From positions 1 to 64,000 of IMG/VR virus record IMGVR_UViG_3300025674_000028: a stretch of 64,000 nt of DNA, one strand, 5' to 3'. This DNA is from a virus. Shown here in pieces: positions 1 through 64,000 of this stretch; the stretch's first letter is position 1; each line of letters opens with the position of its first letter. The notes below the pieces were generated by a model that ran no database searches, had not been told where the DNA came from, and saw only the letters and a program-made list of their open reading frames with translations. Made by a program: the position numbers and the translations under genes.

Positions 1-1138
1 TCCCTGGCATAAATTTCATCACCATGTGACGAAACTCTTCTGGGCGAAGGACGATACCAAGGGAAGCCAGATTACTCAAACAGCCAATTTGACTGCTGCT
101 TGATTTCACGATGTCTTCGATTTTGTCAGGCGAGATGTTGTCTTCTGACTTTGACAGCGGCGTCAGCACCTCAGTGGCCATCGCCGGAATCTGCTTTATC
201 ATGTCGCTGACTTTAATCGGTTCAAGACCGCTGGCTTTCGTCAATTTACGTGATCTGCTGTCAACGCCATCGTGATACGCAGCAAGGTACGCAGAGGGCA
301 CAATGATGCGATGGCTGCGTTTCACGTCACGAAACGAAGCGCTTGATGCTTTTGTATGCCCGCTTGTCTTGCTCAAAGTTTTCAGAAACGCAATCAGTTC
401 AGGAAATATCCATCCTAAAGGAGTCGCTTCCGGAGCAGCGTTCGTGTCCACGGCAGACAGGTCAAAAAACAACGGAAAGGGATTCATAACGCGCATCTTG
501 CGACCGTCAGGAAAGATGGAGCCGAACCCAGGGTCGTGTACGTGGTCGCAGTAGTTTGCAGGTGTTTCTGCCTTGTTGTTGCAGATGGAGCAAACATCAT
601 AGGGCACTTTGCAGCCCATGCTGATTGGAAAGTCTTTCCCGCTTCGATAGGTGTCGATGGTGCGCTGCGCGCCAACAACTTTTGGCGCGTCGTCGTGAAT
701 CAAACGCCAAATGCCCTCGCACCTGTCCATGGCGTCGTTGAAAAACATGCAAGGGAAGTCACCGAACGAACGCATCGGGTCGGTGTTCCTGTGGTGCATG
801 TACGCTCGCCCGTGCGTTTCAAACGTTTTGTGGCCGAACTTCGGATTGACTGTCGCTAAGTGCTTACGCTCAAAAGCGTCACCGTTGATGGTCTGCTCCC
901 AGCTTTCGTCCGCGCCAAGCGGAGCTACAATCACGTAAGTGTACCGGTCGTGGTTGAAGCTGTGGTTTTGAATAAAGGAGACAATGCGTGGGTCAATGTT
1001 GCTTGTTGAAGACATCCAGTTGACTTGCTGCCCTCTCGTGTCGGCGTTTGGCTCCAACATCTGACTGATGGAACGACCGCCGTCTAAAGTAGCAAGGCCG
1101 CACGACATATCTCTACTGAGCTTTACCCACTTTTCCAT
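1..1138 (-). CDS. Prohead protease/capsid-core-like protein, 3' end cut by window edge
   Basis: The minus strand is open from an ATG at 1138 to the left edge, giving about 379 residues with no stop, so the C-terminus lies outside. The start follows a GGAG about 7 nt upstream and sits 4 nt after the stop of the upstream gene. Near residues 80-125 the text NGDAF, KTFETHGRAYMHH and NTDP resembles the N-terminal part of phage prohead core or maturation proteases (pattern NGDxF...KTFxG...HxNxDP). Around residues 185-205 there is a CSIC...YCDH cysteine/histidine cluster followed by a hydrophobic FFDLS segment, also seen in large-phage head proteins of that kind. I infer a head-assembly role. The gene is certain; the protease label is an analogy and I cannot point to a full catalytic set. 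Confidence 0.6.
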   Translation of the reverse strand, partial: MEKWVKLSRDMSCGLATLDGGRSISQMLEPNADTRGQQVNWMSSTSNIDPRIVSFIQNHSFNHDRYTYVIVAPLGADESWEQTINGDAFERKHLATVNPKFGHKTFETHGRAYMHHRNTDPMRSFGDFPCMFFNDAMDRCEGIWRLIHDDAPKVVGAQRTIDTYRSGKDFPISMGCKVPYDVCSICNNKAETPANYCDHVHDPGFGSIFPDGRKMRVMNPFPLFFDLSAVDTNAAPEATPLGWIFPELIAFLKTLSKTSGHTKASSASFRDVKRSHRIIVPSAYLAAYHDGVDSRSRKLTKASGLEPIKVSDMIKQIPAMATEVLTPLSKSEDNISPDKIEDIVKSSSSQIGCLSNLASLGIVLRPEEFRHMVMKFMPG

Positions 1139-1142
1139 CGTA

Positions 1143-2417
1143 TCACTCCGGCTCAATCAAACGTCCAAGCATCGAGCCGACGTTGTCAAAAATGGTCTTG
1201 TCTTTACGACGTGACATGGCATTTTGCAGGTTGATGGCCTGCTCAGTGTGTTGCGCGTATTCGTGCGGCGTCATCGCCACGCCATACTCGTCTTTGCCTG
1301 CGACAATGGTCTGCAAGAAGTTGGCAGCAAGGTTGGGATCATCAGTCACGTCAGGCGCATACTTGTCGAGAACATTGAATGCGTTGCGAACGCTTGGCAA
1401 AGTAGATTTTCCAAGCTCGCCGTTTGGATCGATCAAGGGCAAGTAGTCCTGCTGAAAGTTAGGATCTTCACGCAACGCTGTCAGTGCATTCTCAAACCTC
1501 GCGTCAGCGCCTCGCATGCGTCGCTTGTTTACGACGTACTGAGCGCCTGCGTTAATCGCGTACAGCCCGCCGATGGCCAGGGGGATGCGAGCCAGGCGTC
1601 CTGGCATGCCAGGCAACAAGGTTCTTTTGCGTCCAATTGGCACGCCAGACGCGTTCACAATCAGCTCATCTTTTGTGATCAAATCTTTGATCTTTTCAAG
1701 ATTGCGCTGCCATCGTGGCTTCCCGCCAAGCATCTCTGGCCTGTTAGCCCATGCCTTCGCCAGCGCGCTCGGCCCTGCTAACCCAGGAGTCGTGTAGGGC
1801 TGTTTTCCCAACGTCTCATTAACAACTGCCTGAAAGTTTGCGCGCTTTTCAAGAGGACTTGAAATCACGATTTTCGTGCCAGACATCTTGACGTTGTCTG
1901 ATGGAATCAATTTGACAGCGCCTGCGTCAAACGCCTCACGAGTCGCAGCCGCCTCAAACAGCAGTTGAATCCCAAATGCTCTTTTGGCACTGATTTTTTC
2001 CATTGACGTCTTGGCGCGGACTTGCGCAAGCGGATGCCGAGGTGGTGCTGCCATGTGAACTCTCCTAGCGCTTTGTTTAGGTTGACGCCGAAACGAAGGC
2101 ATTCCTTCTAAGAGGTCGTTTGCGCGCGCTGCGCTGAGCCAGGAGGTGTCGACCTTTGTTTGAGCCGTGTTGCCCGCAGGATTCGTCAGCCAATCAGCAC
2201 CTCCAGTGATGGCCCCCATGCCGAGAAATCCTCCTATACCACCAAGCATTCTGCCTTTTGCGAGGCTGCTGATGCCTTCGTAAATGCCTGCGCCATACAA
2301 CGCTGTCTTGTACGGCTGACTGGCCTGCGCCACATCTTTGACGTTCGTCGGCCGGTTGCCGCTTAATCCAAGGCGAGGATCTGAGAACTGCTGCGCTTGC
2401 TGGGGATCAAGAAACAT
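1143..2417 (-). CDS. Unknown virion-cluster protein with glycine-rich hydrophobic segments
   Basis: 424 residues, not recognised. Residues 38-75 are rich in Gly, Ala and hydrophobic residues (GAGIYEGISSL, MLGGIGGFLGMGAITGG). A second hydrophobic stretch lies near residues 277-300 (IPLAIGGLYAINAGAQYVV). The rest is basic and Ala-rich, with a helical tail. The stop is 4 nt before the next gene and 14 nt separate it from the upstream stop, so it is co-transcribed with the head-like gene at 1-1138. The style matches several other proteins here (11211-11837, 12481-13161, 54029-55498), which suggests an internal or membrane-interacting virion component. That is inference only. Confidence 0.8.
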   Translation of the reverse strand: MFLDPQQAQQFSDPRLGLSGNRPTNVKDVAQASQPYKTALYGAGIYEGISSLAKGRMLGGIGGFLGMGAITGGADWLTNPAGNTAQTKVDTSWLSAARANDLLEGMPSFRRQPKQSARRVHMAAPPRHPLAQVRAKTSMEKISAKRAFGIQLLFEAAATREAFDAGAVKLIPSDNVKMSGTKIVISSPLEKRANFQAVVNETLGKQPYTTPGLAGPSALAKAWANRPEMLGGKPRWQRNLEKIKDLITKDELIVNASGVPIGRKRTLLPGMPGRLARIPLAIGGLYAINAGAQYVVNKRRMRGADARFENALTALREDPNFQQDYLPLIDPNGELGKSTLPSVRNAFNVLDKYAPDVTDDPNLAANFLQTIVAGKDEYGVAMTPHEYAQHTEQAINLQNAMSRRKDKTIFDNVGSMLGRLIEPE

Positions 2418-2431
2418 GATGGACCATGCCC

Positions 2432-3394
2432 TCAGATATCAGAGACGGGTGAAAACAACACGTGGTGCGCGGACGATGACCAGTCTTCCACCATCTTCTC
2501 CAATTGCGCAGCAGTGCGCAAAGCAATCTCGTGCTCGTCTGCACACGCAGCGGCAGCGCGAGAAGCTTTAACCAGTGGGTGCCCAGGGTTGATGATGAGT
2601 TGCCCGGTCATGCCATCCGCGAGCGCATCGGTATTGACTCGCATCATGGCTCTGGACGCCTTTATTAATTCATCGTTCAGCTGACCATGTTCATCAATGC
2701 TGTGACCGAGCAGAGCATTTGGATCAACGTTCAACTCACGCATCCAATGGTCGGCGGCACGCACGACAGCGTTGTGATTGGTGCAACTTTGCTTCACGAT
2801 CGTCAGGACTTCGCCAAGAGACAATGCTTCATTTTCCAGCGCGTCCAGTCCGACCGCCTGCAAATAAGCGTCTGCCCCGTCGCGCGCCATCTCCGCTTCA
2901 GACAGCTTTTGCAGCGACAGCTTATAAGCTTCGCGGGCAGAGCTCACCATGTCTTGCAGTTGCAGAACCTTGTCAATGTCCTGACCGTACTGACCGGAGT
3001 GTTCCAAGGCGACTGGAGCGCTTTGCTTGGCGCGTACATTGATGGCAGGCGACGTGCGCGTTGGAATCAAGTCATTCCATGACTGCTCATGAGCCTGCGC
3101 GGCGCTTTGCTTGCGACGCAAGGGCGTATCAGGTGCGCTCATACCAATCATCTGTGCGACCACTTCGGGTTTGGCGGTTTCCCAACGCTGTGACCACAGC
3201 CTTCCGCCGCTCTCTTTTGTATATGCTTTACTTTTGTCTTTCTCTAGTAACGCGATGTTGACTTTCGTACACACGCGAGAAATCTTTTCAAAGTTCAAGC
3301 CGTGCCCGCGCACTGCGTCTGCCACTGCGGCTGAAGGCGACTTGTCTGTCCCTACGGCGCGCTGCGCTGATTTTGCAAGAGAGTCGATATTCAC
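2432..3394 (-). CDS. Unknown helical protein, GTG start
   Basis: About 320 residues. The open frame extends further right, but that part overlaps the divergent gene at 3407. The GTG at 3394 is preceded by GGGAGG at 6 nt spacing and is the likely start. The protein begins MNIDSLAKSAQR and is predominantly helical, with a heptad-like charged stretch near residues 140-190. No catalytic motif is recognised. It precedes 1143-2417 in the same minus-strand run. The start codon is only 12 nt from that of the plus-strand regulator, and the spacer carries the ribosome binding sites of both genes. Confidence 0.82.
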   Translation of the reverse strand: MNIDSLAKSAQRAVGTDKSPSAAVADAVRGHGLNFEKISRVCTKVNIALLEKDKSKAYTKESGGRLWSQRWETAKPEVVAQMIGMSAPDTPLRRKQSAAQAHEQSWNDLIPTRTSPAINVRAKQSAPVALEHSGQYGQDIDKVLQLQDMVSSAREAYKLSLQKLSEAEMARDGADAYLQAVGLDALENEALSLGEVLTIVKQSCTNHNAVVRAADHWMRELNVDPNALLGHSIDEHGQLNDELIKASRAMMRVNTDALADGMTGQLIINPGHPLVKASRAAAACADEHEIALRTAAQLEKMVEDWSSSAHHVLFSPVSDI

Positions 3395-3406
3395 AAGGAG
3401 CCTCCC

Positions 3407-4345
3407 ATGGACCACATCAGGTTTCAACTTGCCACAGGCAGTGTATGGATCACAACCGCTCAGGCGTGTGAACACATTAACGTCTCGCGCCAGGCTCTCA
3501 AGCAGTTGATTGACAGAGGTGTCATGCGTGCTCGTCGCCAAGACGACCGTAAGAACTATATCTTCCGTGACGACGTGTTTTATGTCTACCAGCAGCGTCA
3601 GCAGGCTCACGATGATAACAACCAAAGGGCCAGTTATGAAACACTGGTAGAACGTGGGATTTTTCCTGAATCGTTAGAGACCGCAAATGGATTTGATCTG
3701 ACGACGTGGGCTCAAAACAATCAATCGGAACTGCTGCGCTCCCGACTTGCGATCCCACCGACGCTGCCATCTTTAAATGAAGCTGGCGAAAAGGTAGATG
3801 AGCCCGTCACGCTGGCATTGTTGGCGCGACGCCTGCTGCGCGCCGAACAAGCCCTTAATACAGTTCTTGCGGGGCAATCGATCAACCCCATTCTATCGAA
3901 ACTCTCTCCGACAGACATCGCGTCGATCATACGTCGCACTAAGGCAGCGCTTCGACTTGGGCTTCACAGCGCGCAGGACATCACAAGCCTGTGCCAGCTA
4001 TATCTTCGACTAGACGCACACCACATGACGCAAATCAGTCAGTTTCCTGTGACGCACCCTGACATGGCTGCGGAAGTGTTAGAGGGCGGCGAAGTGGCGT
4101 ATCAGAGTTTGTACCGCATTGGTGATTACCTTATTGCTGCGGCTAGCCAATTGCCCGGCGCGGGACTGAAGGGCTCTGTGCACAATCGCACTCTGGACAT
4201 CGCCAGACAGGTAAAAAAAATCTTGTCGAAGCTGTGCTCTAATCAAGCAGGGATTGACTTCTTACTGCGTCAGGACGCCGGCCACTACTTGCCGGTCCCC
4301 TTAACTGAAATTGACCGATACATTTTGAATCAGGTCACGGGGTAA
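3407..4345 (+). CDS. HTH (MerR/excisionase-like) DNA-binding regulator
   Basis: 312 residues. The ATG is preceded by AAGGAG at 6 nt. Residues 13-60 (WITTAQACEHINVSRQAL, then IDRGVMRAR and YIFRDDV) have the pattern of a winged HTH of the MerR/HTH_17 type: helix-turn-helix, then a short beta wing after a basic turn. The remaining 250 residues are helical and match no family I know. It diverges from the virion gene 2432-3394 and ends directly in a double-hairpin terminator shared with the convergent gene 4404-4652. A role in switching transcription of the neighbouring island or the left virion genes is plausible but inferred. Confidence 0.8.
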   Translation: MDHIRFQLATGSVWITTAQACEHINVSRQALKQLIDRGVMRARRQDDRKNYIFRDDVFYVYQQRQQAHDDNNQRASYETLVERGIFPESLETANGFDLTTWAQNNQSELLRSRLAIPPTLPSLNEAGEKVDEPVTLALLARRLLRAEQALNTVLAGQSINPILSKLSPTDIASIIRRTKAALRLGLHSAQDITSLCQLYLRLDAHHMTQISQFPVTHPDMAAEVLEGGEVAYQSLYRIGDYLIAAASQLPGAGLKGSVHNRTLDIARQVKKILSKLCSNQAGIDFLLRQDAGHYLPVPLTEIDRYILNQVTG

Positions 4346-4399
4346 AAAAAAACCTCAACCCCCAGGACGGGGGGAGGTGCCTCCAGGACGGAGGCCTTT
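4344..4399. terminator. Bidirectional tandem-hairpin terminator (AGGAC/GUCCU loops)
   Basis: It lies between convergent genes. A run of nine A (4344-4352, overlapping the TAA of the plus gene) is followed by hairpin 4353-4377 (CCTC..CCCCC, loop AGGAC, GGGGG.GAGG) and hairpin 4379-4395 (GCCTCC, loop AGGAC, GGAGGC), then CTTT. Read on the minus strand, two GUCCU-loop hairpins end in nine U, a strong terminator for 4404-4652. On the plus strand the short CTTT makes a weaker one. Confidence 0.85.
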
Positions 4400-4403
4400 G
4401 ATC

Positions 4404-4652
4404 CTACAAGAGGCTTTTAGCCTCCCTGTAGGAGTTTGACAGCGCGCCATACAGCGCGCTGTCAAACCCGGCGCGAGCCGGGCTGACGACGACGTCGTAC
4501 ACGTAGTTGGTGGCCATCAGCCACCAACTACCGGAAAGGAGGCCCCACTGGACCTCCTTTCCGTCGACGAGGAGGATGACTCCATCCTCCCCGTCAAGGA
4601 CAAATTCGAAAACCTGGTCTCGCCAAAATTTTTTCTCAATGACCTTGCGCAT
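4404..4652 (-). CDS. Small protein encoded by a hairpin-saturated sequence
   Basis: 82 residues, unknown. The ATG at 4652 has GGAG at 7 nt and lies inside the leader RNA hairpin 4647-4669. The protein looks globular and beta-rich (FEFVLDGEDGVILLVDGKEV), with no signal or motif recognised. Most of the coding sequence is a chain of perfect inverted repeats: 4403-4432, 4435-4466 (13 bp), 4467-4482 (6 bp, GCGA loop on plus), 4503-4531 (12 bp), 4532-4563 (11 bp) and 4566-4595. The last hairpin on the transcript includes the stop codon. It could instead be a structured RNA with an incidental frame, but the good start region and sensible protein favour a real gene. Confidence 0.65.
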   Translation of the reverse strand: MRKVIEKKFWRDQVFEFVLDGEDGVILLVDGKEVQWGLLSGSWWLMATNYVYDVVVSPARAGFDSALYGALSNSYREAKSLL

Positions 4653-4860
4653 ATCATCTCCTCATGCGCTATGCAGTGCCTTTGTGTCAGGCGCACTGCT
4701 TGTTCCTGTGAGTTGCCAGCACAACCATTGTGCTTTCAACAACTCGGCGCCTTCTCGGCATGGAGGATCTGCTTCCTCTGGGCTCACCACTTGCGGTAGG
4801 TGACACCGGCCTAGTGAATCCATGCAGGTCTTCGCATGGAATTGGTCTGACGCATTTGTG
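4647..4860 (-). promoter_or_regulatory. Structured leader RNA, copy A
   Basis: This 5' leader resembles the ones before 6462 and 7650. Three stems are visible in the minus-strand transcript. The first, 4647-4669, is GCGCAT / 11-nt loop with GGAG / ATGCGC, so the start codon is in the stem. The second, 4673-4699, pairs GCAGTGC with GCACTGC. The third, 4710-4745, has GAGTTG:CAACTC outside AGCACAA:TTGTGCT. Further upstream, similarity to copy D continues for over 100 nt (including TCACC:GGTGA near 4780-4805). Arms differ between copies while pairing is kept, so RNA structure is under selection. The leader probably controls translation of 4404-4652. Confidence 0.75.
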
Positions 4861-5004
4861 GTCTTTGCCGCAGCATTTCCACTCTAGGCCATGCGTGGCC
4901 ATCCCAGAGAGCATTGCACTCTTCTGAGTCCCCCTACATCCGGGGTCGGGTTTGTCCGTCTTCACCCTCGGACTCCCTAGGAAAGGGAGTGCTGGCGGCA
5001 CTCC
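4861..5004 (-). other. Non-coding spacer with two mutually exclusive hairpins at its edge
   Basis: Between the leader of 4404-4652 and the end of 4977-5363. Hairpin 4972-4990 (ACTCCCT / loop / AGGGAGT) and hairpin 4986-5004 (GGAGTGC / loop / GCACTCC) share bases 4986-4990, so only one can form. They overlap the stop codon of the upstream gene. No U-run follows, so this is not an ordinary terminator. A switch or RNA-processing site between the two genes is possible. Confidence 0.4.
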
Positions 5005-5363
5005 GAGATCAGACGAACAACAGCCAGGGCGAACCCTGGGTAGTTGCCGATTGTCTCGTAGTGCACGCCATACGAGGGTGCGCCGGTTTTGAAACCGAGC
5101 GCGACGGCTTTCGGCGTGGTGTCGTAGACGCACACGTCCCAGACCCAACCTTTTTCACGTTGGATCCGGATGACCGTGGCGCATCCGCTCTCGCCGGCCT
5201 GCCCAATGAGCCACGTGTTTTTCACGTTTCTCACTGGTTTGCACTTCCATCCACTCATGAACGGAGCGCTGGCCCGGTTGTCGAGCGTCCACCCTCCGCC
5301 CCAGAGCAAGCTGGGACAAAGTCGGTTCGACACTTTCACGCCGCGCAACATAGGCTTGAACAT
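4977..5363 (-). CDS. Unknown 128-residue island protein
   Basis: The ATG at 5363 has an ideal AGGAGG at 6 nt. The protein is cysteine- and tryptophan-containing and beta-rich (WTLDNRASAPFMSGWKC, TWLIGQAGESGCATVIRIQ), with an aromatic GWVWDVCVYDT segment. No family is recognised. It lacks the leader RNA shared by the other three island genes, and instead has its own upstream promoter-like motif at 5507. Short inverted repeats are frequent in its coding sequence too, for example CCAGGG/cgaa/CCCTGG at 5024-5039 and CTCGT..ACGAG near 5055-5077, but less densely than in its neighbours. Confidence 0.8.
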   Translation of the reverse strand: MFKPMLRGVKVSNRLCPSLLWGGGWTLDNRASAPFMSGWKCKPVRNVKNTWLIGQAGESGCATVIRIQREKGWVWDVCVYDTTPKAVALGFKTGAPSYGVHYETIGNYPGFALAVVRLISECRQHSLS

Positions 5364-5596
5364 AGTTCACCTCCTATTGTCACACTGTGTTACCCCACCG
5401 GGGACAGTCTCGGCTGGAGACTGACTCGACAGCACACACTTTGCCGAAGTGTGTGACACGGGACCTGCACTTCTTTTGGAGAATAAAGAAGTATGAGATC
5501 ATAATACTTATGTCCGTAAATAGCCGATTTTGTTAGGGTTTTTGAGGTCATAATGTATGGCCATTTGCCGTGGTTTTGAAGGGCTGACGAGGGGGT
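5364..5596 (-). promoter_or_regulatory. 5' region of 4977-5363 with promoter-like motif at 5507
   Basis: No gene seen. On the minus strand GGACATAAG (5515-5507), preceded by an AT-rich GCTATTTAC, matches the core of the motif found at 7866, 7946 and 35173. The second half is degenerate here (no TTGACC). Downstream are several small hairpins, the best being CACACACTT/tgccg/AAGTGTGTG near 5434-5456 and CAGTCTC/ggctg/GAGACTG near 5404-5422. The latter lies about 40 nt before the start codon. I read this as a promoter plus structured 5' UTR. Confidence 0.5.
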
Positions 5597-5654
5597 AAAA
5601 AAAACGCTCAACCCCAGGACGGGGGAGCGGCCCAGCAGGACGCAGGGGCTTTTT
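5597..5654. terminator. Second bidirectional tandem-hairpin terminator (AGGAC loops)
   Basis: An eight-A run (5597-5604) is followed by hairpin 5605-5629 (CGCTC..CCCC, loop AGGAC, GGGG.GAGCG), hairpin 5630-5649 (GCCC.GC, loop AGGAC, GC.GGGGC) and five T (5650-5654). The architecture and pentaloops are the same as at 4344-4399. On the minus strand it terminates the pentapeptide gene 8 nt downstream of its stop. On the plus strand it would block antisense read-through. Confidence 0.85.
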
Positions 5655-5661
5655 GACTCGA

Positions 5662-6462
5662 TCACGTCATCGGTCCGATGTCGTGATCATAGATTTCGGC
5701 GCCGTCGAGGTGAGCGCCGTCTAGGTCGGCACCTACGAGTAGAGCGCCGGTGAGGTCTGCACGGCGGAGGATGGCGCCTCTAAGGATTGCATAGGGAAGG
5801 AAAGAGTTCGACAAGTCGGCGCCCGTGAGGTCAGCGCCGGTGAGGTCGGCGCATGTGAGGTGGGCGCCGTCGAGGTCGGCGCAGCGCAGGTCAGCCCCCG
5901 TGAGGTTTGCGTTGGAGAGGTTTGCCCCCGCCCGCTTACCTTCTAGGGCGAGATCAGCGCCGCACAGGTCGGCGCAGCGCAGGTCGGCGCAGCGCAGGTC
6001 GGCGCCGGTGAGCTTTGCCTCGCGCAGGTCGGCGCAGCGCAGGTCGGCGCCGGTGAGGTCGGCGCCAGTGAGATTGGCGCCGTCGAGGATGGCGCTAGTG
6101 AGGTTGGCGCCGGTGAGGTTGGCGTCGGTGAAGTCGGCTTTGTCGAACACTTCGACCTCCGTGAGGATGGCGCCGGTGAGGTTGGCGCCCCTGAGGTCGA
6201 CCTCTGTGAAGATGGCGCCGGTGAGGTTGGCGCCGGTGAGGTTGGCGCACCGGAGATAAGAGCCGATGAGAACGGCGTTTGTAAGGTTGGCGCCGGTGAG
6301 GTTGGCGAGAGCGAGGTTGACGCCGGTGAGGATAGCGCTGGTGAGGTTGGCGCCCGTGAGGTCGGCGCCCGTGAGGTCGGCGCCGGTGAAGTCGGCGCCG
6401 GTAAAGTCGATGCCGGCCAGGTGCTGGCCGGCGCGGTCGACACCTTGAAAATTTGTGCGCAT
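5662..6462 (-). CDS. Pentapeptide-repeat protein
   Basis: 266 residues made almost wholly of A(D/N)LTG-type pentapeptides ([18 protein letters not shown]), the repeats of a right-handed quadrilateral beta-helix. The regular pattern is broken near residues 105-112 ([10 protein letters not shown]) and 173-181 (ALEGKRAGA). Loops of this kind break the helix in the Qnr group of gyrase-binding pentapeptide proteins. That family includes DNA mimics acting on topoisomerases, so a host-directed anti-gyrase or DNA-mimic role is a reasonable guess, not shown. The ATG at 6462 lies in the leader RNA hairpin 6457-6479. A tandem terminator follows 8 nt after the stop. The repeated GGCGCC in the DNA comes from the protein repeat and is not a CRISPR. 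Confidence 0.92.
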
Positions 6463-6551
6463 ATCATCTCCTTATGCGCTATGCAACACCTTTGTGGCAG
6501 GCGTGTCGCTTACTCCCATGGGTTGCCAGCACAGCTATTGTGCGGGCAACG
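6457..6551 (-). promoter_or_regulatory. Structured leader RNA, copy C (short)
   Basis: Leader before the pentapeptide gene. Stem 6457-6479 is GCGCAT / loop with GGAG / ATGCGC. Stem 6483-6509 is GCAACACC : GGCGTGTCGC, with one bulge and a pair that works only as G-U on the minus transcript. Stem 6522-6550 is GTTGCC:GGCAAC around GCACA:TGTGC. It is shorter than copies A and D and begins immediately downstream of a rho-independent terminator, so it is either transcribed by read-through or cut from a longer RNA. Confidence 0.75.
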
Positions 6552-6580
6552 GCAAAAAAATATACGCAGCCGGCGTATGC
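6552..6580 (-). terminator. Rho-independent terminator after gene 6649-7650
   Basis: On the minus strand ATACGC / CGGCT / GCGTAT (6578-6562) is followed by A and a seven-T run (6560-6554). It lies about 70 nt after the stop of 6649-7650 and directly before leader copy C. A terminator abutting a structured leader could act as an attenuator for the pentapeptide gene. Confidence 0.8.
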
Positions 6581-6648
6581 GGGTCACTCTCTTCCGGAGA
6601 ATGACAACGGGCGTATGTTTAACGACCTCGCCAGGTCGGGGCCGCGGC

Positions 6649-7650
6649 TCAATCCGTATGGATCACAACCGTGACCCGGTCGAGCCCGTGGACGCTCGAC
6701 CGGGTCGCGACAAGTTTCCCGTCGTGCAGCAGGCGCTGCACGCGGGAATCCCCGTCCACGCGGAAGGTTCCCCAGGCCCCGAGGCCCCAAACCTCAAGGG
6801 CCTCGAGGGTGTGTAGGGGGCTCCGGCGCATGATGCGCCAGAGGAGCGACGGAGTTGGAGAGGAGGCGAAATCCTCCATCTCCATCTCCGTCATCGGAGC
6901 GTCTTCTGGGAAATAGTAAGAGGGAGGGTTTTTTGCCCCCCATCCCCTCACGAGTTCCACTAACCGACGTTTTCTGTCGGCTCCGATCTCCTGCCCCTCT
7001 GCCCCCGCTAGGAGGAACGGCAGACGCTCACAGACTGCCTGCCGTTCGAGGCCCAAAGCGCGGGCCTCCTTTTCGGCAGAGAGCCGCTTTGTTTCCAAAG
7101 CGGCTCTCTGCCGAGCCTCCCTCTCGCGGCGCCTTAGACGAGGCCACACCTCGCCTAAGGAGAATTGAGCGCTGAAGACTCTCCCTTGGCGCTCTCGAAA
7201 CGCCCGCCACCACTCATGGTGGTATGGGTCACGCCGGAACGAGTCATCGTCATCGACCCATTCCCCGTAACTGCATGAGAGGTCGTCGGCCGCCTCCACT
7301 GCCTCAAAGAGGCAGTGGTACTCTTGCTCCAGCGTCTGCTGAAGCAAGAGTACGTAGGCGCTCCGCATGGAGCGCCAAGGGAAACCTGTCGGGCGGGCGG
7401 CGAGGTCTCCGTCCGCCCACTCGGCCAGGGCGCGATGCGCCTCGCACGTCTGCCGGCCCCACCCTGTGAGGCCGGAGATGTACGCGAGGGTGACCTCGCC
7501 AGCGCCGCCCGCTACGGCGCTGTTGTAGAGAGACTGCAACGCCTTGTCGCGCTCCAGCCCCTCCTCCCGACCCCCCGCGATGAAGCGGGCCTTTTCGATG
7601 AAGAGGTTGGTGTTGTTGGCGGCGTTGTTGGTGGGGTCCATCTTGCTCAT
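6649..7650 (-). CDS. Unknown 333-residue protein in a hairpin-saturated, GC-rich gene
   Basis: The ATG at 7650 has GGAG at 6 nt and pairs into leader hairpin 7645-7667. The frame stays open 67 codons further upstream through the leader, but without a good ribosome site. Residues 48-78 (TLAYISGLTGWGRQTCEAH) could form a helix-turn-helix. Residues 180-215 are a highly charged coiled coil (RLRRREREARQRAALETKR), and a beta-rich C-terminus follows. No family is recognised. The coding sequence is full of perfect inverted repeats, including 7074-7113 (17 bp), 6673-6706 (12 bp), 6848-6892 (16 bp, nested), 7296-7318 (10 bp) and 7357-7376 (8 bp). GC is visibly higher than in neighbouring phage genes, which suggests acquisition. 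Confidence 0.75.
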   Translation of the reverse strand: MSKMDPTNNAANNTNLFIEKARFIAGGREEGLERDKALQSLYNSAVAGGAGEVTLAYISGLTGWGRQTCEAHRALAEWADGDLAARPTGFPWRSMRSAYVLLLQQTLEQEYHCLFEAVEAADDLSCSYGEWVDDDDSFRRDPYHHEWWRAFRERQGRVFSAQFSLGEVWPRLRRREREARQRAALETKRLSAEKEARALGLERQAVCERLPFLLAGAEGQEIGADRKRRLVELVRGWGAKNPPSYYFPEDAPMTEMEMEDFASSPTPSLLWRIMRRSPLHTLEALEVWGLGAWGTFRVDGDSRVQRLLHDGKLVATRSSVHGLDRVTVVIHTD

Positions 7651-7850
7651 GTCATCTCCATATGAGCAATGCAACACCTTTGTATCAGGCGTGTCGCTTG
7701 TACCTGTGAGTTGCCAGCACAACCATTGTGCTTCCAACAACTCGGTGCCTTCTCGGCATGGAGGATCTGCTCCCTCTAGGCTCACCACTTGAAGCAGGTG
7801 ACGCTTGCCCAGTGAATCCATGCAGGTCTTTGCGTGGAATTTGACCGTCA
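7645..7850 (-). promoter_or_regulatory. Structured leader RNA, copy D
   Basis: Longest copy together with A; the two align for about 190 nt. Stems: 7645-7667, GCTCAT / loop with GGAG / ATGAGC, where the third pair is changed from G-C in A and C to T-A here on both arms; 7671-7697, GCAACACC:GGCGTGTCGC; and an outer GAGTTG:CAACTC around AGCACAA:TTGTGCT near 7708-7743. An in-frame open reading frame runs through it into 6649-7650. Copy A keeps the same frame with many synonymous differences but ends in TGA before its gene, so a leader peptide or decayed coding origin cannot be ruled out. Confidence 0.75.
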
Positions 7851-7865
7851 CAATGGAGGTATGGC

Positions 7866-7884
7866 GGTCAACAGTCTTATGTCC
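7866..7884 (-). promoter_or_regulatory. Promoter-like motif driving the island (minus)
   Basis: On the minus strand the sequence is GGACATAAGACTGTTGACC, 17 of 19 identical to the plus-strand motif at 7946. It points toward 6649-7650 and is preceded by AT-rich sequence (GCTATATAC). The two copies form a 19-bp inverted repeat around a 61-bp AT-rich spacer, as expected for divergent promoters or an operator pair. Confidence 0.6.
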
Positions 7885-7941
7885 GTATATAGCTAATTTT
7901 ACACGGTTTTTTTCCTGTCTTTATAAGGCTTAAAAACGCTC

Positions 7942-7969
7942 TTTTGGACATAAGACCATTGACCGCACA
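7942..7969 (+). promoter_or_regulatory. Promoter-like motif driving 8005-8766 (plus)
   Basis: TTTT plus GGACATAAGACCATTGACC plus CGCACA: 28 bp identical to 35169-35196, which also lies before a plus-strand gene. A small hairpin GCAC/atgtc/GTGC (7965-7977) follows. No sigma70 -10 box is evident at the right distance from TTGACC. Because both copies sit about 45 nt before a well-formed ribosome site, I read this as a phage promoter. Confidence 0.65.
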
Positions 7970-8004
7970 TGTCGTGCTGTCCTACCAAAAACCAAGGAGA
8001 AGAT

Positions 8005-8766
8005 ATGAACAACGTGGAAGGTGTGACCGTGAGCGATGAGGTAGCCAGCGCAATCATGGGCGCTCAGCCAAGCCAGTCGATGGCGTTTCATGCCAGTCAG
8101 GTCTACCAGCTGATAACAGACCCTGTGAAAATCACAGTCAACAACGGTCCAGACCAGCCGGGCCATATAGAGACGGTGCCACAAATCTCCCTGCTCCAGG
8201 AGATTTACAAAAACAGCGATGAGGTCCTTGCCAGAGTGCGCGAAGGTGTGGGGATTGTCTGCGAGCGACAAGACAAAAACAGCGAGGCAATCTGCAAGGA
8301 AGTGAAGAAGTACTGTGACACTGTGACGCAGACGCTGGCGGCGAACCAAGAGAAGCTGCAGGAAAATCAGACGGCAGGACACAACATCGTCTGCGGGAAG
8401 ATCCACGCCGCAGAAGAGCGCGTGTCGCACTATGCTCGCATGGGCATGGTGGCAAGCTGCGCAGCGGCAGTGGCAGCGCTTGCGGGCATGTTCTTCAGTC
8501 AGCGGTCTCCGTCTGCTCACGCCCCGCATTTCGCGCCACAGATGCACGATCAGCAGATGCACGCACAGCGAGCAAGGGAGCGGGCGCTGGCAGACAAGGT
8601 GGACAAGCTCACTGAGACGGTCAACCAACTGTCACAGTACGCGCAGGCGCAGCAGCCTGTCTTTGCTGCGCTTCAGCATCAGATGATTCGCCCAACCACT
8701 GTGTCGGCGGTCAACATCCCAACGCCTGCCGCAGCACAGACGGGCGACGCACCTTTGTTTGGCTAA
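8005..8766 (+). CDS. Unknown protein with one membrane segment and coiled coil
   Basis: 253 residues. The ATG at 8005 has AAGGAGA at 5 nt; an upstream in-frame ATG at 7969 falls at the end of the promoter motif and is less likely. Residues 60-150 are helical and charged. A single transmembrane helix lies near residues 147-168 (MGMVASCAAAVAALAGMFF), followed by a His/Met/Gln-rich stretch and a C-terminal coiled coil (ALADKVDKLTETVNQLSQY). The gene is monocistronic, driven by the motif at 7942. Its TAA overlaps the TAG of the convergent terminase gene. It could be an early membrane protein; function unknown. Confidence 0.85.
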   Translation: MNNVEGVTVSDEVASAIMGAQPSQSMAFHASQVYQLITDPVKITVNNGPDQPGHIETVPQISLLQEIYKNSDEVLARVREGVGIVCERQDKNSEAICKEVKKYCDTVTQTLAANQEKLQENQTAGHNIVCGKIHAAEERVSHYARMGMVASCAAAVAALAGMFFSQRSPSAHAPHFAPQMHDQQMHAQRARERALADKVDKLTETVNQLSQYAQAQQPVFAALQHQMIRPTTVSAVNIPTPAAAQTGDAPLFG

Positions 8767-10676
8767 CTGTTGGCAAACTCTGCCAGCTCCATGTTTCGCC
8801 ACATCTTGGCTGACATGAGGTAGAGCAGGCTGTGAAAGGCGTCGTCTGGGTCTGTGTGGTTGTACTGCATCTGACGCAGCTTTGGTGAGCGATCGGCGTA
8901 GATGGTGAGGATATCCTGGGCGAAGCCTCCATCTAAGCGTGGAGGCCCGTCCATGATTTCCCATGAGGGCAACACCACGCGTCGATTTTTTAGCTGATTA
9001 AAGATCTTGGCCATCCACCGAGTCTTGTTGCATTGAAACTGGTTGCTTGTTGGATCCCAACTCATGATGGCTGATTGATTGGTGTATCGCATAGGAATGA
9101 AGCGACGCATGCCGTCTCGAATTCTTTCGCGCACGCCATCGATCATGCCCCAGCCAAAACCTGCATCGCAAAAGCAGATGTCAACGTGATTGGCTTCCAT
9201 GAGGTACGAAATCTCATCCCACAGGAACCGGGGGTCCGCTTCAACGCCCATGTACCTGCGCATAAAGAACACTTGGAGGACACTGCCCACCTCGGGGACG
9301 TGGTTGACGTACCCCATGCTCACGACAGTAAACGCGCCGTCGCCTGTACCCTCACCCCAGTCAATCCCCATGAAGACATCCCACGCAGGGTCAGCAAGCA
9401 CCTCTTTTGGCGCAAGGCGCTCTAGGGACGTGATGCCTGGGTGGCACAGCCTGATCAGCTCCTCTCGGCTTAGCGGCTTCTTTCCGCTGTCCCACGACAC
9501 GCCAAAGATCTCATTCATCTTTGACGCTTCAGACGCTGTGGGGTCATTGACATCTTGGTAGAAAGCCAGCCAACGCTCAGCGAAGCGGTCCCTGTCATAA
9601 ATTGATGTGTATGGCATCAAGCAGCGGCTGAGATGAAATCCTTCAAAGTCGCTGTCTAAGGCTCCCGTCCGTACCCAGTTGCAATGCTTGGACAAGGGAT
9701 TGATGGCGCGTCCGCATTTGATGCACAGCAGCCCCTTACGGCCAATCATGCGATCTACTTCATTGGGATTTTGGGGCGGAAAGTTAGGGTGGTTGCATCG
9801 GTCGCAAGGAATCAGCCACAGGTTCTTAGTTGAGCGCTTAGACCAGATTTGCTCAATGGGATTGTCAAAGGTCAGTGGCGTGCCACTGAATAGCGTGATG
9901 GCACCAAAGGGCAACTCACTGTTGTTGAGCGTGGCGGTGATGACGGGAATGTTGGCCATGACGAAATCCTGAATCTCATCAATGGCGAGCACGTCGGCCG
10001 CGATGCCGCGAACACGGTTGGCGTTTAGGTGCGCCGAGCGCATGACGATGCGGCTGTTGTTGCGTTTGAGTCGTTTGAAGAAGCGGTTGTAGTTGACGAA
10101 CCCACCGACAAACTGCTTGAGCCTCGGTGAGATGCGCAGCGTGTTGTCGACGCGCTCATCAGCAAACTCCTGCATGTTAAGTCCTGCGCTTGTCACGTAC
10201 AGCGCGCAGATGTTTGAGAGCATGCTGATGAACGTCCACAGCTTATTGCCAAGGCCAGTGGATTTTTCGGTCTGACGTGCGGCCTTGACCAGCGTCTTCC
10301 TTGCCAGCCGCGTAGACGCCTCGTCACCTCCTAAAGCGACAATACGCTTCTTTGTGTATTCGCTGTCGTAGATGGCCTTTTGCCACGGTCGCAGGTGCAG
10401 GCTGATGCTCTTTCCCATCGGGTTGCTGCGATCTGGCGCGTCAAAGTTAATCCGGTACTGCACAAACTCGCTTGGCAGCTCCGGCTGCGTAAACGCTCCG
10501 GGTCTCAGGCGTTTGGATGCGCGCTCCTGTGCCCACTGTACAGCACGGACATAAGCCTCTTGCTCGTCCCGCACATCGCTGCCCCGATCAAAGGGTACGC
10601 CTGTGCGCGGATCTATCACTTTTGTCTCTACGCCTACGGGTATAGAGCTCTGTACATTAACCAATGGAGAAGTCAT
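8763..10676 (-). CDS. Terminase large subunit (GpA-like ATPase-nuclease)
   Basis: 637 residues. The ATPase packages DNA into the prohead and the nuclease cuts concatemers. Residues 125-150 hold a Walker A variant, RQTEKST, with Glu in place of the usual Gly before Lys. VLAIDEIQD near residue 230 is Walker B with the catalytic Glu, and LFSGTP is motif III. A four-cysteine zinc ribbon (CDRC...CIKC) at about 292-326 is typical of GpA-type enzymes. The nuclease begins at GIDWGEGTGDG (about 436), with further acidic residues at FCDAGFG and DPDDAFHS. The start codon overlaps that of the divergent plus gene (CATG at 10674-10677) and the ribosome site is weak. The stop overlaps the convergent gene 8005-8766. 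Confidence 0.93.
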   Translation of the reverse strand: MTSPLVNVQSSIPVGVETKVIDPRTGVPFDRGSDVRDEQEAYVRAVQWAQERASKRLRPGAFTQPELPSEFVQYRINFDAPDRSNPMGKSISLHLRPWQKAIYDSEYTKKRIVALGGDEASTRLARKTLVKAARQTEKSTGLGNKLWTFISMLSNICALYVTSAGLNMQEFADERVDNTLRISPRLKQFVGGFVNYNRFFKRLKRNNSRIVMRSAHLNANRVRGIAADVLAIDEIQDFVMANIPVITATLNNSELPFGAITLFSGTPLTFDNPIEQIWSKRSTKNLWLIPCDRCNHPNFPPQNPNEVDRMIGRKGLLCIKCGRAINPLSKHCNWVRTGALDSDFEGFHLSRCLMPYTSIYDRDRFAERWLAFYQDVNDPTASEASKMNEIFGVSWDSGKKPLSREELIRLCHPGITSLERLAPKEVLADPAWDVFMGIDWGEGTGDGAFTVVSMGYVNHVPEVGSVLQVFFMRRYMGVEADPRFLWDEISYLMEANHVDICFCDAGFGWGMIDGVRERIRDGMRRFIPMRYTNQSAIMSWDPTSNQFQCNKTRWMAKIFNQLKNRRVVLPSWEIMDGPPRLDGGFAQDILTIYADRSPKLRQMQYNHTDPDDAFHSLLYLMSAKMWRNMELAEFANS

Positions 10677-11214
10677 GACTCTGCTCGAAAAAGTCTTGCG
10701 TCGCTATGGACGCATCGGCGGAAAGCTGCCGCCAAACTGCGAACAAGGTGCCTTGCTTAATATACAATGCGACGCTGAGAGCGAACAAATCGTAGACGAC
10801 AATAACCTCTATCTGATCTGCGACAACCTGTCTGGTCAGTGGCAGTGTTTACGGCGTGCGACGTGCTGGACGTGCTCAAAGGGCCGTGAAATGGCGCGAG
10901 ACGAGCTAGACGAGGAGTACGACTACTTTGTCGCTGACGCCGTACTGTCGTTACTTGCGCCCTGGCTAGATCAAGCTCCTCAAGGACATACCAGAGCCTT
11001 TTGCATTCACTGCGATGAAGGCGTCACCTTGGCCCATACCCCTGCTGACCTAATCACAGCAGGACTCATCGACAGTCCGTGCCTGCAATACCAGTCCTGC
11101 GCTCAATGTCCTGAAAGCGCAGAATGGGTGCAAACAGCAGTCTTTGCATTGATTGAAGAGGGATGGGAGGGCTCAGTCGGGCAGTGGGTACGCAATAGCC
11201 TGGGAATGCTTTAG
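10675..11214 (+). CDS. Small cysteine-rich (zinc-binding) protein
   Basis: 179 residues from the ATG at 10675 (GGAGA at 4 nt). Three CxxC pairs occur at CWTC, CIHC and CAQC, with further Cys near the N-terminus (NIQC, LICD), consistent with one or two zinc-binding sites. No family is recognised. It is wedged between terminase and 11211-11837 on the opposite strand, sharing start bases with the former and stop bases with the latter. No promoter motif was found before it. A terminator-like hairpin for its transcript lies inside the opposing gene at 11341-11370. Confidence 0.8.
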   Translation: MTLLEKVLRRYGRIGGKLPPNCEQGALLNIQCDAESEQIVDDNNLYLICDNLSGQWQCLRRATCWTCSKGREMARDELDEEYDYFVADAVLSLLAPWLDQAPQGHTRAFCIHCDEGVTLAHTPADLITAGLIDSPCLQYQSCAQCPESAEWVQTAVFALIEEGWEGSVGQWVRNSLGML

Positions 11215-11837
11215 AACTTGTACTCAAATGCGACGCCTGCCGCTCGCCCTTTAAACGGACCGCCTTTTTCTGGCGCAGGCAGGTTCTTTAGATTCACTGT
11301 GTCTGAAAGCGGCACGGCCTTGTTGTCGATGATCTTTTTCAAAAAAGGCTGCTTGTCAGCCTTTTTTTTTACGTCCTTTCCGGATGACTCTTTGTGATTG
11401 CGCGCAAACAGCGACGACGCCAATTTCTGTGACCTTATTGCGTCCAGTCCTTCAACCATTCGCGTCTCGTAATCGTCAAGACGCACTGATGCGCTCTTCA
11501 TCAGGCCTAAAGCTTTGAAGCCAGAGAAGGGATCCGCATACATTTGCGCTGCTTTTCTAGGCACAAACCACGGGTCTAAGTACCAGGGCACTATAGGTCC
11601 TAGCTTACCTTGCGGTGTCCCGTCAGCAATACGTTTGTTGAAGAAGTACGCGTTTGGGTCTTTAAAGGAAGTGCCTTCGGGCAATGATGAAGCATCAAAC
11701 TTACTGCGCGGCCGGAATGTGTCGTACAGGGCGAATCCGCCTGCTCCAACGCCGAGCGCTTTTGCGCCCCGCACAAGGCGTGACTGACGGCGTGCTTGCT
11801 CAGCAAACATATGAGGAATGACACCGCGGTAACTCAT
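11211..11837 (-). CDS. Unknown basic protein of the virion cluster
   Basis: 208 residues. The ATG at 11837 has GAGGAA at 7 nt. The N-terminus carries basic residues and then a short glycine-rich hydrophobic helix (ALGVGAGGFALYDTF, about 26-40). The middle is aromatic and proline-rich (VPWYLDPWFVPRK), and the C-terminus is lysine-rich, including codons read from a nine-A run. It resembles in style the other glycine-rich proteins of the virion clusters. It lies directly downstream of 11878-12429. No function assigned. Confidence 0.8.
   Translation of the reverse strand: MSYRGVIPHMFAEQARRQSRLVRGAKALGVGAGGFALYDTFRPRSKFDASSLPEGTSFKDPNAYFFNKRIADGTPQGKLGPIVPWYLDPWFVPRKAAQMYADPFSGFKALGLMKSASVRLDDYETRMVEGLDAIRSQKLASSLFARNHKESSGKDVKKKADKQPFLKKIIDNKAVPLSDTVNLKNLPAPEKGGPFKGRAAGVAFEYKF
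11341..11370. terminator. Bidirectional terminator-like hairpin inside a coding sequence
   Basis: Six A, then GGCTG / cttgt / CAGCC, then nine T on the plus strand. This is a canonical intrinsic terminator 130 nt after the stop of plus gene 10675-11214, inside the Lys-Lys-Lys-Ala-Asp-Lys-Gln codons of minus gene 11211-11837. On the minus strand the stem is followed by six T, so it could also truncate its host transcript. Confidence 0.6.
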
Positions 11838-11877
11838 GATTCAGTTCCTCAAACTTTCGGAGATGAAACACGCCTGC

Positions 11878-12429
11878 TTACACTGCGCGACTTTCAGCCA
11901 CTCGTCTCATTTCCTTCTGACATTCCTTTAGAACGTCTACCATAAAGGTGTGCCACCCAAGATTCTTGTACAACTCAGCAAGGCGCAACTCCAGCAAGTC
12001 CATGCCTCTGCGCCTGCTGTCGTGTTTTAGGGTAACACGGTGAGGACGCTCCATGCCATAAGCGTAGTACTCTGCCTTCACGTTGCAGACCGCGTCGAAG
12101 ACGCGAGCAAAAGGCTTCTCTATGGCCTCCAGAAACACATCAAGGCTTGGAAACTGAGCGCGTCCTCGAGGAGGATACAGCTGCATCATGATGTCTCGGT
12201 CATCTTCCATCCAGATGTCCGCATCAAAGCCTTCAAATTCTGTAAAGACGCCAATCTTTTTGTCCTTGAGTTGAACGACAAGACCTTTGCGGCGATCCAA
12301 CGTAGAAGGATCGCGCAGTTCCTCATCGGTCATTCCAAAGACATCTTTGTTGACTGAAGAGATCAGTTTGTCGGCAAACTTTTGCTGCTCGACGCTTTGA
12401 CCCCATGCATCTAAAAGACCGTAGCCCAT
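11878..12429 (-). CDS. Unknown 183-residue protein of the virion cluster
   Basis: The ATG at 12429 has only a weak AGG upstream. A mixed alpha/beta protein with acidic patches (FEGFDADIWMEDDRDIM) and a helical C-terminus (LLELRLAELYKNLGWHTF). No recognised domain. It lies between 12481-13161 and 11211-11837 in the same orientation, consistent with a small tail or head-completion protein, but nothing in the sequence shows this. Confidence 0.78.
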   Translation of the reverse strand: MGYGLLDAWGQSVEQQKFADKLISSVNKDVFGMTDEELRDPSTLDRRKGLVVQLKDKKIGVFTEFEGFDADIWMEDDRDIMMQLYPPRGRAQFPSLDVFLEAIEKPFARVFDAVCNVKAEYYAYGMERPHRVTLKHDSRRRGMDLLELRLAELYKNLGWHTFMVDVLKECQKEMRRVAESRAV

Positions 12430-12480
12430 TGTGTGCCTGGTTAGTAAAGATGTGCGAATGACGCTTGTGCCATCCGGCTT

Positions 12481-13161
12481 TTACCTAGTCAACATTTCAT
12501 AAGTTGACGTTAAAAAGTCGGGATATCCTCGGGTCAAGACATCTTGTGCTTCGTCCTGAAAGTAACCTTCTGGCAGGTTCATATATCTACCGAGAAGCGT
12601 GGGCTCAGGTGGCTTACGAGCATCGAAATAGCGTTGGCGATCATTACCTTTTAATGACCTGACAGAGTCTCGCTTGATCGTTGACGGGCGCGAATATCCG
12701 CCAGTCATGGGATCTGACACGTCAGGCGCTGGCGTTGACTCCGCCGGCATTTCACTTTCCGTCCTGGCGTCGAATGCCTCACGACCCTTCACGTCTGCAT
12801 ACTCGCTTCGGTATCGAGGAGTAGCCAGTCCAGGCTTTAACCCCAGTGCATTGCTCAGGCCGCCGGCCGCAGTATCAAACATGCGGCCGGTCGCTTCCGA
12901 AATGTCTTCGTCGCTCAAGCCGGCAGCGCGAGCACCGCCGTAAGCGGCAACTGGCGCGGCAAGTCCACCGTACAGAAGACCTCTCGCGACGCCTCTGCCT
13001 ACGTTTGTGGTTGGAGGTGGGGCTTGCAACCCTAAGCGCTGCAATACGGAGCTAATGGCACCCGTCGGACGACGAGACACCTTTTCGCGGACTTGCAAGA
13101 TATTGGCACCCCGCGCCACCAAAGACGGCATGGAGTGTTTTATAAAGTTGTATTGGCCCAC
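12481..13161 (-). CDS. Glycine-rich virion-cluster protein, paralogue of 13204-13788
   Basis: 226 residues from a GTG at 13161 preceded by GGAGGAGG at 6 nt; this start replaces a longer frame with no ribosome site. Residues 35-90 (VARGLLYGGLAAPVAAYGGA then RAAGLSDEDI) match the neighbouring gene (VARGLGYGALAAPLAAYGGA then RAYGLSDEQI) nearly position for position, including the preceding arginine-rich region and the APPPTTNVG / APAGPNIG linker. The C-terminal half is polar and diverges. Tandem duplication is the simplest explanation. Function unknown; the Ala/Gly helix could insert in a membrane. Confidence 0.82.
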   Translation of the reverse strand: MGQYNFIKHSMPSLVARGANILQVREKVSRRPTGAISSVLQRLGLQAPPPTTNVGRGVARGLLYGGLAAPVAAYGGARAAGLSDEDISEATGRMFDTAAGGLSNALGLKPGLATPRYRSEYADVKGREAFDARTESEMPAESTPAPDVSDPMTGGYSRPSTIKRDSVRSLKGNDRQRYFDARKPPEPTLLGRYMNLPEGYFQDEAQDVLTRGYPDFLTSTYEMLTR

Positions 13162-13203
13162 GTTTGTCCTCCTCCAAATTTTGCTCAAGCCACAAAGTCA
13201 CTT

Positions 13204-13788
13204 TCACTTAAACAACTTTTCGTTTGGGTAAAGGTTGGGGTCAATAGGCACGCCAGGCTGCATTGGGCCCTGCACACCACCGAACATCGTCGGATTGTTT
13301 TGGACACCGGGGTAGATATCGGTGGCACCTAACGCGTCGCGTCCGCCCCCAAAGTAAGCAGCGTCTTCACGTAACGCTTGAGCTGCACTGCCAACAGGCG
13401 CTTCCGCAGGACCCTGCACAGAAAGGGCACTGCCGGGCGTCCCGGTCTGACCAAAGTACGCTTCATCGCGGCCAAGTTTTGCACTAAGGCTCATGGATGG
13501 GTCGTCGGCTACACCAACGCCGCCCATCAGACCAAGCGCTGTGTCGCCAATGGCCGACCCGATCTGCTCGTCTGAAAGCCCATAAGCACGGGCCCCGCCA
13601 TATGCAGCCAGTGGAGCAGCTAAGGCGCCGTAGCCGAGGCCGCGCGCAACTGAAGCACCAATGTTTGGCCCGGCAGGAGCCGGAGTGCGCAGCCCGGCAC
13701 GCACAAGCAGGTCGTTCAGGAGGCCAGCGCGGCGCGCACGCATCCCGCGGCTAATCTTGATCATGTTTTTTACAGACGGAGTACGCAT
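13204..13788 (-). CDS. Glycine-rich virion-cluster protein, paralogue of 12481-13161
   Basis: 194 residues. The ATG at 13788 has GAGGA at 7 nt. A basic N-terminus (MIKISRGMRARRAGLL) leads into the Ala/Gly hydrophobic segment shared with 12481-13161, then GLSDEQI and a polar tail rich in Gly, Asp and Pro. The basic head plus Gly/Ala helix also occurs in 54029-55498 and 49918-50253. I infer minor virion proteins, possibly ejected ones. No catalytic residues seen. Confidence 0.82.
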   Translation of the reverse strand: MRTPSVKNMIKISRGMRARRAGLLNDLLVRAGLRTPAPAGPNIGASVARGLGYGALAAPLAAYGGARAYGLSDEQIGSAIGDTALGLMGGVGVADDPSMSLSAKLGRDEAYFGQTGTPGSALSVQGPAEAPVGSAAQALREDAAYFGGGRDALGATDIYPGVQNNPTMFGGVQGPMQPGVPIDPNLYPNEKLFK

Positions 13789-13813
13789 TGTGATGTCCTC
13801 AAGTATGTGCCTG

Positions 13814-15034
13814 CTAACTTAGCATGGCTGTCAAAGAGAGAGAATGAGCCACGTCCAGGTCTTCGTCAACCTCAGCGTCAACTTCTTCTACGTCAGATTC
13901 GTATTCTACCGCGACAGTCTCTGCCTGTGTACTGCCAAGCTCCGCACCAAAAAGCTCATCGTCTTTCTCTGGCGCAAGCCGGTCATCCAGCCAGTCTGAC
14001 AGCTCCATCCTAATTCCGTAGTCAAGCAGACGTCCACTGCTGACTTGGTTAAGGAGCTCTTGATACCTAGTGCTGTCAATGCCGCCGTACTTATTGACTT
14101 GTTCCAACAATTCGTGGTCGGAGCTGTAGTCAATTTCGCGCAGTATGTCGCCCAAGTTTTGGAAGTCTTCTGCTTCCCTCAACTTCATCTTGTCCAGTTC
14201 GTCTTCAGCCCCAGCAGACAATTCAGCTTGAATCTCTTGCACTTTAAGCACTGCGGCGTCCATCACCCCATACGCGCTAGTAAATTCGCGATGATCAAAC
14301 TTTTCAGGGCGAGCGCGCATCATGCGTATCTGCGTGTGGGCGACGTCACGTGCATCTTCGTAGCGTTGAAGGTCGGTGTATTTCAACGAGCCTCGACCAA
14401 GGCGCCACAGAAACTCTTCGGAGCCACCCGTGACTGCAGCGGCCTCTTGCATGTTTAAGCCCATGCCGCCGACGTACATCAGGCGATCCGCGACTCCCAT
14501 GCCTGACAAATCCCAGAACAACAGGCGCACTGCCTCGACATCGACAGGCCGAGGAGCCCTCTTGTTGCACAGGCGCAGCTTAGGGACTTGATCTTTTATG
14601 GTGTCTGCAATGGAGGTATCAGAGCAATCTGCGCTTATAAGGCCGCGCAACAGAGTGCGTACGAGGTCGTGCTGCCAAAGCATAATCGCATTTCGAAACT
14701 TTGCCGTACGCGCTGACGATCCGATAAATCCATCTAGACCGAAGTATTTGAGATATTCGGACTCACTGAGTTTTGTGACGTCCTGGACGTCTAACCAAGT
14801 CTGAGGCGCTTTGCTTGATGCTTTTTTTGACTTGCTAGACACCAACTTTACAGGTCGGTCTACCCTGCTCGTGTCTACGATGGCGCTGACCGCAGGCGTA
14901 AATTCGCCACGTTTAGAGCCTGCAACGCCTGGCAGACGCAGGTGAATGGACGCTTCTTCGTGCAACGCGACGTGATCAACGCCTTGCCAGATGCGCAACC
15001 GAATGTATCTTTCTGCGGGGTGACGCACGATCAC
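13814..15034 (-). CDS. Unknown virion-cluster protein with acidic C-terminus
   Basis: About 406 residues. The frame runs back to 15100, but the likely start is the GTG at 15034, which overlaps the upstream TGA (GTGA) and follows AGGA; a second GTG at 15028 is also possible. The N-terminus is beta-like, followed by a Ser/Lys linker (VSSKSKKASSKAPQ), a helical middle (residues 120-330), and a strongly acidic tail (EYESDVEEVDAEVDEDLD). It is translationally coupled to 15031-17472. Function unknown; an acidic-tailed scaffold or chaperone is one option. Confidence 0.8.
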   Translation of the reverse strand: MIVRHPAERYIRLRIWQGVDHVALHEEASIHLRLPGVAGSKRGEFTPAVSAIVDTSRVDRPVKLVSSKSKKASSKAPQTWLDVQDVTKLSESEYLKYFGLDGFIGSSARTAKFRNAIMLWQHDLVRTLLRGLISADCSDTSIADTIKDQVPKLRLCNKRAPRPVDVEAVRLLFWDLSGMGVADRLMYVGGMGLNMQEAAAVTGGSEEFLWRLGRGSLKYTDLQRYEDARDVAHTQIRMMRARPEKFDHREFTSAYGVMDAAVLKVQEIQAELSAGAEDELDKMKLREAEDFQNLGDILREIDYSSDHELLEQVNKYGGIDSTRYQELLNQVSSGRLLDYGIRMELSDWLDDRLAPEKDDELFGAELGSTQAETVAVEYESDVEEVDAEVDEDLDVAHSLSLTAMLS

Positions 15035-17472
15035 ATGTCCTGCAAGCTGGTCTCTAAAAGTCGCAGACCCTGCAACGTCGGCTCCAATCCATGAATGCAC
15101 ATTGTCAGTGCACTTTCAGGTACTTCAGTCATACCGAGCCGAGACGCCATTAGCAACGCGCAAAGCTTAGACAAAGACTCTTCTAAGTCGGGCCGCATGT
15201 CGGCAAACTTAATCAATGTCTCAGGATTAAGGAAATTTAAGCTTAGAGCTGCATCGACCGACATGCCAAGAATTAAGCTGCTGACCTTCTCTCGTTCGAT
15301 GTGTGGTCGCAAGTGACTGTAAGCCACCTCAATGACCGATGGCATCTCATTGACGGGAATGGCGCTTGACACCTTGTTGAGCAGCTGCTTGACCCTGTTG
15401 GCTTTCTCCCTTGCTGACGACGCGATGTCACTGCCCATGCTGTGTGCAGGGGTGTCCACTGTAAAGGAGACGCTGTGACTAATCTTGACCTGCTCTAAGA
15501 CTTCATTTGCCTGCATGTCTGACAAGCCGCAGAAACGCAGACAGGCACTGGCTTGCTTTGTAAGCATCTTTTCTTGACTGCCAGGGATGCCAGACAGAAG
15601 TGGGTGACTGATGGCGTAACCATCTCCCATGCTCTGTACCGTCAAAGTCGCAGGATTTTTGATTTCGCCAGCCCAGCGATTTGAATACAGTGCTGCACTT
15701 TCTTTCGCGAGGGGCGCTGATTCTTCAATTGGCTCAAGCGCCGTCTCTTGGAACAGTTTGTCTTCATCCTGCTGCTTATCACCAAACACAGACGTTCGGC
15801 TCGCTTGAGAAGGCACATGCAAGATGACTCGGTCTTTACGCGGCTCGGTCACCATACGAGCGAAATCTTGACTGAAGTGCGCATAGATTGACCTGTCATT
15901 GTCCATCATGCGCGCACAGCCAGTCTCTGGATCAATGGTCTTGTAGAATAGCTCTCCGTCAATAGAGGTCGTGTTCGAAGACACAAGCAGGCCCAGCAGG
16001 GCACCGTCTTGCTTCCACATTGCAAACTCTGATGGCTGGAAGTCCATACTGGATGCCATGCGGGCACTGACGTATTTGCGTACTTTCTTGATCGCCGGGA
16101 TGTTGTCAGTAGAGCTGTCCCCTAACCACAGAACTTTGATGTCTTCGAGGTCGCTCCACTGATCGGACGGAATACACAAACACCCGTCCATGCTTAGAAT
16201 GGCTTGCCTGCCAGACGCAAAGCCAGCTTCCCCGTGCGCCGAGTTGACGATGTATCCATCAAACAACTCAGGCATGCCCAGCTTCTTTTTTGGATTGAGG
16301 AACCGCAGCTTGTAGGCAGGGACCGGGCCTGTCTTCAGTGAACTGTGCTTCGCCTTCCATGGGTAGAAATATCCAGGCTCATGCATCTCTTCAAGCTGCT
16401 CAAACGCTTCGCTTTGAGCAAGCTGCTGGGCTACTGCAGGAAAACTTCCTGTGACGCCGTGCGACTCTTTGGTATGCAACGCGACGTATCCGTCACTAAG
16501 CAGCTGTTGAGTCATGTCCTGGCCTAACGCCTGACTGACTTTGTGGTAGGGCACTGACGACCACTTGCTTCGAGACACTTTGCCGCTGGTAGGATCGCTA
16601 AGCCACCAATCACGCGCCTGAATGTCTGCGCTCGTCTTTTTAAACTCAATCAGACTGAGGCTCGCTTCATTTTCAAGCATAGATGAGATGACGGCGTCCA
16701 AGTCGTCTTCCGAGCTACTACTTGAACTCGCCTTAACAACAGTGCCACCCTTTGTCACGTGGCTTAAAGCTGCTTGCAGCGCCAGACGGCCTTCAGATTG
16801 TTTTTGCAGATGAGCGACGTTGTCTGACGTCAAAAACTCTTCTGCATGACGACGCATGCGAGCGGTGACGGAGGGCAACGCGGCGACCAAAGCATCGGCA
16901 GTCAAGTTGCGCAGCTGATCCAAGTCCGACACTGCGCTGGAAAACTTGACACCAGGGAGGCTGTTGCTCGCTGTTGTCCAATCAAAGTCCTGAAGCCCTT
17001 TCGGGTGCATCCCTTCACGCACATTCTGCTCAAGAGAGTGCGGTGACCGATCAGTCTCAATATACAGATCAGGCAAGCGCATCAAACGCATGATGCGTTC
17101 TTCATTCAACGGGTAGAATTGATCTTTGTGAAGAAAGATGTCGAAGGGGTAGAGCTTGAAGTCTGAGATGATGATCGGGATCGACACTACGTTAATGCGG
17201 TCAGGCCCTGTGGCGCTTGCGGGTATATTCTGTGGCGTGACATGGAAAAACCCGACAGCATAACCGTCTTCGCTTTTTGCAGTGATGTGCGTGTTGATCG
17301 TTGTACGCGCAAGCCAAGGATGCGTGCCGATCAAAGCGTCATAGGATTGCTGATCCCACGCATCGCAGTTTTCGCCCACGTCAATACGCGGAGCAGAACT
17401 TTTTAAAACAGAGCGTCGTCCGACATGAATGTGTTCTTTTAAATCTTGATGTCGGTAAAATGCTGCGGTCAT
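15031..17472 (-). CDS. Large unknown virion protein
   Basis: 813 residues. The ATG at 17472 has GAGGT at 5 nt. The N-terminal 230 residues contain a beta-rich region (GYAVGFFHVTPQ, INVVSIPIIISDFKLYPFDIFLH). A six-serine run followed by EDD lies near residue 250, and a helical C-terminal third follows. I do not recognise the family. Its length, and its place between a 1358-residue virion gene and 13814-15034, argue for a structural role. Confidence 0.82.
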   Translation of the reverse strand: MTAAFYRHQDLKEHIHVGRRSVLKSSAPRIDVGENCDAWDQQSYDALIGTHPWLARTTINTHITAKSEDGYAVGFFHVTPQNIPASATGPDRINVVSIPIIISDFKLYPFDIFLHKDQFYPLNEERIMRLMRLPDLYIETDRSPHSLEQNVREGMHPKGLQDFDWTTASNSLPGVKFSSAVSDLDQLRNLTADALVAALPSVTARMRRHAEEFLTSDNVAHLQKQSEGRLALQAALSHVTKGGTVVKASSSSSSEDDLDAVISSMLENEASLSLIEFKKTSADIQARDWWLSDPTSGKVSRSKWSSVPYHKVSQALGQDMTQQLLSDGYVALHTKESHGVTGSFPAVAQQLAQSEAFEQLEEMHEPGYFYPWKAKHSSLKTGPVPAYKLRFLNPKKKLGMPELFDGYIVNSAHGEAGFASGRQAILSMDGCLCIPSDQWSDLEDIKVLWLGDSSTDNIPAIKKVRKYVSARMASSMDFQPSEFAMWKQDGALLGLLVSSNTTSIDGELFYKTIDPETGCARMMDNDRSIYAHFSQDFARMVTEPRKDRVILHVPSQASRTSVFGDKQQDEDKLFQETALEPIEESAPLAKESAALYSNRWAGEIKNPATLTVQSMGDGYAISHPLLSGIPGSQEKMLTKQASACLRFCGLSDMQANEVLEQVKISHSVSFTVDTPAHSMGSDIASSAREKANRVKQLLNKVSSAIPVNEMPSVIEVAYSHLRPHIEREKVSSLILGMSVDAALSLNFLNPETLIKFADMRPDLEESLSKLCALLMASRLGMTEVPESALTMCIHGLEPTLQGLRLLETSLQDM

Positions 17473-17500
17473 GTTCTACCTCGCTTCGCGTACAGCAGAG

Positions 17501-20500
17501 CTATCGATACAAATCCAAAAGTTGATCAGGCTCGTCTACTGACAGAGCTTTATAGATCAAACCAATGTACCCACATGCAGGTACGCTTGCCAACTGCCCA
17601 TCTGCGCCGTCCCACGGCAACCGGACGTCTTGCGTTAACACACTATCACGCCAACTTGGTTTTCCGATACGCCAAGCGCCTCCCGCCTCCTTTAAGCCCT
17701 CGAGGGTGCGGACCGTGGGATTGGCGTCACCGCTATCTATTGTGACAGTAGAGAGAGCTTGCTGTGACCAGACGTCTGCTTGTTTTGTACTAAGCATCAA
17801 CGACAAACGATTTTGCGCGGGTACGACATCTACGACAATGCCGACATGAACTCCGGACTCGCTATGGTTTGCGCTGATGGTTGTGCGCTCGTACCAAGTG
17901 CCCGTCAATATATCCTTTTCCTCTAACGCAAACTGCTGTTGAGTACTCGTCAATGTGAGCACTACCCTGTGGCTGCCGCCCAAAAGCATCACATAGGTGC
18001 CGTGCTTAAACTCGTATGTCGGGCGCGCTGTGATGTATTCTAAGGCCACCCCGCCGCCCCTCAAGTCCGCACTTGGGCGCAGTGATATGCGGCTTGTCTT
18101 AGGCAATGTTTCATACCAAATAGAGCCTGAGTCAACAGGGTCACAACCACCAAAGACAGACATGCCTGCACTGCCTATGCCTGCCCTAGCCCACGGCCTC
18201 CCGCTCAGAATAAGATGATCGCCGTCTTCCCAGATATCTTCGTCACCCAAACTTGTACGGATGAAAGGATTGAACTGCGCATAGGGGCGGTGCCTGTCGT
18301 AGCTGACTTCGTCTGAGACGTAGGACGAAAATTGACTGTTGATGACAAGGTACGCGTCTAGTCCGCCGTAAGAAGAATCTGTGGCACTGTCCACGACGAC
18401 TTGCCAGGACTTGTTGGGCAAAAGCCCTGTCTCTCCTAACACATCGTCTGGCAATCCACCGTCCAGCACGCTCAAGTCAAGCTGTGTCATCGAGCCGTCA
18501 GCATTACGAACTAACAAGTGGCGCCAGCTTGAAGGCCGTGCATAGACTGTGACAGGCGATGTACTGACGGATCCAATACCGATACGGACAAGAGAGGGAG
18601 CAACGCACGACAACACACGCCACAAGTTGTTGATTGGCGTAGGCTCCGTTGGGGGCGTGTAAACTGCGCCATCTCTCTCCATACTGTAAAGCGTCGCTGA
18701 GCCATTCGCATTGATGGTCTGACCCAACTCCGTCAAAGACTGGACATCTTTTGCAAGTGCCGTATTTCCGCTGCTTAAAACGCCCTCTATCCTTAAATCC
18801 AGATTAGGAAACTCCTGCATCTGACTAACATCCCGAACCTGACTGTCTCCGCTGATGGAACCACTTGTGATGTCAAGCTCGCGGGCGTTTGTCCCTGTCA
18901 CCACGTCAATGCTCTGGTACGAGCCCCATTCGTCGTTGTTGACGTCAATGACATGCCCTGCGGAGATGGCTTGCAAGCCACAGGGCATGGCGGCATCTAT
19001 GGTAGACACACGGGGCGTGGCGTTTTTCTTCCACGATGCGGCCAAGTCAAACGACACGCCGGGACACGATTGCGCAATGACACTGGTCTCTGGCGCAGGG
19101 CTGCTCGGTTGAATCGTCAGACATGGCTCTTCGTCCACAAACACTGCGCCAGTCACAATTCCGCCAAGTGTGACGAGTGGAGCTGAGGGCAATGCAGGAT
19201 AGACGTACACCGTGGAGCCCGGACTTGGATCAATCATGGTTGGCGACGTCCTGATGTACCGTAAACTGCCGTCGAACCACGGAACCCCGACGTCGATGTA
19301 ATATTTCTCATTCAGGAGCACAGCGGGGAAGCCAAGGCCATCAAGAATTGTCCACAGTGACAAGCTGTCGATGGCGCAGCCCCCCGGAAGAATCGTACCT
19401 CCCACAAAAGTGTCTGTCGGCTGAGACGGAGATCCAGACGCCTCGATTTTGTAGTTTTCCGTAGGCAGTTCGGAGTATAGCGCTGTCTGCCTTGAAATCT
19501 GGACGTCACTGTGGGGGATATTGGAACGCACGCCTGACGCAACCATTCGCGTCGTTGTCCATGTGCTGGCATCGTCTCCAAGAGGTAAGGTAGCACCACC
19601 AAGGAGTGGATACTTTTCAGTGATCCACGCATTGCGTGCCTGCGCGGGAGGCACTGAGACAATGGCCCTGTAATCAGGTTCAATAGAACGACTGCTACCA
19701 TATCGGTCTAAACGACGCAGCAATCTTTCAGGGGGGGCAATGGCATCGATGATGACATTTGCGTCCGCTGGAGTGCCAAGATCCAGGCCTGCGTTAACGG
19801 AGGTATCACTGTCAACGTTATCAACGGGCGTATCGACGCCAGTCTCTCCAACTGTGCCGTCTCTATCGATTGCGTTATCGGGCGGTAACGACGCAAAGTC
19901 AGAGACTCCTTCAGTGACAGCGTCAATCGGGACTTTTGCCTCCGGACCGTCACACAGGTACTCCTGCCAATCCTCCTCCGTAGGTGCAAAGAGGTTGGCA
20001 AACAGCCGAGACAGCGCGCCTTCGACAAAGAAGATGCCTACGCCGTAAATCAGCAGGTTTCCGGGAGGGCCAAAGCTAAGGGACGGAAACACTGCTTGAA
20101 TTCCTTCGGCGTAGCTTTTCCGTATGGTCTCGCCTGCTCGGTATACTCTTGGATCTGAGTAGTTGAACCCGTCTCTGCCAGCGGCAGTAAATTCATCATC
20201 CAACTGCAAAAGCTCGCTGCGCTTCATCCAGTCGTTAACTTGCTGACCTGAATATGACGGTATCCCTGTAGTGTCCGTCGGCAGCGCGGTAATCCTTCCA
20301 TACCTGTACTCTGTCAACGATGGCGACCCGTCGTCGTTGACGCCTGCGTGAATGGTCCCCCAGGTGATTCGTACAGTGTCATCCCGCTTCGCGGTCTCAA
20401 TGCGGTTTACGAGATGATCGAGACCTCCAGCCTCAGGCTCAATATGTAACCGCCACACCTGCGCCAGATCCATGATGTCTGCCACACGGGTCAGAAAATC

Positions 20501-21577
20501 GACGGTACGGTCAAACATCTCCAGATATTTTCGGATCTTCTCAGCTAAGCGCTCGGCGATGGTCAACAGAGAGAAGTTTTCTGGATACGGCAACCCTGCA
20601 AACTCAACGAGGTTCTTCATGTCCAGCAGAAAATTGCCCAGGAAAGGTAAAACTTCTGCTGATGACAACCGCTCAAAGTCCGGACTTGATGAATAGCGCG
20701 GCATGATAAAGGGCCGCAGCGGAGAATTGACACCATTCCACTGTAAGCTGTCTTGAAGGTTCCAGTGCTCAATGGTGTCGAGGCCGAGATTCTTGTCCAA
20801 GTCTTCTACAATGTCTGAGAAGTCCAAATGCTCAGTGGTCACCTCTTCAAAGACTGTCTTAAGACGCAGGAACGAATCGTACACTTCTAGAGGATCTTCA
20901 CCTTGGATGGCGAAGAGAAAACCTCCGATTTTGTCCTGGTCAAAGACGACAGGCTTATTTGGATCACCTGGATCGTAGAATGCTGCCAGTATTGGCGCGA
21001 GCCAATCGTTGAATGCGTTGAACTCTGTATCTTGAAATGCGTCTAGTGCGCTGCGCACAGCTTCTCTTCGCCGCGCATCCAGTTGACCTTGGATGATTTC
21101 AGGATAGCGGCGATACGACTGAAAAGCACCCTGCTGCGGGTCTGCTTCAGGTCCAAACTGCACAAAGCTCGAGAGCTCCCCTTCGCGAGCGGCCAAGCCT
21201 TGCAGGTCGGCTTCTCGGATGTAGTTCTCCATCCCTTCTATAAACTGAGCCGTCCCGGTCCTCTCAAACAACTCTCGCGTATTGCCATGCTGAATGAAGT
21301 AGACGCCATCAGTAAGGTACTGCTTCAGAAACTCCATTAGGAGTTCAGACAACACGAGGCCCAAAGCTCGCGGCGTACTCAAGATCTGGAAGATTTCAGT
21401 CAGGCGTATCTCGATCTCAGCGACCGTTGACAATCCCTGGGCGATGGGATCGAGCACCTGTAAGAAATCTCTCGCCTGCCGTAAGATGTCTAACAGGTCT
21501 CGCAAAGATTCCGGACTGCCTATCCGGGCAGACCGTATCCAAGTCAATTCGTCTGGCGCGCAGCTATGCTCAGTCAT
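17501..21577 (-). CDS. Very large virion/tail protein
   Basis: 1358 residues. The ATG at 21577 overlaps the preceding stop (ATGA), so translation is probably coupled. The N-terminal 500 residues are helical (LLDILRQARDFLQVLDP, LSELLMEFLKQYL). A Pro/Asp/Val-rich linker near 590-640 joins this to a beta-rich C-terminal 700 residues with many Ser/Thr/Gly turns and a final segment resembling lectin-type sandwich folds. It directly follows the gpV-like spike and the small gene 21574-22284. A tail, tape-associated or baseplate-fibre role is likely; the exact one is unknown. Confidence 0.82.
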   Translation of the reverse strand: MTEHSCAPDELTWIRSARIGSPESLRDLLDILRQARDFLQVLDPIAQGLSTVAEIEIRLTEIFQILSTPRALGLVLSELLMEFLKQYLTDGVYFIQHGNTRELFERTGTAQFIEGMENYIREADLQGLAAREGELSSFVQFGPEADPQQGAFQSYRRYPEIIQGQLDARRREAVRSALDAFQDTEFNAFNDWLAPILAAFYDPGDPNKPVVFDQDKIGGFLFAIQGEDPLEVYDSFLRLKTVFEEVTTEHLDFSDIVEDLDKNLGLDTIEHWNLQDSLQWNGVNSPLRPFIMPRYSSSPDFERLSSAEVLPFLGNFLLDMKNLVEFAGLPYPENFSLLTIAERLAEKIRKYLEMFDRTVDFLTRVADIMDLAQVWRLHIEPEAGGLDHLVNRIETAKRDDTVRITWGTIHAGVNDDGSPSLTEYRYGRITALPTDTTGIPSYSGQQVNDWMKRSELLQLDDEFTAAGRDGFNYSDPRVYRAGETIRKSYAEGIQAVFPSLSFGPPGNLLIYGVGIFFVEGALSRLFANLFAPTEEDWQEYLCDGPEAKVPIDAVTEGVSDFASLPPDNAIDRDGTVGETGVDTPVDNVDSDTSVNAGLDLGTPADANVIIDAIAPPERLLRRLDRYGSSRSIEPDYRAIVSVPPAQARNAWITEKYPLLGGATLPLGDDASTWTTTRMVASGVRSNIPHSDVQISRQTALYSELPTENYKIEASGSPSQPTDTFVGGTILPGGCAIDSLSLWTILDGLGFPAVLLNEKYYIDVGVPWFDGSLRYIRTSPTMIDPSPGSTVYVYPALPSAPLVTLGGIVTGAVFVDEEPCLTIQPSSPAPETSVIAQSCPGVSFDLAASWKKNATPRVSTIDAAMPCGLQAISAGHVIDVNNDEWGSYQSIDVVTGTNARELDITSGSISGDSQVRDVSQMQEFPNLDLRIEGVLSSGNTALAKDVQSLTELGQTINANGSATLYSMERDGAVYTPPTEPTPINNLWRVLSCVAPSLVRIGIGSVSTSPVTVYARPSSWRHLLVRNADGSMTQLDLSVLDGGLPDDVLGETGLLPNKSWQVVVDSATDSSYGGLDAYLVINSQFSSYVSDEVSYDRHRPYAQFNPFIRTSLGDEDIWEDGDHLILSGRPWARAGIGSAGMSVFGGCDPVDSGSIWYETLPKTSRISLRPSADLRGGGVALEYITARPTYEFKHGTYVMLLGGSHRVVLTLTSTQQQFALEEKDILTGTWYERTTISANHSESGVHVGIVVDVVPAQNRLSLMLSTKQADVWSQQALSTVTIDSGDANPTVRTLEGLKEAGGAWRIGKPSWRDSVLTQDVRLPWDGADGQLASVPACGYIGLIYKALSVDEPDQLLDLYR

Positions 21578-22284
21578 GTAAATACCAATGGTAAGCCAGG
21601 ATAAGGCACGCCTGGCACAGCCGGCGTCGTTGCGGGCGGTGATGGATTTACGATTCCGCAGCCCAGCTGTATTGAATTTACCGCATCCACTACGGCACCA
21701 ACCATAGCATTTGCCATCAAAAACCTGTCAGTGCTCACGCCAAGGTCTGGGTCTGCGTTCCATGCAGCGAGGACTTGCGGGACAAACTGCTGGGCAGTCA
21801 ACGGCGCTCTTTGTAACTCTACAAATCCGGAGATGAGGTTAAGAAAGACGGGATCGGCAGGCGTCGCTGCGATTGAAAACGGACTGCTGTTTAAGGCCAT
21901 CAGCACTCCCATGGCGACCCCTGTCGGCAACGCAGCGGCAAAAGGCCCTGACCATGTGTTTTGAGCGGCAATGGACTGAGCATTGACCGGAACAATTGGA
22001 AGCCGTATTGCGATGTCTGCCTGCATCTGAGTAAGGCTGACAAAAGGCATTGGAGCTGGCGGTGACACGACCGCACTGGGCCCGCCTACGCTGCCAACAA
22101 AGATCCCAGCCTGGAAACCCGCGAGCACCTGCGGCCACATCACGTCCAGCATAATGTCTGCCATGCGATGTAAAGGGTTGAAGGGCACCTGCGTTGCACC
22201 GACAGCAATAGCGCCAGGGGCGCCAGCAGCGGTCAACTGCGCTTTCATCAAAGTGCCGACATATGGTGCTTGCGGTAAAGGCAT
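21574..22284 (-). CDS. Unknown Ala/Pro-rich virion protein
   Basis: 236 residues from the ATG at 22284, which overlaps the spike gene's TGA by one base (TGATG); a longer frame to 22434 lies inside that gene and is disregarded. The protein is hydrophobic and rich in Ala, Pro and Val, with segments such as GAPGAIAVGATQVPF and AALPTGVAMGVLMAL. No charge clusters or motifs. It sits between the gpV-like spike and the large virion protein and is coupled to both by overlaps, so it probably belongs to the same baseplate sub-assembly. Confidence 0.8.
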   Translation of the reverse strand: MPLPQAPYVGTLMKAQLTAAGAPGAIAVGATQVPFNPLHRMADIMLDVMWPQVLAGFQAGIFVGSVGGPSAVVSPPAPMPFVSLTQMQADIAIRLPIVPVNAQSIAAQNTWSGPFAAALPTGVAMGVLMALNSSPFSIAATPADPVFLNLISGFVELQRAPLTAQQFVPQVLAAWNADPDLGVSTDRFLMANAMVGAVVDAVNSIQLGCGIVNPSPPATTPAVPGVPYPGLPLVFT

Positions 22285-24023
22285 CAGGTTGCAGCAATGG
22301 CTTCGGGCAATGAAGGCGTCGGTAATGGCGCGACAGCGGGAACGGCAACACCTGCGGTACCAATTGTCGGAGGACCTAACGACGATACAGTCAATGCCGC
22401 CGTTCCTAGAGGAGGCAAGCCAGTCACGTAGCATTTGTGACTTAAAGTCGTCACGGCATAACCAGCAGGGGTGGCAGGATTGGCAGAGCCGATGTGAATT
22501 TTACCAGTCACGTCACTGTGGACAGAGCCTCTAGAGCCGCCCAGTCCTGCCAACTGCCACGCGCCGTCCTGTTGCAAGACCAAGCGGCCGCCTACCTTCG
22601 TTCCCAACTCGACACGCCCAACAAATGCAGCCAAGCGTACCGGGTCGTTTATCATGCGCATATACCCCAGCGCTTGCCCCGCAGGTCCAATGTTTAACTC
22701 TAAGCTACCAGTCTCTACTTGCAGCAGACTCTTACCCCTCTTAACGATCGTCCTGTGACTGACAATGTCACGACCTGCGTTTTCCAGGGCATCGCCGCCC
22801 ATGACCCTCAGCGAGTATCGACCGCCGACTGCCGTCGACAAGGACTCACCGATTGAGCGCGTCATTGCACCGTCGGTGGCCGTAAGCGCGTGACCTCCAA
22901 TGATCGTGTTAAAATTCCCTTGAGTCTTCCAATCGCAACCCCCGTCAAAACTAAACGTGCCGTTGCTTGCGCGGTGAAAGTAATCTTTGGACTGGACGCG
23001 CATTTTTCCTGAAGCCAGGAACGACATTGCTCGCTTTGACTTCAATGACAGCTGTCCGGCGCTGGTGACCTCATACGCGCCTGCCGTCGTTTCATGCTTG
23101 ATCGAGTTTGCATTGACCACTTCACGGCCGTACACAGCGCTGGTCCTGTCTCTCGCCTCCATAAAGACGTGGCCCTTAGACCGTATCTGAATGTCGCCGC
23201 TCGCATACATGCGCACCAAGACCCTTGCTTGTCGAGGGTCAGGGGGATTTAAGCCTGCGCTGGCCTGGTTCTGAGCAAATGCCTGCTCAAAAATCATGAT
23301 GCGGACGCACGACCCAAATCCAAAGGCCTTCTGCGACACTGACGGATACCCAGCCGGCGGCAGGCTTTCATCTTCAAGGACTGCCCCTGCGTCTACAAAG
23401 ATATGAGGTGCCTGTTGCGCCAAGCTTTTAAGCTGAAGGCTCATGCCTGTAGGCGTCTCATCCTGCTCATCGCGCCCATCTTCGCGCAACGTCCAGTACC
23501 GTTGAGAGCCGAAAATGCCTTCAAGTACGAAGTTTTGACAGACCGTCTTAATGGTCTTTTCATCACGGAAAAAGGCTTGAGTACACAGTGGGTCAGCCTT
23601 TATTTCCATGTTGCCGTTGCGCCGAATCAGCATTTCGCCACCAGCCGGACCCATCATCCCCAATTCACCCGGCTGGAGAATCGGACGATCACCCCTGTAA
23701 TCATTTCGCGGCGTCGTTTCTGTGCCGTCCTCAGTGCCGTCAGTTGCTTTACGGTTTGGATAGGGGACGTAGTTGATGAGGATGTAATCCTCACTCATCT
23801 CAGGCTTAGCAAGCAAAGCAAGGTCGCCGACTTCAGGCAGAGCCCCCATCCAGCCGGGGCCTCTCAGCGAGACGTAGGAACCTCCAAGGATGACCTCCTC
23901 GACAGGAATCTCACTGTTCACCAACTGGGCAGAAACCGTATAGGTGTCTGGATTGACTGCGACGACAATCGCCATCCGCAACAACACGCGAAAATCAGAG
24001 TCGATTGCGCCGCGACTGACCAT
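22284..24023 (-). CDS. Baseplate spike / assembly protein V-like
   Basis: 579 residues. The first 90 residues (LLRMAIVVAVNPDTYTVSAQ then GPGWMGALPEVGDLALLAK) match the OB-fold pattern of phage baseplate assembly protein V and T4 gp5-type spikes: a VxxVxPxxxxVxV start and a P..GD.VLV second strand. The middle and C-terminus are a repetitive beta-structure (AGAYEVTSAGQLSLKSKR, ALTATDGAMTRSIGESLSTA), as in the triple-stranded spike helix. I see no lysozyme domain. It punctures the outer membrane at the tail tip in known relatives. It lies 2 nt after the RNA polymerase stop. Confidence 0.82.
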   Translation of the reverse strand: MVSRGAIDSDFRVLLRMAIVVAVNPDTYTVSAQLVNSEIPVEEVILGGSYVSLRGPGWMGALPEVGDLALLAKPEMSEDYILINYVPYPNRKATDGTEDGTETTPRNDYRGDRPILQPGELGMMGPAGGEMLIRRNGNMEIKADPLCTQAFFRDEKTIKTVCQNFVLEGIFGSQRYWTLREDGRDEQDETPTGMSLQLKSLAQQAPHIFVDAGAVLEDESLPPAGYPSVSQKAFGFGSCVRIMIFEQAFAQNQASAGLNPPDPRQARVLVRMYASGDIQIRSKGHVFMEARDRTSAVYGREVVNANSIKHETTAGAYEVTSAGQLSLKSKRAMSFLASGKMRVQSKDYFHRASNGTFSFDGGCDWKTQGNFNTIIGGHALTATDGAMTRSIGESLSTAVGGRYSLRVMGGDALENAGRDIVSHRTIVKRGKSLLQVETGSLELNIGPAGQALGYMRMINDPVRLAAFVGRVELGTKVGGRLVLQQDGAWQLAGLGGSRGSVHSDVTGKIHIGSANPATPAGYAVTTLSHKCYVTGLPPLGTAALTVSSLGPPTIGTAGVAVPAVAPLPTPSLPEAIAAT

Positions 24024-24025
24024 GG

Positions 24026-27000
24026 CTAGTAGTCCCCTTGCTTGTTACGCGCCCCTCCTGCCTTTGATGCTCTGTTAAACTCAGCCGCATACGTCAACGC
24101 AGGGATTGGGTGCGTACTATGATAATTTGAAGTAGCGCCTGTTTGCGCTGCGTCTGTCAAGACTTGGCGGAGGTTGTTGTAGTTAAAGCGCGCTAAGAAG
24201 TCCTCCCGATACTCTCTCGGCGCGACGTCCACACCTCGCAGCAACGGCCGCACTGTCAGGTTTTTAAATGTCTTGTGAAGTTTCTTTGCTTGTGCTTCGG
24301 GAATCTTTTGACCGGGCAGCAGGTCTGCACCGCCAGGATCTGCAACCTCGACAGTGCCAGTCATGGCACGAACCACCCCTTCAACATTTCGCCGCAGCAC
24401 GCCCTTTTCCGCAAACAAGTTGCCAAGACGATTTGTCAGGTAGCCGCGAACCTTCTCCATGTCACCCGTGGCGTCTAAGATTTCCTTTGGGTTTGCCAGG
24501 CCGTCAGTCAAAACGTCGCCCTTCCCTATGCGTCTCCCCTTTTTGTAAAACCTCGGCGCATCGTACCCATCAGGAGCGTTGCGATTGCCGGGTAAAAAGA
24601 TGGTAGGGTTGGGGGCGTTGCCGGCTGTCTGTATCTTCAAATCCCAGCCGCCTTTTTCGCGATTTCTCTTTATGGTGTCGACCTTACCTGCGACTGGAGA
24701 CACCACTGCTTTTTGACCGCCCATGGTTCCTGGCATACGAAGCAACGCGCTTGCTTCTTGGAACAGGTTTTTCGCAGTGCTCGTGTCCCCTGGCTCGTAA
24801 ACGCCGCCAGCGTGGAAGGTAGACAGCGTAAGCTGAGTGGATCTTTCACCGATGGCCTGCGAAGCCAAGATGCCGAAGTTGTTGCCGATAGGCAGCGTCT
24901 TGCCGTTGGGTAATGCACCGACGCACTTCTGACACACACCTTCTTCAGCTTCACAGGTGGCAGGCGAGCGTACCTTAATCTTGCCTTGCCCCTTTTGGCG
25001 CATGAAAGACAGCACATTGCCGTCTACCAGTCTGTTGCGGTTCCAGCTTTTGTTGCCACTCTTCACGGAGGACGCCAAAAAACGTCCTTCTAAGTCGTCT
25101 TCCGGACGGTTGATGTCCACGTCAACGCCAGATTTGGTTCCACAATCTTCGACGGTGACTGTCATGTCCATCGCTGTGTTAATCAGCTGCTTTGTAAGAT
25201 AGCCAGGATCTTGAACCTCAATAACTTTTGACACTGTACCCATTCGAGCGCCGTGCAAAGTACCCCAGTAGCCCGTAGCGTCCAGTCCCTCGGTGTAGCT
25301 CTTCATAATCGGAGTGCCGACAACATCTCCCCGGCCATCCAGCACAGCGCCGGCGCCCATCATGACCTGTTGAAGCTGGACGGGCTTGACGCGAGCACCT
25401 GAAAAGGTCAACTCCGCGTTGACGTTGCTTCGCTGAGTTGGCTGACTTGTGATTCGACCCTTGAGGACATTCATGCCTCGTTTGTTGAGCTTACCTAGGA
25501 CGTCGTCAAAAATGCCGCGGATTGCACGCTGGTGCTCGTTCTGAGTGCGACTTGTTGCCTTTGCAATCTGCAACTTCTTCAGCAACGTCTTTTCAGCCGC
25601 CTCACGTTCTTTTTTTAGAACTGGCTTGAAGTCTTCCATTAAAAGAGTCGTGCCCGTCAACGTTGCTTGCTCAGCTCCAAGCGTACGAAGCCTGTTGGCG
25701 GCTCCACCGAAGGCCTCTGGCGTCTTTACCGCAATGTGAGTCGTCAGCTTTTTAATGTCCTTCTTTGACAGTCCGATGTCGCCATAATTCTGTGAAACGA
25801 TGCCGGCTGATTGGAGAGAATCAAGCGTCATGCCCGCAGGCAGCGCCTGGTTTACGAGCGATCGTCCAAGAGTTGTTCTCTGGCCGCCTACAGTAATCAA
25901 GTCATTGACGTCGATCTTGTCTTCAATAAACGCTTTGCGAGCGTCACCAACCTTCGAAAAACTGCCGACAGGCTTCTTTTGCACGGGATTCCGAGTGATC
26001 CTGTTCAATCCAAGAATCGCCTCGTGACTCAACGTGTATGCCAGGTCTCCTGACGCTAGGCTAAAGAGGTTTGCTTGCGGTCTGAGCTTTTCCTTTAACT
26101 CTCTGTTAGCTGCTTTTGAGACTGGAGCGAACACCGCCATCGTGTCGCCGTCATTGTCAGCACCAAACCCTCCGTATACCAACGGGTTCAATTGTATGGT
26201 CTTCTCATCCGTCAGGCGAGTACGAAAGCCCTGGAAGCCGTACTTGTGCAACACGGGATCTCGCTTAAGAGCGACCCAATTAGTTTTGACAGTTCGTTCA
26301 AGAATGCGGTCAACTTCCTTGTCTTTCTTGCCGTCTGATGCGTATTCGCCAAGTGCTTTATTGAATCGTCTGAGCTTGTCCCTACCTACAGTTGTCTTCC
26401 ATTGCGGGTGGCTTTTCTTGTATTCGGCTTCAAGCATTGGCCGATAGACTTTGACTGCCAGATTTCTCGGCAGTGCAATCTCGTCGATGTCCAAATCGCC
26501 ATTTGGCCCAATGACAGTGCGGCCGCTGAGAACTTGACGTCGCTGCACCAGCGTCTTTTTCAACAGAGATTGCTTGAGATCTCCGACCTCCCTGCCGTTT
26601 GTGACGGGGCGACGCCCTGTGATTGTGCCGACGATGCCTTGATACTCAGCGCCGCTTAAAGGAGCACTACCTTCGGTCTGCATAAGCTGCAGCATGCCAG
26701 CGTACAAACCCGACTCAAGCTCTGAAATGACCTTCTGCGGCAGTTTGCGCTTCTTTGCGTCCTTTAACTGCTCATCAATCATGGCAAGGTCACGATACAG
26801 GTAGTTCACGTCCCCAACGACAAAATCTCCGGAGTCCTTGTCGATTTTGAAGTCACGCATATTGGCAGGCAGTACAAGCACCTGCTTACGCATAAATGCT
26901 TCAGCTGGAGACAGTTTGTTGCGCTCAAGCATGTCTATAGTTTTGATTGTCCGGTAAGCGCTCGAACGCTTTGAGGCCTTCTTGTCATTCTTGGCGACGT

Positions 27001-30000
27001 CGTAGGCTTGCTTACGCACGCTTTTGAGGTCGACATTTTTGAGCATGTACTCTACGGCAGCAGCACCATATATCTCCTTGTCGCCGTCTTTGACTCCCTC
27101 AATGCCGGCCATAATGTTTTCGAACTGCTTCTTTTTCAGACCAAGTACGTCCCGGATTCCATTCTCGTACACTGGATTTGGGATGTTTTGTGAGAGCTCA
27201 AATCGAGACCAACGCTGACCTCCGCGACCTCCTGTCGCTTTGGGATCAAACAATCCACCCTTGTCTGGAGACATCGTACGTGCCGAAACAGTCCGAGTAG
27301 GACGCGCGATGACATTGTCCTGACCGTTGGTCTTGGACATAATCAGGACGTCACGGTCTGTTAAGGGCTTCATTCGAAGCTCGCTATGTTTAGCACTTCG
27401 CTCTACATCAATGCCCGCAGCTTTAAGGTAATTTTGGAACCGCACAAAAGCTCCGGGTACTCTACCTGGAGGCAAAGGCCGGCCGGCTGCCAGCGCATCC
27501 CACACTTCCGGGCGGTCTTCAGAACTGTAGAGCTGGGCAGAACGTAAAAACTCGCGTGCGTCCTGGGCAAGAAGACCGTAGGTTCCCAACTCACCGAGGC
27601 TTTGTGCGCCGTCTTTACCCTTACTGGCCAGTCCGGACTCTTGGAATGTGCCAACTCCGCGACCTTTGCTTTTGTGGTCAACTTGATGCTTAGCCTTGAG
27701 TATGTACTGATTCCCGACCCCGATGCTTTTAAGAGTCTTGCCTGATCGAGGGTCATACAAGTCCTCCCCGTCAGCGACGCCGGCCTCTTTCAGCTTTTGA
27801 GCAACAAAGTCCCAGTTCGACTCGTATTTGTAGTTCTCAACAATTTCAGGTGCGCCTGCTTTCTTTGCGATCTTACCTAAAAACGTCTCAAAGTTCTGGC
27901 TGGGGTTGATGCGTCCAGTCACCGCCGCAGGGTTATACAGAATCTCCAGGTGCTCGCCTGCACTGTTACGCGGCATTTCATCGTCAGGGACAATCTCAGC
28001 GATGGTTGCTTTGTTGGCGTGTCGGCCATAAACCTTGTCGCCGACTTCCATAGGCTCGACAGTCTTTACGTAGACTTTAGCGCCGATGACGTTGCCATCG
28101 CGGTCACGTTCTTTTGCAACGTCTACAACCTCGCCTCCATGACTGTGATCCCATCGTTTTTCAAAAAAACGACGCGCCCTCTTTGCGCCTCTACGGTCTT
28201 GAGTCTTGTAAAGCCCAACCTGCTTAGTCCGCTCCAACATCTCTTTGCCAGCAAGAGCGTCTGACTGATGTCCTACGAGGTAAAGGTCTCCAGGCTCTAT
28301 GATCGTACCGACTTTGATGACTCCGTCGTCATCCAGCTTCGTATCGATGTCCGTTGGAAGTGGCGTACTGACTGTCTTGCGCCAAAACTTCTTACCAAGA
28401 CGCATCGTATCGCTGGCGGCGCCTTCCTCATACATATGAAGGCTTGCCATTTTGTCAGCGGCTGATTGGCTGACGGTGATTGAATCCTCAAAGGTGGATG
28501 TATGGTAAGGCAAATATGCCGTTTTCAGGTTCACGCCCATTGCCAGTACGCCGTCCTTTGTAAACGTACTGTCTGCCAACAGGTCACCCTTTTTGATTTC
28601 ATCGCCGACCTTGACGGTCGGGGTAGAGTCGAGGGGGGCGCCACCGCCAAGCATCAGGTTTTTCGGCAGAGCAATTTGAACTGTCTTCCGCTTACCCTTT
28701 GGTAAAATCTCGATGTATCTCTCGCCCTTATCCTTATCCACAATGCGCTTGACGACACCGTCGTAAGCGGAGCGTACAGCGCCTGCCTCTTCAGCAAGTA
28801 ACGTCTCTGTGGAGTGAGTGACGCCGTCAAATTTGGTTTGCACTAACGGGGCTTCGCGGCGCAGCAGAGGCACAGATTGAGTCGTTTGCTTGTCGCTGTA
28901 GCCGATACGGCCGCCCTGAATGCTGTTTACAAAGGGAATGAGCGCACTGTTGGTGTCGAAGAGGCTTGCACTGTCTTTGAGGTAGTATGCGACCTCTGAC
29001 GGCTTTACACGAACAATCTCGCCATCTCTCCAACCCTTGACCATGCCTTGAGCATCGACTTTAGGCTTAAACTTGCCTCCGTCCTTGGTCCACTGATCAA
29101 ATGCTCCAATGACTTTGCCGACCAGCTTATCTGGACTGACGTCAACGCTGCGCCCTGATGGTGACAACATGTCGGCCATCAGCTTGCTGTGGCCGATATT
29201 TCGATCCGTCACGGATGAAGTATCTTTTACGATCCTCGTGCGAATTGGCACATTTAGGATGACGCCGGCCCGACCCGACTCCGGCGTGTGGACAGGATCA
29301 AGAAATCCAACACTGCCAGGATTAAGTAACTTGGCGTCTTTTGGAATGGCCATCTCCGCGCCAATTGCGCCCTCGCCCATGATGGTCGTCGAGGTGGCTT
29401 GTCCAAACGCGTCTAAAGGCGTCGTACTTGTATCTGTACGTTGCACCATGGACGTTGACGCTCGTCCTTTGATGTTTTTCTCAAAAGGACTGCCAATCAA
29501 CTGATCAACTTTGATGGGAGTTTTGTTGTCAGTATATCGACGCAGACGTGATTCGATGCCCCTGACATACTTTCTAACAGTGGACTCACGTCCCACTGAC
29601 TCCGCGAGCAAGTCAGCCGGACTGTAAATTTTCTTCAGTGCAATCGACTCACGGTCATCCTCGGGTTCGCCGTTTGCGACTTGTTGAAGTCTGGAAAAAC
29701 TGGCAAGCAACGTCTTTGCGCTTATGCGGTCTGACTTAGTGCCAAGTGTGACTGCCGTGATGGATGGGTCGACGCGGCTTGTGTTGAACTGATCTTTGAG
29801 TTGAGTAATGACTGCATCAAACTCGATGTCGTCTTTTTGCCTTTTGTACCGGGGGAAGACCTGACCGTACAGGTTTCGCATGGACTTCTCAAAACGCTCA
29901 TCTGTACTCTGACTTATGATTGCCTTAGCGGTCTTTTTGCCTACGGCCTTTTCTAAGTCTTCGTTTTTAGCGCCGAGCAGCTTAGCGATGTCCCAGACCG

Positions 30001-30664
30001 GGATTGATTTGCTGCTCTTGTACAGCAGCTTAAAGTCAGGATCGTCACCCGTGCGGTCAAACAAGACTTTAAAGCTGCGCACGTTGCTTGATGTCGCCGG
30101 GTCAACGTTAAACTCAGTGACGATGTCGCCTGACTCGTTCGTGCGCGTAAATACACCAGGCTTACGACGCCACTGATGCATCATGAAGCGTTTTTTCCCG
30201 TCGACAATAAACGATCGGTCAAAGACCGGCGTCGGAATCTGACCAAGCTGCACTCTCTTGCTGCTGACCACCTTGCCTGTCTTGGTATCAACCACTTCAA
30301 AGTCACCAAAGGCGCGGACGCCATATGTCGACTTCACGCGGCCCTTTGGCTCTCGCAGCGTTTGATAGATTTTTTTGTAGTCTCTAGGGTCTGGGATGTC
30401 TGTGTGTTGGATGTCGCCCTTTAGTCTAAGACTGTACCTCCCGCCTTCAATCGGTTGATCGTAGGTCCGCTGCATCGCTTGCACGACCTCTTTCACCACA
30501 GTCTCTGCGGTCTCTGCGGGGTCAGGCAAGCTGCGAAAGGTTTCTAGAAATTCTTGACGCTGAGGGCTGACCGCTGTCGCTTCTGACAGCTTCTCTACAA
30601 ATGACTGCTCTTCCGCATCCCACAATACTACGTCGCTCTCAGGCGTATCTGGAAAGTCAGTCAT
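24026..30664 (-). CDS. Single-chain RNA polymerase, beta and beta-prime fused
   Basis: 2212 residues from the ATG at 30664 (AGAGGA at 4 nt). The beta half has NPGSVGFLDPVHTPESGR (about 455; cf. CPIETPEGPN), GDKVYGRHANKATI (about 878; cf. GDKMAGRHGNKGVI) and GAQSLGELGTYGL (cf. GGQRFGEMEVWAL). The beta-prime half begins near residue 1135 (SPDKGGLFDPKATGG; cf. PERDGLFCARIFG), with LSGRTVIGPNGDL, then GADNDGDTMAVF near 1500 carrying the three Mg-binding Asp of NADFDGD. DCGT plus CEAEEGVCQKC form the second zinc site, and SQAIGERSTQLTLSTFHAGG (about 1945) is the bridge helix/trigger loop. The first beta-prime zinc ribbon is absent. It is shorter than E. coli beta plus beta-prime (about 2750). No alpha, omega or sigma gene is visible here. 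Its location next to portal and spike suggests it may be packaged. Confidence 0.96.
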   Translation of the reverse strand: MTDFPDTPESDVVLWDAEEQSFVEKLSEATAVSPQRQEFLETFRSLPDPAETAETVVKEVVQAMQRTYDQPIEGGRYSLRLKGDIQHTDIPDPRDYKKIYQTLREPKGRVKSTYGVRAFGDFEVVDTKTGKVVSSKRVQLGQIPTPVFDRSFIVDGKKRFMMHQWRRKPGVFTRTNESGDIVTEFNVDPATSSNVRSFKVLFDRTGDDPDFKLLYKSSKSIPVWDIAKLLGAKNEDLEKAVGKKTAKAIISQSTDERFEKSMRNLYGQVFPRYKRQKDDIEFDAVITQLKDQFNTSRVDPSITAVTLGTKSDRISAKTLLASFSRLQQVANGEPEDDRESIALKKIYSPADLLAESVGRESTVRKYVRGIESRLRRYTDNKTPIKVDQLIGSPFEKNIKGRASTSMVQRTDTSTTPLDAFGQATSTTIMGEGAIGAEMAIPKDAKLLNPGSVGFLDPVHTPESGRAGVILNVPIRTRIVKDTSSVTDRNIGHSKLMADMLSPSGRSVDVSPDKLVGKVIGAFDQWTKDGGKFKPKVDAQGMVKGWRDGEIVRVKPSEVAYYLKDSASLFDTNSALIPFVNSIQGGRIGYSDKQTTQSVPLLRREAPLVQTKFDGVTHSTETLLAEEAGAVRSAYDGVVKRIVDKDKGERYIEILPKGKRKTVQIALPKNLMLGGGAPLDSTPTVKVGDEIKKGDLLADSTFTKDGVLAMGVNLKTAYLPYHTSTFEDSITVSQSAADKMASLHMYEEGAASDTMRLGKKFWRKTVSTPLPTDIDTKLDDDGVIKVGTIIEPGDLYLVGHQSDALAGKEMLERTKQVGLYKTQDRRGAKRARRFFEKRWDHSHGGEVVDVAKERDRDGNVIGAKVYVKTVEPMEVGDKVYGRHANKATIAEIVPDDEMPRNSAGEHLEILYNPAAVTGRINPSQNFETFLGKIAKKAGAPEIVENYKYESNWDFVAQKLKEAGVADGEDLYDPRSGKTLKSIGVGNQYILKAKHQVDHKSKGRGVGTFQESGLASKGKDGAQSLGELGTYGLLAQDAREFLRSAQLYSSEDRPEVWDALAAGRPLPPGRVPGAFVRFQNYLKAAGIDVERSAKHSELRMKPLTDRDVLIMSKTNGQDNVIARPTRTVSARTMSPDKGGLFDPKATGGRGGQRWSRFELSQNIPNPVYENGIRDVLGLKKKQFENIMAGIEGVKDGDKEIYGAAAVEYMLKNVDLKSVRKQAYDVAKNDKKASKRSSAYRTIKTIDMLERNKLSPAEAFMRKQVLVLPANMRDFKIDKDSGDFVVGDVNYLYRDLAMIDEQLKDAKKRKLPQKVISELESGLYAGMLQLMQTEGSAPLSGAEYQGIVGTITGRRPVTNGREVGDLKQSLLKKTLVQRRQVLSGRTVIGPNGDLDIDEIALPRNLAVKVYRPMLEAEYKKSHPQWKTTVGRDKLRRFNKALGEYASDGKKDKEVDRILERTVKTNWVALKRDPVLHKYGFQGFRTRLTDEKTIQLNPLVYGGFGADNDGDTMAVFAPVSKAANRELKEKLRPQANLFSLASGDLAYTLSHEAILGLNRITRNPVQKKPVGSFSKVGDARKAFIEDKIDVNDLITVGGQRTTLGRSLVNQALPAGMTLDSLQSAGIVSQNYGDIGLSKKDIKKLTTHIAVKTPEAFGGAANRLRTLGAEQATLTGTTLLMEDFKPVLKKEREAAEKTLLKKLQIAKATSRTQNEHQRAIRGIFDDVLGKLNKRGMNVLKGRITSQPTQRSNVNAELTFSGARVKPVQLQQVMMGAGAVLDGRGDVVGTPIMKSYTEGLDATGYWGTLHGARMGTVSKVIEVQDPGYLTKQLINTAMDMTVTVEDCGTKSGVDVDINRPEDDLEGRFLASSVKSGNKSWNRNRLVDGNVLSFMRQKGQGKIKVRSPATCEAEEGVCQKCVGALPNGKTLPIGNNFGILASQAIGERSTQLTLSTFHAGGVYEPGDTSTAKNLFQEASALLRMPGTMGGQKAVVSPVAGKVDTIKRNREKGGWDLKIQTAGNAPNPTIFLPGNRNAPDGYDAPRFYKKGRRIGKGDVLTDGLANPKEILDATGDMEKVRGYLTNRLGNLFAEKGVLRRNVEGVVRAMTGTVEVADPGGADLLPGQKIPEAQAKKLHKTFKNLTVRPLLRGVDVAPREYREDFLARFNYNNLRQVLTDAAQTGATSNYHSTHPIPALTYAAEFNRASKAGGARNKQGDY

Positions 30665-30677
30665 GTTGTCCTCTTTG

Positions 30678-32948
30678 TTAGAAATTTGAGCCGTAGTCTC
30701 GAGTCTCTGCTCGGTTATGGCCCTTAGCGTAAACAGACCTTTCGCCCATGTATGCCTGGCCCATGTAAAGCTGAGATTGGACAGCAGTGGCGATATCCAT
30801 GCCCATGTCATCCTGAATCTGCTGAATCATACCAGGCCAGTGCATAGGGTCTACATTGCCAAACATTCTGACAAGCCGGGCAACATAATCACTGTCATCA
30901 TCGTTAGAAGACGGTGAAGGCTCTGGAGTTGCGTTTGGGTCGTTTACAAAATCCCCCAGCAACATTTTCACAGCTTGTGGATCTACAGCATCCAGAGTCA
31001 TCTGCGCACTTTGATCTGCTGCTGCTTGAGGAGCGACCATTTGAGGGATAGGCGTCTGCGGCGTCTCTGACTGTATTGCCCTGTTAGACAGTTGAGACAC
31101 TTCCGCGCTGTTGGGTCCAAAGATAGACGCAGCGAGCTCAGGACTGGCCATGACATGCTGGTACATCTGCGGATCTGACCGAACGCGCTCAGCCAACTTC
31201 TTCGCCTCTTCCAGCATCGTCTCCTGGCCTTTAACTTGACCTTCGGCTTGCCCCATCGTCTGACGCAACATGATCTCCTGCTGCGTTCTGGCGTCAAGCT
31301 TCATGCGGTTGCGCTGCAACTCCATCTCAAACATGACATCTTCACGGATGTCTTGACGCTCAGATTCTGTGTCAATACGAAGCAAACGGTGAAGACGTCG
31401 TGTACCGACGGCATACTGGCCTTTGAGTGATGCGATCATCTGAATAAAGGGCAAGTCCTGACCGAGTCGGAATTCGTCAAATTCAACAATGACGTCTGGC
31501 CACCCCATCACTTCACAAATCCTACGCACGACCCACTTATTCATCGCCAATAGGTCTGCTCGATAGTCCTCCAGCTTTTTAATCATCTGCTGGATGCTGA
31601 CGTCGCTTCCACTGTAAGACAAGCCGCCGAAGATAAACTCAATAGGACATTCAAGCGCTGCACACAGAATCTCCATGTACACTCTGATTTCAGACGACAA
31701 CAGCAGCGCTTTACCATCCCCGCCTACCCTGGTCGAGGCTACAGGAAATGGCATGACGGGGCGGTAGTTTGGATCTTGCCTGTGCTGGGCCAACTCGCCT
31801 CGGATGACGTCCATGTAGTTTGCGACGTTGATCATCTCAAACAAGTTGCCACTTCGCGCCGAAGACTCTGGATAGACAATGTCTAGGGGGTAGATGTGCA
31901 GGTTACTGATCGATTCGCTGGCACGCTGAAGCTGCCGCATTTGCCAGTAGTCTTTGAGACTCGACAGGAATGCGGGCATGGGCAGGCCGTGCTTCGCAAA
32001 CTCCAAGTGGACATTGCGCATCAGGTAAAACTGGTCATCGCGCAACTTGACAAAGGGCTTGTCAGACATCCACCCGCCATATCGACGCAATCCCAGTGCT
32101 GCTTCAATGTATGCCTGAGGCTGGCGCAAGATAAACGCCCGATCCCCGTACTCCTTCGAGCGCAGCCGCTCAATGGTATGCGAGTCGATCTTTAAGTAGA
32201 CATCGACATCGTCGCCAGCACCACTTTTGAGCGTATGGACCATGCTCATGTCTGGGACGCTCAGCTTCACGTCGTGCGGGGAACGGATGTAGCGATCCGT
32301 CACCATTTTTGGGCCTTTGCTACTGCAATGTATGCAGCACGCCTCAAATCGTCCGTCTTCCTTCAATTCCCAGTCCGATTGATCAGCCCTAAAGGTCTTC
32401 GTGCAATCTGGACAGGTCAGCATCTTAATGAAGGGGAAATGTATTTGGACGACACTGCTGCTGTACGTCCAAAACTGAACCCCCACGCGCTGATTAAACT
32501 TCTTAAGGCGCAAGTGATCGTCTAAGAGGGCCCGCACTCGATCAGTCAACGCATCCTCTGGCATTGCAAAGGAGTCAGTGCGTTCCTCACGGACCTTTTG
32601 ACCTCTACGGGGTGTGTGCCGCTTACTCTTTATGACTGGATCAGTGGCGGGCAGGCACGCCATGTTTCGCACAAACGCTTTGTGGACAGGTGACCATATT
32701 GCCAGAAATTTACACAGCTTAAACATCTCCTGAGGGTCTTCAGGGATGGATAAGTTAGACAGGTCTGTAAAGGGCGAACTGCTGGGCACAAACCCGCCAA
32801 CGGAAGCGGCACCAGACCCTACTGTCGGCGAAGCGTTGTAGCCATTGCTTACATACTCAGAAAGGCTATCATTCATGCCTCGAGGAGACAGTCCAGTGCG
32901 AGGCAGCCTGGGCTTGTTTAATGCGGGCGGTCCTACGATGTTTGCCAC
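30678..32948 (-). CDS. Portal protein with zinc-ribbon insertion
   Basis: 756 residues from a GTG at 32948 (GAGGT at 5 nt). The portal forms the dodecameric DNA gate of the capsid. Support comes from the length, the layout (polar N-terminus, alpha/beta middle with YPLDIVYPESSA and VYMEILCAALECPIEFIFGG, long helical stem RRICEVMGW, Gln/Met-rich C-terminal crown helices) and the place upstream of other head genes. An unusual CPDC...CIHC zinc ribbon lies at about residues 180-215. It starts 4 nt after the preceding stop and ends 14 nt before the RNA polymerase start. Confidence 0.78.
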   Translation of the reverse strand: MANIVGPPALNKPRLPRTGLSPRGMNDSLSEYVSNGYNASPTVGSGAASVGGFVPSSSPFTDLSNLSIPEDPQEMFKLCKFLAIWSPVHKAFVRNMACLPATDPVIKSKRHTPRRGQKVREERTDSFAMPEDALTDRVRALLDDHLRLKKFNQRVGVQFWTYSSSVVQIHFPFIKMLTCPDCTKTFRADQSDWELKEDGRFEACCIHCSSKGPKMVTDRYIRSPHDVKLSVPDMSMVHTLKSGAGDDVDVYLKIDSHTIERLRSKEYGDRAFILRQPQAYIEAALGLRRYGGWMSDKPFVKLRDDQFYLMRNVHLEFAKHGLPMPAFLSSLKDYWQMRQLQRASESISNLHIYPLDIVYPESSARSGNLFEMINVANYMDVIRGELAQHRQDPNYRPVMPFPVASTRVGGDGKALLLSSEIRVYMEILCAALECPIEFIFGGLSYSGSDVSIQQMIKKLEDYRADLLAMNKWVVRRICEVMGWPDVIVEFDEFRLGQDLPFIQMIASLKGQYAVGTRRLHRLLRIDTESERQDIREDVMFEMELQRNRMKLDARTQQEIMLRQTMGQAEGQVKGQETMLEEAKKLAERVRSDPQMYQHVMASPELAASIFGPNSAEVSQLSNRAIQSETPQTPIPQMVAPQAAADQSAQMTLDAVDPQAVKMLLGDFVNDPNATPEPSPSSNDDDSDYVARLVRMFGNVDPMHWPGMIQQIQDDMGMDIATAVQSQLYMGQAYMGERSVYAKGHNRAETRDYGSNF

Positions 32949-32952
32949 AATA

Positions 32953-33840
32953 TCACCTCATAGCCTCGGCAATCTGCTCTGATAGCTTTTCAAGCACCAA
33001 CTCACGAGCAACTTCTCCTCGATGGTACAACTGATTAAAGCGCCCATGGAAGTCGAGTACTCGAATAACTTGTATTCTCGTAATCAGCTCTCGCTCTGAA
33101 ATACCTTCTTCATCAGGGTCAGCTGCATCGTCACTGCCTTTTTGATCTATCAACAAGCCAATGACGCGCTTTTGGACGGCATCAACGTCTGCTCTACCGA
33201 CTGGTATGCGCAAATACTGGAGGTTTTGATATACAGCGTCTTGCGCCATTGCCAAGATCTCTGGCAGGCACCACGTCCCGTGGTATAGACAACATGAAGC
33301 AATGGCGCCCATCACCTGATCGGAGAAGCCGTGCGGTCTAAACTCCAAGGCAATGTGGGCGGCAATAGCTATCTCAACGGGCGTCGGCACACACATCTCG
33401 CCCCACTTCACAGGGCGCCCCATAAGCGCACACGTCATGAACAAAAAGCTGTTCCAGTCGCGGTAAAAGGGGTTGTTGTGAAGAGGGGCGCGCAAGAGGC
33501 ACCAGAGCGCCATCAACTTACTGTGTCCCGGTCCGTCGAAAAAGTAATTGTCTTTTGCAAGCTCTTCGACAAGGACTTCCCATTCGTGCATCCACCACTG
33601 TTTGCCCAGCTTCGCGACAAGCAAGTAATACAGAGCCTCGCATGGAATGCGACCGACCCTGCGCCGAGACTCGTCGTCAGTCAGCTGTTCTAGCGCAATC
33701 TCTTCTTCGGAGTCGTCACGAGACAGGTCTACTTCCCAATCAAAGTGCACTACTTCGACGGGCGCAACACCAGTAAAAGGGTCTTCACCGTGCTTCTGGC
33801 GCACGCGCTCCAAAGCATCCTGAGGAGTAATTTCAACCAT
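32953..33840 (-). CDS. Unknown helical protein between portal and 33854-35092
   Basis: 295 residues. The ATG at 33840 has AAGGAG at 9 nt. All-helical and rich in aromatics (KQWWMHEWEVLVEELAKDN, LHNNPFYRDWNSFLFMTCAL), with several Cys (ASCCLYHGTWCLPEIL) and an acidic linker (GSDDAADPDEEGI) near residue 240. No family known to me. Position immediately before the portal gene would suit a packaging or head-vertex factor. Confidence 0.8.
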   Translation of the reverse strand: MVEITPQDALERVRQKHGEDPFTGVAPVEVVHFDWEVDLSRDDSEEEIALEQLTDDESRRRVGRIPCEALYYLLVAKLGKQWWMHEWEVLVEELAKDNYFFDGPGHSKLMALWCLLRAPLHNNPFYRDWNSFLFMTCALMGRPVKWGEMCVPTPVEIAIAAHIALEFRPHGFSDQVMGAIASCCLYHGTWCLPEILAMAQDAVYQNLQYLRIPVGRADVDAVQKRVIGLLIDQKGSDDAADPDEEGISERELITRIQVIRVLDFHGRFNQLYHRGEVARELVLEKLSEQIAEAMR

Positions 33841-33853
33841 GTTTTAGCGCTCC

Positions 33854-35092
33854 TTACGGACGCGCAGTGGGGCTTGGATACAAACGACCGCCACGGATAC
33901 GTTCGTTCATAAAGTTTGCCATCCAACGCTTCCCAGCTGCCGACAATTTTTCAAATGTGGCGATAGGGTCGGTGCGCAAGCCTTGTACGACATCGCTGCT
34001 GAAGATTTCTTTGACGTGCCTCAGGGGCATCAGCTCCAGCTGGTCAAAATCGCATTCTCGGAGAATGATTGCGCCTTCAGAGTAAACAACTGGACTGGCA
34101 GGCTTAGCCGACTGTTTTTCCATTGCGGTTGGAAAAAACACACTGAACGCAGGAGTGACTTTATCCTGGATGCCTAATGCTTCGTCTAAGCCAGACATCT
34201 GCATCGCAACGGATATGCCCTCTTCAATCGTCCACGGCGCGCTTCGCTTTTCCACTGTTGAAAGCAATCCTTCATACGCCGCAATGAGCCTATCGCCATT
34301 AGTCACAGTGTCAGCTGACAATTTGACTTGATCCAGCGCCTCTCTTCGCTCATCAACCATGTACGCGGCGTCCTGCCTGACACTCGTCAGGTCATGGGCG
34401 TGCTTCATCAGGCTGCGATGATATGTTTTTCCCACGCGGCTACGAATAGGATCTATTCCAAAATGCAGGTACCCGTCTATGAGTCCTACAGCCATAGTGT
34501 GCCGGGCGTAAGACGACAATTTGTGGGCGTTGCGATCAAGCCATAGGTGCGCGTCCTTTAAGTCAGATACTTTACGCACGGGCACAGAAACGTCCTGGCT
34601 GTCACGCAGCAGAGGATTTGCCGAGACTTTAATGAAGAACTCGACAGGGCCCTTGCCCTTTGTGCTCTTTTTTTGAAGAGAACGTGCAATGTTGAAGTCA
34701 GCATCCCATTCACTGTTCCACGCCCAATAACGACGTGCAGTGCCAGAGCAAACCATTTTTAGTTCGCGGGGAGCTTCAACCTGCATTTCACTCAGCCTGT
34801 TTACAAGCAATTTTGCTGCAGCTCCTGCCATGTCTGATGGGATGGCATCGTGAAGTCCCACTACGACCCCTGCACTGTGCTTTGCTAACGCGGCGGTGGC
34901 CATAGGTAACAGCCTGTGGACAGTGCCAGTTGGGCCGTGGCAAATCAGCGCAAACTCAGAGTCTGGCAAAGTTTCAAGTAAATCCTGAACCTCAGCGCTG
35001 CTGATCTTCAACATCGCGCTGTCTACTTCCCAGGGTAAGTTACAGAAACCATCATATGAGACATTTGCCCGTGGTGCGTCTGGTTGCTTCAT
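33854..35092 (-). CDS. Unknown protein, first gene of the minus virion cluster
   Basis: 412 residues. The ATG at 35092 has GGAG at 10 nt. An alpha/beta N-terminus with FALICHGPTGTVHRLLPM resembles a nucleotide-binding style loop but lacks the GKT/S of a Walker A. Helical C-terminus with several Met/Arg-rich segments. It opens the long minus-strand run and is divergent from 35241-36011 across a 148-bp spacer. Function unknown. Confidence 0.8.
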   Translation of the reverse strand: MKQPDAPRANVSYDGFCNLPWEVDSAMLKISSAEVQDLLETLPDSEFALICHGPTGTVHRLLPMATAALAKHSAGVVVGLHDAIPSDMAGAAAKLLVNRLSEMQVEAPRELKMVCSGTARRYWAWNSEWDADFNIARSLQKKSTKGKGPVEFFIKVSANPLLRDSQDVSVPVRKVSDLKDAHLWLDRNAHKLSSYARHTMAVGLIDGYLHFGIDPIRSRVGKTYHRSLMKHAHDLTSVRQDAAYMVDERREALDQVKLSADTVTNGDRLIAAYEGLLSTVEKRSAPWTIEEGISVAMQMSGLDEALGIQDKVTPAFSVFFPTAMEKQSAKPASPVVYSEGAIILRECDFDQLELMPLRHVKEIFSSDVVQGLRTDPIATFEKLSAAGKRWMANFMNERIRGGRLYPSPTARP

Positions 35093-35240
35093 CGTTTTTT
35101 GGCTCCGAATTAGACGTCGTGCGGCAGCCCATCGCAGGCTTACAGATCAGTAGAGTACACGAAACTGTTTTTGGACATAAGACCATTGACCGCACACGCC
35201 GACCTGCGTGTGCACTTTGTAAACCACAGAGGAGAAGACA
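35093..35240 (+). promoter_or_regulatory. Divergent intergenic region with the 28-bp promoter-like motif
   Basis: Plus-strand GGACATAAGACCATTGACC at 35173-35191, with TTTT before and CGCACA after, is identical over 35169-35196 to 7942-7969. An 8-bp hairpin GCACACGC/cgacct/GCGTGTGC (35192-35213) follows, near the expected transcript 5' end, then GAGGAG and the ATG at 35241. No copy of the motif is seen on the minus strand toward 35092, so that operon must use a different promoter. Confidence 0.65.
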
Positions 35241-36011
35241 ATGGCAAACATTACTAATCTCAGCAACCGAGGGCTGAGTGAGGGCACGGGAAGCCAAGTG
35301 GGTACGTTTATCCCAAAGGAAAAGTTGTTTAACCTTTACACACAGACGCTGGCCGAGGCTCACCAGATCCGAGACCAGATGAAGTCTGTACCGCCCTCAG
35401 AGCCTCAATTCAAGGCACTGAAGACGAGATACGACTCGGCGCAGCAACGCCTTGTCGGACTCCAAGTGCTCGTTGACAAGCACGGATGGGCCAACGACTT
35501 GAAGAAGTACGCGGGCATCCAGCTGGCGCACGTCTACAACGTCGGCAGCCGGCAGCCGACAAGCCTCACAAGGTCAACGTCGGCGACCATGGACAGCCTT
35601 CGCCAGAAGTATGTCAACGACCCCGTCCGATGGACGACTGCCTTGCAGGAGGGGGAGCAAGCGATAAGTGAGGGGACTCAGTCTAATCAGCAGACGCTGC
35701 CAACCATCAGCCCGCAACTCCAAGGCACGGTGCAACTGAACAACTCAGGCGCGCAGATGGTCAGCGGCATGAACGCCGACTTTGCGCGACTGGCAAACAG
35801 CCAGCCTGCGCGACTGAACCTGATGCCTCCTGGCGCGGGTCGCGACAGCGTTGACTTCCTGAACATCTTCGTCGTCAATGGTCTTGCAGCAGGCATGACG
35901 TGGGCGGTGAACAAGATGGCGCAGGGTCACAACTTCTTTGCACCGACCACGCCGGCCCACGAGATGCACTTCCAGCAGCACTACTTCAAAACCGTCACCG
36001 GCAACGAGTGA
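35241..36011 (+). CDS. Unknown 256-residue protein, first plus-strand gene
   Basis: The ATG at 35241 has GAGGAG at 6 nt. N-terminal half helical and coiled (LAEAHQIRDQMKSVPPSEPQ), C-terminal half Asn/Gln/Thr-rich with a hydrophobic NIFVVNGLAAGMTWAVNKMA near residue 213. It shares with 8005-8766 the same promoter motif and 5' hairpin, so both may be made at the same, probably early, stage. Ends before a strong hairpin at 36023. No family recognised. Confidence 0.85.
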   Translation: MANITNLSNRGLSEGTGSQVGTFIPKEKLFNLYTQTLAEAHQIRDQMKSVPPSEPQFKALKTRYDSAQQRLVGLQVLVDKHGWANDLKKYAGIQLAHVYNVGSRQPTSLTRSTSATMDSLRQKYVNDPVRWTTALQEGEQAISEGTQSNQQTLPTISPQLQGTVQLNNSGAQMVSGMNADFARLANSQPARLNLMPPGAGRDSVDFLNIFVVNGLAAGMTWAVNKMAQGHNFFAPTTPAHEMHFQQHYFKTVTGNE

Positions 36012-36022
36012 CATTCCTGACA

Positions 36023-36060
36023 TGCACCCCCCTTCGTCCTGTTGGGGCGAAGGGGGTGCA
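36023..36060 (+). terminator. Strong hairpin after 35241-36011
   Basis: TGCACCCCC(C)TTCG pairs with CGAAGGGGGTGCA (13 bp, one bulged C) around a loop beginning TCCTG. No U-run follows. The loop region carries GTCCT, the same pentamer as the loops of the two island terminators when read on their minus transcripts. Terminator or processing/stability element. Confidence 0.6.
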
Positions 36061-36083
36061 CAAGCATCTCCATGAGGTTTTAC

Positions 36084-36248
36084 ATGTCAAACCCTTTCAG
36101 TCCCTTCTTTACGGATGCGACACGCCAGATTTCCCAGCAGCAGTTGATGGCAATGCTGATGCGCATTGAGCAGAGACTTGCTGCGATCGAAAAAAGACTG
36201 GAGCAAATCCAGGCACAGCAAAACTCAAAACCGCAGGAGACAAAATGA
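36084..36248 (+). CDS. Small coiled-coil protein
   Basis: 54 residues from the ATG at 36084 (GAGG at 7 nt). After a short FSPFFTD start the protein is one amphipathic helix (MLMRIEQRLAAIEKRLEQIQ) with leucine/isoleucine heptads, so it probably oligomerises. Its stop overlaps the next gene's start by 4 nt (ATGA), placing it in the replication operon. Confidence 0.7.
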   Translation: MSNPFSPFFTDATRQISQQQLMAMLMRIEQRLAAIEKRLEQIQAQQNSKPQETK

Positions 36249-37360
36249 CAACCGACGATGGCCGTGCTGATGCATGGAAAGGACATTACAAAGCCTGGCG
36301 CCACTGCCTCCGCTGTAAAAACGCTGATTGGCGCTGTCACCATGACCCCGACATCAACAAGCGCGCTACACCAACTCCAATGGCGGGATCACTGAAGACA
36401 TATACGAACTGGCGCAAGCCAAAAATTGTCAATCAGTTTCCGATCGTCTTGCTTCTACCTTTCCCGGACAGCGTTCAATCTTACTACGCCAGTCCTGTCG
36501 GCAACGTCAAAGACAATAAGGAAGAGTGGTCTCCTCAACTCCACGCACTTGTCAGCGTATGGGGTGATTTGGAAGGCAAGCTGCCTTACGACCTCGCAGA
36601 AATCCCCATCGTCTTTGCGTTAGGGTGTCGTCCCGTCAATTGGCGCCGGACGCGCGACGTTGTAGGTCCAAGTCAAACCATCCTGTCGTCGTGTCGGCGC
36701 AGATGGCAGGAGCAACTGCTGATGATTGACCCTGCGCTCGTGATTTCGTTTGGCCACTGGGGGCACGCGACTCTCTTTCCAAACGAAATGAAGAAAGGCG
36801 ACTACAGCGATTCTTTGGGCGAAGTCAAGACATTCTCAATTCCCTCTCCAAAGGGCAGTGTCAGTTACCCTGCCTATATTGCATATGATCCATATGTCGT
36901 TGCCGACAGAGCTCGAAATGACCAGTGGACGCGGCCCTTTAGTGCCCTCCCCACGTCATCGTCTGCCAAGCACCCCGTCGAGGCTTTACGCTGGGATATT
37001 TGGAGAGCCTGTTGGCTAGGCAAGGTTTTGGAGTTGTCTTCGCATGGGGAGTTTACCTTGCCGGGCGTTGATGAGGGACTGGATGAGTGGGTATCTATGG
37101 TCACTGCGCTAAACGACTTTTATGACGGACGAGACCATGTGACGGATGCAGTCAGTCAAGTTGAAGGGTATGTTGACTATCTGACAAAGGTTGAGACATC
37201 GCCCCAGAATGTGCGCCTAGCACAGTTGGGTGAGATACCTGCCGAACGGCCTAAGACACACATCTTTAACAAGATCGGCGCGCACCGTAAAAGAAGCATG
37301 AACGCAGATATGGAGGACTTCGACGATGGAGATTCCACAAGCCCTTCGACGCAAAGTTAA
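36245..37360 (+). CDS. Uracil-DNA-glycosylase-superfamily-like Fe-S protein
   Basis: 371 residues. The first 240 resemble family 4/5 uracil-DNA glycosylases. CLRC sits near residue 21. FALGCRPVNWRRTRD (about 128) corresponds to the VvKCRPPgNRxP segment, followed by SSCRRRWQEQLLMIDPALVI and SFGHWGHATLF, corresponding to C.P.L..QI....P..iv.lG..A. The cysteine spacing CxxC...Cx21C fits the 4Fe-4S site of that family. The usual N-terminal GExPGxxED catalytic motif is replaced by LLLPFPDSVQ, so activity or specificity may differ. A helical C-terminal extension of about 120 residues is not part of the family. First enzyme-like gene of the replication module. Confidence 0.6.
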   Translation: MTTDDGRADAWKGHYKAWRHCLRCKNADWRCHHDPDINKRATPTPMAGSLKTYTNWRKPKIVNQFPIVLLLPFPDSVQSYYASPVGNVKDNKEEWSPQLHALVSVWGDLEGKLPYDLAEIPIVFALGCRPVNWRRTRDVVGPSQTILSSCRRRWQEQLLMIDPALVISFGHWGHATLFPNEMKKGDYSDSLGEVKTFSIPSPKGSVSYPAYIAYDPYVVADRARNDQWTRPFSALPTSSSAKHPVEALRWDIWRACWLGKVLELSSHGEFTLPGVDEGLDEWVSMVTALNDFYDGRDHVTDAVSQVEGYVDYLTKVETSPQNVRLAQLGEIPAERPKTHIFNKIGAHRKRSMNADMEDFDDGDSTSPSTQS

Positions 37361-37649
37361 GCCTGCCCTTAAGCGCCTAGCCTTACTGGGCGTGATGGTG
37401 TGGAGACTTAAGAAAAGTCCACTGAGGCAAAAGCAACAACTTCGTAAGGATTTGCGTCAGGCTGGACACGACTTGCTCAACAACGTGCTCGCTGTTCTTG
37501 ACCCATTCTTAGATACTGTCGCTTCCTTTGAGTTTGATGAGTTGCAGGTACATCTTAAGAAAGAAGATGGTGACTCAATCAAAGTGTACGTCGAGATTTG
37601 CGGTGAACACCGCATACTGACGACGACCTGGCAGTTTGATGCCCTCTAA
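37326..37649 (+). CDS. Small basic protein of the replication module
   Basis: 107 residues. The ATG at 37326 has GGAGG at 9 nt and overlaps the end of the preceding gene by 35 nt in another frame. A lysine/arginine-rich N-terminus (RRKVKPALKRLALLG, then KKSPLRQKQQLRKDLRQ) is followed by an alpha/beta C-terminus. Could bind nucleic acid; not recognised. Confidence 0.7.
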   Translation: MEIPQALRRKVKPALKRLALLGVMVWRLKKSPLRQKQQLRKDLRQAGHDLLNNVLAVLDPFLDTVASFEFDELQVHLKKEDGDSIKVYVEICGEHRILTTTWQFDAL

Positions 37650-37663
37650 ATTTAGGAGTCCAA

Positions 37664-38443
37664 ATGTTCGACCTACACCGCAACTTTAAGTCGTCCATCT
37701 CCATCAACGACTTGGTCTTGCTGGGCGTCAAAAAACAGGGCCTGACAATCAGTGTGCGAAAACTTGATGTCTCATTGTGCAATGAGATGGCCCCGTTTGA
37801 AATGGACGTCGAAGTAGACACGCTCTTGAAGCATATGCTGATGGACGCCGAGGCAGAGAAGAGCACACTTTTGCCTTGGCCTGATGAGAGGGCGTGGGTC
37901 AATCTCCAGCGGCAGAAACTGGGCATACATGAGCAGCAAGCTACCTTCGTCTCGATGCTTGACGGCCTCTGGGGCCTTATCACGAAGTGGCTCGGACATA
38001 AGACGCCTGAATTCCTGCTCCAGCTGAGTGAGAAGAGCAAGACGGCGGGCAAGACATTTGGATATACGCTGGAGCCAGCGATCGTCGTTGTGAAGAAGCT
38101 TGACGTTGAACATTTTAAAGACAACGTGTTCGTCTTCCCTCACGTACTCGCCAGCCTCGACCGTATGACGCACGCATCGTCCGCCATCATGCACTCGCGC
38201 TTTATTGCGTCTCCGACTGAGCAAGAGAAGGCGGGCTCATTGCACGCCAACTTAGAACACGCCATTACTCTAGAAGCGTTTGACAATCTTCCAGAAGATC
38301 TTCAACACGACTTGAGGCAGGCGGTAGAACAGATGCAGACAATCATCTGCATGTACACGTCCATAGCCACAATGGCTGTGACCATGCGGCGCATTGAGCG
38401 TCACTTTACAAATGAAGACACCACGGAAAAGGCCATAAATTGA
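37664..38443 (+). CDS. Unknown 259-residue protein of the replication module
   Basis: ATG at 37664 after AGGAG at 7 nt. N-terminal beta-rich part (SISINDLVLLGVKKQGLTIS) and a largely helical C-terminus. No zinc or nucleotide motif. It lies just before the helicase. The GGACATAAG at 37994 encodes Gly-His-Lys in its reading frame and is probably coincidental. Confidence 0.8.
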   Translation: MFDLHRNFKSSISINDLVLLGVKKQGLTISVRKLDVSLCNEMAPFEMDVEVDTLLKHMLMDAEAEKSTLLPWPDERAWVNLQRQKLGIHEQQATFVSMLDGLWGLITKWLGHKTPEFLLQLSEKSKTAGKTFGYTLEPAIVVVKKLDVEHFKDNVFVFPHVLASLDRMTHASSAIMHSRFIASPTEQEKAGSLHANLEHAITLEAFDNLPEDLQHDLRQAVEQMQTIICMYTSIATMAVTMRRIERHFTNEDTTEKAIN

Positions 38444-38461
38444 GCTTACCAGGGAGGGTAA

Positions 38462-40057
38462 ATGAACAGCCCGATACACGAGCTGTGCCGAAATAATGAG
38501 GACGCCGAAGTCCTGGCAGCGATGGCTGTCACGAAAGACTTCAAGGCTCTCTTAGATGGCACTGTCGATCCCAGATTTATGAGGGAGGAGCAAAGAAAGA
38601 TCGCCCAAGTGATCATAGACAGGTACTCCACTGACGTTGACTGGCCACCGAGTTTTGATGCGCTCTTGGCTGAGTTTGGAGCCAGGGCGTGTTTTCCCGT
38701 TGGATGGACAAAGAAGGACATGCAGGGCTTAAACCTGAACCACTACATTACGCGGTTCAATGCTCAGGCACGCGCATGGGCCATGCAGGACGTTGCCATT
38801 AAGTTGTTTCGCAGCGTCCATACGCTTATCGGGGAGCACGACAGCGCGCAAGAAGAGGCTATAAGGGAGTTTGCACGCGAAGCGCGCAACATCAGCGACA
38901 TCGGCAAGCCACGACAAGGCGCTTACGTCGTCGGTCAGAACCTTGAAGACATTCGGGCGGAAATTACAGGCAAGCGAACACGTACGAGCCTGTGTCGAAC
39001 ACACATCCCTATGCAAAATGCGCTGATTAGAGCGTATGAGCCTGGGGTGTATCTTTGGTTTTCAAGGATGAAGAACGGCAAGACTCACGAACTCAATCAG
39101 ATTGTGATTGAGAACGCCGTTGAGGCCGGACTTCGTGGCGTGTACGTCGATAGAGAGAACAACCGCAAAGACATCTTGACCAGGATGGCGTGTGCCATTG
39201 TCGGTGCGCCGTACCACCACTTCAAGTCTCTGGCCCTTAAAGTGCACCACTATGACCGTACTCACCAACGAGGAAAGTATCCTCTTGCAGACTTTGATAA
39301 GCATCTCTTTGAGCTTGTCATGGACTCGTTTGAGGAGCTTGCCGCCACAGGTGCGCTGGCAATCATTGACAAGACTGCGAACCAACAAAACCTGCGTGAC
39401 CCAAGCCGCACTTCGTCCTTTTTTACCATCAACGAGGTGTTGCGGGCCGCAGATAAACACGATGCGCAGTGGGTGGCATTTGACCAAATCCAACGCTACG
39501 AAATCGACAACCTGCGCAAAGGCGCTGCTGCAAATGAGCGAATGGAGAAGACGTTTGCGCTGCTCGACAGCTATGACGACCGCATCTTCTTTGGGACTTG
39601 TCAGGAAAACCGCGAAGGCGTGGATGAAGACACGCAAATGCACTTCCCAAAAACAGCACACATTTACGGAGGTGACACCGCCGCCCAGATGTGCAGCTAC
39701 CTGTGTCACGTCAGGACGGTACGCATGATCCACCCCGTCCTTTACAAGGACATCTATGGCATCGAACGCCAAGCCAAGTTTATGCGCTGCTTCACACCAC
39801 TGCTGAACAGGCCAGGTGAAGACGCAGGGACGCACGCTCGATGGTTCGGTCACTTGGACCACTACAGTTACAGTGAGTACCTGCCGGGGGACATCGGCTT
39901 TCCCATGTTCGAAGGGGTTATCGGAGATGCCCGAGAGGCTGCTGGGCTGCCTCGTGACTGGAAAGAAAAACCAGGAAAGAAATCCGCGAAAGCCGGCAAG
40001 TCCATGGGCAAGATGCCGTCATCGTTCACGTCGTTCTCATCCGACGACGACGAGTAG
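38462..40057 (+). CDS. DnaB-like replicative helicase
   Basis: 531 residues. The ATG at 38462 has GGAGG at 4 nt. An N-terminal helical domain (residues 1-110, with NNEDAEVLAAM, the start of DnaB N-domains) leads to a RecA-type core. The P-loop RMKNGKT near residue 206 keeps GKT but lacks the first Gly of GxxxxGKT. GVYVDREN is followed by a Walker B-like WVAFDQIQR near 341. The C-terminal 60 residues are a basic Lys/Ala/Ser linker ending in SFSSDDDE, suited to SSB-like or primase contacts. It sits directly before the primase, the usual pair in phage replication modules. Confidence 0.88.
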   Translation: MNSPIHELCRNNEDAEVLAAMAVTKDFKALLDGTVDPRFMREEQRKIAQVIIDRYSTDVDWPPSFDALLAEFGARACFPVGWTKKDMQGLNLNHYITRFNAQARAWAMQDVAIKLFRSVHTLIGEHDSAQEEAIREFAREARNISDIGKPRQGAYVVGQNLEDIRAEITGKRTRTSLCRTHIPMQNALIRAYEPGVYLWFSRMKNGKTHELNQIVIENAVEAGLRGVYVDRENNRKDILTRMACAIVGAPYHHFKSLALKVHHYDRTHQRGKYPLADFDKHLFELVMDSFEELAATGALAIIDKTANQQNLRDPSRTSSFFTINEVLRAADKHDAQWVAFDQIQRYEIDNLRKGAAANERMEKTFALLDSYDDRIFFGTCQENREGVDEDTQMHFPKTAHIYGGDTAAQMCSYLCHVRTVRMIHPVLYKDIYGIERQAKFMRCFTPLLNRPGEDAGTHARWFGHLDHYSYSEYLPGDIGFPMFEGVIGDAREAAGLPRDWKEKPGKKSAKAGKSMGKMPSSFTSFSSDDDE

Positions 40058-40072
40058 CTTTAGGGAGACAAT

Positions 40073-41254
40073 GTGGTGGCCGAAAAGAACGTGCTTGAAG
40101 ATATTCTGGCGCAAGCTCAGGCGTCGTATGAGATCTTTCTTGCAGACGGACTCGACCCTGTTGGTGAAGCACGCCGACAGGTGGAGGTCGCAATTAAGGA
40201 GGTGTCTGGACAACTGAAAAAAGTTCGTCCTGTGGAGTACCGAGGAAAGACAGAGCTGTGGTCTTTGTGCCCCTTCCACGACGATCGCAATGTCGGCAGC
40301 TTTTCAGTCGACAGCAGTACCGGCAATCACTTTTGCTGGGTCTGCGGGGCACAAGGTGGACTTGTCTCACTGCTAAAGCACTTCGGGCTGTGGACTCAGA
40401 AGATGCGCAGCGCTTTTAAGGATATAGATCTCACTGCCCTGCTTAAAGGCACGTCAGACCGCGGCAAAGTACAAAGCCTTACGCCTCTTCCAGAGGCGCT
40501 GTTGGCCCATATCAAGCAATACAGGCCTCGGCGCTATGTCTCAAAAGGGCACATGCGTCACATCCTCGACAACATGGAGGTCTGCTACGATGATCAGCAT
40601 CAGAGAATCTGCTTCCCAGTACGAAGCGCAACTCAGGACTTGGTGGGGATACAATCAAGGGTTGCGTTTGATACGTCTCAGCATCTGCGCTGGAAATGGT
40701 ACCGATTTGAGTTGGGTGACATGCAGAAGTATTTGCTGGAGCCTGAGTTCTTAGATGCCTACGAGCCGCCGCGCAGCACTGTCTTCTACAACGAGCATCA
40801 AGTGCTGATTCCGCTGGCTCAGGGCGCAATCGACTGCGTCGTAATCGTTGAGGGCATGGGAGGTGCGCTGCGCGTCATGGCTGCGGGGTATCCTGTACTT
40901 GCCACATTTGGCACTCGTATGGGTGCAGGTCAGAAACAGCGCATGCTTAACGCACTGCGTCAAAGCGTCATTTCACGGCACGGACATAAGGTCCGTGTCG
41001 TACTGGCTCACGATGGTGACGCGCCTGGTCGTCAGGCAGCGCTTGAAGTGCTGTTCTACCTGGGCATGGAGGCTGACTGCGTTCTTGCTGAACTGCCGCA
41101 GGGGAAAGACCCTGAAGACCTGACTCCTGCCGCACTGCGTCATACCCTGAGCTCCGCTCAGAGCCTGGATAAAGTCACATCGGACGTTTGGAATGACGCA
41201 CTGTGTCAGTACTTGGCAACAACTACAAAGCACAAAAAAAGGGAGGCGCCCTAA
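40073..41254 (+). CDS. DNA primase (CHC2 zinc finger and Toprim)
   Basis: 393 residues, GTG start at 40073 (GGAG at 5 nt). A zinc-binding motif CPFHDD...HFCWVCGAQGG (about 66-93) is the CHC2 type. The Toprim domain shows VVIVEGMGG (about 258, catalytic Glu) and AHDGDAPGRQAA (about 311, the DxD). The order and length fit a stand-alone DnaG-type phage primase making RNA primers for the downstream family A polymerase. The stop codon lies in the loop of hairpin 41241-41271. Confidence 0.93.
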   Translation: MVAEKNVLEDILAQAQASYEIFLADGLDPVGEARRQVEVAIKEVSGQLKKVRPVEYRGKTELWSLCPFHDDRNVGSFSVDSSTGNHFCWVCGAQGGLVSLLKHFGLWTQKMRSAFKDIDLTALLKGTSDRGKVQSLTPLPEALLAHIKQYRPRRYVSKGHMRHILDNMEVCYDDQHQRICFPVRSATQDLVGIQSRVAFDTSQHLRWKWYRFELGDMQKYLLEPEFLDAYEPPRSTVFYNEHQVLIPLAQGAIDCVVIVEGMGGALRVMAAGYPVLATFGTRMGAGQKQRMLNALRQSVISRHGHKVRVVLAHDGDAPGRQAALEVLFYLGMEADCVLAELPQGKDPEDLTPAALRHTLSSAQSLDKVTSDVWNDALCQYLATTTKHKKREAP

Positions 41255-41271
41255 ATATTAAGACGCCTCCC
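41241..41271 (+). terminator. Intercistronic hairpin around the primase stop codon
   Basis: GGGAGGCG pairs with CGCCTCCC (8 bp) with the TAA at 41252-41254 in the loop. A seven-A run precedes it but no U-run follows on the plus strand, so it is more likely an mRNA processing or partial attenuation site between primase and 41289-42782. Confidence 0.5.
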
Positions 41272-41288
41272 AACGGAGCTTCTATAGC

Positions 41289-42782
41289 ATGACCGAAACA
41301 CAACCCAACCCAACTGCGCAACCATTGCCATCGAACTTGCCGATGTTCCCCGCAATGGTGTCAGCCCCCAGGAGGATCACTCGCAGTATGAGAACCAATA
41401 AGCAGACTGTCAATGGTCAAAAGTCGATGCGGTGTCGCATCGGAGACTATGCGTTCTGGTCTCCTCGATTGTCCCCCATGTATTGGGTGGAACGACAGAA
41501 GACCGTGTTGATGCGCTTGATGCCCGTCCATCACTGTAAGCGACAAACACTCTACCAAGTCAGAACCCCTGCCGACGTCAGCGTGCTTCCAAAGTGGATG
41601 CGGCCCTACGCACACAACAAGTACTACCTCGGCCCACTTTCCAGCCCTTCGTTTCCGGTATTTGATGACAATTGGACTGCCGACAGGCGATGGGAGTCCA
41701 TGATGATCGATGACGCTTACAAAGGGATGCGACTTGAACGAGGGGCAATCACTGTCGAGATTCAGGAAAAAGCTGAAAATGTGTGGAGACTTTTGAGCGC
41801 CCCGGAGCACATCCCTCAATTTTCCGCAGTTAGCAGTGATTTGAGACTGCGTGAGCTGCAATTCAGGTGCGAGTGCATCATTCAAGAGTGTTTTCACAAC
41901 CCGCTGGGCATGCAGGCGACGACGGACGCACTGACTAAAGACTACAAGCAGAGACAGGTCGTAGAACGCGATGTTTACCTTGCGCCGGGGTATTGTATGG
42001 CTTGGTGTAAATACGTCGATGCCGGCTCAGACAAGCTTGGCAAGATGCAGCCGGATGGCGATTATCCGATGCGCAAACCGTTAGGGAATGGCATGCCATA
42101 CGCTCGGCTGGGTATGACTTGGCTGGAACTGTCCAATGACGCCTTGAGCCCTAAATACGCCAGCACGGTAAACTACCACAAACACGCACTTTCGGTTTTT
42201 CACATCTGCAAAACGTGCTCCGCCGACCAACGCTATCCGTCACTTGAGAAGTATCCCCGCATCCACTTCTCTGACCCCTTCGAATGTAAGCACTGCATTC
42301 GTGTGCTGAGCAAGGATGACATAGCTTACGACCGACGATTCTTTGCCGGTGCGACAACCGAAGAGTTGGCTATGCACGCACTCTCCCCATGTGAGTGTCC
42401 GTCGTGCGGTGCAGTGGATACGCCCAAGGTGAAGTTGACGTGCAGCAATCCTGACTGCAAGAACCCCCAACCGACTGCACTTGATGACGTCATCACTTAC
42501 GCAAAGAAAGACTCTGCGGGCGTCTGGCAGTTTGGCGTCTTTTACATTGACGCAATGCCGTCATTACTGCCACGATGGGAAGATGTCATTGCATCTTACC
42601 CTCAAAATATCGGCAGCCTGAACGTCCCTGCAAACGTCAAAGATGGGTACTACGATCAGTTCGATCCATGTAAAGCCGGGTACTACGTTTATCTCTCGGC
42701 ACCAGATCAAGTCCGCTTCTTGGGAAGTGACTTGTTTAATCCCAGCAGCGAGGCTGCTGAACAACGGAGGTTTGAAGAATGA
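41289..42782 (+). CDS. Unknown protein with two zinc ribbons
   Basis: 497 residues. The ATG has GGAG at 10 nt. The N-terminal 300 residues are alpha/beta with no known motif. Two cysteine clusters follow: CKTC...CKHC at about 297-328 and CECPSCG...CSNPDC at about 365-388, both spaced as zinc ribbons. It lies between primase and polymerase and overlaps the next gene by 4 nt, so a replication or recombination accessory DNA-binding role is likely. Not identified. Confidence 0.8.
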   Translation: MTETQPNPTAQPLPSNLPMFPAMVSAPRRITRSMRTNKQTVNGQKSMRCRIGDYAFWSPRLSPMYWVERQKTVLMRLMPVHHCKRQTLYQVRTPADVSVLPKWMRPYAHNKYYLGPLSSPSFPVFDDNWTADRRWESMMIDDAYKGMRLERGAITVEIQEKAENVWRLLSAPEHIPQFSAVSSDLRLRELQFRCECIIQECFHNPLGMQATTDALTKDYKQRQVVERDVYLAPGYCMAWCKYVDAGSDKLGKMQPDGDYPMRKPLGNGMPYARLGMTWLELSNDALSPKYASTVNYHKHALSVFHICKTCSADQRYPSLEKYPRIHFSDPFECKHCIRVLSKDDIAYDRRFFAGATTEELAMHALSPCECPSCGAVDTPKVKLTCSNPDCKNPQPTALDDVITYAKKDSAGVWQFGVFYIDAMPSLLPRWEDVIASYPQNIGSLNVPANVKDGYYDQFDPCKAGYYVYLSAPDQVRFLGSDLFNPSSEAAEQRRFEE

Positions 42783-43441
42783 AGCCACAACTTGCGATGC
42801 CTAACGTCATGGGCAAAGAGATGAAAGAGCGCGTCCGTCTGGCGCAGTTTACCGCCGCGCTGTCCTTACCAGAAACGGCTGAAGACATGGGGTTAGAGTT
42901 TGAACGAGGTGCGGACGGAGCCCCATTGCCAGCAGACGTCAGTTCGGCAAACGCTGACGCCTCGTACTTTGCCACCGTGACGAGCGCCATGCTCACGATG
43001 GCGGCGTACAACATCTTCTTTGCGTCTCAGGACAAGCTTAGAAGAACCAACATTTTGCAGGTCGCAAAGGAAATCGAGCGTACATTCGAAGTCGCGTGGG
43101 TTCGACTTGACGCATTTAAGCTGCGTCCTGAAGGACAAGACCTCCCCCTGATTATTCGCAGGCACATCGCATCATACTTCGTCGCGGTCGGAACTGCCGT
43201 CGATCCTGATTTTCTAGAGGTTCTGCGAAAGGCGACAATCAACTGTCCAACCACACTGCCGCCTACAGACGAGAATTATCTCATCAGTAAGGTGTTCGCA
43301 TTGCTGATGGCAGACAGCGAAACACAGGCTCAGTGGCATCAAGCTCGACTCGCAGTTGAACGAGACGCAAAGAAAGCGAAGCAGGCGCTGATGCGCAAGC
43401 GCCTTAAGAACAAACGCAAGAGTAAAGAGGACAAAGCATGA
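42779..43441 (+). CDS. Unknown 220-residue replication-module protein
   Basis: Start and stop overlap both neighbours by 4 nt (ATGA). Helical throughout, acidic in the first half and with a very basic C-terminus (KKAKQALMRKRLKNKRKSK) that could bind DNA or the polymerase. No recognised domain. Tight coupling with the family A polymerase suggests an accessory subunit. Confidence 0.8.
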   Translation: MKPQLAMPNVMGKEMKERVRLAQFTAALSLPETAEDMGLEFERGADGAPLPADVSSANADASYFATVTSAMLTMAAYNIFFASQDKLRRTNILQVAKEIERTFEVAWVRLDAFKLRPEGQDLPLIIRRHIASYFVAVGTAVDPDFLEVLRKATINCPTTLPPTDENYLISKVFALLMADSETQAQWHQARLAVERDAKKAKQALMRKRLKNKRKSKEDKA

Positions 43442-46059
43442 GATTTTCATCGAGGGGTCAGCTGCCAGACTCCCAGTGGATCTGCCACCCAAAAGACGTG
43501 GAGCGTGTCGCGCAAGCTCTTGTCGATTATCAAGGCATGTATGGCTTTGACACTGAGACAGATGGCCTTGGCTACACGATAGAAAAGGTCAAACGCAAAA
43601 GCACGGGGCAAAAGAGTGTTAGTGAAGACCATGCCGGAGATGGCCTCGGCGCTTATCTGGAGGTCGTTTGTCTCGCATTTGACAACCAGCGCTACGGCAT
43701 CGACGTTGGCCATGAGTTTAGAGACAACTTGAACATCTTGGCTCCCGCGATATGGGAGACGCAAGAGTACTCTTGCTGCTTCAATGCAATCTTTGACTGG
43801 AACGTGTGGGAGTACAACCTTCAAGGCAAATACTCCCTGACCACCTGCTACGCCGATGGGCTGACCTTATGGCAGCTGTGGGATGAGGACGCGGAGGACA
43901 CTCACGGCAAGCGCGGACTTAAAGCTCGCAGCAAGCACTATCTCGGCATCAACATGTCCAGCTTCGGCGATCTTATCTTGAAGCAAGGCGGAATCCGACA
44001 ATGTCTGCGAGACAGAAAGCTCGCAAAGCGCACCCGTAACTATTGCTCTAGAGACGCATGGGCGCACCTAGGCATCTGCGCACTGGGAGAGCGCCTGGCT
44101 CGAAACCTGACGTGGTGCATGCTGTGCCCAAAGTGCGACAACCCTGCATACCAGCGCAACCACATCACAAAACAGTGGGTTTGTGCGGACTGTGGCGATG
44201 TCAATGGCGGCAAGATGCTGTCTATGTGGGACTGGCACAAACAAAAAGACATTCCGTTTTTGCAGATTCTCAAGGAGATGGAGCAGGATGGCGTACCAGT
44301 CAGTGAACAGTACATGCGACAGTTCATTGAGCCGCTTGAACAGTCACTTCAAACATCGCTTAAGCAGTTCCAACGCGAAGCCAGCGATGCGCTGGTTAAA
44401 CTTGGTGGAGACCCTGTAGAAATCACGCCAAGCTCTCAACAGCTTTCAAAGTTCTACTTTCAAGACTTTGATGTGACAGGCAAGCGCGTGGGTCTTGGAC
44501 TGCCAGTCATTGAGCGTACAGATGCAGGAGGAGCGTCCACGACAGAAAAAGTGATGGACGAGCTGACGGTGCGATTCCAAGCGCCAGGCACGACCTCGTT
44601 GATGCGCTACAGAAAGATCGAAAAGATTCTGTCTACATACGCGGAAGGAGCGACGGCGTGCATCTGGGATGACACAAACAGGGTTCACCCAAAGATTCGA
44701 CCAGACACGGCCACAGGTCGGTGCAGTTGTCGCCGGCCAAACATGATGAACCTACCGCGAGACCCACTGCAATTCGAGGTCAGTGCAGTTCAGCCTCTGC
44801 CAGCAGAGACGGTCGAACAACTCGCGACTCTGTGGGGCATCGCTGAGTCTGAAGCTCAAGCAGAATTTGACAAGCCATGTTACCACCCATCGAAGTACGC
44901 CATTGAGGTGCGGCGCGCCGTGGTAGCACCGCCTGGCTACAGTCTTGTCGGGGCTGACTACGCTCAGCTTGAAGTCAGACTGACTGCTGCAGAGAGTCAG
45001 GACAGTAAGCTGATTGACATCATCAACACAGGCAAAGACATGCACAGCTACACGGCATCAATCGTGTACGCGGCGCAAGTCCCTGGCCTTTCCTACAACG
45101 ACATTGTGGAGGCAAAGAAATGGAAGGACGTTGAGGGTCCAGAAACCTACGCATCAAAGCCTGCGTTGTATCGATTCGCGACGCTGGGGAAGATGCTGCG
45201 CAGTAAGCGTGACTTCGATGAGGTATTGACCATGCGTTGCCAGCACATGTCTGGAGGCGAAAGGTCGCAGGTGAGGTCGAGTGTTGAAACCGCGGTGTCC
45301 AATATAACCAGCGCCCTGAGTGCGCGCGACATGCTTGGGGCAGCACAACACAAGATGATTGATGCGGTTGCGCTGGGAGCGTCTGATTCGTGCGTTGCTG
45401 AAGGCATCTCGACGATCGAAGCCTTAATGTCTGTGTGTACTGCTGAAGACATAGACGCTTGCTTCTCAGTGCTCGGCGCTAAAGACAAGGAGCTGCGCGA
45501 TTTCAGGCAGGCGGCCAAGAACGCCATCTTTGGCATCATCTACGGCATCGCAGGAGTCGGCTTAGCGGTGCAGATAACCAAGGCCACGGGCGTTGTTTGC
45601 GCCCCTGAAGACGCTCAGAAGATTATCGAGTCAATCAAGACCGAAGCCTACCCAGGCATAGGCATTATGATTGAGCGCCTGCATGAAACTGCAAAAAAAT
45701 ACGGATACGTCCGCACTCAGATGGGGAGATACCGGCACCCCGCAGGCGTCCACTCCGGTAACCATCGACATGTCGGGCGTGCGCTGAGGCAGGCAGGCAA
45801 TGCCCCTATTCAAGGCCTTGCGGCCAACATCATGCAAACCATCATGATTGCGCTTCGGCGCGATCCGAAATGGAATGGCATGAAGGCGCGCATGATTATG
45901 CAGGTCCATGACGAACTCCTGTCGCTGGTTCCTGAAGAGCACGCCGATGATGCGCTAGCCCTACAAATTCATCACATGGAGACAAGTCATCGCCTCGTTA
46001 CTCCATGCCATCTGGCGGCAGAGGGCGGAGTCGCTAAAGTCTGGTGTGATATTAAGTAG
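43438..46059 (+). CDS. Family A DNA polymerase with 3'-5' exonuclease and inserted domains
   Basis: 873 residues. The proofreading exonuclease is intact: FDTETDG (about 37), NAIFDWN (about 119) and a late NYCSRDA. The polymerase has motif A GADYAQLEVRL (about 507), motif B RQAAKNAIFGIIYG (about 690) and motif C MQVHDELL (about 821). Two departures are visible. A CxxC...CxxC zinc ribbon (MLCPKCDN...CADCGD) lies between exonuclease and polymerase near 228-255. Between DMHSYTA (about 534) and motif B there are about 155 residues, where Pol I has about 25, so roughly 130 residues are inserted in the fingers. No 5'-3' exonuclease domain. Likely the phage replicase. Confidence 0.95.
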   Translation: MRFSSRGQLPDSQWICHPKDVERVAQALVDYQGMYGFDTETDGLGYTIEKVKRKSTGQKSVSEDHAGDGLGAYLEVVCLAFDNQRYGIDVGHEFRDNLNILAPAIWETQEYSCCFNAIFDWNVWEYNLQGKYSLTTCYADGLTLWQLWDEDAEDTHGKRGLKARSKHYLGINMSSFGDLILKQGGIRQCLRDRKLAKRTRNYCSRDAWAHLGICALGERLARNLTWCMLCPKCDNPAYQRNHITKQWVCADCGDVNGGKMLSMWDWHKQKDIPFLQILKEMEQDGVPVSEQYMRQFIEPLEQSLQTSLKQFQREASDALVKLGGDPVEITPSSQQLSKFYFQDFDVTGKRVGLGLPVIERTDAGGASTTEKVMDELTVRFQAPGTTSLMRYRKIEKILSTYAEGATACIWDDTNRVHPKIRPDTATGRCSCRRPNMMNLPRDPLQFEVSAVQPLPAETVEQLATLWGIAESEAQAEFDKPCYHPSKYAIEVRRAVVAPPGYSLVGADYAQLEVRLTAAESQDSKLIDIINTGKDMHSYTASIVYAAQVPGLSYNDIVEAKKWKDVEGPETYASKPALYRFATLGKMLRSKRDFDEVLTMRCQHMSGGERSQVRSSVETAVSNITSALSARDMLGAAQHKMIDAVALGASDSCVAEGISTIEALMSVCTAEDIDACFSVLGAKDKELRDFRQAAKNAIFGIIYGIAGVGLAVQITKATGVVCAPEDAQKIIESIKTEAYPGIGIMIERLHETAKKYGYVRTQMGRYRHPAGVHSGNHRHVGRALRQAGNAPIQGLAANIMQTIMIALRRDPKWNGMKARMIMQVHDELLSLVPEEHADDALALQIHHMETSHRLVTPCHLAAEGGVAKVWCDIK

Positions 46060-46369
46060 GCTTTCGACCTGCACAAAGGGCGTGATCACAAACACTGGCA
46101 CCCTCTCTGAATGCTTAGCTTTAGAGTGTTGGAGGTACATCTAAAATAGTGGTGACCCGTGGCTGGTAAGCACAGATGTCTCTATCATGGTGGGGAGCAG
46201 AAGTGTGCGGCCTCGTGCCTGATAATACCGGGTACGAGGCCTTACATTTCGCAACCAAGATATCTGCTTGTCAGGTGTCTAAAAACTTGCCAGGGATCTC
46301 GGTCAGTCGGTACATTGACATGCTGAGACCTGTCAGCAACGGCAGCATGTGGGCTGCAGGAGGAACATC
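46060..46369 (+). other. Largest gap in the plus module; structured, no confident gene
   Basis: A 310-bp spacer after the polymerase. It contains a strong hairpin 46209-46241 (GGCCTCGTGCC / loop / GGGTACGAGGCC, about 11 bp with one G-U) without a U-run, and a long-range AACACT:AGTGTT pairing near 46096-46126. Two overlapping short frames occur here, neither with a good ribosome site. It could be a 5' UTR, a small structured RNA or a replication-related site. Confidence 0.45.
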
Positions 46370-46537
46370 GTGGAAAAGAACAGCGTCGTGCAGAAGAACA
46401 AGCCGCAAGTATTGCGGCTTGGACATAAGACCAGCGCCAGACGCCCTGAGCCTCGCTGCCCTGTATGCGGTAAAGACGCAATGCAAGTAGGTCAGACTTT
46501 GAAATGTCCAGACCACGGCTCTAGGCCCTGGGAGTGA
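46370..46537 (+). CDS. Small zinc-ribbon protein, GTG start
   Basis: 55 residues. The GTG at 46370 is preceded by AGGAGG at 6 nt, better than an upstream in-frame GTG at 46349. After a basic N-terminus the protein has CPVCGK...LKCPDHG, a CxxC / CxxH zinc ribbon of about 20 residues, and ends in GSRPWE. Probably a small nucleic-acid- or protein-binding adaptor. It precedes the Cas4-like nuclease by 73 nt. Confidence 0.72.
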   Translation: MEKNSVVQKNKPQVLRLGHKTSARRPEPRCPVCGKDAMQVGQTLKCPDHGSRPWE

Positions 46538-46610
46538 ATTCCCCTCACTCCCACTGCTTAGTGTGACCCCGTAAGTCAGTATCTGCTGACACAACATGAG
46601 GAGATTTAGC

Positions 46611-47441
46611 ATGACCGACACCTCCGCCGAGGGGGGTGCGAACCTGTATGGTGCGCTCAGGTTTAAACCGCCCCCTAATGTCGCACGATCGTTCATGGAT
46701 TTTTGTGAATGGTCTGCGCAGCAGCCCCCAGCCTTACGGGGTGAGGTTCACGTCTCTGACGTGGTCAGTCCTCGCGGCTGGGATTGCGATCGTTACGTCC
46801 AGTTCATCCTTCAACAATCCATCACCAACCAGGTAGACAGTCTGAAGTTTATCTACAAGTCGTTGACCTACGGGACGGCGTTTCATCAGTGGATTTACAA
46901 CGACTTGGAAAACTCATTGACGTGGGCATACAAAGACCGGGACTACGTCATTCAAGACATCATCGTCGAGCAGTCAGGACGGGACGAGACCACTGACATC
47001 GTCATGACTCCAGACATTGTCGTTCGCTACTCCCATACTGACAATCCTGATGAGACTGCCCTGGCGGTCTATGACGTAAAAACTGTCACGGTGTCGAAGT
47101 GGAAGAGGCGTCAGAGTCGTTTGGGCTACAGCATTGAGCCCGAATATAAAAGGCAGCTTTCATTTTACGCCCAGTCACTCGATGCGACGCACGCCGCGTT
47201 TATTATCGGCGTCATAGACGATCGTCCGGGCAAAAATCGGGCAGACAACCATCGGCTGTTTCAGCTGGAGCACGATTTTTCAGGACGGCGTCTTTTGCCT
47301 TGGATTCGAGATCGACTTGATGGCCTCGAGCAGATGACTGCGCAAGGTGCCATCGCTGAAAAGACGACAAAGAAATCACGGTGCACAGCGTGCCACTTCA
47401 GCGCCATCTGTCAGAAGGCAGATGCTATGCAGAGGAAATAA
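46611..47441 (+). CDS. Cas4/RecB-like PD-(D/E)XK nuclease with Fe-S cysteines
   Basis: 276 residues from the ATG at 46611 (GAGGAG at 7 nt). A first Cys at WDCDRY is followed by YGTAFHQWIY (the GxxxH motif), MTPDIVV (the Asp), AVYDVKTVT (the D/ExK) and QLSFYAQ, the order of RecB-family nucleases. The C-terminal CTACHFSAIC completes four cysteines, as in Cas4/AddB-type 4Fe-4S nucleases. Likely a single-strand or end-processing exonuclease in replication or recombination. No CRISPR array or other cas gene is present, so an immune role is not supported. Confidence 0.85.
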   Translation: MTDTSAEGGANLYGALRFKPPPNVARSFMDFCEWSAQQPPALRGEVHVSDVVSPRGWDCDRYVQFILQQSITNQVDSLKFIYKSLTYGTAFHQWIYNDLENSLTWAYKDRDYVIQDIIVEQSGRDETTDIVMTPDIVVRYSHTDNPDETALAVYDVKTVTVSKWKRRQSRLGYSIEPEYKRQLSFYAQSLDATHAAFIIGVIDDRPGKNRADNHRLFQLEHDFSGRRLLPWIRDRLDGLEQMTAQGAIAEKTTKKSRCTACHFSAICQKADAMQRK

Positions 47442-47443
47442 GC

Positions 47444-48259
47444 ATGACAGAACGCGACCAAACTCAGAATCCCCCTGAGACGGACGAAGAAGAAGGAGAC
47501 CAGCACGGAGGTTACTTCACGCAAGACCTGCTGGAACAAAGGCGGATGATCATCAAAGCTGCGAAGGCGACGGACTACGCAGCAGATTTGCAGCGCCGTG
47601 CCGCTCAGCAAAAGATTGTGATTCACCCGTTTCCACCAATCCCTCGATCTCTTGTGGGACTCATCAGAGTTTCAATCCCAGGGGTGCCTGACCATGAAGC
47701 GCAGCAGGGCGAGATCGAAGTTGAACGTATTACTGTCCCGTTGACACAAGCGGTGTACCAAAGCCACAGCGACACTGCGGTGCCCATTCTGAGCGTCGGA
47801 GACACCCAGAAGATGATGGGTGACGCGATGTTTGAGTACTGGAGTTATGGTAGAGCATACCAAGCGTATCTGCGCACGCAGGAGAGCTTGTACCGGGCTA
47901 AGGAAAAAAGCTTTAAGGTGCGAGCTCGAACGCTGAAGCTTGAACTGGCGTCGATGTACGAGCAAGCACGAGACGCAAAAGGCAACAAGATCCCTCAAGC
48001 GACCCGTAAAGCCAACACTGAGAATGATCCTGTGTTGAAGAAGTGGGAACGTGAGGAGGCGATGGCCAAGTTGATTGCCGAGCACCTTTCTCTTCAAGTC
48101 AAGACCGTCAATGACGTTGTTGAGCTTTGCAGTCGCATGTTGACCAGCAATCTCAAAATGATGGACTTGTACAATCAAGGCCGACAGTCCAACTCCCGTC
48201 AGAGTAGGCAAGACCAAGCGTTTAACGCGTTGAGTCACTTAGCCAATGGAGGCGACTGA
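47444..48259 (+). CDS. Unknown helical protein of the replication module
   Basis: 271 residues from the ATG at 47444 (GAGGAA at 6 nt, 2 nt after the nuclease stop). Acidic N-terminus (PPETDEEEGDQHGGYF), then helical with a charged coiled coil (KEKSFKVRARTLKLELASMY) and a Gln/Ser/Arg-rich end. Stop overlaps the next start (TGATG). No family known; possibly an accessory factor for the nuclease. Confidence 0.78.
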   Translation: MTERDQTQNPPETDEEEGDQHGGYFTQDLLEQRRMIIKAAKATDYAADLQRRAAQQKIVIHPFPPIPRSLVGLIRVSIPGVPDHEAQQGEIEVERITVPLTQAVYQSHSDTAVPILSVGDTQKMMGDAMFEYWSYGRAYQAYLRTQESLYRAKEKSFKVRARTLKLELASMYEQARDAKGNKIPQATRKANTENDPVLKKWEREEAMAKLIAEHLSLQVKTVNDVVELCSRMLTSNLKMMDLYNQGRQSNSRQSRQDQAFNALSHLANGGD

Positions 48260-48819
48260 TGTCAGACATCGTATGGACCCGGCAGCGTCTCGTAGAGTGT
48301 CCTGTTGATGAGCTTCCTCCTCGCTTTCACCCATACCGCAAGAAGAAAAAGCAGACATGGGAGTCATGGCGTCAAGAGATCATCATGCGGATAGACAACG
48401 GTACCATTGACCTGTCCCCGCGGCAGAAGAAAAGCACGAAAAAGACAGAGTACGACAAGCGCCAAAAGGAAACGCTTGAAGCGCTGTCGAGCTTTGGCAT
48501 TAAAGACGAAGCAGCGCTTCGCTTTTGTGCTGACCCAAACTATGACGACGCATACATGCGCAATCTGAACGTCAAGTCCTGGCAACACCAAAATGACGTT
48601 GAGCCCTGCGGTCAAGGCGGCATGTGGCACCTCCGTATGGGCATGGAGCGCGCTGTGAGAGCTTCTATCGAGCTTAAGCTGGAAGAGGCAAACTGTGACT
48701 TGATGTGTGTCCACTGTCCGGCTGGGACAGTCCTAGGCTGCGTCACGCAGAACGTGACAAGCATTGAAACTGAAGGAATCAACCTGAAGCCAATACTTGG
48801 CCTTACACAGGAGAACTGA
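48259..48819 (+). CDS. Unknown protein with C-terminal cysteine cluster
   Basis: 186 residues, overlapping both neighbours by one base. Basic first half (YRKKKKQTWESWRQEI, SPRQKKSTKKTEYDKRQK) and a C-terminal CDLMCVHCPAGTVLGC cluster that could hold zinc or a metal centre. A nucleic-acid-binding role fits the charge; not recognised. Confidence 0.75.
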   Translation: MSDIVWTRQRLVECPVDELPPRFHPYRKKKKQTWESWRQEIIMRIDNGTIDLSPRQKKSTKKTEYDKRQKETLEALSSFGIKDEAALRFCADPNYDDAYMRNLNVKSWQHQNDVEPCGQGGMWHLRMGMERAVRASIELKLEEANCDLMCVHCPAGTVLGCVTQNVTSIETEGINLKPILGLTQEN

Positions 48820-49940
48820 TGACGATCTACCCAATTGACAAGCTAGAGCCTACCACGGCTTACGACAGGGCAACGTTGAAGCGCTTCCTTGAAGAGAATC
48901 CGCTGCAAAAGGTGCAAGAGTGGCTTCTTAACGCATATGGAGAAGACCACTTCGGCAAGCCTGTTGAGAGCGAGCATACGCCCATCTTGAAGACGGGACA
49001 TGAAGGCTGGCTGCCTCATCAAATCAAAGCCTTCGGACAGGGTCAGAAGTTTCGTGCGAAGCTGATGGACTCTGAGTTATTGGACTACATCGACCATGCT
49101 TACGCGGTCGCGCTTCAGGGGGGTACCAATGTCCGGTCTTACGATGAGATCTTTGGTGAAACGGCTGAACAAACCAAAGCTGCCGAAGCACCTAAGAAAA
49201 AGCCCGCAAAGAAGAGAAAGACAAAGAGCGCTGCCAAAGAGCAAACTTCGCTCATCGCTACGGACCACACTGCGAGTCCTCCAGATGCGACCATCGAAGT
49301 AAGTCAGCCTACGGCCCAGACTGACTTGATGAAAATGCTGGCGCAGCTTGGTCAGGAGGTCCAGACGGGTTTTAAGCGAATGGACTCTCGCTGTGACGTA
49401 CTGGAGTCGTCCATTGCTGAAAACAGGCAGGCCATCGAGCAGTGTGGGTCTGAGGTCAAGGCAGCACTGACATACCTAAGTGATCCTTTCAACATTCCAG
49501 GCATGTCCGCCTACAAAACACAGCTGACCAACTCGCTCGCATACTTGGGTGGCATTACGGGAGGTCAGTCTGCCGAAGACGTCGTGTTTGGCATTTGGGC
49601 AACCGAGCCTGCCACTCAAGACGTTGTTTCTGTTGAGCCTGCGACCGAGCCTGCAAGCCCCGATGACAATCAAGAGCCAGACGAAGTCCCCTTGTTTACT
49701 GAGGGGGATGAAGTCAGCTTGCCAATTGATGAGTTGTTGCAGGGAGATCGGTTGATTTTGAGTCGTCTGCTCAAAGGCTGCCAAGTCTCAACGGTCAAAG
49801 AGCTCTCGGAGCGATGTACTCAGCAACGAGCTTTTCGCAATCGGGCTTTGAAGATGCTGGCTGACAATGGCGTGGAAATCAAAAGCGCTGACAAAATTGG
49901 GGAGCTGCTTGCTTGGATCAGCGCCGCATCTGAGGGATGA
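48819..49940 (+). CDS. Unknown protein with Lys/Ala-rich linker, last plus-strand gene
   Basis: 373 residues. Globular N-terminus (1-110), then a Lys-rich linker (PKKKPAKKRKTKSAAK) reminiscent of histone-like tails, a helical middle, a Pro/Glu/Thr-rich linker and a C-terminal helical domain (VKELSERCTQQRAFRNRAL). It may bind DNA through the linker. The 3' end overlaps the convergent gene 49918-50253 by 23 nt with no terminator seen between them. Confidence 0.78.
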   Translation: MTIYPIDKLEPTTAYDRATLKRFLEENPLQKVQEWLLNAYGEDHFGKPVESEHTPILKTGHEGWLPHQIKAFGQGQKFRAKLMDSELLDYIDHAYAVALQGGTNVRSYDEIFGETAEQTKAAEAPKKKPAKKRKTKSAAKEQTSLIATDHTASPPDATIEVSQPTAQTDLMKMLAQLGQEVQTGFKRMDSRCDVLESSIAENRQAIEQCGSEVKAALTYLSDPFNIPGMSAYKTQLTNSLAYLGGITGGQSAEDVVFGIWATEPATQDVVSVEPATEPASPDDNQEPDEVPLFTEGDEVSLPIDELLQGDRLILSRLLKGCQVSTVKELSERCTQQRAFRNRALKMLADNGVEIKSADKIGELLAWISAASEG

Positions 49941-50253
49941 CTTGTTGGGGGCTAGGAGGGGAGGCGTTGGCATTGTAGAGCGCGCTGCCAGCCAGCAGTA
50001 CGCCAGGCAGTACGGCCCAACGAGGCATGCCAGCTAATGCTGCGGCGCCAAGCCCCAATCCTGTCCCAACAGCAGCCCCTCGCATCGTCTCTGTCTTCGG
50101 GTCTCGCCGAGGGTCACCGCTTAAGGACGCCGCCCCTCTGGAGGCTGTGCCTCCTATGACAGCACCGCCCAGCGCCATTGGAACCATACTGCTCTGCTTA
50201 ATTCCTAGGAGGCGCTGCCCCTTTGCATAAAGCCTTCTATTGAGCGAGTGCAT
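49918..50253 (-). CDS. Small Gly/Ala-rich hydrophobic protein
   Basis: 111 residues. The ATG at 50253 lies within the last codons of the upstream gene. Two hydrophobic Gly/Ala segments (MVPMALGGAVIGGTASRG; AVGTGLGLGAAALAGMPRW then AVLPGVLLAGSALY) flank a basic loop. The pattern of basic head plus glycine-zipper-like helices recurs in both virion clusters. Membrane insertion, as holin or ejection protein, is possible but unproven. Confidence 0.72.
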   Translation of the reverse strand: MHSLNRRLYAKGQRLLGIKQSSMVPMALGGAVIGGTASRGAASLSGDPRRDPKTETMRGAAVGTGLGLGAAALAGMPRWAVLPGVLLAGSALYNANASPPSPQQVIPQMRR

Positions 50254-50710
50254 AAATCAAGCCTCCAATGACGGCAACCAGGACTCCTTCAATTATAAGA
50301 TGCGTCGGACTCCATAACGTCGTGTCAGGGCAAGCCGGCTCTAATACTACAGGGGTCCGACGCATCTCCAATTCATTCTCTAACAAAGCAACCGTTTCTG
50401 TCAGGGACTCAATCTGCTCGTCTTTTATTTTTAGCCTCTGGCCGAGCAATCCGTAGCGTCTTTTAAGGTCGCCGTGCTGTGCGTCAAATATCGCCAAGCG
50501 CTTGATCCCTTCAAGATCGTAAGCCATGTAAGACTTGCCATCGACTTCAATCAGAGTACCGCCGGGCACATGCTCAATGGCTATTTTTGCAGTATCTGCA
50601 CATGCAGCTTGAGGACAGATCGTACTAACGAGCAAAACGGCGGCGAGCGTCAGTGCGCAAACCTTAAAAAGAAAAGCAATCAGGAAACTGAAGTGACTGG
50701 CTTTACGCAT
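50237..50710 (-). CDS. Membrane-anchored coiled-coil protein (possible lysis protein)
   Basis: 157 residues. The N-terminus has a signal-peptide-like hydrophobic stretch (SFLIAFLFKVCALTLAAVLL) ending in AACADT, which could be a cleavage site. A periplasmic coiled coil follows (KDEQIESLTETVALLENEL), then a C-terminal transmembrane helix (LIIEGVLVAVIGGLIYALA). With the N-anchored coiled-coil protein 50770-51075 upstream it recalls spanin-like pairs, but the topology is not classical and I do not assign it. Confidence 0.75.
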   Translation of the reverse strand: MRKASHFSFLIAFLFKVCALTLAAVLLVSTICPQAACADTAKIAIEHVPGGTLIEVDGKSYMAYDLEGIKRLAIFDAQHGDLKRRYGLLGQRLKIKDEQIESLTETVALLENELEMRRTPVVLEPACPDTTLWSPTHLIIEGVLVAVIGGLIYALAQ

Positions 50711-50769
50711 TTCTGGAAACCCCTGACGTTGCCCTTTTTCAGCATAAGGATGTCTTGATCCTGGTAAGA

Positions 50770-51075
50770 TTACTTTCGGAAAATAAAATCTTCCAGATCG
50801 TTTGCAGTTTCTATGCTTCGGACCTTTTTTTCTAGCGCGGACTGATCAACTTCCTGGCTTTCAAGGTCGTTATCTTCGGCATCGAGAGACTTTTGCCGAC
50901 TCTTACGAGTTTCCAGTTTATCTCGTAATTCTGCCAGTCGCTCTTTCAAGCGGATCTCGTCGTGTTTGAATTTATCGATGTGACGCAGCGCGTGTTGATA
51001 CCTGCTGTAGGTCCATAGAAGCCCGACAGTTAAACAAAACCCCATGACAACCGTTAGAAAAAAGGTGTAGTCCAT
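50770..51075 (-). CDS. N-terminal membrane anchor plus coiled coil (i-spanin-like)
   Basis: 101 residues from the ATG at 51075, one base after the upstream stop (TGAcATG); an alternative ATG at 51096 overlaps that gene. One transmembrane helix (FFLTVVMGFCLTVGLLWTY) is followed by a charged helix (KHDEIRLKERLAELRDKLE). This is the layout of inner-membrane spanins, which fuse membranes at lysis. Weak ribosome site. Supported by topology only. Confidence 0.7.
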   Translation of the reverse strand: MDYTFFLTVVMGFCLTVGLLWTYSRYQHALRHIDKFKHDEIRLKERLAELRDKLETRKSRQKSLDAEDNDLESQEVDQSALEKKVRSIETANDLEDFIFRK

Positions 51076-51076
51076 G

Positions 51077-53512
51077 TCAGTACCACGTCGGATCATACCC
51101 GAATACGACGATTCGAAAAGTTAGGTTAACGTCAGTGGTCAAATTCGTAACATTGTTTGACATGGTATGCCGTAACAAAAAATCCATGCGATATCGTGGG
51201 TCGACTATACCATTTACTCGTTGGTGATTGTAAATCTCAACACTGTACTCATCCGTATCAGTTTTAAAAATAATCCACGCTTGCGCGAACTGTCTTAACT
51301 GATTGCTAACGCCAGTCACACCCGAAGCATCAGCGTTGAAAGAAAATGTGACATTGATGTCTTGGCTACCAAGCTGATTGTATCCAACAGCATCCACGTT
51401 GTTCTCAAAATCACCAGAGCCGTCATTCCATATTGTAATTGTCGGTGCTACACCTCCTGCATTTGTAAAAATGTTGATGATCGCCATTGCGCGGGGTGTG
51501 TTGTAGGCATATACGTGCCCCGACACATCTACGGTGTTGGCTGTCAACGTATCGCCGGACAAATCAGACGACACAGTAATCGCGCCGCCTGTTGTCGACT
51601 CAAGAAAATCAGTTTTTAGGGTGACGGTAGATGGAACAATAATGTCGGATGCAGTGAGGATGACGATGTCTTTCAATACATCGTTAGGGTTGTCCCATAC
51701 ACTGACGACGCCAGCCGTATCTCTATCATTTGATGCATTGGCATTTTCTGCACGAATCAACAACTGCGTAAACATCTCAGTGCCGTGAAATGCACGCAGA
51801 GCTAAGCCAGTCTTGCGGTATCCTGTAAGATATGACGTCCCTGCATCGTCGTCGGTGTTATCGATGGTCAGGGCAACCATCTCAGAGTTGCTGTTGATGC
51901 TCTCGCGCAGCGTCGTTCTGGGTGAACCATAGTCAAGGTTCGGCCCAGACAGGTCGTAATAGACAGGATCTACGTCGTCGGTGGACAGGATGGAGTTTGT
52001 GTCAATCAACACCGGCCGTCCTGTCAGTATGCTGATCTCGTCGCTGCGAATAATGAATCCAGGATTAAGTTGTAATGGATCTGACCCGTCATTGACCTCA
52101 ATTCGAAATTCACCGTCCGTAGTATCCGTCGCGTAGGGGTTCAGAAAGCTGATTTTGCCCACATCATGCAGCGTGCCGTCTTGCTTTTCGCCGCTCCCAA
52201 TAAGGCAAGTCTCTCTGCCAAGGGTTAAGTCTGTTGCATGAACGTCATGCAGGCGGATGCCAACGTAATCAATGTTGGCATCGTTGCCGTCATCCATGAC
52301 TGTCAGCGTAATGTCCGTAAAAGGCTTGTAGTCTACGCCATCCTTACGGTGGATCAATACGCCGTCTTCACTGCGAATTTGAATGGGAGAGCCAATATGT
52401 GACAGGTCGGTATTGTATGCCACAGTAGACTGAATTTTTACGGGGGCGTCTGTGACGTTCTGAGAAAAAGTCGCGTCGCCCCTGAACAAAAACGTCGATG
52501 TTCCGCTGTTTAGAATAAACGTTCCCGCCTGCGTCGTGCCTAACACCAAGTCGGCGTCATTGTTTGCCGTAATGCTGAGCGTGCCAGATGCGTCGTTCTC
52601 GTAGATAGTCAACCCAGCGACGCCAAACTCCAGACCGCGCTCGAACTGAAGCCCAGTAACCAAGCCAAAGTTCATCGTCGCGCCAAACTCAAATGACCCA
52701 TTGTCACCGCACGTAAAGCGGAAGTCGTCGCCGGCATTGAAGTTTGAACTGTTGCCTAAGAATAATGAACTGTTATGTGAAAATAGAAGTTGACTGTTGT
52801 CTTGACCTTGCAGCTCCATGGCTCCAATCGTGGCAGTCACAGAGATTGTTGAATCGCTGACTTGCACATACTGCGTATCACGATCAAGCAGCTTCCAAGT
52901 CATTCCGTCTCGGATCGTCCAACGACCTCCCACGACCGACAATGACGTACCCGCTATTTTAAATAATGGGACGTACTGCGATGCCTGCTCCGCGCTAGTG
53001 TAGCTTGCTGGCTGATTCGGGTCGCCTGCGTTAAAAATCGCAGATTGAGACGCAGCGAGGCTGTTTGACAAGATAATGCGGCCGTCATTATTGGGACTGT
53101 CCGAGATGCTTGCTAAGTCAGCGGTCACTACGACGTCAGATCCAGGCGTCAAACGCACCCAGACGTTGTTGCCGCCTCCGCCAAGGACGTGCGCCCCTTC
53201 ATTGATGACAATGCGCGTCGAGCCTGGTGATCCAGTAGATGGATCTACCCAGGCTGCTTCCAACGTAAAAGCACTGCCCGTAATCGTCAGTGTTTGAGTT
53301 GCGTAGTCCCATGCAAGAGACGGTTGATCTGCCGACACAGGCTCAAGGCTTTGCCACGCTCGTCCAGCAGCGGCCAGGAAGTCTGTGCTGGCAGCCATCA
53401 AACTGCTGCCCCTGTTGTCTGTCGCAGCAGCCACAGACTCAAAGGGATTGATCAACAACTTCTTACCCAGAGCATCCGGAAAGTTGAGCTCAGCGTCAGA
53501 CTTGTAACCCAT
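51077..53512 (-). CDS. Beta-rich fibre/spike-like virion protein
   Basis: 811 residues from the ATG at 53512 (AAGGAG at 9 nt); a longer frame to 53590 lacks a ribosome site. The sequence is rich in Asn, Asp, Ser, Thr and Gly with short alternating hydrophobics (NDGRIILSNSLAASQSAIF, SSNFNAGDDFRFTCGDNGSF), as in right-handed parallel beta-helix fibres or tailspikes. It sits after head/tail genes and before the lysis-like proteins. Receptor binding or baseplate decoration is inferred. Confidence 0.7.
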   Translation of the reverse strand: MGYKSDAELNFPDALGKKLLINPFESVAAATDNRGSSLMAASTDFLAAAGRAWQSLEPVSADQPSLAWDYATQTLTITGSAFTLEAAWVDPSTGSPGSTRIVINEGAHVLGGGGNNVWVRLTPGSDVVVTADLASISDSPNNDGRIILSNSLAASQSAIFNAGDPNQPASYTSAEQASQYVPLFKIAGTSLSVVGGRWTIRDGMTWKLLDRDTQYVQVSDSTISVTATIGAMELQGQDNSQLLFSHNSSLFLGNSSNFNAGDDFRFTCGDNGSFEFGATMNFGLVTGLQFERGLEFGVAGLTIYENDASGTLSITANNDADLVLGTTQAGTFILNSGTSTFLFRGDATFSQNVTDAPVKIQSTVAYNTDLSHIGSPIQIRSEDGVLIHRKDGVDYKPFTDITLTVMDDGNDANIDYVGIRLHDVHATDLTLGRETCLIGSGEKQDGTLHDVGKISFLNPYATDTTDGEFRIEVNDGSDPLQLNPGFIIRSDEISILTGRPVLIDTNSILSTDDVDPVYYDLSGPNLDYGSPRTTLRESINSNSEMVALTIDNTDDDAGTSYLTGYRKTGLALRAFHGTEMFTQLLIRAENANASNDRDTAGVVSVWDNPNDVLKDIVILTASDIIVPSTVTLKTDFLESTTGGAITVSSDLSGDTLTANTVDVSGHVYAYNTPRAMAIINIFTNAGGVAPTITIWNDGSGDFENNVDAVGYNQLGSQDINVTFSFNADASGVTGVSNQLRQFAQAWIIFKTDTDEYSVEIYNHQRVNGIVDPRYRMDFLLRHTMSNNVTNLTTDVNLTFRIVVFGYDPTWY

Positions 53513-53552
53513 GGACTTGCGCTCCTTGCATGTCAAATTTTTTTTGGACAGT

Positions 53553-54008
53553 TCAGAGCCCAGAACCGTAATATTCTGGAGCGTCGTCAAACCGCCTGAT
53601 TTTGTGCTTTGTGTTGATTAAAGCATCATATGCACTAGGCACACCGCCCACTAGTAAGCCTACACCTGCCATCGTCGCAATCCGATGTGGGGCGCGCCTC
53701 GCTACTTCCCCAATAAGAAGGCCTTTCAATGCTCCGTAACCTGCTGCCTTTGATGCATAGTCGTAATCGACAGGAAGGTATGCAGGCACGAGCCCTTTAT
53801 CACGGTCACGGTGCTGTTGGTAAATATTCCGCAAACCTTCAGTCGTGCCAAATAACGCAGCGCCTCCAAGTGGATACGCAAAAGTCGCAGCGCCTCCAAG
53901 TGGAAACGCAAAATGTCTTGCTGAAATGCGCGCACTCATTTTATAGAAGGCATCATGTCGCTTGGCGCCAACTATCGACAAGCCTTTTTGGTAGAGCCCA
54001 TGAGCCAT
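53553..54008 (-). CDS. Gly/Ala-rich virion-cluster protein with internal duplication
   Basis: 151 residues. Contains FPLGGAATFA immediately followed by YPLGGAALFG, encoded by a near-perfect direct repeat of about 30 bp centred near 53865-53915. A glycine-rich hydrophobic segment follows near the C-terminus (ATMAGVGLLVGGVPSAY). Same basic-head, Gly-rich style as the other small virion-cluster proteins. Function unknown. Confidence 0.75.
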   Translation of the reverse strand: MAHGLYQKGLSIVGAKRHDAFYKMSARISARHFAFPLGGAATFAYPLGGAALFGTTEGLRNIYQQHRDRDKGLVPAYLPVDYDYASKAAGYGALKGLLIGEVARRAPHRIATMAGVGLLVGGVPSAYDALINTKHKIRRFDDAPEYYGSGL

Positions 54009-54028
54009 GATATTGCCTACTTACCAGT

Positions 54029-55498
54029 TTAGAAGGGGCCGTACTTTAAATACTCGGAGAGAAAAGCCGTAGGCACAGCAGGCACTAACCCGGCAGCCAT
54101 CCCTCCAAGCATGGCAGTGGACCCTACTGCATTAGGGACGATAAACGGGGCACCTGCACCGTATGCCCCTCCAAACGTCATGCCCATCGCAGCGCCTTCT
54201 AGCCCTTCTCCTGAAGGCGCTCCGATGCCCGCCCCAACAAGTCCGCCAGCGCCTATCCCCAGGGCCGTACGCTTTGCAAACCTGTTTAACATCCCTGGAC
54301 TGTACAGCTTCTTTTGGTCGTAGCTATATCGATTCGTGAGGTCGCGCAACGATTGCCGAAATGTCGGATTTCTGCGTATGAACGATGTTTTGCCTTGACC
54401 GCCTGAGTTATTCAGGAGAGAAGCCGCGAGCAGTGGATCTTCCGCAACAGCTTCGTCTAAATCAACGCCATAAGCGATCTCGGGAGCCGTCTCAGGATCT
54501 TCGAAGTGTTCTCTGGTCGCAACCGCGAAGTTGCCAGGCTGTTGACCGGGCGACAGTTGAGCAAAAACGTTTTGAGGAGCGCGCCCTGCGAAATAACCCA
54601 AGGCTTCACCGGTGCCAGTGTCATAGATCGTGTTGACTGACCTGTTGGACATGCCTCCGAGCAAGCCGCCGCCGAGCAAACCTAGCCCTGCACCAAGCAG
54701 ACCTGGCTTTCGGCCGGCACCCCGCATTTTTAGCGCAAAGTTTTGGAGTGCGGGGCTTGTCATGCGTGGAGCAAGAGCGGCAGCAGCGCGCTGAGCAGCC
54801 ACTCCTGCACCGCCGCCTAACAAGCCGCCGACACCACCAAGGACCGCAGCACGTTGTAGCCGGTCTTTGACGCCGGGTGCAGTTTCCTCCATGTAGTATT
54901 CCAGAAACGGAGCGTCGGCATTCTGCTGATACCCAACAAGGCCGGCGTTGCGCAATTGAGGGACGTCTTGACTGATTTTTTGAAGCATGCGACGTCGCAT
55001 GTGCAACTCACGCGCAGCGCTGGTCTTACCGCTTGTCATTGGAGTCTCCTCATTGTCGGGGTTGTCATATCCGCTGTCGTTTTGAGGGCTCCGTAAACCC
55101 ATGGCACGACGCACGTCCTGTTCTACCGCTTTGCTCTTGCGAACTTCACGATCAAGCTCACGTCCAAGTTGTTCTCCCAGCGCATTCTGCTCCCAGAGCG
55201 TCATGGCTTGATCTAACGCGAGGGCCTGCATGCCCTGTTTGGCTTCGTGTATTGCGTTCAGCGTTCGCTCTTTCTCAATCTTAGCGTAAGCTTCGGCGTG
55301 CCGCTGTTCCATTGCCATCTCATTGAGCTCGGCGATGGTCTTGACCTTTTCGGCGCCAGCAGAATCGGCCATTAAGCTCTTGGCCAGTGCGAGCGTAGGG
55401 TTGCTCTCAGGCAGCGGACCAATAGAACCAACGTTGCTTTTCTTGTATGTCATCTTCTTCGTGGCCTCGTCCAATTCTGTCGTTATCCTAACAGCCAA
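54029..55498 (-). CDS. Unknown virion-cluster protein with long glycine-rich segments
   Basis: 489 residues. Helical charged N-terminus (residues 1-130), a basic segment (ARELHMRRRMLQKISQDV), then three Gly/Ala-rich hydrophobic stretches (AAVLGGVGGLLGGGAGVAAQ near 220, GLLGAGLGLLGGGLLGGM near 265, ALGIGAGGLVGAGIGA near 410). Such glycine-zipper-like helices are common in phage ejection proteins that form channels, a possible role here. Not recognised by family. Confidence 0.78.
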   Translation of the reverse strand: MAVRITTELDEATKKMTYKKSNVGSIGPLPESNPTLALAKSLMADSAGAEKVKTIAELNEMAMEQRHAEAYAKIEKERTLNAIHEAKQGMQALALDQAMTLWEQNALGEQLGRELDREVRKSKAVEQDVRRAMGLRSPQNDSGYDNPDNEETPMTSGKTSAARELHMRRRMLQKISQDVPQLRNAGLVGYQQNADAPFLEYYMEETAPGVKDRLQRAAVLGGVGGLLGGGAGVAAQRAAAALAPRMTSPALQNFALKMRGAGRKPGLLGAGLGLLGGGLLGGMSNRSVNTIYDTGTGEALGYFAGRAPQNVFAQLSPGQQPGNFAVATREHFEDPETAPEIAYGVDLDEAVAEDPLLAASLLNNSGGQGKTSFIRRNPTFRQSLRDLTNRYSYDQKKLYSPGMLNRFAKRTALGIGAGGLVGAGIGAPSGEGLEGAAMGMTFGGAYGAGAPFIVPNAVGSTAMLGGMAAGLVPAVPTAFLSEYLKYGPF

Positions 55499-55504
55499 GC
55501 GTGT

Positions 55505-56281
55505 CTACGTCCGAATCTCCCACCGTACCGTAAAGCTCATCTCGAAAAGCTTGACGACGTCGGCGACCTTGCGTGCTAAAAGCGTACTCGGGGACGCGGA
55601 AGGCACTTGAGGGTCACCTATGACCGCGGGGGCGCCTTCAATAGGATGATCGTCTCCGCCCGCGCTGTTAAACAACCCAAATTCGCGCAAGAGATAAGGT
55701 GTGGCCTCAGCATCGACCCCCTGACGCAAGGTTCCTGCGGGGATGTCAAACTCAAAGGCCACGTTAATAGATTCAAACAATGCGTCGTATTCCGACTTGG
55801 CGTCCTGGACAATCACCCTCGATAAGTCAAAGTAGACTGGCGCCGCATTCAATGTATCTGATTCTGTCAGGTAGTAATCCAACTGCGTGTCAGTTGGCGC
55901 AGAAGGTGTTGCGCCTGTGCCGACGTAAAGGCGCACTGGAAAAACGGGATCATTGTAGTCAAAGCCGTCTTTGCCATTGGGAAAAGACGATGTTCCTACG
56001 ACCGCTTGGACTTGCGCCTCCTTGCGTGCAAGGATTTTGGCAACAATGACTCGGAATGGATATGTCAGCGTGTTGCGCCCCAAGTCCTGAGTTTTAACGA
56101 CTTCATTCTTATGCTTGTGAAGCAAAAGTACGCGGCCCTCTCTCAAGATCTTGGAGCAATCGTTCAATTGCTTTTGCACGACCGCCTTGCGTACCAGACC
56201 CAAGGCATTGAGGTCATCGTCGCTCAGCAGCGCCAACTGTCGTTGAATGAATTGTTTTCGCACGACGAGTTTCCCCCTCAA
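55505..56281 (-). CDS. Unknown tail/baseplate-type structural protein
   Basis: 258 residues from a TTG at 56281 that overlaps the upstream stop (TTGA); a GTG at about 56263, 11 nt after GAGGGGG, is an alternative start. Mixed alpha/beta with a beta-rich C-terminal half (VRLYVGTGATPSAPTD, VAFEFDIPAGTLRQG, LREFGLFNSAGG) like tail-fibre or baseplate attachment proteins. It follows 56278-56643 in the same unit. Confidence 0.75.
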   Translation of the reverse strand: MRGKLVVRKQFIQRQLALLSDDDLNALGLVRKAVVQKQLNDCSKILREGRVLLLHKHKNEVVKTQDLGRNTLTYPFRVIVAKILARKEAQVQAVVGTSSFPNGKDGFDYNDPVFPVRLYVGTGATPSAPTDTQLDYYLTESDTLNAAPVYFDLSRVIVQDAKSEYDALFESINVAFEFDIPAGTLRQGVDAEATPYLLREFGLFNSAGGDDHPIEGAPAVIGDPQVPSASPSTLLARKVADVVKLFEMSFTVRWEIRT

Positions 56282-56643
56282 GAGCCGATGTATGAGTACA
56301 CGCCAGTGCCCGAGGTACTGACGACGTAAATGTTGGCGATGTCGTTGATTTCCAACTTAGGGCTGCTTTCGCCAGGTCGGACAGGGTAGCCTGTGGCATC
56401 TGTCACAGTTGCGTCGCCAACATACACCGTCTCGGGACTGGCAGAATCGCATGTTATTGTAATGCCGCTTAATACTGCCGTAGATGCACCCAAAGCAGCT
56501 GCAACAGCTCCAGCAGTGCCTTGACCAAACAGCAGCGCCGATCCCATTTCCTTAATATGGTGAGGAACGTGGTTGCCCGAGCCATTGACGGTACTTTCAA
56601 CGGCGATTTTAATGTGGTTTGCGTCAAAAACGTCAAAGGCCAT
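56278..56643 (-). CDS. Small beta-rich virion protein
   Basis: 121 residues. The ATG at 56643 is followed by short beta-strand text (IKIAVESTVNGSG, VYVGDATVTDATGYPV), an Ala/Gly helix and no charged tail. Fits a tail-tube, decoration or adaptor protein in size and composition, but no family is recognised. Ends in an overlap with 55505-56281. Confidence 0.75.
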   Translation of the reverse strand: MAFDVFDANHIKIAVESTVNGSGNHVPHHIKEMGSALLFGQGTAGAVAAALGASTAVLSGITITCDSASPETVYVGDATVTDATGYPVRPGESSPKLEINDIANIYVVSTSGTGVYSYIGS

Positions 56644-56653
56644 GTGCGTGTCC

Positions 56654-59368
56654 TCAGATTATAGGCACATAGGGAGAATTGATCGCCCTGGAAAAATCAA
56701 GATTGACTTCAGAGCCCTCACACTCGTCCCAATAGTCCGGTTCGTTGAATGTGTGACTCTCACCAGCGCTCAGTGTCTTGTCTTCTTTATACACCCGGAG
56801 CACCTGAGGGCCATTGTCTACGCCAGTGTAGCTCGCAGTCAACGTGACCCGCGAGTCCATGACCCAGATTTCAGCTTGGTCGTACAAGGGCAGCGGTTGA
56901 GGGCATGCGTCTGGATCGGGAGGGTCATCCCCATAGACGTCGCTCCCCACATTGTAGCGCGGGTCATTATAGCCTGTCAGGGCTTCCCTGGCGGTCAATT
57001 GTGTCCGATCTCGAGGATAGGTTGTGCGGTCAAATTCAAGAGTCGTAAACACGAAATCGGACCCGCTGGCACCATCGACGTCAATCCCATTGTAAATCAG
57101 CATGTCACTTGGATTGTTGAATGTGTATGGCGCGATCAGCGGCTCAGTGGCGTGCAGCACGACCCTTAAATTCTCTGGAGGAACGCCCCCGACGTTTTCG
57201 ACCAGCAGTGACCATTGATAGCCGATCCAATTGACAATGTCTCCGTCTGCAACAGTCAAAGTCCCAGCCGTTAGTACGCCGCCACCCCCAGACACAATGT
57301 AGGCGTCTCCGAAACCAGGACTCAGTGCATTCAAGTTGGCGACTGTTTGTTGGCCGACCATGTATCGCGTTGCAGGCTTGTAGTCCTGGTACAACGACTC
57401 TACGACTCGAAGATTGACAAAGTCATCCGGCTGTTGATTATCCCAATCACTGGCAAGCTGAGGAGAGGGGGGCATGCTTACTATTCTAGCGACATAATGG
57501 TCCCTCCGGCCTGACAGTGACGCATAGTCGGTAAGCTCCAAGTCGTCGTGGATCTTCGACGTGATATTGATCAGGACGTCAGTCAAGCCGCACCACACTC
57601 CTATGGCGTTAAGAAGGTATCGCCTGATGCGTTCTGAAAATCTGCTGCTGAACAATCGAATGATGTTGCCTGTCAGTGGACGCGGCAGTGCACGAAACTC
57701 GGCCATCAGGTATTCGACTTGAACGTCTGTCAATACTCGGCTGTATTTCTGAACTTCGTGTGACACCGCTTCAGCCAGCCTCACAGGTGCGCTGACCCAA
57801 TCGTGACACACGGGCATTTCAACCAGCGGGTCAAAACGTTCAACGAGGTCGCCGATTTCTACTGTCGTTTGTAGTCCTGGCGGGTAAGGGTAAATGCGCT
57901 CCCTGTCGACCTCCTCCATGACAATAGCAGGTTGACCTCCCAATGACGTAAAAGACTTAACAACGCCAGGCCGCACTGCGATGGGCGCCCCAAGAAGACC
58001 CCCGATGGCCGAAGACAACGGACCAAGGTGTGGACCGCTGATCAATCCGTACAGTGCGCCGATGATTTGCGTTTTTAGCTTCAACGTATCAGACGATTCC
58101 AAAAGGTCTGCTATGCCAGTAAGGGGCGCAAACATCTTCTGCATCAGCTTGCCATCTAAAGCGACGGCCTCAGCCCACAACCTCGACGCTGGCTGATCTT
58201 CAAATTTTATGTACGCCCACAGGCCCTGCGGATGGCGCAGTAAGTCGTAATCAATGCTGGCGCGCAGAAACCCTTCGTCGTTTGAGACGTTTGGCTGGAG
58301 GATGGGCAGGTGACGAACGTTCGCGTCTACGGATGGGTCGACAAAGTTCACAGTCTCAGGCTTGACCTTGACTATGGAGTCATTGGATGCGAACGCGGGG
58401 ACAGCCTGAGCAACGGCAAGGCTTGGCGTCGTGATAACCCACGAATCCGCCCACCACGGATCAAGATACGTGTCATTTGTGCGTTCGGTGGTAAAGGACA
58501 GCCGGAGGGTTTTGCTTAAAGTAGCGCCGTTGTCCAGGTCATCAACTTGAACTGTGACTTCCGCTCCCTCCGTAGGGTTTAGGCCGTGGGTCGAGCCGTC
58601 ATACCACAACTGGACTTGCAGTCTGTTGCCAGACGTCGTTCCGAGAACTCCCAAAGATGTATATTCGATAGAGTCGCTGGTCAGTGTCGCTGCAAATCCA
58701 TCTTGTCCAGCTTTAATGACAAGCAGACTGACATCGCCTTTTGTGCTGATGCACACGTACAGTCCGCTATGCCTCGATGCGTGTGCCTGGTTACGATTCT
58801 TGTACCCCAGCATGACCCATGCCTTGTCCACCGTCGGCGACAGGACTGCTGTGAAGCTCAAGATCGTCGAAAATCTATACTCTGTGTCGTAGCTAGAAGC
58901 TGAGCGGAATGGCACACCGACAAAAACATCCGGGCCGGTCGTGTAAAGATCGTACTGCGTGCGAAAGTTGTCTTCGTCTACAGCGTACTGCGTGACTTTA
59001 CTTTGCGTGTTCCCAGTGGTGCCGTCTACGATGGACGTGACGTCAGTTTCTAACTCGACTGTGCGCAGTATGTCGTAGTAGAGCCACTTGCGAGGCAGGT
59101 GCAGGGGAAAGTCAATGAGACTGGCTGTTTGGTCGAGGTGAGCCGTCCTGACCATGATGTCAGAGGCGTATTGAATTAGCCCGCGCCACACGCATTCTAA
59201 GATGCGCTGGTCGTTTGCTGGCAACTCTTGCAGGTCGTCAGGAACAATGCCCCATAGAGGAGAGACATTGATGCCCTCAATAGTACCAAGCAAGGGCTCG
59301 TATGATTCTTTGCCTTGCGCCGTCGTGACAACTTCAAGACCGTCAGTGAGCAGCGTAACGAAACTCAT
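56654..59368 (-). CDS. Large tail/baseplate protein
   Basis: 904 residues. The ATG at 59368 overlaps the preceding stop (ATGA). The N-terminal 100 residues are helical; a beta-sandwich-like region (EYRFSTILSFTAVLSPTVDK, GLYVCISTKGDVSLLVIKA; about 165-300) resembles LamG/concanavalin-type folds. The middle is helical and the C-terminus beta-rich. Likely a wedge or fibre component of the baseplate given the adjacent J-like gene; unproven. Confidence 0.75.
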   Translation of the reverse strand: MSFVTLLTDGLEVVTTAQGKESYEPLLGTIEGINVSPLWGIVPDDLQELPANDQRILECVWRGLIQYASDIMVRTAHLDQTASLIDFPLHLPRKWLYYDILRTVELETDVTSIVDGTTGNTQSKVTQYAVDEDNFRTQYDLYTTGPDVFVGVPFRSASSYDTEYRFSTILSFTAVLSPTVDKAWVMLGYKNRNQAHASRHSGLYVCISTKGDVSLLVIKAGQDGFAATLTSDSIEYTSLGVLGTTSGNRLQVQLWYDGSTHGLNPTEGAEVTVQVDDLDNGATLSKTLRLSFTTERTNDTYLDPWWADSWVITTPSLAVAQAVPAFASNDSIVKVKPETVNFVDPSVDANVRHLPILQPNVSNDEGFLRASIDYDLLRHPQGLWAYIKFEDQPASRLWAEAVALDGKLMQKMFAPLTGIADLLESSDTLKLKTQIIGALYGLISGPHLGPLSSAIGGLLGAPIAVRPGVVKSFTSLGGQPAIVMEEVDRERIYPYPPGLQTTVEIGDLVERFDPLVEMPVCHDWVSAPVRLAEAVSHEVQKYSRVLTDVQVEYLMAEFRALPRPLTGNIIRLFSSRFSERIRRYLLNAIGVWCGLTDVLINITSKIHDDLELTDYASLSGRRDHYVARIVSMPPSPQLASDWDNQQPDDFVNLRVVESLYQDYKPATRYMVGQQTVANLNALSPGFGDAYIVSGGGGVLTAGTLTVADGDIVNWIGYQWSLLVENVGGVPPENLRVVLHATEPLIAPYTFNNPSDMLIYNGIDVDGASGSDFVFTTLEFDRTTYPRDRTQLTAREALTGYNDPRYNVGSDVYGDDPPDPDACPQPLPLYDQAEIWVMDSRVTLTASYTGVDNGPQVLRVYKEDKTLSAGESHTFNEPDYWDECEGSEVNLDFSRAINSPYVPII

Positions 59369-60717
59369 ACAAAACCTCCAAGCACCTCGGTCCCGCTTGG
59401 ACCTTCACCTGCCGGGGGTGCCAAAGTTTTGCCAAGGTGAACGACAACAGACTGTGGATACAGCGTCTGGTTAATGCTGAGTTTGACTGGGGGCTCGTCG
59501 TAAGTCCGCTGCCACAGCACTTGCCTAAACTCCATGTCAAAGACATAAAGCACGCCGCCATCTTCTAAATCAGTATCCGGGTTAAAACGAACCAGAACAC
59601 CTGGATTTATGCCGTCAAACGCGACATCTAATATTTGACCGGGCGTCGGGATGCTGCTGCCCCGCACTTCCAGTCCAAGATCGTCACCATCAAAAGTCGC
59701 CCACAACTCATAGTTTTCCGGAGCACCTTTTGGGTCGCTGATTTTCAGGATTGCAGAGGCACAGAAGATGTAAGCGCTGCCGTCAGGATCAAATACGATG
59801 CGCGGGATTATTTGCGTGGTAGCGTCAGTTCCGATCTGACTCTCTGCGATAGAGTCAAAGACAAAGCTGGGCAACAATGTCGATGTCAGGGTCCATGAGG
59901 CAGTGCTCGCTCCGCCAGATGCAAAGGCAATGCTTGGTACTAAGGGGCCGTTGGATCTACCAAAAACAACTTCTCCTGCCTTGTAAGCTAAAAAGCACGC
60001 AAAGCCATCGGGACGTATTTTGAAGTCAAGAAATCGGTGCGCGAGATCTGTTGTAATCATCCCAGGCGCTAACTCCAAAGCTTGCCAGGGGCGCGTCCAC
60101 GCTGTAGTGTCGGGGAGACGGTACAGCACTTCCACGGCCTCTTCTCCGCCCACGACGATGACTTCACCATCACCAAAGATGGCGTGCTCTAAAATTGTGA
60201 GCGACATGCCAGGATAATTTGCACACAGTTCGCCGCCCTCAATGACATTGGGAATAGCTGCGTCTGGTAACCCTGGCGCCCTGTAAATTGTATACGTGTC
60301 TTCACCGTAGTCTGCGTTCCACAATGTGTCGCCTTCGCGCAGCACAAAGTACCCGCCGCGGTATAGGCGACTCTTGTGTTTTCGGCGATCTGAGACGCCT
60401 ACGGTGTAGTGGGAGATGAGCTCATCACGGGTGATGTACTCTATACCCTGTGTTTCAATTTCACTCCCATTGCACAAAAAGACATGATTTTCGCACAATA
60501 TGACAAGAGGGGACGGCGGCCACTGCTTCCCAATGTCTGTAAACCATTGCGCTGCATTGCTGTCAGAGTCCAGGCCAGTGACGCTGTAGGTAGACGCATC
60601 GATGAAAGACTCCATACGTCCGGGCGCGTCATAATCTAAGATGGCCGACGATGGGTCCATAATTTCGTCACCGCTGTCATCACTTCGTGACACGGCATCT
60701 GTCGACCGGATGCGCAT
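59365..60717 (-). CDS. Unknown virion protein, possibly beta-propeller
   Basis: 450 residues from the ATG at 60717, two bases after the upstream TAG; a longer frame to 60768 lies in that gene. Repeated beta-strand blocks of about 50-60 residues ending in aromatic/Asp turns (LVILCENHVFLCNGSE, AIFGDGEVIVVGGEE, FDPDGSAYIFCASAIL, VLYVFDMEFRQVLW) suggest a propeller-like fold. Coupled by 4-nt overlap to 56654-59368. Probable tail-tip or baseplate accessory. Confidence 0.75.
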   Translation of the reverse strand: MRIRSTDAVSRSDDSGDEIMDPSSAILDYDAPGRMESFIDASTYSVTGLDSDSNAAQWFTDIGKQWPPSPLVILCENHVFLCNGSEIETQGIEYITRDELISHYTVGVSDRRKHKSRLYRGGYFVLREGDTLWNADYGEDTYTIYRAPGLPDAAIPNVIEGGELCANYPGMSLTILEHAIFGDGEVIVVGGEEAVEVLYRLPDTTAWTRPWQALELAPGMITTDLAHRFLDFKIRPDGFACFLAYKAGEVVFGRSNGPLVPSIAFASGGASTASWTLTSTLLPSFVFDSIAESQIGTDATTQIIPRIVFDPDGSAYIFCASAILKISDPKGAPENYELWATFDGDDLGLEVRGSSIPTPGQILDVAFDGINPGVLVRFNPDTDLEDGGVLYVFDMEFRQVLWQRTYDEPPVKLSINQTLYPQSVVVHLGKTLAPPAGEGPSGTEVLGGFV

Positions 60718-60719
60718 TG

Positions 60720-63700
60720 CTAGTCCTCTTGGTAGTCCCCAAAGCGGTAGACAAACTCGCCAATCCAATTGCTGGGATTTTCGTCAACGAAATCTTGATT
60801 GTTTGCTTTAGCCTGAGCGCGAAGCGTCGTGTCGATCTGACGACACAAGATGGCATCAGGGATTAAGTCACCGATGTCATCAAGCTGAGTGGTGCCACGG
60901 CTGGCGTTGCGCCTAAAGTCACGCAAGTGATCCTGCACCATGACAAAGGCTCGCCCCGTACTGACATAGGTCGCCCCAGCGTCACGCAAAGCATCAACCA
61001 AATCTGACAAGTCTAATGCCTTGCTGACTTGCGCTTCAGCGAATGCGGCTACAACCACGCTGGCTGCCTGCTCCGCCTCTAAGTCCTCAGCTTCGTAATG
61101 AAATGCAATGACAACGCGCGCGGGCGGCATCTGCCGTACAAGTCCTGTGTTTGTCATAGGACGTACAGATGGATCATCCAGCGTCTCCTGAATGTCTGTC
61201 AGACGACTGCCTGTTGGCCCGTAGAGCTGCAGGGTTCTGCCGTCTACTTCTTCCCCGTCATTGAGGTATCCAGTTGGCAGCAAAAGGCTGACGTCGTCGT
61301 CTGCCGACATAAACGTGCCCGGCCGCGACGAGTACAGGAAAAAACCATGCGCGTACAGTTCAAGGGGATCAAACTGAGCGGGCGTATTGAACGGCGGGTG
61401 TTCTACGTCTTGCGGATCGCTGCTTGTGTGGTCAAGACGTGCACAGAAGACATCAAAATTATATGTGCCTTCCGCTGTACGTCCTTGAGCAATCTGCGCA
61501 GCCCGGCTCGTACCCTGCACTATAAAAAGCCGCCCGGTCTCGTTAGAAGGTATGTCTGGCGCAGCGACAATAATCGCGTCACCGCCTGCTTCTATGCTTT
61601 GAATTGGAAAAGCTCGAGCAACCTTGAACCACTCCTGCTCTGATAAATCAGTGTAGTTTGGAGCGTAGGGGTAGGGGTCTGGCCAACCTGCTGTGTCGGA
61701 GATGACTGCGTCAACAAAGGTGTCGGGGATCAAAAACGCCCAATCGCCTGCCCTCGGTGTTCTTGGGCCATCCTCATCGTAGACAATTTGACCAATAAAA
61801 TCCGTCAAATTGGATTCGGCGATGCCGGGCGTGCCCAGTACAAGACGGTCTGTCTCGGCCAGGGTTGCGTCAAGTGGAGTGGCCGCATACGTCGTGGAGC
61901 CCCAATAGAGGGGTCTGTATGGGCCATAGCGCTTCCACGAATCCTTTCCGACGACAGGATTTCCTGGCGACGCCGCCTCGTAACTGACGCCTGAACCTAC
62001 AGGCGTGTATCCGCTGGGGACTGACGGATCGACGTCAAAGTCAATCCCGTCGATACCTATACTGCAAGCAGGGCTTGGAGCCATGGCCTGCGGGCCCGTT
62101 AGGTGAAATCGAACACGCACAGGCGTCGACCCTGCGGTGGCGTCTGCGCTGTGACGCGCCTCCAAAAATTCTACAAATAGTGGGTGTGCAGGATAGGCGT
62201 AAGCCCGTTGCCCATTGGACTTTGGTTGTCCGTTGATGGCATCCATCAACTCAATACGCGACAACCACGCCAAGGGCAGCGGAGTCTCTTGCTCAATCAA
62301 GTTGCGAGTTCTGGGCACGTAGGCAAAGTTTACAAGCTCGGGCGTCTCAACGCCTGGCTTTGTCAACGCTGGATAATTGCCAACAGTGATGACATCTCCA
62401 TTTGCCCCAATTGCTCGTCGCCGTATTAAGGGCAACGCAAAACATGGAACGGATGTGTGTGGCAAGATGCTAGCAGCGTACTTTCCGCGGCTGGAATCCG
62501 TCCAGTCTGCGTTGCTGCGCACAGCTTGCCACCTGAAGCGATCGACATCAATGTTTATGGCAGTATCGGTTGTATCCCACTCAACAACCGTCTTTTGCCC
62601 GTTGGTCAAGATGCCGTTGCCGAGGGACCGCACAATGCCCCGTGACCGGATGCCCGTCAGAGTATCCACCCAAGACTCACGTTCGATAACGTCCCCTATT
62701 TCAATAGGGAAAGCAGACCAGGTGTGACGCACAAAAGGTTGACGATAGATGGAAGGATCGTTGACAACCAAGCCCAGGCTCAAAGCGCGTGTCACGAAGA
62801 CATACTCATTAGACGCAAGGGGTGCACTTGATGTTGGGTCTACTTGAACCGGTGTCGCCGGGTTTCCGTCGTGCTCAATATACCCAATGTCTCCGCTGAC
62901 AAGCAGCAGCCCTTCGTCTCGACAGTTGCTGACTCGTACCGTTGTCGTCTCTTGTTGTGTGCCTCCTTCAGACGTAATCCACAGATCGTAGGCCACGCCA
63001 AGCGACACAAACTCTCCTTGAGTCAAGCTGGTTGAGGAATTGCTGTAGTCCCGCTTGTAGCCTCCTAACACGCCGCTGATAAAGGACGGACCGTAAATGC
63101 GGTCGCGCAGCATAAGCTCATCGCCTGCTCGACTGAGGTAGTAGGCTGACAGTCCCAGCGTCCCAAGCAAATACTCCAGCCCGCCAAAGGAAGCGGCACT
63201 GCGATTGCGGTTGCTGTTTTGAATGCGCGCCAAATAACTTGTTGGATCGTCAGCGTCTGCCCCGCCTTCAATCCGAGTCAAGTTGGTGATGCTGCTTGCA
63301 CCGACTACGCCTGTTGCGCCTCTCGCCTGACCAACCTCCAAATCATAGATTGTCCCTGGCTCTGTCGCGACTACGGGAATGTCTACATAGTAGCGAGTCC
63401 CGTCAATTTGATTGCGCATAGAGGCAGCGGTAATCGTGACAAAAGAGCTTGGCCTGTAGATACGCTCCGGCGCGTCGCCGCTGCTTGCAATCGTGATGCG
63501 CGTCACACCATCGACAGTCAAATTGCGAGGTGTTGGGAAATATGCCCGCATGGTACCTGACGCAAATCGACCGTTTTCGGGGTCGACAAAGAAAGAACTG
63601 CGATGGTCTTCTAGGTCGCTGCCTGACAGCAGCCGGCGATCATTCAAAGACCTACGGCTTTTGGCCGCCTCGTTCTCCAAGTCAAGCGTTTGAAAAATCA

Positions 63701-63935
63701 ATGCCGCGATACGTCCGACGGCGTCACTCAGCGCGCTGTCTTCTATATCGGGAAACTCTTCAGACAGTCGCGCTCTGACAATCGCAAGGACGTCAGACTT
63801 TGGCTGCCCTATGCCAAAATAGGAAGACACCGGAGATGTAAACTCCGCTTGAAACGTGGTGCTGTTTTGATCTACTTCGGGAGCTACAGCGGCCAAGCGC
63901 TCAAGTAAAAACTCGAGTGTATTTTCAGAGGACAT
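60720..63935 (-). CDS. Baseplate J-like protein, extended
   Basis: 1071 residues. The ATG at 63935 has GGAG at 5 nt. The N-terminus has SPVSSYFGIGQPKSDVLAI and then a helical segment. IEGGADADDPTSYLARIQNS followed by NRSAASFGGLEYLL (about 218-255) matches the conserved GG.D.E....R.RI motif of baseplate J proteins, which build the wedge ring in contractile tails. The family is usually 300-450 residues, so the C-terminal 600 beta-rich residues are an extension. This is the best single indication of a contractile tail. Confidence 0.8.
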   Translation of the reverse strand: MSSENTLEFLLERLAAVAPEVDQNSTTFQAEFTSPVSSYFGIGQPKSDVLAIVRARLSEEFPDIEDSALSDAVGRIAALIFQTLDLENEAAKSRRSLNDRRLLSGSDLEDHRSSFFVDPENGRFASGTMRAYFPTPRNLTVDGVTRITIASSGDAPERIYRPSSFVTITAASMRNQIDGTRYYVDIPVVATEPGTIYDLEVGQARGATGVVGASSITNLTRIEGGADADDPTSYLARIQNSNRNRSAASFGGLEYLLGTLGLSAYYLSRAGDELMLRDRIYGPSFISGVLGGYKRDYSNSSTSLTQGEFVSLGVAYDLWITSEGGTQQETTTVRVSNCRDEGLLLVSGDIGYIEHDGNPATPVQVDPTSSAPLASNEYVFVTRALSLGLVVNDPSIYRQPFVRHTWSAFPIEIGDVIERESWVDTLTGIRSRGIVRSLGNGILTNGQKTVVEWDTTDTAINIDVDRFRWQAVRSNADWTDSSRGKYAASILPHTSVPCFALPLIRRRAIGANGDVITVGNYPALTKPGVETPELVNFAYVPRTRNLIEQETPLPLAWLSRIELMDAINGQPKSNGQRAYAYPAHPLFVEFLEARHSADATAGSTPVRVRFHLTGPQAMAPSPACSIGIDGIDFDVDPSVPSGYTPVGSGVSYEAASPGNPVVGKDSWKRYGPYRPLYWGSTTYAATPLDATLAETDRLVLGTPGIAESNLTDFIGQIVYDEDGPRTPRAGDWAFLIPDTFVDAVISDTAGWPDPYPYAPNYTDLSEQEWFKVARAFPIQSIEAGGDAIIVAAPDIPSNETGRLFIVQGTSRAAQIAQGRTAEGTYNFDVFCARLDHTSSDPQDVEHPPFNTPAQFDPLELYAHGFFLYSSRPGTFMSADDDVSLLLPTGYLNDGEEVDGRTLQLYGPTGSRLTDIQETLDDPSVRPMTNTGLVRQMPPARVVIAFHYEAEDLEAEQAASVVVAAFAEAQVSKALDLSDLVDALRDAGATYVSTGRAFVMVQDHLRDFRRNASRGTTQLDDIGDLIPDAILCRQIDTTLRAQAKANNQDFVDENPSNWIGEFVYRFGDYQED

Positions 63936-63943
63936 GATTGCTC

Positions 63944-64000
63944 CTAAATAGTCACTGCCGACGCTAACTCAACCACGTCATCGCCTTGCACGACTTGCAT
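63944..64000 (-). CDS. C-terminal end of a gene continuing off the right edge
   Basis: The minus strand from 64000 reads 18 codons (GDDVVELASAVTI) to a TAG at 63946-63944, 8 nt before the ATG of 60720-63935, whose ribosome site overlaps this stop. The spacing is that of an operon neighbour, but only 18 codons are visible. Tail protein by context only. Confidence 0.5.
   Translation of the reverse strand: MQVVQGDDVVELASAVTI

Follow-up and report, generated by a model that had tools for sequence, protein, structure and literature searches.

A structured leader repeated before three unrelated genes in a hairpin-rich block of a tailed phage genome

Three different genes of an uncultivated dsDNA tailed phage are each preceded by a copy of one structured 5′ leader. 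We tentatively propose, a little short of calling it probable, that this leader controls the initiation of their translation, which appears to be the best explanation for it. The analysis covered a window of 64,000 nt (positions 1 to 64,000 of the 73,229-bp record IMGVR_UViG_3300025674_000028, which carries a terminase), and the leader copies sit within a hairpin-rich block; this hairpin island is a larger surprise than the leader itself.

Three leader copies and the genes behind them

The block contains four genes, A to D, on the minus strand, as are the leader, promoter-like and terminator features described below. Gene A (4404–4652) encodes 82 amino acids, gene B (4977–5363) 128 and gene D (6649–7650) 333, none of a known family, and gene C (5662–6462) encodes a 266-residue pentapeptide-repeat protein. 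No protein similarity is detectable among A, C and D, nor is any homology of A, B and D; tblastn with these last three gave no match. Relatives of the terminase, of the product of gene D and of two further proteins were sought in viral contigs and none was confirmed. The predicted structure of A (pLDDT 64) had no significant fold match, and the model of D (pLDDT 39) was unusable.

The leader is found as three minus-strand copies, in agreement with the first-pass annotation, which had described a leader shared by unrelated genes. Those of A (4862–4644, running 9 nt into the gene) and D (7860–7642) are 219 nt long and 84% identical, gap-free, over that length. Copy C (6550–6456) is a 95-nt core only, comprising helices P6, P7 and P8, and the upstream domain is absent from it. 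The sequence common to all three copies, also gap-free, runs from P6 through the AUG and ends where P8, the start hairpin, closes, within the first three codons. Alignment column k corresponds to window position 4863 − k in A, 6673 − k in C and 7861 − k in D. Gene B has its own leader, unrelated to this one. Repeats that resemble promoters, and may act as such, lie upstream of D (7876–7912, core GGACATAAG) and B (5507–5543) only, outside the shared leader. Terminators are present downstream of D, C and A; the intrinsic terminator of D (6555–6578) ends 5 nt ahead of leader C, which directly follows it, and leader A lies downstream of gene B. No intrinsic terminator is found inside the leader, making attenuation by this means unlikely.

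No further full copy is present in the 73,229-bp record. Rfam release 15 gave no gathering-level match in the window and none overlapping the leader copies at E-values up to 5, and blastn of the leaders against phages and plasmids returned chance matches only. Viral contigs scanned with DNA patterns for the P7 stem-loop, the start hairpin and the P6 core yielded six strict matches, all with unrelated flanks, and the P7 pattern found no leader relative in bacterial and archaeal genomes. A model search for further copies, in line with the earlier suggestion, was equally unproductive: the leader model, run on all fetched matches, reached at best 21 bits, for the P7 stem-loop only, in an alphaproteobacterium, which we take as chance. 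The idea that cassettes acquire the leader as a module fits the layout, but neither a donor nor a relative emerged from these searches.

Helices, loops and compensating changes

The start-codon hairpin, P8 (A, 4647–4669; C, 6457–6479; D, 7645–7667), is 23 nt long, with arms present in all three copies: GCGCAU and AUGCGC in A and C, GCUCAU and AUGAGC in D, a single two-sided change. GGAG lies within the 11-nt loop and the AUG within the 3′ arm. The adjoining stem-loop, P7 (A, 4673–4699; C, 6483–6509; D, 7671–7697), has the stem GCAGUGC/GCACUGC in A and GCGACAC/GUGUUGC in C and D, comprising three adjacent two-sided changes and one change from A-U to G-U, and a nearly invariant loop, GCCUGNNACAAAG. 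Both helices are as the first-pass annotation had read them, down to the double compensations and the wobble. Its third stem could not be upheld as column-wise covariation, since the C pairing through GTTGCC is shifted by three nucleotides relative to that of A and D; the pairing common to all copies at P6 (A, 4710–4745; D, 7708–7743; C, 6522–6550) is GUUG/CAAC enclosing a GCACA/UGUGC hairpin. Absent from that annotation is a further hairpin, P2/P3 (A, 4784–4808; D, 7782–7806), whose P2 helix (alignment columns 55–58/66–69) is CGGU/ACCG in A and AAGC/GCUU in D, with three two-sided changes. The A and D copies differ at 6 of the 8 stem positions of P2 and at none of its 7 loop positions; for P7 the corresponding figures are 7 of 14 and 1 of 13.

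Two pseudoknots are plausible from the sequence. In the first, the P2/P3 loop UCACC could pair with GGUGA; in the second, CAGG in A (4705–4708) and D (7703–7706), or UGGG in C (6515–6518), could pair with CCUG in the P7 loop. This second pairing is possible in every copy, and the changes that support it are wobble only.

A model of 57 pairs keeps 98.6% of cells paired with seven two-sided changes, against 28–44% and 0–1 changes when slid by 1–3 columns. Of 300 column shuffles and 5000 rotations of the substitution pattern, none produced two shared helices that each had three or more two-sided changes; in a conservative control with the substituted positions fixed, 1.8% of replicates did. One such helix arises in 24–26% of replicates under this fixed-position null and alone would be weak evidence; two are better. 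The sample is three paralogous copies from one genome, and as C and D do not differ in the P7 stem it contains about one divergence event per helix.

The hairpin island

The island (4339–7860), which contains genes A to D and the leader copies, has 18 perfect hairpins in about 3.5–3.7 kb, where about 0.5 are expected, and the remaining 60 kb of the window has 20. Nearly all of the coding sequence of A consists of hairpins, and hairpins tile that of D; the two fold 7.2 and 10.9 SD better, respectively, than their synonymous-codon shuffles, and in the same comparison 28 other genes average −1.1, with a minimum of −3.0. A gyrA-RNA-like Rfam match at 4417–4489 scored below gathering and is a perfect hairpin within gene A. 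No comparable island was seen in stretches of the terminase-related phages Vibrio D69, Salmonella Arash and Bacillus Andromeda.

Within the island, the folding z-score is about −4.1 for the transcribed strand and −3.0 for the other (p = 0.0002), an excess found inside the island only. This better folding of the transcribed strand favours RNA-level selection, and the hairpin-packed genes suggest that their mRNAs are under unusual folding pressure. In the synonymous test antisense folding equals sense, and wobble-tolerant perfect hairpins carry no strand signal. The earlier claim that the compensating changes directly demonstrate selection for RNA structure is too strong: the island spans coding sequence, template-switch mutation can also give multi-base compensation, and where a whole locus is hairpin-rich such changes are not in themselves proof of selection.

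Selection might instead act on whole A–D messages for compactness, which could shield them from RNases of the host or of defence systems, slow their decay or regulate ribosome traffic, with the leader as their shared 5′ part, possibly a stabilising or processing element and not a dedicated translation switch. The synonymous-shuffle results for A and D and the strand difference both argue for such global folding, which we nonetheless consider rather unlikely: the equality of antisense and sense speaks against it, and the leader, loops included, is conserved across copies whose coding sequences are unrelated, so it is either constrained in its own right or of recent common origin.

Less likely again is that the hairpins come from template switching, in which DNA replication makes and repairs perfect hairpins and the leader compensations would be by-products, not products of selection. 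Perfect short-loop hairpins and multi-base compensatory changes, the latter a reported footprint of this process (PMC8794818), are seen here and would fit parallel changes copied from the opposite arm in one event; the excess of perfect hairpins and the missing strand signal among wobble-tolerant ones also agree with it. Here, however, the hairpins are concentrated in one 3.5-kb block that includes coding sequence, the strand difference is confined to that block, some leader pairs are retained through G-U, and invariant loops beside variable stems point to function.

The start codon and comparison with known phage elements

When 34 genes are ranked by predicted accessibility of the AUG, A, C and D fall in the lowest five, and their Shine-Dalgarno sequences are open at 0.67–0.88, an arrangement that in these predictions is atypical of this phage's genes. 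If the leader controls initiation, its last hairpin would display the Shine-Dalgarno sequence in the loop and lock the start codon in the stem. The stem-loop and pseudoknot domain just upstream, with its nearly invariant loops, would be the likely docking site for a candidate factor, whether a protein of the phage or its host or else the ribosome, and the docked factor would set how often the lock opens, giving coordinated translation of A, C and D. We infer that a factor binds the leader and that the control is likelier to be a brake than an enhancer. Of the undescribed cis-acting translational switch in the first-pass annotation, the conserved, structured non-coding module with compensating changes and no Rfam family stands. 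The two states that a switch would have find no support here: the prediction keeps the start hairpin closed throughout 20 to 50 °C, and no strong alternative pairing was seen. The few independent events, the lack of the upstream domain in C and the possibility that the start hairpin belongs to the general hairpin richness of the block weigh against initiation control. For it weigh the well-paired 57-pair model, the loops conserved beside changing stems, the shared core that ends where P8 closes, the predicted burial of the AUG beside an open Shine-Dalgarno sequence, the non-coding substitution pattern, the lack of an internal terminator and the better folding of the transcribed strand.

It is very unlikely that the pseudoknotted domain binds a small molecule, as a riboswitch would, or lets RNA polymerase pass the terminators of D, C and A. 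The compact putative pseudoknots, the fixed loops, the terminators behind the genes, with leader C straight after that of D, and the sequence GCC-GAGAA-GGC, which resembles GNRNA boxB loops, would suit such a role, but the core lies directly against the start codon in every copy, untied to promoters, leader A follows gene B, and no Rfam riboswitch matched. The put-type antitermination RNA of HK022 likewise forms paired stem-loops in a phage transcript with terminators downstream; put lies near promoters, whereas the leaders here abut start codons. That the leader is translated into a short peptide, coupled to the downstream gene, is scarcely credible: a frame beginning MDSLG is open over 50 codons in A and D and ends immediately ahead of GGAG in A and C, but no Shine-Dalgarno sequence precedes it, copy C has an in-frame stop, Pfam gave no match, and the codon test rules it out as coding, with changes spread evenly over codon positions (13/10/13), no synonymous enrichment and p = 0.22.

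The replicase translational operator of ssRNA phages (MS2, phage M; PMC3561173) is, like the 23-nt P8, a hairpin of about 20 nt around a start codon in phage mRNA. It is a single-copy element of an RNA genome, bound by coat protein, whereas here three copies of unrelated sequence, with an upstream structured domain and no known ligand, are carried by a dsDNA tailed phage with a terminase. In the T4 gene 32 operator (PMC535899, PMC3014915), also from dsDNA phage mRNA, a pseudoknot of about 28 nt lies upstream of the translation start of one gene and is followed by an unstructured UUAAA-rich stretch. Here the pseudoknots are putative, the leader sequence has no UUAAA or UAAA repeats between pseudoknot and start, the start itself is folded, and three genes share the leader. 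The PeSL cassettes of T4-like phages (Arbiol 2010, Comeau 2014, via PMC4503421) also place a repeated regulatory element between small cassette-like genes; as outlined in that source, this is an early promoter plus stem-loop, whereas the present leader is long and ends in the start codon, with promoter-like repeats outside it and before D and B only.

Leaders that covary and recur ahead of unrelated genes would mark out, in a dsDNA phage whose genes are almost all unrecognisable, a few genes co-regulated at translation and open to testing. The island raises the question of whether selection or hairpin-making mutation imposes secondary structure on whole coding sequences, and the locus permits a direct test, as leader, coding-sequence and strand effects are separable. 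It is possible, if doubtful, that the A–D block consists of structure-armoured mRNA cassettes, in which A, C and D have a common folded leader and the synonymous sites of A and D would be adjusted to fold most of the message into back-to-back hairpins. We know of no description of messages folded along most of their length in a dsDNA phage; if real, armoured cassettes would be a route to them, and may serve evasion of RNases or RNA-targeting defence, or the timing of translation.

A repeated leader ahead of three genes

The starts of three minus-strand genes, A (4652–4404), C (6462–5662) and D (7650–6649), lie within a repeated leader, and beyond its end the three sequences are unrelated, as the first-pass annotation had proposed. 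Leaders A (4862–4644) and D (7860–7642) have 219 nt in common at 84% identity without gaps, and leader C shares the final 95 nt (6550–6456) at ∼80% identity to A or D. Identity extends no more than three codons beyond the start codon, to the point at which the final hairpin closes. Across the full record, a 99-position covariance model matched these three copies and no others, its weaker plus-strand matches being to the near-palindromic P6 hairpin. We rejected the leader's open frame as protein-coding, as its substitution pattern is not protein-like.

An intrinsic terminator follows D immediately ahead of leader C, and a related pair of minus-strand double-hairpin terminators, each with a stem and U-run read from the sequence, follows A (4339–4394) and C (5591–5646). 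Given these terminators and the leader layout, A, C and D look like leader–gene–terminator cassettes. The terminators after A and C repeat GUCCUG loops, and the likeness of these loops to Bacillaceae-1 RNA is below threshold. Gene B, unlike A, C and D, has its own promoter-like element and its own leader. Promoter-like repeats with the core GGACATAAG precede leader D and gene B; the core occurs eight times (0.25 expected), at 5507 and 7876 (minus strand) and at 7946, 10547, 35173, 37994, 40982 and 46421 (plus strand). Three of these copies (7876, 7946 and 35173) each precede a gene and have an extended context in common, and so the repeat is a possible promoter core of the phage; several others lie inside genes.

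The source virus is a very divergent tailed phage, with a full record of 73,229 bp of which the window covers bases 1–64000 (IMG/VR). Relatives of its terminase large subunit (8763–10676, minus strand) are distant only, with ∼24% identity in Vibrio phage D69 and in Salmonella phage Arash. A Pfam scan of ten other large proteins gave one match over its cut-off (Baseplate_J), a PHROGs scan of ten large proteins gave none, and the scanned collections held no close relative of the phage.

Leader structure and covariation

We scored a ten-helix model on the three-way alignment of A, C and D, with the model slid along the alignment as a control. The 57 pairs gave 98.6% of cells paired and seven pairs with a two-sided change (both bases differing, pairing kept), compared with 28–44% and 0–1 in the slid controls. 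The stem arms named in the first-pass annotation are present in the copies and account for four of the seven, although the third stem it read as covariation is instead a register shift. The remaining three fall in a helix at columns 55–58/66–69 (CGGU/ACCG in A, AAGC/GCUU in D) enclosing an invariant UCACC loop. This loop is complementary to an invariant downstream GGUGA, with good geometry for an H-type pseudoknot, and the CCUG loop of P7, the stem-loop before the start-codon hairpin, can pair with an upstream CAGG (replaced in C by a wobble-pairing UGGG); the two pseudoknots are putative. Between A and D, stems vary and loops are fixed, with changes at 6/8 stem and 0/7 loop positions in helix P2 and 7/14 and 1/13 in P7.

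Two helices each with at least three two-sided changes arose in none of 300 column shuffles, in none of the 5000 replicates that rotated the substitution pattern, and in 1.8% of replicates with substituted positions fixed, for a sample of three paralogues in which C equals D in the P7 stem and every P7 change is a transition. For the whole leader, the folding z-score was −3.2 in A and −1.6 in D; for the core, it was −2.7 in A, −2.4 in C and −1.9 in D. The structured leader is real and absent from Rfam.

Predicted start-site burial and probable translational control

Of 34 window genes called with an SD, A, C and D rank within the five lowest for predicted AUG access (0.00–0.05), with SD access of 0.67–0.88; only one other start, its call doubtful, has a local energy below A and C. 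This predicted burial runs counter to dsDNA viruses, for which reduced structure at start sites is reported (PMC3072339). Within 35170–35260, the gene beginning at 35241 likewise has a start predicted to be buried (AUG access 0.00), where CAATGG pairs with CCATTG of the promoter-like element.

The leader is most likely a translation-initiation control element. The 30S subunit would dock at the accessible SD and, with the AUG locked in a hairpin, would have to open or trap that hairpin, while the upstream domain with its fixed loops would probably be the recognition part; a ligand or protein, and the sign of control, we infer. The leader partly resembles the ssRNA-phage replicase operator in its working (PMC3561173), and its putative upstream pseudoknot resembles the T4 gene 32 operator (PMC535899), but assignment to either was rejected, as it lacks defining features of each. 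A simple RNA thermometer is unlikely, since the start hairpin is predicted to stay closed from 20 to 50 °C.

The hairpin island

The leader copies lie in a 3.5-kb hairpin island (4339–7860). Counting as perfect hairpins those with arms of 8 bp or longer and 3–15-nt loops, 18 of the 38 in the window fall inside one 3.7-kb stretch, for which Markov controls gave 0–2; 934 kb of other DNA held at most six per 3.4 kb. Mean local folding z in the island is −4.1 on the transcribed and −3.0 on the opposite strand, compared with ∼−0.4 (SD 1.2) outside. Coding sequence holds much of this structure. Against synonymous shuffles preserving both protein and codon usage, folding is 7.2 SD better for the coding sequence of A and 10.9 SD better for that of D, with B at −3.1, C at −3.4 and 28 other phage genes averaging −1.1 (minimum −3.0). 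Perfect hairpins tile both of these coding sequences, A and D, and no other tested phage gene is comparable.

Template-switch mutation is reported to make perfect stems and multi-base compensations (PMC8794818), and as hairpins occur all through the block, the compensating changes in the leader could stem from it. The covariation is therefore not taken as the "direct evidence" of selection for RNA structure that had been claimed. Antisense folding was as good as sense in the synonymous test, and wobble-tolerant perfect hairpins carried no strand signal. However, a paired comparison of the strands gives the transcribed one better folding within the island (difference −1.06, p = 0.0002) but not outside it (+0.10), and on this ground RNA-level selection is more likely than a purely DNA-level cause.

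When the three sense frames of each gene are compared, the annotated one gives the highest codon score in all four genes. Third-position GC, at 0.58 in the phage, reaches 0.75–0.82 in A–D, which suggests that the block was acquired or is driven by composition. Gene C, encoding a long pentapeptide-repeat protein, may be an acquired accessory gene. The island, which the first-pass annotation omitted, is a more surprising feature of this phage than the leader.
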